Positions 1-13,161 of a stretch of DNA of 13,161 nucleotides are shown in pieces. Within the stretch, counting starts at the first letter, position 1, and each line of letters opens with the position of its first letter. The notes under the pieces are model-generated. The model had not been told where the DNA came from and made no database searches. It worked only from the letters and a program-made list of their open reading frames with translations. The DNA is taken from the NCBI GenBank assembly GCA_016871655.1, contig VHCR01000018.1:1-13161 (forward strand). Direction: 5' to 3'. This DNA comes from Verrucomicrobiota bacterium. Its GTDB lineage: Bacteria; Verrucomicrobiota; Verrucomicrobiia; Chthoniobacterales; UBA6821. The position numbers and the translations under genes were made by a program.

Positions 1-422
1 TTCCCAATGCGTACGGTTTTTATTGGCATGCCGATCAAACCGTCTACCGCGTTGATTCTACCAGCAACAAAGGTCTTGTGCTTTGGAGCGCCTACACTTT
101 TTCTCCTCAACAAAATATTTCGAAAGTACCCTTCCAAGCTGAGGGAGGAGCTATTTACACAGGACTCCTCCCAGACCGTGCTAACGATCAAACGATCCTA
201 GGTTTTATTTATGGAAATTTCAGCTCGTCCTACGCTGGAACGCAGGTTGCAGCTGGCAATGGAAGTCTGAACTACGAATTGGTTTACGAAGCCGGCTATC
301 GCATTAACTTCACGAAGTACGCCTACTTCCAACCCGATTTACAATGGATCATCAACCCGGGCGGCTTCGGAAGCACGCCAAATGCTCTTGTGATCGGTGC
401 GCAGACGGGCGTGATTTTTTAA
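1..422 (+). CDS. OprB-family carbohydrate-selective porin, C-terminal part (5' end outside window)
   Basis: The frame is open from base 3 to TAA at 420-422, giving 139 residues of a protein that starts before the window. It looks like the last strands of an outer-membrane beta-barrel: alternating aromatic and hydrophobic residues (GFYWHADQTVYRV, LGFIYGNFSS, YELVYEAGYRINF) and an end typical of OprB porins. That end reads YFQPDLQWIINPGG, then ALVIGAQTGVIF with a terminal Phe, the usual signal for BAM-dependent barrel insertion. Family members let sugars or other small solutes diffuse across the outer membrane; the substrate cannot be told from this fragment. It is transcribed away from the adjacent minus-strand block, and a hairpin overlaps its stop codon. 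The family call rests on the C-terminal motif and the strand pattern. The N-terminal part, possibly with an SLH-type domain, is not visible. Confidence 0.85.
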   Translation, partial: PNAYGFYWHADQTVYRVDSTSNKGLVLWSAYTFSPQQNISKVPFQAEGGAIYTGLLPDRANDQTILGFIYGNFSSSYAGTQVAAGNGSLNYELVYEAGYRINFTKYAYFQPDLQWIINPGGFGSTPNALVIGAQTGVIF

Positions 423-443
423 TATCGCGAAGCGATATTAAAA
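417..443 (+). terminator. Perfect 12-bp hairpin with GAA loop at porin stop codon
   Basis: The arm TTTTAATATCGC (417-428) pairs perfectly with GCGATATTAAAA (432-443) around a GAA triloop. The stop codon of the porin gene lies inside the left arm. GCGAAGC is known as an unusually stable mini-hairpin. No T-run follows the stem, so it is not a textbook rho-independent terminator; it may act as a 3'-end stabiliser or as a terminator with the T-rich stretch inside the stem. Confidence 0.5.
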
Positions 444-626
444 GATGCCAGGTTGTAGGAAAAGTTAGTTGAAGAAAAATATAGTGTATTAAATTGATGC
501 AGTACAAGGAGCGAGAAGCAGAGCTGAGGAGTGTATAAGTAATACTCGACGAAGGCGAGCATCACAGCGACGCAGTAATGCGCGATTTTAGCTTTTTCAA
601 GACACCCTCTAAAACGAACGGATTGC
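444..626. other. Intergenic region between convergent porin and AsmA-like genes
   Basis: About 180 bp between the porin hairpin and the heptamer array at the end of the AsmA-like gene. I see no convincing ORF, tRNA or ncRNA. The central part (about 500-600) mixes GCGA-rich words with a GATTTTAGCTTTTTCAAGACACCC string and looks like non-coding interspersed sequence, but no second copy occurs in this window. Confidence 0.4.
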
Positions 627-661
627 CCTACAGCCTACCACCTATAACCTACAACCTATTT
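627..661. repeat. Heptamer tandem array (five CCTACAG-like units)
   Basis: Five consecutive 7-bp units, CCTACAG, CCTACCA, CCTATAA, CCTACAA and CCTATTT, fill 627-661. The TAG stop of the minus-strand AsmA-like gene (656-658) lies in the last unit. The unit, rotated, is CTACAGC, one base from the CTACAGG unit of the array upstream of priA (5216-5243). This resembles the short tandemly repeated repetitive (STRR) heptamers known from cyanobacteria and other bacteria. Confidence 0.7.
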
Positions 662-3040
662 CGTTGCCGGCGGCAATGGAATATACTTTGCTCTCCAAAC
701 AGGATGTTTTGCAGAGCCATCGGAAATATATTCAAAAAGTTTGCTGACGGGAAAAAAGATAATCCCGGGAATTCCACGGACATTGAGTCGGACGCTCATG
801 TTCATCCGATCTTCCAAATAAAAAATATCACCGGCTCCAATCATCGTGAAGGCGGCGCTGTGAATAGAAAGGTTTTTCGTGTTGATAACGCCCTTCTCGA
901 CCGTGAAGTCAGCTGTAGCCTGGTTCGCAGCCTGATAGCCTAAGCCCGGAATGACATCGTTCATCAACACCGAAAGCGGTCCAAAAATAGGCATCGAGTA
1001 GACACTTCCATCCTTGATCAGCATCCGCCCATTCCCTTTCATCGCGTAGTCATCGCCAGTGACTGTGGTAAAATGGTAATCGCCGCTCATTTTTCCCTGC
1101 GAAGTATCGTACTCAAAATAAAGTTTGGTCAAACTTTTAAAATCCACGCTATCCAGCGTCACGTCGGCGCCATAACGTCCATCTCCAGGAACAATCGAAA
1201 CGGTCGCCTTGATCGCTGTTCGACCACCAAAGAGCGACGCTTGCGGAATGTCGACGAGGAGTTCTTGCTTCTTGATGAGGATCTCTCCGGCAACCTGCTG
1301 GAATGTGAGATTTTTTTTCAGAAGTGTGTAATCAAGGCCTTGAGGCGCCTTGAGTTGAACTCTGAAATTATTTTTTTGTGGATCTTTCAATCCCAATACT
1401 CCCGTAACATCGGTCACCGGAGGCTCATGAAATCGGTAGTCAAGCAGCGATTGCGCAATGTGGGGATCGATCCACATCATAATCGGAACTGGATCTAAGT
1501 TCGCATGCAACCCAGGAAAACGGACTTCTTGATTTTTGACATCGTAAATGCAACTCCCTTCAGCTTTGGTTTCTCCAATTTTTGTTAAAATATTTTGAAA
1601 CGTAAATGCTCCTTCTTTCAGCTGAAAATCAGCAGAGAGACTATCGATCCAAGCATCACGCATCGAAGATGGCCCGAGTTGTAAGGTGCCAGCTCCTTGC
1701 CAGGAAAAAAAATTTCCTCCGGGCGAAGTCCCTTCAAAAGTAAAATGGAGCGGCTCTTTAAAATTCATAGTCGCGAGCGTTTTTTGTAAACCGCCACGCG
1801 CGGCAGGTTCGAGAAGTTGCGGCACCAGCGTGAGATTGATCCTGGCACGTTGATCCTGCGGAGCTGCCATGAAATCAAGATGCAGCGACCCTGGAGTGCC
1901 AGCGATATCGAGATCTCGCATGAGAAAAGTTCCGTGATTAAAGATCGCCCCCGTCGTCAGATGATCCATCTCCACGCCACGATAAGAAAAAGCTCCCGCT
2001 TGCACATGCACCTCTCCGTGGAATACTGGTGGGGCTGTTTTCCAATCAGCTCCTACGCTCCCTTCCAAATGAGGGGCCTCTTTCCAATGCCAATCATTCG
2101 CTGAAAAATCTTTTTTTAAAGCAAAGCTAGCCACACTCATGACATCTGCAGTTCCAGAAAAGTTCATTGTCGCCTCTTGCTTTTGAAAATCGATATTTCC
2201 CCAACTGTGCAATTCTCCAACACGATCTTCCAGCTTCAGCTGCTGCAGCTTCAAAGTCTGATGTCCATATTCCATATCGGCAGCAATGCTATTGAAAAGC
2301 ATTCCTTCATAGCGACACGATCCACCGCGCAAGCTGATGCGATCCGCACGAAGGCTTTCTAAATGGGTGAGATCGCCGGTAATTTCTATTTCCAAAATAG
2401 GAGGGGCCTCTTCCCAATGGAGTTGCTTTAACGTTTTTTGGATCATCACTATCGTTTGCGCAATTTTTCCAGGACCATCGCTGGGAACCGGATTTGGAGC
2501 AAATGTTTTTGGATTTAAAAAATTTCCGCGCACGCAGACGTGAATTCCACAGAGGTTAAACTGCGCATCATTGACGCTAATTTGTCCTGGAGGCGAAACG
2601 ATCGTCGCCTCCACGTGATCAAGCCTCAATCGTGGCTCTTCAGCTCTCCCGAGAGGAACATCAATGGTGGCATGATGCAATTGAAACGATTCTACTTCAA
2701 TTTTTCCATGAGCGAGAGCCGCCAGCTGCGGCAAAATCGTGACACGATTGGCATGCACGAGAAGACGATGCGTTTCATTTTTTTCCAAGATCCGGAGATC
2801 GGTCGCCTTCAATCCTGATCCCAACGTAAAAGAAAGACGCTCCACTTTTACGTCATAAAATTTTCCTGATAAAGCCTTCTCTACGCTCTGACGAATCCCT
2901 TCTCCGAGCCCGTGAAAATGGACCACAAGCAAAAGCACAGGAATTCCAATGACAATAAAAATGGCTAGCGCCTGAGCCACGCGTGCGACGAGATGCCGCA
3001 AGATGACTTCGAGATGATGGAGCCAAGATTTTTTATTCAT
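656..3040 (-). CDS. AsmA-like envelope protein (AsmA/TamB/YhdP superfamily)
   Basis: A 794-residue protein read from ATG at 3040. A frame reaching a TTG at 3058 exists, but those codons are translated repeat sequence. One N-terminal membrane helix (about residues 22-41, ALAIFIVIGIPVLLLVV after a basic stretch) anchors it in the inner membrane with a large periplasmic part. That part is a long run of beta-strand-rich, weakly repetitive sequence. The last ~120 residues carry the AsmA-like C-terminal region (GNGRMLIKDGSVYSMPIFGP, LGYQAANQATADFTVEKG, GAGDIFYLEDRMNM, ending GIIFFPVSKLFEY). Superfamily members are thought to bridge the envelope and carry phospholipids to the outer membrane; that role here is inference. 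The gene lies 112 bp downstream of priA on the same strand, with a hairpin-forming repeat between them. Its stop codon falls in a heptamer array. No strong Shine-Dalgarno sequence is visible. Confidence 0.75.
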   Translation of the reverse strand: MNKKSWLHHLEVILRHLVARVAQALAIFIVIGIPVLLLVVHFHGLGEGIRQSVEKALSGKFYDVKVERLSFTLGSGLKATDLRILEKNETHRLLVHANRVTILPQLAALAHGKIEVESFQLHHATIDVPLGRAEEPRLRLDHVEATIVSPPGQISVNDAQFNLCGIHVCVRGNFLNPKTFAPNPVPSDGPGKIAQTIVMIQKTLKQLHWEEAPPILEIEITGDLTHLESLRADRISLRGGSCRYEGMLFNSIAADMEYGHQTLKLQQLKLEDRVGELHSWGNIDFQKQEATMNFSGTADVMSVASFALKKDFSANDWHWKEAPHLEGSVGADWKTAPPVFHGEVHVQAGAFSYRGVEMDHLTTGAIFNHGTFLMRDLDIAGTPGSLHLDFMAAPQDQRARINLTLVPQLLEPAARGGLQKTLATMNFKEPLHFTFEGTSPGGNFFSWQGAGTLQLGPSSMRDAWIDSLSADFQLKEGAFTFQNILTKIGETKAEGSCIYDVKNQEVRFPGLHANLDPVPIMMWIDPHIAQSLLDYRFHEPPVTDVTGVLGLKDPQKNNFRVQLKAPQGLDYTLLKKNLTFQQVAGEILIKKQELLVDIPQASLFGGRTAIKATVSIVPGDGRYGADVTLDSVDFKSLTKLYFEYDTSQGKMSGDYHFTTVTGDDYAMKGNGRMLIKDGSVYSMPIFGPLSVLMNDVIPGLGYQAANQATADFTVEKGVINTKNLSIHSAAFTMIGAGDIFYLEDRMNMSVRLNVRGIPGIIFFPVSKLFEYISDGSAKHPVWRAKYIPLPPATK

Positions 3041-3046
3041 GAAAGC

Positions 3047-3145
3047 AATTAACCGCAAAGAAAAATATTTAAACGCAAAGAACGCAAAGAACGCAAAGAA
3101 AGAAAAATAAATTCTTTGCGTTTCTTCCGTTCTTTGCGGTTAATT
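3047..3145. repeat. Inverted array of 9-bp GAACGCAAA units between priA and the AsmA-like gene
   Basis: The outer arms AATTAACCGCAAAGAA (3047-3062) and TTCTTTGCGGTTAATT (3130-3145) are perfect complements. Inside the left arm the 9-bp unit AACGCAAAG recurs three times (about 3072-3098), and AACGCAAAGAA at 3090-3100 is matched by TTCTTTGCGTT at 3112-3122. The element starts 8 bp past the priA stop and ends 6 bp before the start of the AsmA-like gene. It could act as a terminator or attenuator, or be an inert interspersed repeat. The same unit family occurs after glgB (7859-7931). Confidence 0.8.
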
Positions 3146-3152
3146 TCTTTTT

Positions 3153-5207
3153 TTAAAGCAAAGATTGCGGATCAACATCGATGGTAGTAATAACTCCACT
3201 TGGAAAAGAAGTTTTTCGGAGAAGGGATCTAAGAATGCCTCCCATTTTTTTGACGGAGGTTCCTTTCAGTGCAATGTGGAATCGATATTGCCCATGCGCT
3301 CGCTCGAGCGGTGCCGGGACAGCCTCACCAACATCTACTGTTGAGGGCAAGGCCTGCCGTAATTCCTTTCGAAGGGCCGCCGCAGAGAAGGCGACACGTT
3401 CTTGAATTTTGCCACGGAGCTGCACCAAAATCATCCGTTGGAATGGTGGATAGCCGAACTGCTTTCTTAAGACGATTTCTTGTTCAAAAAATCCATGATA
3501 ATCATGATGCCGTGCAAATTGAATCGAAGGGCTCACCGGGGTGTAAGTTTGGATCATCACTTCTCCCTCAACATCTCCTCTCCCTGCGCGTCCTGCAACC
3601 TGGGTTAACAATTGAAACGTTCGCTCCCCAGCTCGAAAGTCAGGCGCTTGCAGGCTCGTATCGGCATTGATGATGCCGACCAAAGTCACATTAGGAAAGT
3701 CGAGGCCCTTAGCAATCATCTGCGTTCCAATAAGAATATCGATCTGCCTACTTCGAAAACGATCCAACGTTTTTTGATAAATCCCTTTTCCTTTCATTGT
3801 ATCAGTGTCCATCCGCGCTAGACGTGCTTCAGGAAACGCTTGCTGAATGGCAGCCTCAACACGCTGAGTCCCCATGCCGCGCTGCAAGAGAACAGGCTCG
3901 CGACACTCGGGACATTGTGTTAGTAATTTTTTAGTCAGACCACAAAGATGGCAGACCAGGCTGTTGCTCGTTCGATGAAACGTCAGTGCCAAACTGCAAT
4001 GCGGACATTCACAAACATATCCACATTGTTGACAAAAAAGAGAACTCGCAAATCCGCGGCGATTGAGAAAAAGAATCGTCTGTTCTGATTTTTCTAACCG
4101 CGCTGCAATGGCCTGCCGAAGAGGAAAAGAGAGAACGCCGTCGGCCTGCTTGCCCCGCGCCTGCAAGCGAAGATCGAGTACGCGCACGAGTGGCATCTTT
4201 TGATGATCAGCACGATGAGGGAGTTCGAGCAGACGATATTTTTTAATTTGAACATTGTGAAAACTCTCAATCGATGGTGTCGCGCTTCCTAAAATGATCG
4301 GACATTTTTCCAAATAAGCCCGCATCACTGCAACATCACGAGCATGATAGCGTGGCGCCTCTTCTTGCTTATAGCTTCCTTCGTGCTCTTCATCGATAAT
4401 AATGAGGCCAAGATTCTGCAACGGTGCAAAAACAGCACTGCGAGCTCCAATCGCAATCCGAGCTTCGCCTCGATGCAACCTCAGCCATTCCTCATGCCGC
4501 TCTCCTTCCGAAAGATGACTGTGCAAAACTGCGATGAGTTTCTTCCCCATGACTCTTTCGAATCGTCCGCGAAAGCGCTCCACTGTTTGTGGCGTGAGGG
4601 CAATCTCCGGAACAAGTACCAAAGCTGATCGGCCAAGCGCCAATGCTTTTTCAATGCACCTCAAATAAACTTCCGTCTTCCCGCTTCCCGTAACCCCATG
4701 CAATAAAAAAGCGAAGGGGTCAGTTCCGGATATTGCATATTTTGGTGCCAGTTCATGATATTTTTGCAATACCTCTCCAATCACGTTGACCACTCGCTCT
4801 TGATCGCTGTTCAACGTTGGCGGCGGTATTGGTAGGATTGTTTCTCCAAAAAAAAGTTCATCCTTCGCTTTTCTTTTTTTCTTAGCCTCACGAATGCTTC
4901 CTGGCAACAAGCTTCGTAGGACCGTATGCAACGGAGTCACGTAATAATCAGCCATCCATTCTGCCAACTTCATCAGTTGCGGAGAAAGCAATGGCGCCTC
5001 TTCCGAGATCAAGATGCGCGAGAGCGCCTTGATGTTGGAGAACTCACTCGAGGCTCGCAATTCCAAGACCGTTCCAAAAACTTCTTGTCGTCGCAACGGC
5101 ACGGCGACACGACTTCCCACCACAACTTTGCCTTGCAACGCTGCTGGAATTTCATAATCGAGTATCGTTCCTTCGGTACGATCAATGAGAATGTGGGCGA
5201 TGGACAT
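3153..5207 (-). CDS. priA: Primosomal protein N' (replication restart helicase PriA)
   Basis: 684 residues, in the normal range for PriA, the 3'-5' DEAH-type helicase that recognises abandoned replication forks and starts primosome reassembly. The N-terminal DNA-binding domain occupies about 1-105. Helicase motifs follow: Walker A GVTGSGKT (171-178), DEEH (272-275), GSATPS (307-312), GTQMIAKGLDFP (494-505) and QVAGRAGRG (536-544). Eight cysteines in four CxxC pairs (392/395, 401/404, 419/422, 432/435) form the two-zinc insert that PriA carries inside its helicase core. Oddity: residues 151-164 (HELAPKYAISGTDP) come from an inserted repeat arm shared with glgB. By my recollection of E. coli PriA, the stretch from LN to the Walker A motif is about 14 residues longer here, exactly the insert length. 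The start ATG at 5207 lies 8 bp from a heptamer array, and no strong ribosome site is seen. The gene is presumably functional, since all motifs are intact. Confidence 0.97.
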   Translation of the reverse strand: MSIAHILIDRTEGTILDYEIPAALQGKVVVGSRVAVPLRRQEVFGTVLELRASSEFSNIKALSRILISEEAPLLSPQLMKLAEWMADYYVTPLHTVLRSLLPGSIREAKKKRKAKDELFFGETILPIPPPTLNSDQERVVNVIGEVLQKYHELAPKYAISGTDPFAFLLHGVTGSGKTEVYLRCIEKALALGRSALVLVPEIALTPQTVERFRGRFERVMGKKLIAVLHSHLSEGERHEEWLRLHRGEARIAIGARSAVFAPLQNLGLIIIDEEHEGSYKQEEAPRYHARDVAVMRAYLEKCPIILGSATPSIESFHNVQIKKYRLLELPHRADHQKMPLVRVLDLRLQARGKQADGVLSFPLRQAIAARLEKSEQTILFLNRRGFASSLFCQQCGYVCECPHCSLALTFHRTSNSLVCHLCGLTKKLLTQCPECREPVLLQRGMGTQRVEAAIQQAFPEARLARMDTDTMKGKGIYQKTLDRFRSRQIDILIGTQMIAKGLDFPNVTLVGIINADTSLQAPDFRAGERTFQLLTQVAGRAGRGDVEGEVMIQTYTPVSPSIQFARHHDYHGFFEQEIVLRKQFGYPPFQRMILVQLRGKIQERVAFSAAALRKELRQALPSTVDVGEAVPAPLERAHGQYRFHIALKGTSVKKMGGILRSLLRKTSFPSGVITTIDVDPQSLL
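4715..4758. repeat. Half-copy of the glgB palindromic element inside priA, in frame
   Basis: These 44 bp match 10014-10057 at 39 of 44 positions, beginning AGGGGTCAGTTCCGGA and containing TGCATATTT. Only one arm plus the first part of the central loop is present; the opposite arm is missing. It lies in the same orientation relative to transcription, and in the same reading frame, as the copy in glgB. It encodes HELAPKYAISGTDP, against NEVAPKYAFSGTDP in GlgB. It ends six residues before the Walker A motif of PriA. Confidence 0.85.
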
Positions 5208-5215
5208 GCGAACCA

Positions 5216-5243
5216 GGCTATAAGCTACAGGCTACAGGCTACA
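5216..5243. repeat. Heptamer tandem array (four GGCTACA-like units) upstream of priA
   Basis: Units GGCTATA, AGCTACA, GGCTACA and GGCTACA run head to tail, followed by GAAAAAA. The array fills most of the 58-bp gap between the priA start (5207) and the stop of the upstream 429-aa gene (5266). Its unit CTACAGG differs by one base from that of the array at 627-661, and both read in the same direction on the + strand. Confidence 0.7.
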
Positions 5244-5265
5244 GAAAAAAACATCCGTTCAACAA

Positions 5266-6555
5266 TCATTCAGGCAATGCTATCGTTCTCTCATGAATGC
5301 CAGAAAAATAATAAAGTTCTCCCACTATTTTATTGCGCATCTCGAGCATTTGTTCTGCATATTTTTTTGAAAACTCCTCTTGAAGCTTTTCCGCCTCGGG
5401 AAGACTACTCATTTTTTCGAGACAAGAATTTTTGTTGCGCCTGAGAAATTCTTTGAGCCAAGTGAGCTCTTCTTCAATGACACTCAGATCTTGTTGCAAC
5501 TCCTCTTCGGTTTTTTCAATGTCCGAAAATCGACCCGGTCGCTCTTCTAACTGTTGTTTTGCTTGGAGCAGTTTTTCCAAATATTGATGCTCATGTTCCA
5601 TTCTGAAAAATTGATCCAATGGACGCTGCATTTGTTGCAGACTCTCTTGTAAAAGTTGTTGTTCCTCCACGGAAAGACTACTCGCTTGAGAAATTACTTC
5701 TTGAGCTGATGCTTTCGCTTTATTTGCTGCCTTAACAATCCAATCTAAACTAATGTACCGGCACTGAACTTTTCTTGAATCATACATACTTTTCATGACT
5801 TCAGCGTGTTGAAAAGCTTTCTCTACAAGCTGGGTTGCCTGATGGAAGAGCATTTCTCTAATCTCCTTCTCATCTCCGTAAAAGGAAATTTCTTCTTCGT
5901 CTATCTTATCCTCAAGGTCGTTGAGTTCCCGTATGCGCTTACAAATTGCTTTGTATTTCAATTTTAATTCTTTTACCTGATCAGAGTCTGAGTCGCTAAA
6001 AAGAGATTTCTGTAATGCTAAAGCAAAATCTGGATCCAAATTTTTATAGAAAAGGACATCCACGGCTTTATAAAAATCAGGTACCAGCTGATCTATTTTT
6101 CCCTTAAGAAAAAAATTTCTTTTTTTGAGTTCTTCAATTACTTGCTGCACTTGTTCCCTCTTTTTTTCCCAATAAAGATCTTCTAAATCAAAATCTGATC
6201 CCTCAGATAAAGATTTTATGTCTCTTAGCCTTTCTACTAATTCACGATTCTTATCAATAAAATCGATGATCTCTAAATCTTCTTTTTTCAGAGCTCTTGC
6301 CGTTACGATGCGATAAGGGAATGTGCTATTTAAGCATGTTGTCGTCTTAATTGGTTGGAATCGGGTTAAATCTACAGTCTCGTGAACTGTTTTAAGAAAA
6401 TCAATCGCCCCTTTAGCCAAAAGCCCCGTTACCCTTGCATACATTGCAGGAGGAAACAATTGAATATCTGCTAAAAATTGTCTCAGCCTTAATTCAAAAA
6501 TAGGAATGACTTTTTGATAAACTTTACTTTTCTCAGAGGAGATTAGAAGATCCAT
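5266..6555 (-). CDS. Unrecognised helical/coiled-coil protein, 429 aa, possibly the 3' part of a split gene
   Basis: I do not recognise a family. The protein is highly charged and predicted to be largely alpha-helical. Likely coiled-coil stretches lie at about residues 100-160, 195-225 and 295-400 (for example VEEQQLLQESLQQMQ, EKLLQAKQQLEE). No membrane segment or signal peptide follows the ATG at 6555, and the gene is AT-richer than priA or glgB. The start is uncertain: the frame upstream is open for 12 codons back to a TGA at 6592-6594, and beyond that TGA the same frame continues into the broken secreted-protein gene. If the TGA is a recent nonsense change, this is the C-terminal three-quarters of a secreted protein of about 594 residues. 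If not, it is a separate cytoplasmic gene with a weak ribosome site. Its position between the pilin gene and priA gives no clear functional hint. Confidence 0.6.
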   Translation of the reverse strand: MDLLISSEKSKVYQKVIPIFELRLRQFLADIQLFPPAMYARVTGLLAKGAIDFLKTVHETVDLTRFQPIKTTTCLNSTFPYRIVTARALKKEDLEIIDFIDKNRELVERLRDIKSLSEGSDFDLEDLYWEKKREQVQQVIEELKKRNFFLKGKIDQLVPDFYKAVDVLFYKNLDPDFALALQKSLFSDSDSDQVKELKLKYKAICKRIRELNDLEDKIDEEEISFYGDEKEIREMLFHQATQLVEKAFQHAEVMKSMYDSRKVQCRYISLDWIVKAANKAKASAQEVISQASSLSVEEQQLLQESLQQMQRPLDQFFRMEHEHQYLEKLLQAKQQLEERPGRFSDIEKTEEELQQDLSVIEEELTWLKEFLRRNKNSCLEKMSSLPEAEKLQEEFSKKYAEQMLEMRNKIVGELYYFSGIHERTIALPE

Positions 6556-6591
6556 TGGACTAACATCATCCAGCTTTTCTTCAAGAAGACT

Positions 6592-7231
6592 TCATTGAGC
6601 TTTTAAAAAATTCGAATAGTTGCGAACGGTTTTATACTGTGCCTTTTCCTCAGAAGAAGGTTTTGAGTCACTGTTATAGCACCTCATCCTCTGCCCTTCA
6701 TCGTTACTAAATTCTCTTATTTCTTCAAGAGCCTGAGCAAAACACACTCTCCTTGTTGCTGGCACCATTCCAGCACTTGCACCTTCCTGCAGAACCTCGC
6801 AAGAAGGCTCTGCTATTCTTTCTTGAACGGCAAGAACTCTATTGCCTCGTAACTCCACTTGACTTTCACTTGTCAATTCTGTCAAGCCCCGCCCATTCTC
6901 TTCAACATTACTTTGCTGCTCCTCTTTGTTTTTACATGTCCCTAGCCCGCAAATTTCATACTGATCCTGCTACGGCTTGCGAAACCCTGATGGATACAGC
7001 GTCAGGCTCGGATTGCTTCTCGGGCGGTATGGAGCCATACAGCCGTCGTCGCAACCCATCGCCTTCCTTGTCTGCATCAGGATTCGCGGCGCCTCGCGAC
7101 GAATCAGTATGAAATTTGCGGGCTAGTTCATCCATCACCATGAGAGGAGAAGTCTTATCCTCTTGCGCGATCGCAATAGAAACAAACAATAATCCAAAAA
7201 TGAAATAATATTTTTTCCTCAAAAAAAACAT
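6592..7231 (-). pseudogene. Secreted-protein gene interrupted by a fold-back element
   Basis: ATG at 7231 opens with a good signal peptide (MFFLRKKYYFIFGLLFVSIA, then IAQ as the likely cleavage site) and continues EDKTSPLMVMDE. At 7126 the fold-back element begins. Translation runs through it for 57 foreign codons and stops at a TGA at 6956-6958, giving a 91-residue product. Beyond the element a different frame is open from 6941 to TGA at 6592-6594 (GTCKNKEEQQSNVEENGRG and onward to YKTVRNYSNFLKAQ). Removing 181 bp, so that one CTAG copy remains, joins the halves as MDE-LG-TCKNKEE in one frame of 152 codons. This frame restoration is the main evidence that the two pieces were one gene. The gene starts 20 bp after the pilin stop and was probably co-transcribed with it. 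The restored protein has no family I recognise; it is hydrophilic and Glu/Ser-rich. A truncated secreted peptide may still be made. Confidence 0.7.
6942..7126. mobile_element. MITE-like fold-back element, 185 bp, with 24-bp perfect terminal inverted repeats
   Basis: The left end, CTAGCCCGCAAATTTCATAC followed by TGAT (6942-6965), is the exact reverse complement of the right end (7103-7126). Interior halves also pair imperfectly (GCGAAACCCTGATG against GCGAATCCTGATG), and the centre is GTATGG-AG-CCATAC (7027-7040), so the whole element can fold into one long hairpin. It is too short for a transposase and has none. CTAG at both outer ends may be a 4-bp target duplication, leaving a core of 6946-7122. 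Its insertion accounts for the disruption of the surrounding gene. These are the features of a non-autonomous element moved in trans by a transposase elsewhere. The parent family cannot be named from the ends alone. Confidence 0.8.
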
Positions 7232-7251
7232 TGTTAGAAAATCAATTTTTC

Positions 7252-7851
7252 TTATTCCATCGGTGCGCCAATAACACTCCCAATCAGACGGCTGTTGTTA
7301 AGCTGCTGAGGAGAGAGGATGACACCGTCACCACCCCGATGGATGATAACGCAGCCTTGATTGCCATACGGTTTGATGGTGGGATCGAGCGTGATCGTAA
7401 CATCGTGCCCGCTTCCATGAACCGTGGCATTGCGCGTGATGAGAAAAATGGCATCACTCTCGCTGTTTTCTTGAACAGGATAAATTTTGAACGCTGTCTC
7501 ACGCGCTGACATTGGTATATTCACGACTTGAACACCAGGCGCTGAGCAGAGCTTGCAAAACTCATTCGTTGAAACAGACCCTGAACAAAGCTCGGTTGCC
7601 CATGTCGAAAAACTTGGCGCCGTTGGATCTCCAGGCCATCCAGCGCTGGTGGAGCCGGCTGTTGCTGCATCCATCGCCATCGTTTGTGTTGCCAAATAAA
7701 GTTGTCTTCCATTGCTCAACGTCTGCGTCATTTGCCCCTTGGTCAGTGCTTTTAAAATGTGAGGCAATGATAACGACGTGAGCAGCGCAATGATGGCAAC
7801 GACGACGAGGAGTTCAATGAGGGTAAAACCAGCAGAACGTTTTTGCTTCAT
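7252..7851 (-). CDS. Type IV prepilin-like / pseudopilin protein with class III signal
   Basis: A 199-residue protein from ATG at 7851. It has a classical prepilin signal, MKQKRSAG|FTLIELLVVV: a short basic leader, Gly at 8 as the PilD-type cleavage site, Phe at mature position 1 and Glu at mature position 5 (E13). A hydrophobic helix to about residue 32 would embed it in the inner membrane before assembly into a pilus, or into a type II secretion pseudopilus. The globular C-terminal part holds cysteines at 89, 99, 102 and 167 that could form disulfides. No pilus assembly genes are nearby, so major pilin, minor pilin and GspG/H-like roles cannot be separated. A longer frame to a TTG at 7890 is translated repeat sequence and was rejected as the start. 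No clear Shine-Dalgarno sequence is seen. The downstream secreted-protein gene begins 20 bp later. Confidence 0.85.
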   Translation of the reverse strand: MKQKRSAGFTLIELLVVVAIIALLTSLSLPHILKALTKGQMTQTLSNGRQLYLATQTMAMDAATAGSTSAGWPGDPTAPSFSTWATELCSGSVSTNEFCKLCSAPGVQVVNIPMSARETAFKIYPVQENSESDAIFLITRNATVHGSGHDVTITLDPTIKPYGNQGCVIIHRGGDGVILSPQQLNNSRLIGSVIGAPME

Positions 7852-7858
7852 AAGAAAA

Positions 7859-7931
7859 AAAATAGCCGAAAAAGAACACAAAGAGCGCAAAGAATATTTT
7901 TTGATTTCTTTGTGCCCTTTGTGGCTAATTT
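7859..7931. repeat. Inverted array of 9-bp units 3' of glgB (second copy of the family after priA)
   Basis: The left arm has units GAACACAAA and GAGCGCAAA followed by GAA (about 7874-7894). The right arm, read in reverse complement, is AATTAGCCACAAAGGGCACA followed by AAGAA (7906-7931). The ends AATAGCC and GGCTAATT also pair. The unit G(A/G)(A/G)C(A/G)CAAA matches GAACGCAAA at 3047-3145. The element sits 4 bp past the glgB stop and 7 bp before the pilin start, the same position between co-directional genes as the copy after priA. Confidence 0.75.
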
Positions 7932-7935
7932 CTTT

Positions 7936-10332
7936 TTACGGAACTTTTAAATAGAGTGTGGAGAGAGGAGGTAGGTCTATCACAATCGAATTCCAAAAGC
8001 GATGAGAATGTTGATGATCAGCATCAACGGCAGGAGGAAGATAGTGTCCGCTTCCTCCAAAACAACCGGCGTCACTATTGAAAATAATTTCATACTTCCC
8101 ATCACGAGGAACACCGAGCCGATAGTTGTAGCGGGGCACCGGCGTGGCATTAACCACGACAAGAATGTCGTGGCAGTTGAAGTGACTAGTTGAAGTCGAA
8201 GAATCTAATTTTTTCGATGGCTTCTTCACTTCATCTTCACCTTTTAACTTCATCTCTTGCGGAATCGCCGTTAACGGCGACTTACGCAAAAATGACCAAA
8301 CGGTATTTTCATTGTCATTAAAATCAATCCATTCAAATCCAGCGGACTCATCGTCGCATTGCCAAAAAGCAGGCTCTTGTTGATAGAGTCTGTTGAGCTC
8401 CTTGACAAGGAGCTGCATTCCTTGATGCGGCGCGTATTGCAAGAGATGCCAATCGAGGCTCTGCGTGTGATTCCACTCACGCCATTGCGCAATCTCTCCG
8501 CCTTGAAATAATAATTTTTTTCCAGGGTGCCCCCACATCCATGCAAAGAAGAAGCGGAGGTTCGCGAATTTTTGCCAATCATCTTCGGGCATTTTGTTGA
8601 TCAGCGATCCTTTGCCGTGCGTTACTTCGTCGTGGCTTAAAACGAGGATGAAATGTTCGTGATAGGCGTAGAGCATCGAGAAGGTGATATCGCCTTGATG
8701 ATACTTGCGATGAATCGGCGAGCGGCTGATATAGCGCAGCGAATCATTCATCCATCCCATGTTCCATTTAAAACCAAAACCAAGACCGCCATCGTACGTC
8801 GGCTTGGAAACAGCTGGCCAGGCCGTTGACTCCTCCGCAATCATCATGATGCCAGGATGGCGCGCGTAGCAGATTTCGTTGCAGCTTTTGATAAAATCGA
8901 CTGCTTCGAGATTTTCGCGACCGCCAAAAATATTCGGCGTCCATTCTCCCGCCTTGCGCGAATAGTCGAGGTAGAGCATCGAGGCGACCGCATCGACGCG
9001 CAATCCATCGATGTGATATTCCGAAAACCAATAGAGCGCATTGGCGATAAGAAAATTCCGAACCTCGTTTCGTCCGTAATTGAAAATGAGCGTGCCCCAA
9101 TCGCGATGCTCAGCGCGATTCGGATCGTCATGCTCATAGAGAGCCGTCCCATCAAATTGTGCAAGCCCATGAGCATCACGAGGGAAATGGCCCGGCACCC
9201 AATCGAGAATTACGCCAATGCCTGCTTGATGAAGGCGATCGACGAGATGGCGAAAATCATCCGGCTTTCCAAAGCGACTGCTCGGCGCAAAAAAATTCAC
9301 GACTTGATATCCCCAGGAGCCTTCAAACGGATGCTCCATCACCGGCATGAATTCTACATGCGTGAATCCCATTTCTTTGACGTAGTCCACCAATTGATCG
9401 GCAAGCTCGAGATAGCTGAGCGGACGATTGTTTTCTTCCGGTATCCGCCGCCACGAACCGAGATGTACTTCATAAATCGACATCGGCCGACGATATCGAT
9501 CTACACTCGCTCGTGAAGCCATCCAGTCTTGATCACTCCATTGATAGCGCCCGAGATCATAGATCATGCAGGCCGTGCGAAGATCATGCTGCGCGAAGAT
9601 CCCATACGGATCGGTTTTTAAAAAAAGATCACCGTGCGGTCCGCGAATTTCAAATTTGTAATGCGCGCCCTCGCGAACTTCTGGAATAAAAATTTCCCAG
9701 ACACCCGAAGAGCCAAGCCGGCGCATCATGTGAAAGCGCCCATCCCAATTATTAAAATCACCAACCACGCTGACCCGCTGCGCATTCGGTGCCCAGACCG
9801 CAAAGCAAGTCCCCGTCACGCTTCCAACAGTGCGTGGATGCGCTCCGAGATGCTGGTAAATTTCCCAGTGCCGTCCCTCCGCATGCAAGTAAAGATCGAG
9901 ATCTCCTATCTGCGGTCCAAATGCATACGGATCATGCAACGATTTTTTGTTTCCATTCGCATCGATAATCTCAAGAACATAGGCTGGATCGCCGTCTTCG
10001 CTCGGACAAGAATAGGGGTCAGTTCCGGAGAATGCATATTTCGGTGCCACTTCATTAGATTTCTTATGGACTGACCCCGAAATATGCATTCTCCGGAACT
10101 GACCCCTATTTATAACGAGTTCAAATAAGCCTCGCTCGTCGACACAGGGCAATTGAAATTCTCCCCACGTTGCTTTCCACTTTACGCCCTGCGCTCCTGG
10201 ATGCCAAACGCGTAGAACGACCTCGGATGCCGAAAGCGGATGGATCCCCAACAACCGATGCGGATCGCTGTGACGGAGTTCAAACAGCGGGTAGAGATCG
10301 TTGTCGGGAAGTTGGGATTTTTTTGAGATCAT
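7936..10332 (-). CDS. glgB: 1,4-alpha-glucan branching enzyme
   Basis: 798 residues. GlgB makes the alpha-1,6 branch points in glycogen. An N-terminal extension domain (about 1-135) is followed by the CBM48 carbohydrate-binding domain (about 165-255, CFAVWAPNAQRVSVVGDFN), the GH13 barrel (about 285-650) and a C-terminal beta domain. Catalytic residues are the nucleophile D447 in DGLRVDAV, the acid/base E500 in IAEEST and D568 in LSHDEVTHGKG. Other family signatures are YEVHLGSW (287-294), GFTHVEFMP and GHPGKKLLFQGGE. It is longer than the usual ~730 residues because of two apparent in-frame insertions: residues 75-107, encoded by a 100-bp palindrome, and about 30 Lys/Ser-rich residues (about 688-717) before the conserved VVVNATPVPRYNYR segment. 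Both avoid the active site, so the enzyme is probably functional. No other glg gene is in the window. ATG at 10332 has a GAGG about 13 bp upstream. It is divergent from the 620-aa orphan, with 45 bp between them. Confidence 0.97.
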   Translation of the reverse strand: MISKKSQLPDNDLYPLFELRHSDPHRLLGIHPLSASEVVLRVWHPGAQGVKWKATWGEFQLPCVDERGLFELVINRGQFRRMHISGSVHKKSNEVAPKYAFSGTDPYSCPSEDGDPAYVLEIIDANGNKKSLHDPYAFGPQIGDLDLYLHAEGRHWEIYQHLGAHPRTVGSVTGTCFAVWAPNAQRVSVVGDFNNWDGRFHMMRRLGSSGVWEIFIPEVREGAHYKFEIRGPHGDLFLKTDPYGIFAQHDLRTACMIYDLGRYQWSDQDWMASRASVDRYRRPMSIYEVHLGSWRRIPEENNRPLSYLELADQLVDYVKEMGFTHVEFMPVMEHPFEGSWGYQVVNFFAPSSRFGKPDDFRHLVDRLHQAGIGVILDWVPGHFPRDAHGLAQFDGTALYEHDDPNRAEHRDWGTLIFNYGRNEVRNFLIANALYWFSEYHIDGLRVDAVASMLYLDYSRKAGEWTPNIFGGRENLEAVDFIKSCNEICYARHPGIMMIAEESTAWPAVSKPTYDGGLGFGFKWNMGWMNDSLRYISRSPIHRKYHQGDITFSMLYAYHEHFILVLSHDEVTHGKGSLINKMPEDDWQKFANLRFFFAWMWGHPGKKLLFQGGEIAQWREWNHTQSLDWHLLQYAPHQGMQLLVKELNRLYQQEPAFWQCDDESAGFEWIDFNDNENTVWSFLRKSPLTAIPQEMKLKGEDEVKKPSKKLDSSTSTSHFNCHDILVVVNATPVPRYNYRLGVPRDGKYEIIFNSDAGCFGGSGHYLPPAVDADHQHSHRFWNSIVIDLPPLSTLYLKVP
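8176..8248. repeat. Imperfect palindrome inside glgB encoding a Lys/Ser-rich linker
   Basis: On the + strand GTTGAAGTGACTAGTTGAAG plus TCGAAGAA (8176-8203) faces CTTCTTCACTTCATCTTCAC plus CTTTTAAC (8221-8248), with a T-rich loop between. The best-paired part is TGAAGT(C)GAAGAA. It encodes about residues 695-720 of GlgB (KLKGEDEVKKPSKKL then DSSTSTSHFNC), a stretch with no counterpart in the usual GlgB C-terminal domain. The GTTGAAGT word is close to the 8-bp GTTGAAGC unit of the intergenic array at 12350-12430. Confidence 0.5.
10011..10110. repeat. 100-bp coding palindrome within glgB (34-bp perfect arms)
   Basis: 10011-10044 (AATAGGGGTCAGTTCCGGAG followed by AATGCATATTTCGG) is the exact reverse complement of 10077-10110, with a 32-nt loop between. 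The whole element is translated without a stop: on the glgB strand the first arm reads NRGQFRRMHISG and the second APKYAFSGTDPY. A third GGGGTCAG core starts in the loop next to the inner edge of the right arm. One arm plus part of the loop recurs in priA (4715-4758). At about 99 bp the element adds 33 whole codons (residues 75-107). The GGGGTCAG/CTGACCCC core resembles palindromic REP-like repeats that I recall from other bacteria; no transposase for it is present here. Confidence 0.9.
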
Positions 10333-10377
10333 AAAAAAAGAGTAGCCTCAAGAACAGAGAGAGAACACAATAAAAAA

Positions 10378-12240
10378 ATGCAAATCCACCCGACTCCTAT
10401 TGAAGGCCTTTCTGACACGGCTCAGATCAAAGGCGTTGGAAGCATAGAAAATGAGAAAATCCTTTTTTCTGACAGTTTCAAAGCATCAGGATTTTTTTCT
10501 TGGCTAGGAAGTCGTTTAGGATTTGCAGCTCTTTTTCGTAGCTCTGCAGCACAAAAACAATTTAAAACCGGATATGAACAAGTGAAACAAGCCTTTGCTG
10601 AGCAATATAAAAAAACCTGTCCAAATATCGAAAGCCTTTTTGAAGCCAAATTTGGGCATCGTTTTAAAAGCGGCAGCCCGCTGACCGTCGGAAGTATCAA
10701 AATATTTTTGACAGAACACAACTTGAGTACCGATGATAATGTTGTTCTAAAAAATCTGGCGCACAGGAAAGAAATGGTTGGCAATTACAAAAATATTTTC
10801 TACCACGGTCGGGTTGAAAAGAAATCAACAGGGGCATTGAAAAAAGATTTCTTTAGCGCTTCTCCGCTGACCACTGAGACGAAAACAATTTTGTCCCCCG
10901 ATTCTGAAATGAAGAGTCTGAGTCAAATGCGTTACCTGACTACTGAAACCAACCCCGATTACGAAAATTGTCCCGACACTATCGTCCCTTCAGGAGGATG
11001 TGTTCAAATTCTTGGAACCCAATCCCGCGCTCAGCTGCTGGAGCAAGCCTTGTATGAACCTACATCTAGGAAAAAAGAAGTAAAAGAAATACAAAAAGAG
11101 GCCGAGAGGAAGCAAGAAGAGACGGCAACTCGTCTTACAGATCTTCGAACATCCATGAGTCTTGTTAATAACGACCCTCGAGCGGCATTGCAAATAAAAG
11201 ATGAAATAGACATCACCCAAGTACAAGCGGAGTATCACGCTGCTCAATTAAAAAAGCTAGCCGATGTTGATTCTTGGCCTCCTCAGAAGTTAGCAGCGTA
11301 TGCTCAGATGCATGCCCTTGTTAGCAAAGCAAGAAGCGCTCCCAGAGAAAAATCCAAGGAGATTAATAATCTTGAAACGCAAAAACAGGATCTAGAGAAT
11401 TCGTTAGCGCTTTCTTCATCACAAAGTGAAAAGTTACAAACAAAACTTGATAAACTTACTACAGACATTACAACAGCGCAGACTGAGTTGGAAAACTTAA
11501 GTCAACGCTGCAATGAGATTTTATCCAATAGCAGAGACTGGGAATTATGGGATCCTGAAAAAATGCTTCAATTTATTCATACGGATCGCATAGAGCCTAT
11601 TCAATTTGACCGCATCAAGGTAAAAGTTAATGGAACATTTCTTAATTTTGTTTCTGATAGCGATACTGACTCATTCAATATAAATTTCGACATCTTCAAA
11701 GAAGCTCTGAAGGAACTAGCTCCGGGTGTTGTTGTAAATGAGCAGCATTTTCGTGAAATGCTCTCTCTTTGTAGTAAAGATAAAACAACGCAAGGGACTC
11801 CTTCCGGAGCTCATACCGCAAAGGATAAACTCCCTTCTTTTGGACAGAAGTCTCCACTGAAAGATGATGAGATTAATTTCTATGAAATTGTACTAACACC
11901 CGATAAACAATCTTTTGATTTTAAATTTGATTCCAACAGAGCGTTGCTAAACAGGATCACCTACCAAGGAGGTCCATCTGCTGCATTATCGCCAAGTTTC
12001 ACCTACACCAATAATGAAGAAGAGATTACTCCTAATTCAGCAACGACTCTCTCCTCCTCTGGCATGCCTCTCTTTGAACGGCGATGCAAGTTTACTTGGC
12101 GCTACACTCCTGTGACTGATTCGAAAGGAGGCAATATGGGATTTGGCAACCTCGATCTCATCGATTCACGTCAAGGTTTCTGGCCATTGGAACAAGCCAT
12201 AGCCCCCCCCTCAACAGAGGAGCCTTCACGGGCCTGCTAG
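10378..12240 (+). CDS. Orphan coiled-coil protein, 620 aa
   Basis: I do not recognise a family. ATG at 10378 follows a purine-rich AGAGAGAGAAC stretch that is a weak ribosome site. There is no signal peptide. A short hydrophobic patch (residues 38-58, SGFFSWLGSRLGFAALFRSS) could be an amphipathic or membrane-associating helix. Residues 60-200 are mixed. About 218-260 and 275-385 are strongly coiled-coil (EVKEIQKEAERKQEETATRL; LETQKQDLENSLALSSSQSE). The C-terminal third (about 400-620) looks globular, with alternating beta-like segments and a low-complexity Ser/Thr/Pro linker near residues 550-575. The gene is AT-richer than glgB and than the downstream glycosyltransferase, which suggests fast divergence or acquisition. 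It stands alone on its strand, divergent from glgB and convergent with the GT9 gene. A cytoskeletal, scaffold or effector-like role is possible but nothing in the sequence proves one. Confidence 0.8.
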   Translation: MQIHPTPIEGLSDTAQIKGVGSIENEKILFSDSFKASGFFSWLGSRLGFAALFRSSAAQKQFKTGYEQVKQAFAEQYKKTCPNIESLFEAKFGHRFKSGSPLTVGSIKIFLTEHNLSTDDNVVLKNLAHRKEMVGNYKNIFYHGRVEKKSTGALKKDFFSASPLTTETKTILSPDSEMKSLSQMRYLTTETNPDYENCPDTIVPSGGCVQILGTQSRAQLLEQALYEPTSRKKEVKEIQKEAERKQEETATRLTDLRTSMSLVNNDPRAALQIKDEIDITQVQAEYHAAQLKKLADVDSWPPQKLAAYAQMHALVSKARSAPREKSKEINNLETQKQDLENSLALSSSQSEKLQTKLDKLTTDITTAQTELENLSQRCNEILSNSRDWELWDPEKMLQFIHTDRIEPIQFDRIKVKVNGTFLNFVSDSDTDSFNINFDIFKEALKELAPGVVVNEQHFREMLSLCSKDKTTQGTPSGAHTAKDKLPSFGQKSPLKDDEINFYEIVLTPDKQSFDFKFDSNRALLNRITYQGGPSAALSPSFTYTNNEEEITPNSATTLSSSGMPLFERRCKFTWRYTPVTDSKGGNMGFGNLDLIDSRQGFWPLEQAIAPPSTEEPSRAC

Positions 12241-12349
12241 AGGCCTTGTTTTTAAAAACAGCGTCAAAAATTTGCTCTAGAGCATTTCATTGCTGTCCAA
12301 AGCGAGTTTCTAATTTGAAATAAGAATACCTTTTCTTGCTGCGATCAAG
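12241..12349. other. Intergenic 3' region with two small palindromes
   Basis: Downstream of the orphan gene lie TGTTTTTAAAAACA (12247-12260) and TGCTCTAGAGCA (12273-12284), the latter followed by TTTC. Neither has a loop and U-tract typical of a strong terminator. No gene is seen. Confidence 0.4.
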
Positions 12350-12430
12350 GTTGAAATGTTGAAGCGTTGAAACGTTGAAGAAGTTTTCCATTGCTGCCCT
12401 TTCAACGCTTCAACGCTTCAACGTTTCAAC
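12350..12430. terminator. Inverted array of 8-bp GTTGAARN units; candidate bidirectional terminator hairpin
   Basis: Four units on the left (GTTGAAAT, GTTGAAGC, GTTGAAAC, GTTGAAGA; 12350-12381) face four on the right (CTTTCAAC, GCTTCAAC, GCTTCAAC, GTTTCAAC; 12399-12430) across a 17-nt loop. About 28 of 32 positions pair. It lies between two convergent genes, which fits a bidirectional terminator or 3'-end barrier, although no T-run follows. Structurally it matches the other short-unit inverted arrays of the window but with a different unit. Confidence 0.6.
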
Positions 12431-12459
12431 AGCACCTGCACAAACAGAACTTCCTAATT

Positions 12460-13161
12460 TCACATTTTTATTTTGGATAAGAGTGAGAGCATTCCTTCCA
12501 ACACTTCCGTCACCTGCTCCGCTCTGATTTGCCCCATCTCGCCAGCATGAGGCGCGGGCGGCACAACCGTCGGTCTTGGCAGCTCTACGATCTGATGGCC
12601 GGGAGAAAAATCGAGAGGACCGCATGCGGCTTCGGGATTGCGATAGTGCAAGAGGAGGAGCGTGGGGCAGCCGATGGCTAAGCCGAGGTGCATGACGCCG
12701 GTATCGGTGCTAACGAGGAGCGTGGCGCCACGCAGGAGCGCTGCGGTCTCTTCGAGTGTTGTTTTTTCAACAAGGTTCAGTGCGTTGGGACATGCGGCTG
12801 CAATCGCTTGGCCTACCTCGCGATTGTCATGCCCTCCGGTCAAGACAACGCGATGCGGGTAATGGGCCTCAATCCAACGAATCGTTTCGACATATCCCTC
12901 AACGGTCCAATCGCGCCAGTTCAGTGTTTTTCCTCCACCTGTCTGGATAACGAGGTAAGGTTTTGTGGCCAACTCTGGAAATCGCTCTCGCAGCGCGCCC
13001 ACTTCCTCCGGCTTTACTTCGTAGATCATTCCTGGAACAGGAATGCCGCCAGCGCGTGCTGCAACTTTGAGTGCGACTTTCACCATATGTCGCTCATCTC
13101 GCGTCACGACAGGATGGGAGAGGAGAAACGCCATGTCGCGGCATTCTTCCTGCGACCCAAC
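12460..13161 (-). CDS. Glycosyltransferase family 9 (heptosyltransferase-like), C-terminal part (5' end outside window)
   Basis: The frame is open to the window edge (VGSQEECRDMAFLLS...), so the ATG at 13134 is not necessarily the start; 233 residues are visible. It carries the C-terminal nucleotide-sugar binding half of GT9: YLVIQTGGGKTLNWRDWTVE, then RVVLTGGHDNREV, NLVEKTTLEETAALLRGATL and the signature VSTDTGVMHLGLAIGCPTLLL. Family members such as WaaC, WaaF and WaaQ add heptose or related sugars to the lipopolysaccharide inner core at the cytoplasmic face of the inner membrane. The acceptor and exact sugar cannot be read from this part. The gene is noticeably more GC-rich than the 620-aa gene beside it. 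It is convergent with that gene, with a repeat hairpin 29 bp beyond its stop. Confidence 0.88.
   Translation of the reverse strand, partial: VGSQEECRDMAFLLSHPVVTRDERHMVKVALKVAARAGGIPVPGMIYEVKPEEVGALRERFPELATKPYLVIQTGGGKTLNWRDWTVEGYVETIRWIEAHYPHRVVLTGGHDNREVGQAIAAACPNALNLVEKTTLEETAALLRGATLLVSTDTGVMHLGLAIGCPTLLLLHYRNPEAACGPLDFSPGHQIVELPRPTVVPPAPHAGEMGQIRAEQVTEVLEGMLSLLSKIKM

Follow-up and report, generated by a model that had tools for sequence, protein, structure and literature searches.

Short mobile repeats mostly sit in the gaps between genes. How has a long palindrome then come to lie inside glgB, the gene of a conserved enzyme, in a Verrucomicrobiota bacterium? It is very probably a non-autonomous doublet whose units are terminal inverted repeats belonging to a Y1 transposase gene of the same genome: a minority of these elements is tolerated in genes and read in frame.

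The palindrome in the glgB gene

The window which we have analysed is a stretch of 13,161 nt, contig C18 of a draft genome (1.80 Mb in 350 contigs, 86.7% complete) which we call G000. The congener genomes with which it is compared, G001–G005, are also drafts. The glgB reading frame occupies positions 7936–10332 of the minus strand and codes for 798 amino acids; its product has the Pfam domains CBM_48, Alpha-amylase, GlgB_N and Alpha-amylase_C. The palindrome, at 10011–10110, has perfect arms of 34 bp and a loop of 32 nt: the coding strand folds into 34 uninterrupted pairs enclosing a 32-nt interior, at −73.1 kcal/mol versus −24.1 ± 3.2 for shuffled sequences (z −15.6; none of 200 dinucleotide shuffles was equally stable). 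A repeat search of the window gives longer arms, 10011–10059 and 10062–10110, of 49 nt with 90% complementarity. No stop codon appears in the glgB frame across the palindrome. All this agrees with the original prediction, which was made from the sequence alone. Its estimate of 33 added residues is approximate: by coordinates the palindrome corresponds to codons 75–108, and the net gain with respect to the empty gene of G004 is 93 nt (165 vs 72 nt between the same flanks). The features of the window are the following:

10011..10110, minus strand: doublet, head to head, in frame in glgB (codons 75–108), translation NRGQFRRMHISGSVHKKSNEVAPKYAFSGTDPY
10011..10057, plus strand: first unit of the doublet, 54.0 bits against the unit profile
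10065..10110, minus strand: second unit of the doublet, 48.7 bits, with an inner part GGGGTCAGTCC where other units have GGTGCCA
4714..4758, plus strand: single unit, in frame in priA, HELAPKYAISGTDPF on the strand of the gene; absent from PriA of G004 and G005
7936..10332, minus strand: glgB, 1,4-alpha-glucan branching enzyme, host of the doublet (from reading frame and Pfam)
3153..5207, minus strand: priA, primosomal helicase, host of the single unit (from reading frame and domain families)

GlgB was matched in 76 of 77 genomes, and 14 relatives with loci returned were aligned. As the original prediction had expected, the segment is absent in relatives: 13 of the 14 lack it, and the last one, G005, has a different palindrome there. 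Among the matches listed, the best three named are Verrucomicrobia MAGs (53–57%). The length of this N-terminal loop varies among GlgB relatives, and one could think of an ordinary, fast-evolving protein sequence in which the palindrome is incidental. The stability of the fold and the empty relatives speak against it, and the same DNA is present at more than 20 other sites; these copies refute such a reading, which is so improbable that it can be set aside.

An AlphaFold model of GlgB (22 sequences) has a mean pLDDT of 76.7, with residues 83–115 below 50. This stretch lies between strands 69–75 and 119–123 of the N-terminal part and is preceded by a short predicted helix, 76–84. According to the model the insert would be a loop of the kind which tolerates insertion, probably disordered.

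Some other peculiarities of the window should be mentioned. GlgB has a second insert, residues ~687–721 (window ~8170–8275), which is missing or much shorter in the seven relatives shown. We considered it as a further copy and rejected it, since neither the unit profile nor RPE1-like DNA matched there. PriA of G000 (3153–5207) is without about 70 residues after position 115 which are present in G001, G003, G004 and G005. Other repeats are a 67-nt intergenic one of the type AAAGAACGCAAAG (3086–3152 and 7871–7937), an inverted repeat GTTGAAACGTTGAA at 12350–12430 and a perfect 24-nt inverted repeat with a 137-nt spacer (6942–6965 and 7103–7126). No Rfam family matched the window at its gathering score.

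The repeat family

The repeat unit has about 47 nt: it is formed by GGGGTCRGTYCC, a variable core and GGTGCCA, roughly AAAAGGGGTCRGTTCCRGATAWTGCATATTTTGGTGCCAGTTCATKA. Units are found single, in tandem or head to head; in three genomes the doublets often have 88 nt between their two GGGG starts. We iterated a profile built from the arm on 25 stretches of G000, namely the window plus 24 fetched pieces; at E ≤ 0.02 it detects 34 units, distributed over 24 sites. A unit in C74, with only 13 bits, probably belongs to another family. In the whole genome the doublet has 39 BLAST matches at E ≤ 10, and a 24-mer with up to three mismatches is found in 35 places, its reversed pattern in none. The expectation of a repeated, gene-tolerant family of palindromes is thus borne out by copies in and outside genes, including the one in priA in the same window, which had been missed.

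The end GGGGTCRGTNCC is frequent in three genomes of the genus: 40 copies in G000, 34 in G004 and 31 in G005, with none in G001 and G002, one in G003 and at most one per genome for a reversed control. Single units fold no better than their shuffles (six out of six from three genomes, z −0.16 to +1.38). Strictly speaking they are therefore no REPs; what is palindromic is the doublet. No target-site duplication was resolved at the sites, the flanks of which differ by indels, and no target consensus for insertion was found. As a side observation, the FADP repeats of AroA (C177, L148:3265-3330) are encoded by tandem 12-nt copies of the element end.

Copies inside genes

We have listed 71 sites, 25 in G000, 27 in G004 and 19 in G005; 16 of them are in the interior of genes. 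The list is not exhaustive: it leaves aside the 53-nt palindromes described below, G004 C49:68475, the weak C74 unit, a single place in G003, the G000 places with other cores (C16, C23, C29 and the C75 transposase flanks) and a filled site of G004 C52 near 43300. Sites at the ends of reading frames are not counted as interior: kdsA in the three genomes, the HTH reading frame of C27, those of C2 and C9, and G005 C151:6780. The 16 copies correspond to 11 distinct genes:

G000: AroA, PriA, GlgB, Methyltransf_28, F5/8, ResB
G004: PT-repeat protein, BNR protein, HemC, AroA, RibD, permease
G005: BNR protein, F5/8, GlgB, RibD

Empty relatives have been seen for four of these 11 genes, to which the comparison was confined. 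Besides GlgB, the unit of PriA is absent in G004 and G005. In the F5/8-type protein G004 and G001–G003 have an empty site, and so do G005, G003 and G002 in the Methyltransf_28 protein.

All 16 copies use the same frame. The translation of their 3' end is ...GTDP, with the exceptions of GTDS (GlgB of G005) and GTDF (ResB). The arm had been predicted to be open in the needed frame on both strands. This holds for one frame, open in 61 of the 70 units meeting the pattern, but the other two frames of the coding strand have a stop in 14 of the 16 copies; the exceptions are PriA and the PT-repeat protein, each with one further open frame. The in-gene copies were picked by a spanning reading frame, a procedure in which openness is partly built in and broken host genes are overlooked. 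In C9 a reading frame ends inside a unit, near the contig end, and it may be such a broken gene.

The open frame was considered as proof of selection and rejected as such. Doublets are open on at least one strand in 11 out of 11 coding cases versus two out of eight others (Fisher p 0.001), a contrast which is partly circular because reading frames defined the coding class. For single units the contrast, 19/19 versus 42/51, is not significant (p 0.10). In G000 only six of the 25 sites are in gene interiors, with a binomial probability of 1.3e-7 for an assumed coding share of 75%. The family does occur in genes, yet gene interiors are disfavoured and not neutral ground.

Could selection have kept the insert because it serves the host protein or the mRNA, for example as a regulatory hairpin in glgB? 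The nearly perfect arms and the in-frame reading would agree with it. A recent insertion would also give perfect arms, as would the replacement of an old copy discussed below; the presence of the element in eleven different host genes and the low confidence of the model over the insert also make a selected function improbable. We see no sign of a benefit to the enzyme, and tolerance is the simplest reading.

The transposase and the kdsA gene

The original prediction proposed a search for a Y1 or RAYT-type transposase. G000 has two genes with Y1_Tnp (PF01797) above the Pfam cut-off, at two loci. The gene in C100 is intact and codes for 320 amino acids (Y1_Tnp 41.4 bits, cut-off 23; NCBIfam REP_Tyr_transpos 43.2 bits, cut-off 80). 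It is flanked by units: two upstream, both on the plus strand (1306–1400), and one with opposite orientation at its 3' end (2433–2479, minus). The gene in C75 has its own variant, with another core, on both sides. At E ≤ 1e-20 relatives of the C100 transposase are present in G004 and G005; none is found in G001–G003 or in the six sister-genus genomes which were searched. The carriers are the same three of the six genus genomes in which the end GGGGTCRGTNCC is frequent. Four transposase loci were examined in three less closely related genomes of the order: three of them have inverted GGGGTCRG ends on both sides, the fourth only upstream. Among 50,697 phage records there was only one weak, partial match.

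The 3' end of the transposase gene has a further peculiarity. In G000 its stop codon TGA and the first ATG of kdsA overlap (ATGA; L145:2400-2500), and this ATG is within the unit C100:2433-2479. In G005 the transposase 3' end, the unit and kdsA are on one contig, C146; here too the kdsA frame has its first ATG within the unit, in a different unit frame. This first ATG is also within a unit in G004, again in a different unit frame from G000; there the contig ends in the repeat, and matching ends suggest that kdsA joins the transposase contig. In G001 and G003 the FILGPCVIEG of KdsA is preceded by other residues. To judge from the sequences, the repeat unit would supply a candidate start codon for kdsA, the first ATG of its frame, at the end of the transposase gene.

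A doublet of this kind would be non-autonomous and mobilised by the resident transposase, a Y1 enzyme, IS200-like, of the TIRYT/RAYT type. By analogy with its class, it probably spreads as a single-stranded hairpin intermediate which the transposase cuts and joins. Most listed copies are outside gene interiors; the minority inside proteins would survive where the inserted length and the frame keep the host gene open. In GlgB the element would now be read, apparently without harm, as about 30 extra residues, probably in a disordered loop.

Same site, different core

Several sites are filled in more than one species, as judged from orthologous flanks: GlgB and F5/8 in G000 and G005, AroA in G000 and G004, BNR and RibD in G004 and G005. 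The same is true of sites at gene borders. We have kept the pairs judged orthologous and dropped those in which a single flank matched or the matching flanks were distant (examples are G000 C27 and C227, or G004 C52 and G005 C29). The cores at orthologous sites have an identity of 0.44–0.67 in all 11 comparisons which include G000 (eight G000 sites), whereas the within-genome median best identity of the same eight sites is 0.83–0.94. Exceptions with other cores in G000 are C7 and the ResB copy (C63). In G004 and G005 several cores coexist, with within-genome medians of 0.56–0.94; homogenisation of the core appears clear in G000 only.

Two sites are filled in all three genomes with the same left junction and different cores. 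One is at the 3' end of a gene for a membrane protein (C2:17231-17704), the other in the interval between an lpxC-like and an rluD-like gene, where G005 has a single unit whose far end is degenerate. The labels lpxC-like, rluD-like, radC-like, ParA-like and "membrane protein" are presumptive, assigned from the appearance of the sequences. In the tree G004 and G005 form a sister pair (support 0.98–1.0). Their cores are identical (1.0) at kdsA and upstream of the transposase and nearly so at C53/C91 (0.94); they differ at BNR (0.56), at lpxC-rluD (0.61) and less so at RibD (0.83), with two further pairs unscored. At GlgB and F5/8 an element is present in G000 and G005, and G004 has empty sites.

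Two processes can be considered, and neither accounts for the whole pattern. The sites may be old and their element overwritten by the currently amplified variant, either through ectopic gene conversion or through a new action of the transposase on the conserved ends. Such re-arming, to which we give close to an even chance, agrees with the two sites filled in three genomes and with the difference between orthologous and within-genome identities in G000. Partial units may be its intermediates: they are stacked at other units in C100 and C32, there at the GGGG end, and in G005 C41 and C29, and the transposase locus of G005 has a partial type-C unit next to one of type B; the stacked ones could also be due to replication slippage. 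There is a precedent in the "orthoswitch", the presence of different REP classes at orthologous RAYTs, where, in the accessible text of the report, older variants may in part give way to new ones (PMC3686654). The sisters G004 and G005 fit less well. They differ at GlgB and F5/8, where retention then needs a clean loss in G004, they have kept their cores at kdsA, upstream of the transposase and at C53/C91, and they have coexisting cores; C7 and ResB are exceptions in G000 itself.

The distribution of the GlgB and F5/8 sites on the tree is better understood if insertion has occurred repeatedly and independently into preferred, tolerated targets, an explanation which we rate somewhat below an even chance. 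The 5' boundaries in AroA, which differ between G000 and G004, point in the same direction, and different REPs have been found at about the same recB site in two Xanthomonas species (PMC3733652). Repeated insertion would need a strong target specificity, given the identical left junctions at two sites in three genomes and the GCCAAGGGG...CCCCTTGGC ends which the F5/8 copies have in common; no target consensus has been found. Two host genes shared between six and four, among an assumed 1700 genes, have a chance of 6e-5, which rejects a random choice and not specificity. Tentatively, and with more doubt than belief, the coding sites could be lasting docking sites, in which peptide and arms are repeatedly replaced with the current core cognate to the transposase while the frame is kept, the transposase being tied to the essential kdsA, whose start codon it would supply.

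Relationship with known repeats

By its ends and its flanked Y1 gene the family appears to fit the TIR/TIRYT class, being neither classic REP nor RPE1. The motif GGGGWSAS is common to the terminal inverted repeats of "TIRYT" genes, or "TIRtrons" (PMC3733652, section 16). In our family it takes the form GGGGTCRG: many units have GGGGTCAG, and the variant GGGGTCGG is off at one position. In both cases a Y1 tyrosine transposase lies between inverted repeats, dimers or clusters are found and a flanking repeat overlaps the transposase gene (PMC3733652). The in-gene cases of section 15 of that paper are GTAG and CGTC REPs, whereas ours are TIR-class repeats; sections 15–16 do not describe TIRs as coding in frame, and their case of different repeats at the same site (recB) concerns REPs. 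We found no TIR-class repeats described as coding in the open-access literature, a weak negative. "Intragenic" and "RAYT" have no match in the accessible text of RepRanger (PMC12306157).

A classic REP was rejected: the consensus starts with (A)GGGGTC and has no GTAG or CGTC tag, and there is no palindrome within the unit (six out of six). The O. terrae of the next sentence is presumably Opitutus terrae. In-gene, in-frame REPs are known in several species, with the richest cases in O. terrae (GTAG) and in R. conorii (CGTC) (PMC3733652, section 15), so that the view that REP-like elements are normally intergenic, on which the original prediction relied, is right as a tendency and too strict as a rule. 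As far as the accessible text of the reports on REPIN/RAYT systems goes (PMC3116915, PMC2817692, PMC3686654), these systems are alike in the inverted copies which flank the transposase gene, in the inverted doublets which form hairpins and in the orthoswitch. Our family shares the hairpin of two inverted units; it differs by the lack of a GTAG-type end and of a palindrome within the unit, by far fewer copies and by a larger share in genes. A place outside genes belongs to the definition of REPINs, and here 16 of the 71 listed sites are assigned to gene interiors; in SBW25, according to the same accessible text, 14 of 1,067 16-mers overlap genes (PMC3116915, PMC2817692, PMC3686654).

The parallel drawn with the palindromic elements of Rickettsia (RPE) is valid for in-frame insertion in unrelated genes, read as a conserved peptide; in the accessible part of their description they differ by another sequence and a size of about 150 bp (PMC10969869). 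It does not extend to identity with RPE1: two RPE1-like peptides gave no tblastn match in GlgB, and RPE1 (TIGR01045) is not among the 25 families, out of 28, listed for GlgB.

Other palindromes in the genus

Another palindromic family of the genus is distinct from the one described; it is about 145 nt long, and its translation matches NCBIfam RPE1 (TIGR01045; best score 38.7 bits in G002, cut-off 30). It is found in the window (495–583), in L296, and in frame in RibD of G004 (L264:1590-2810) and in reading frames of 745 and 669 amino acids (L301, L303). At E ≤ 0.001 it is present in four of the six genus genomes, in none of 68 others of the family or order and in none of 14 controls; at E ≤ 10 five of the 14 controls match, none above the cut-off. 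A further palindrome, GGGGTCAGTACC...GGGACTGACC, is shorter, with about 53 nt (L249, L252, L253, L259, L275, L280, L286). Some copies are in open frames, and those at G004 C27:3288 and G005 C43:38965 are in apparently the same gene.

Significance

Part of what we describe is already known: in-frame REPs (PMC3733652) and, from the accessible text of the respective reports, the orthoswitch (PMC3686654) and in-frame RPEs (PMC10969869). Less expected are the differing cores at orthologous sites, both coding and intergenic, and the unit which holds the first ATG of kdsA. In one genus, repeats linked to a transposase would become protein sequence in conserved enzymes, AroA, GlgB, PriA, HemC and RibD among them. 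The filled and empty states of the sites and their differing cores in close species make type switching of REP-like families directly testable across the genome.
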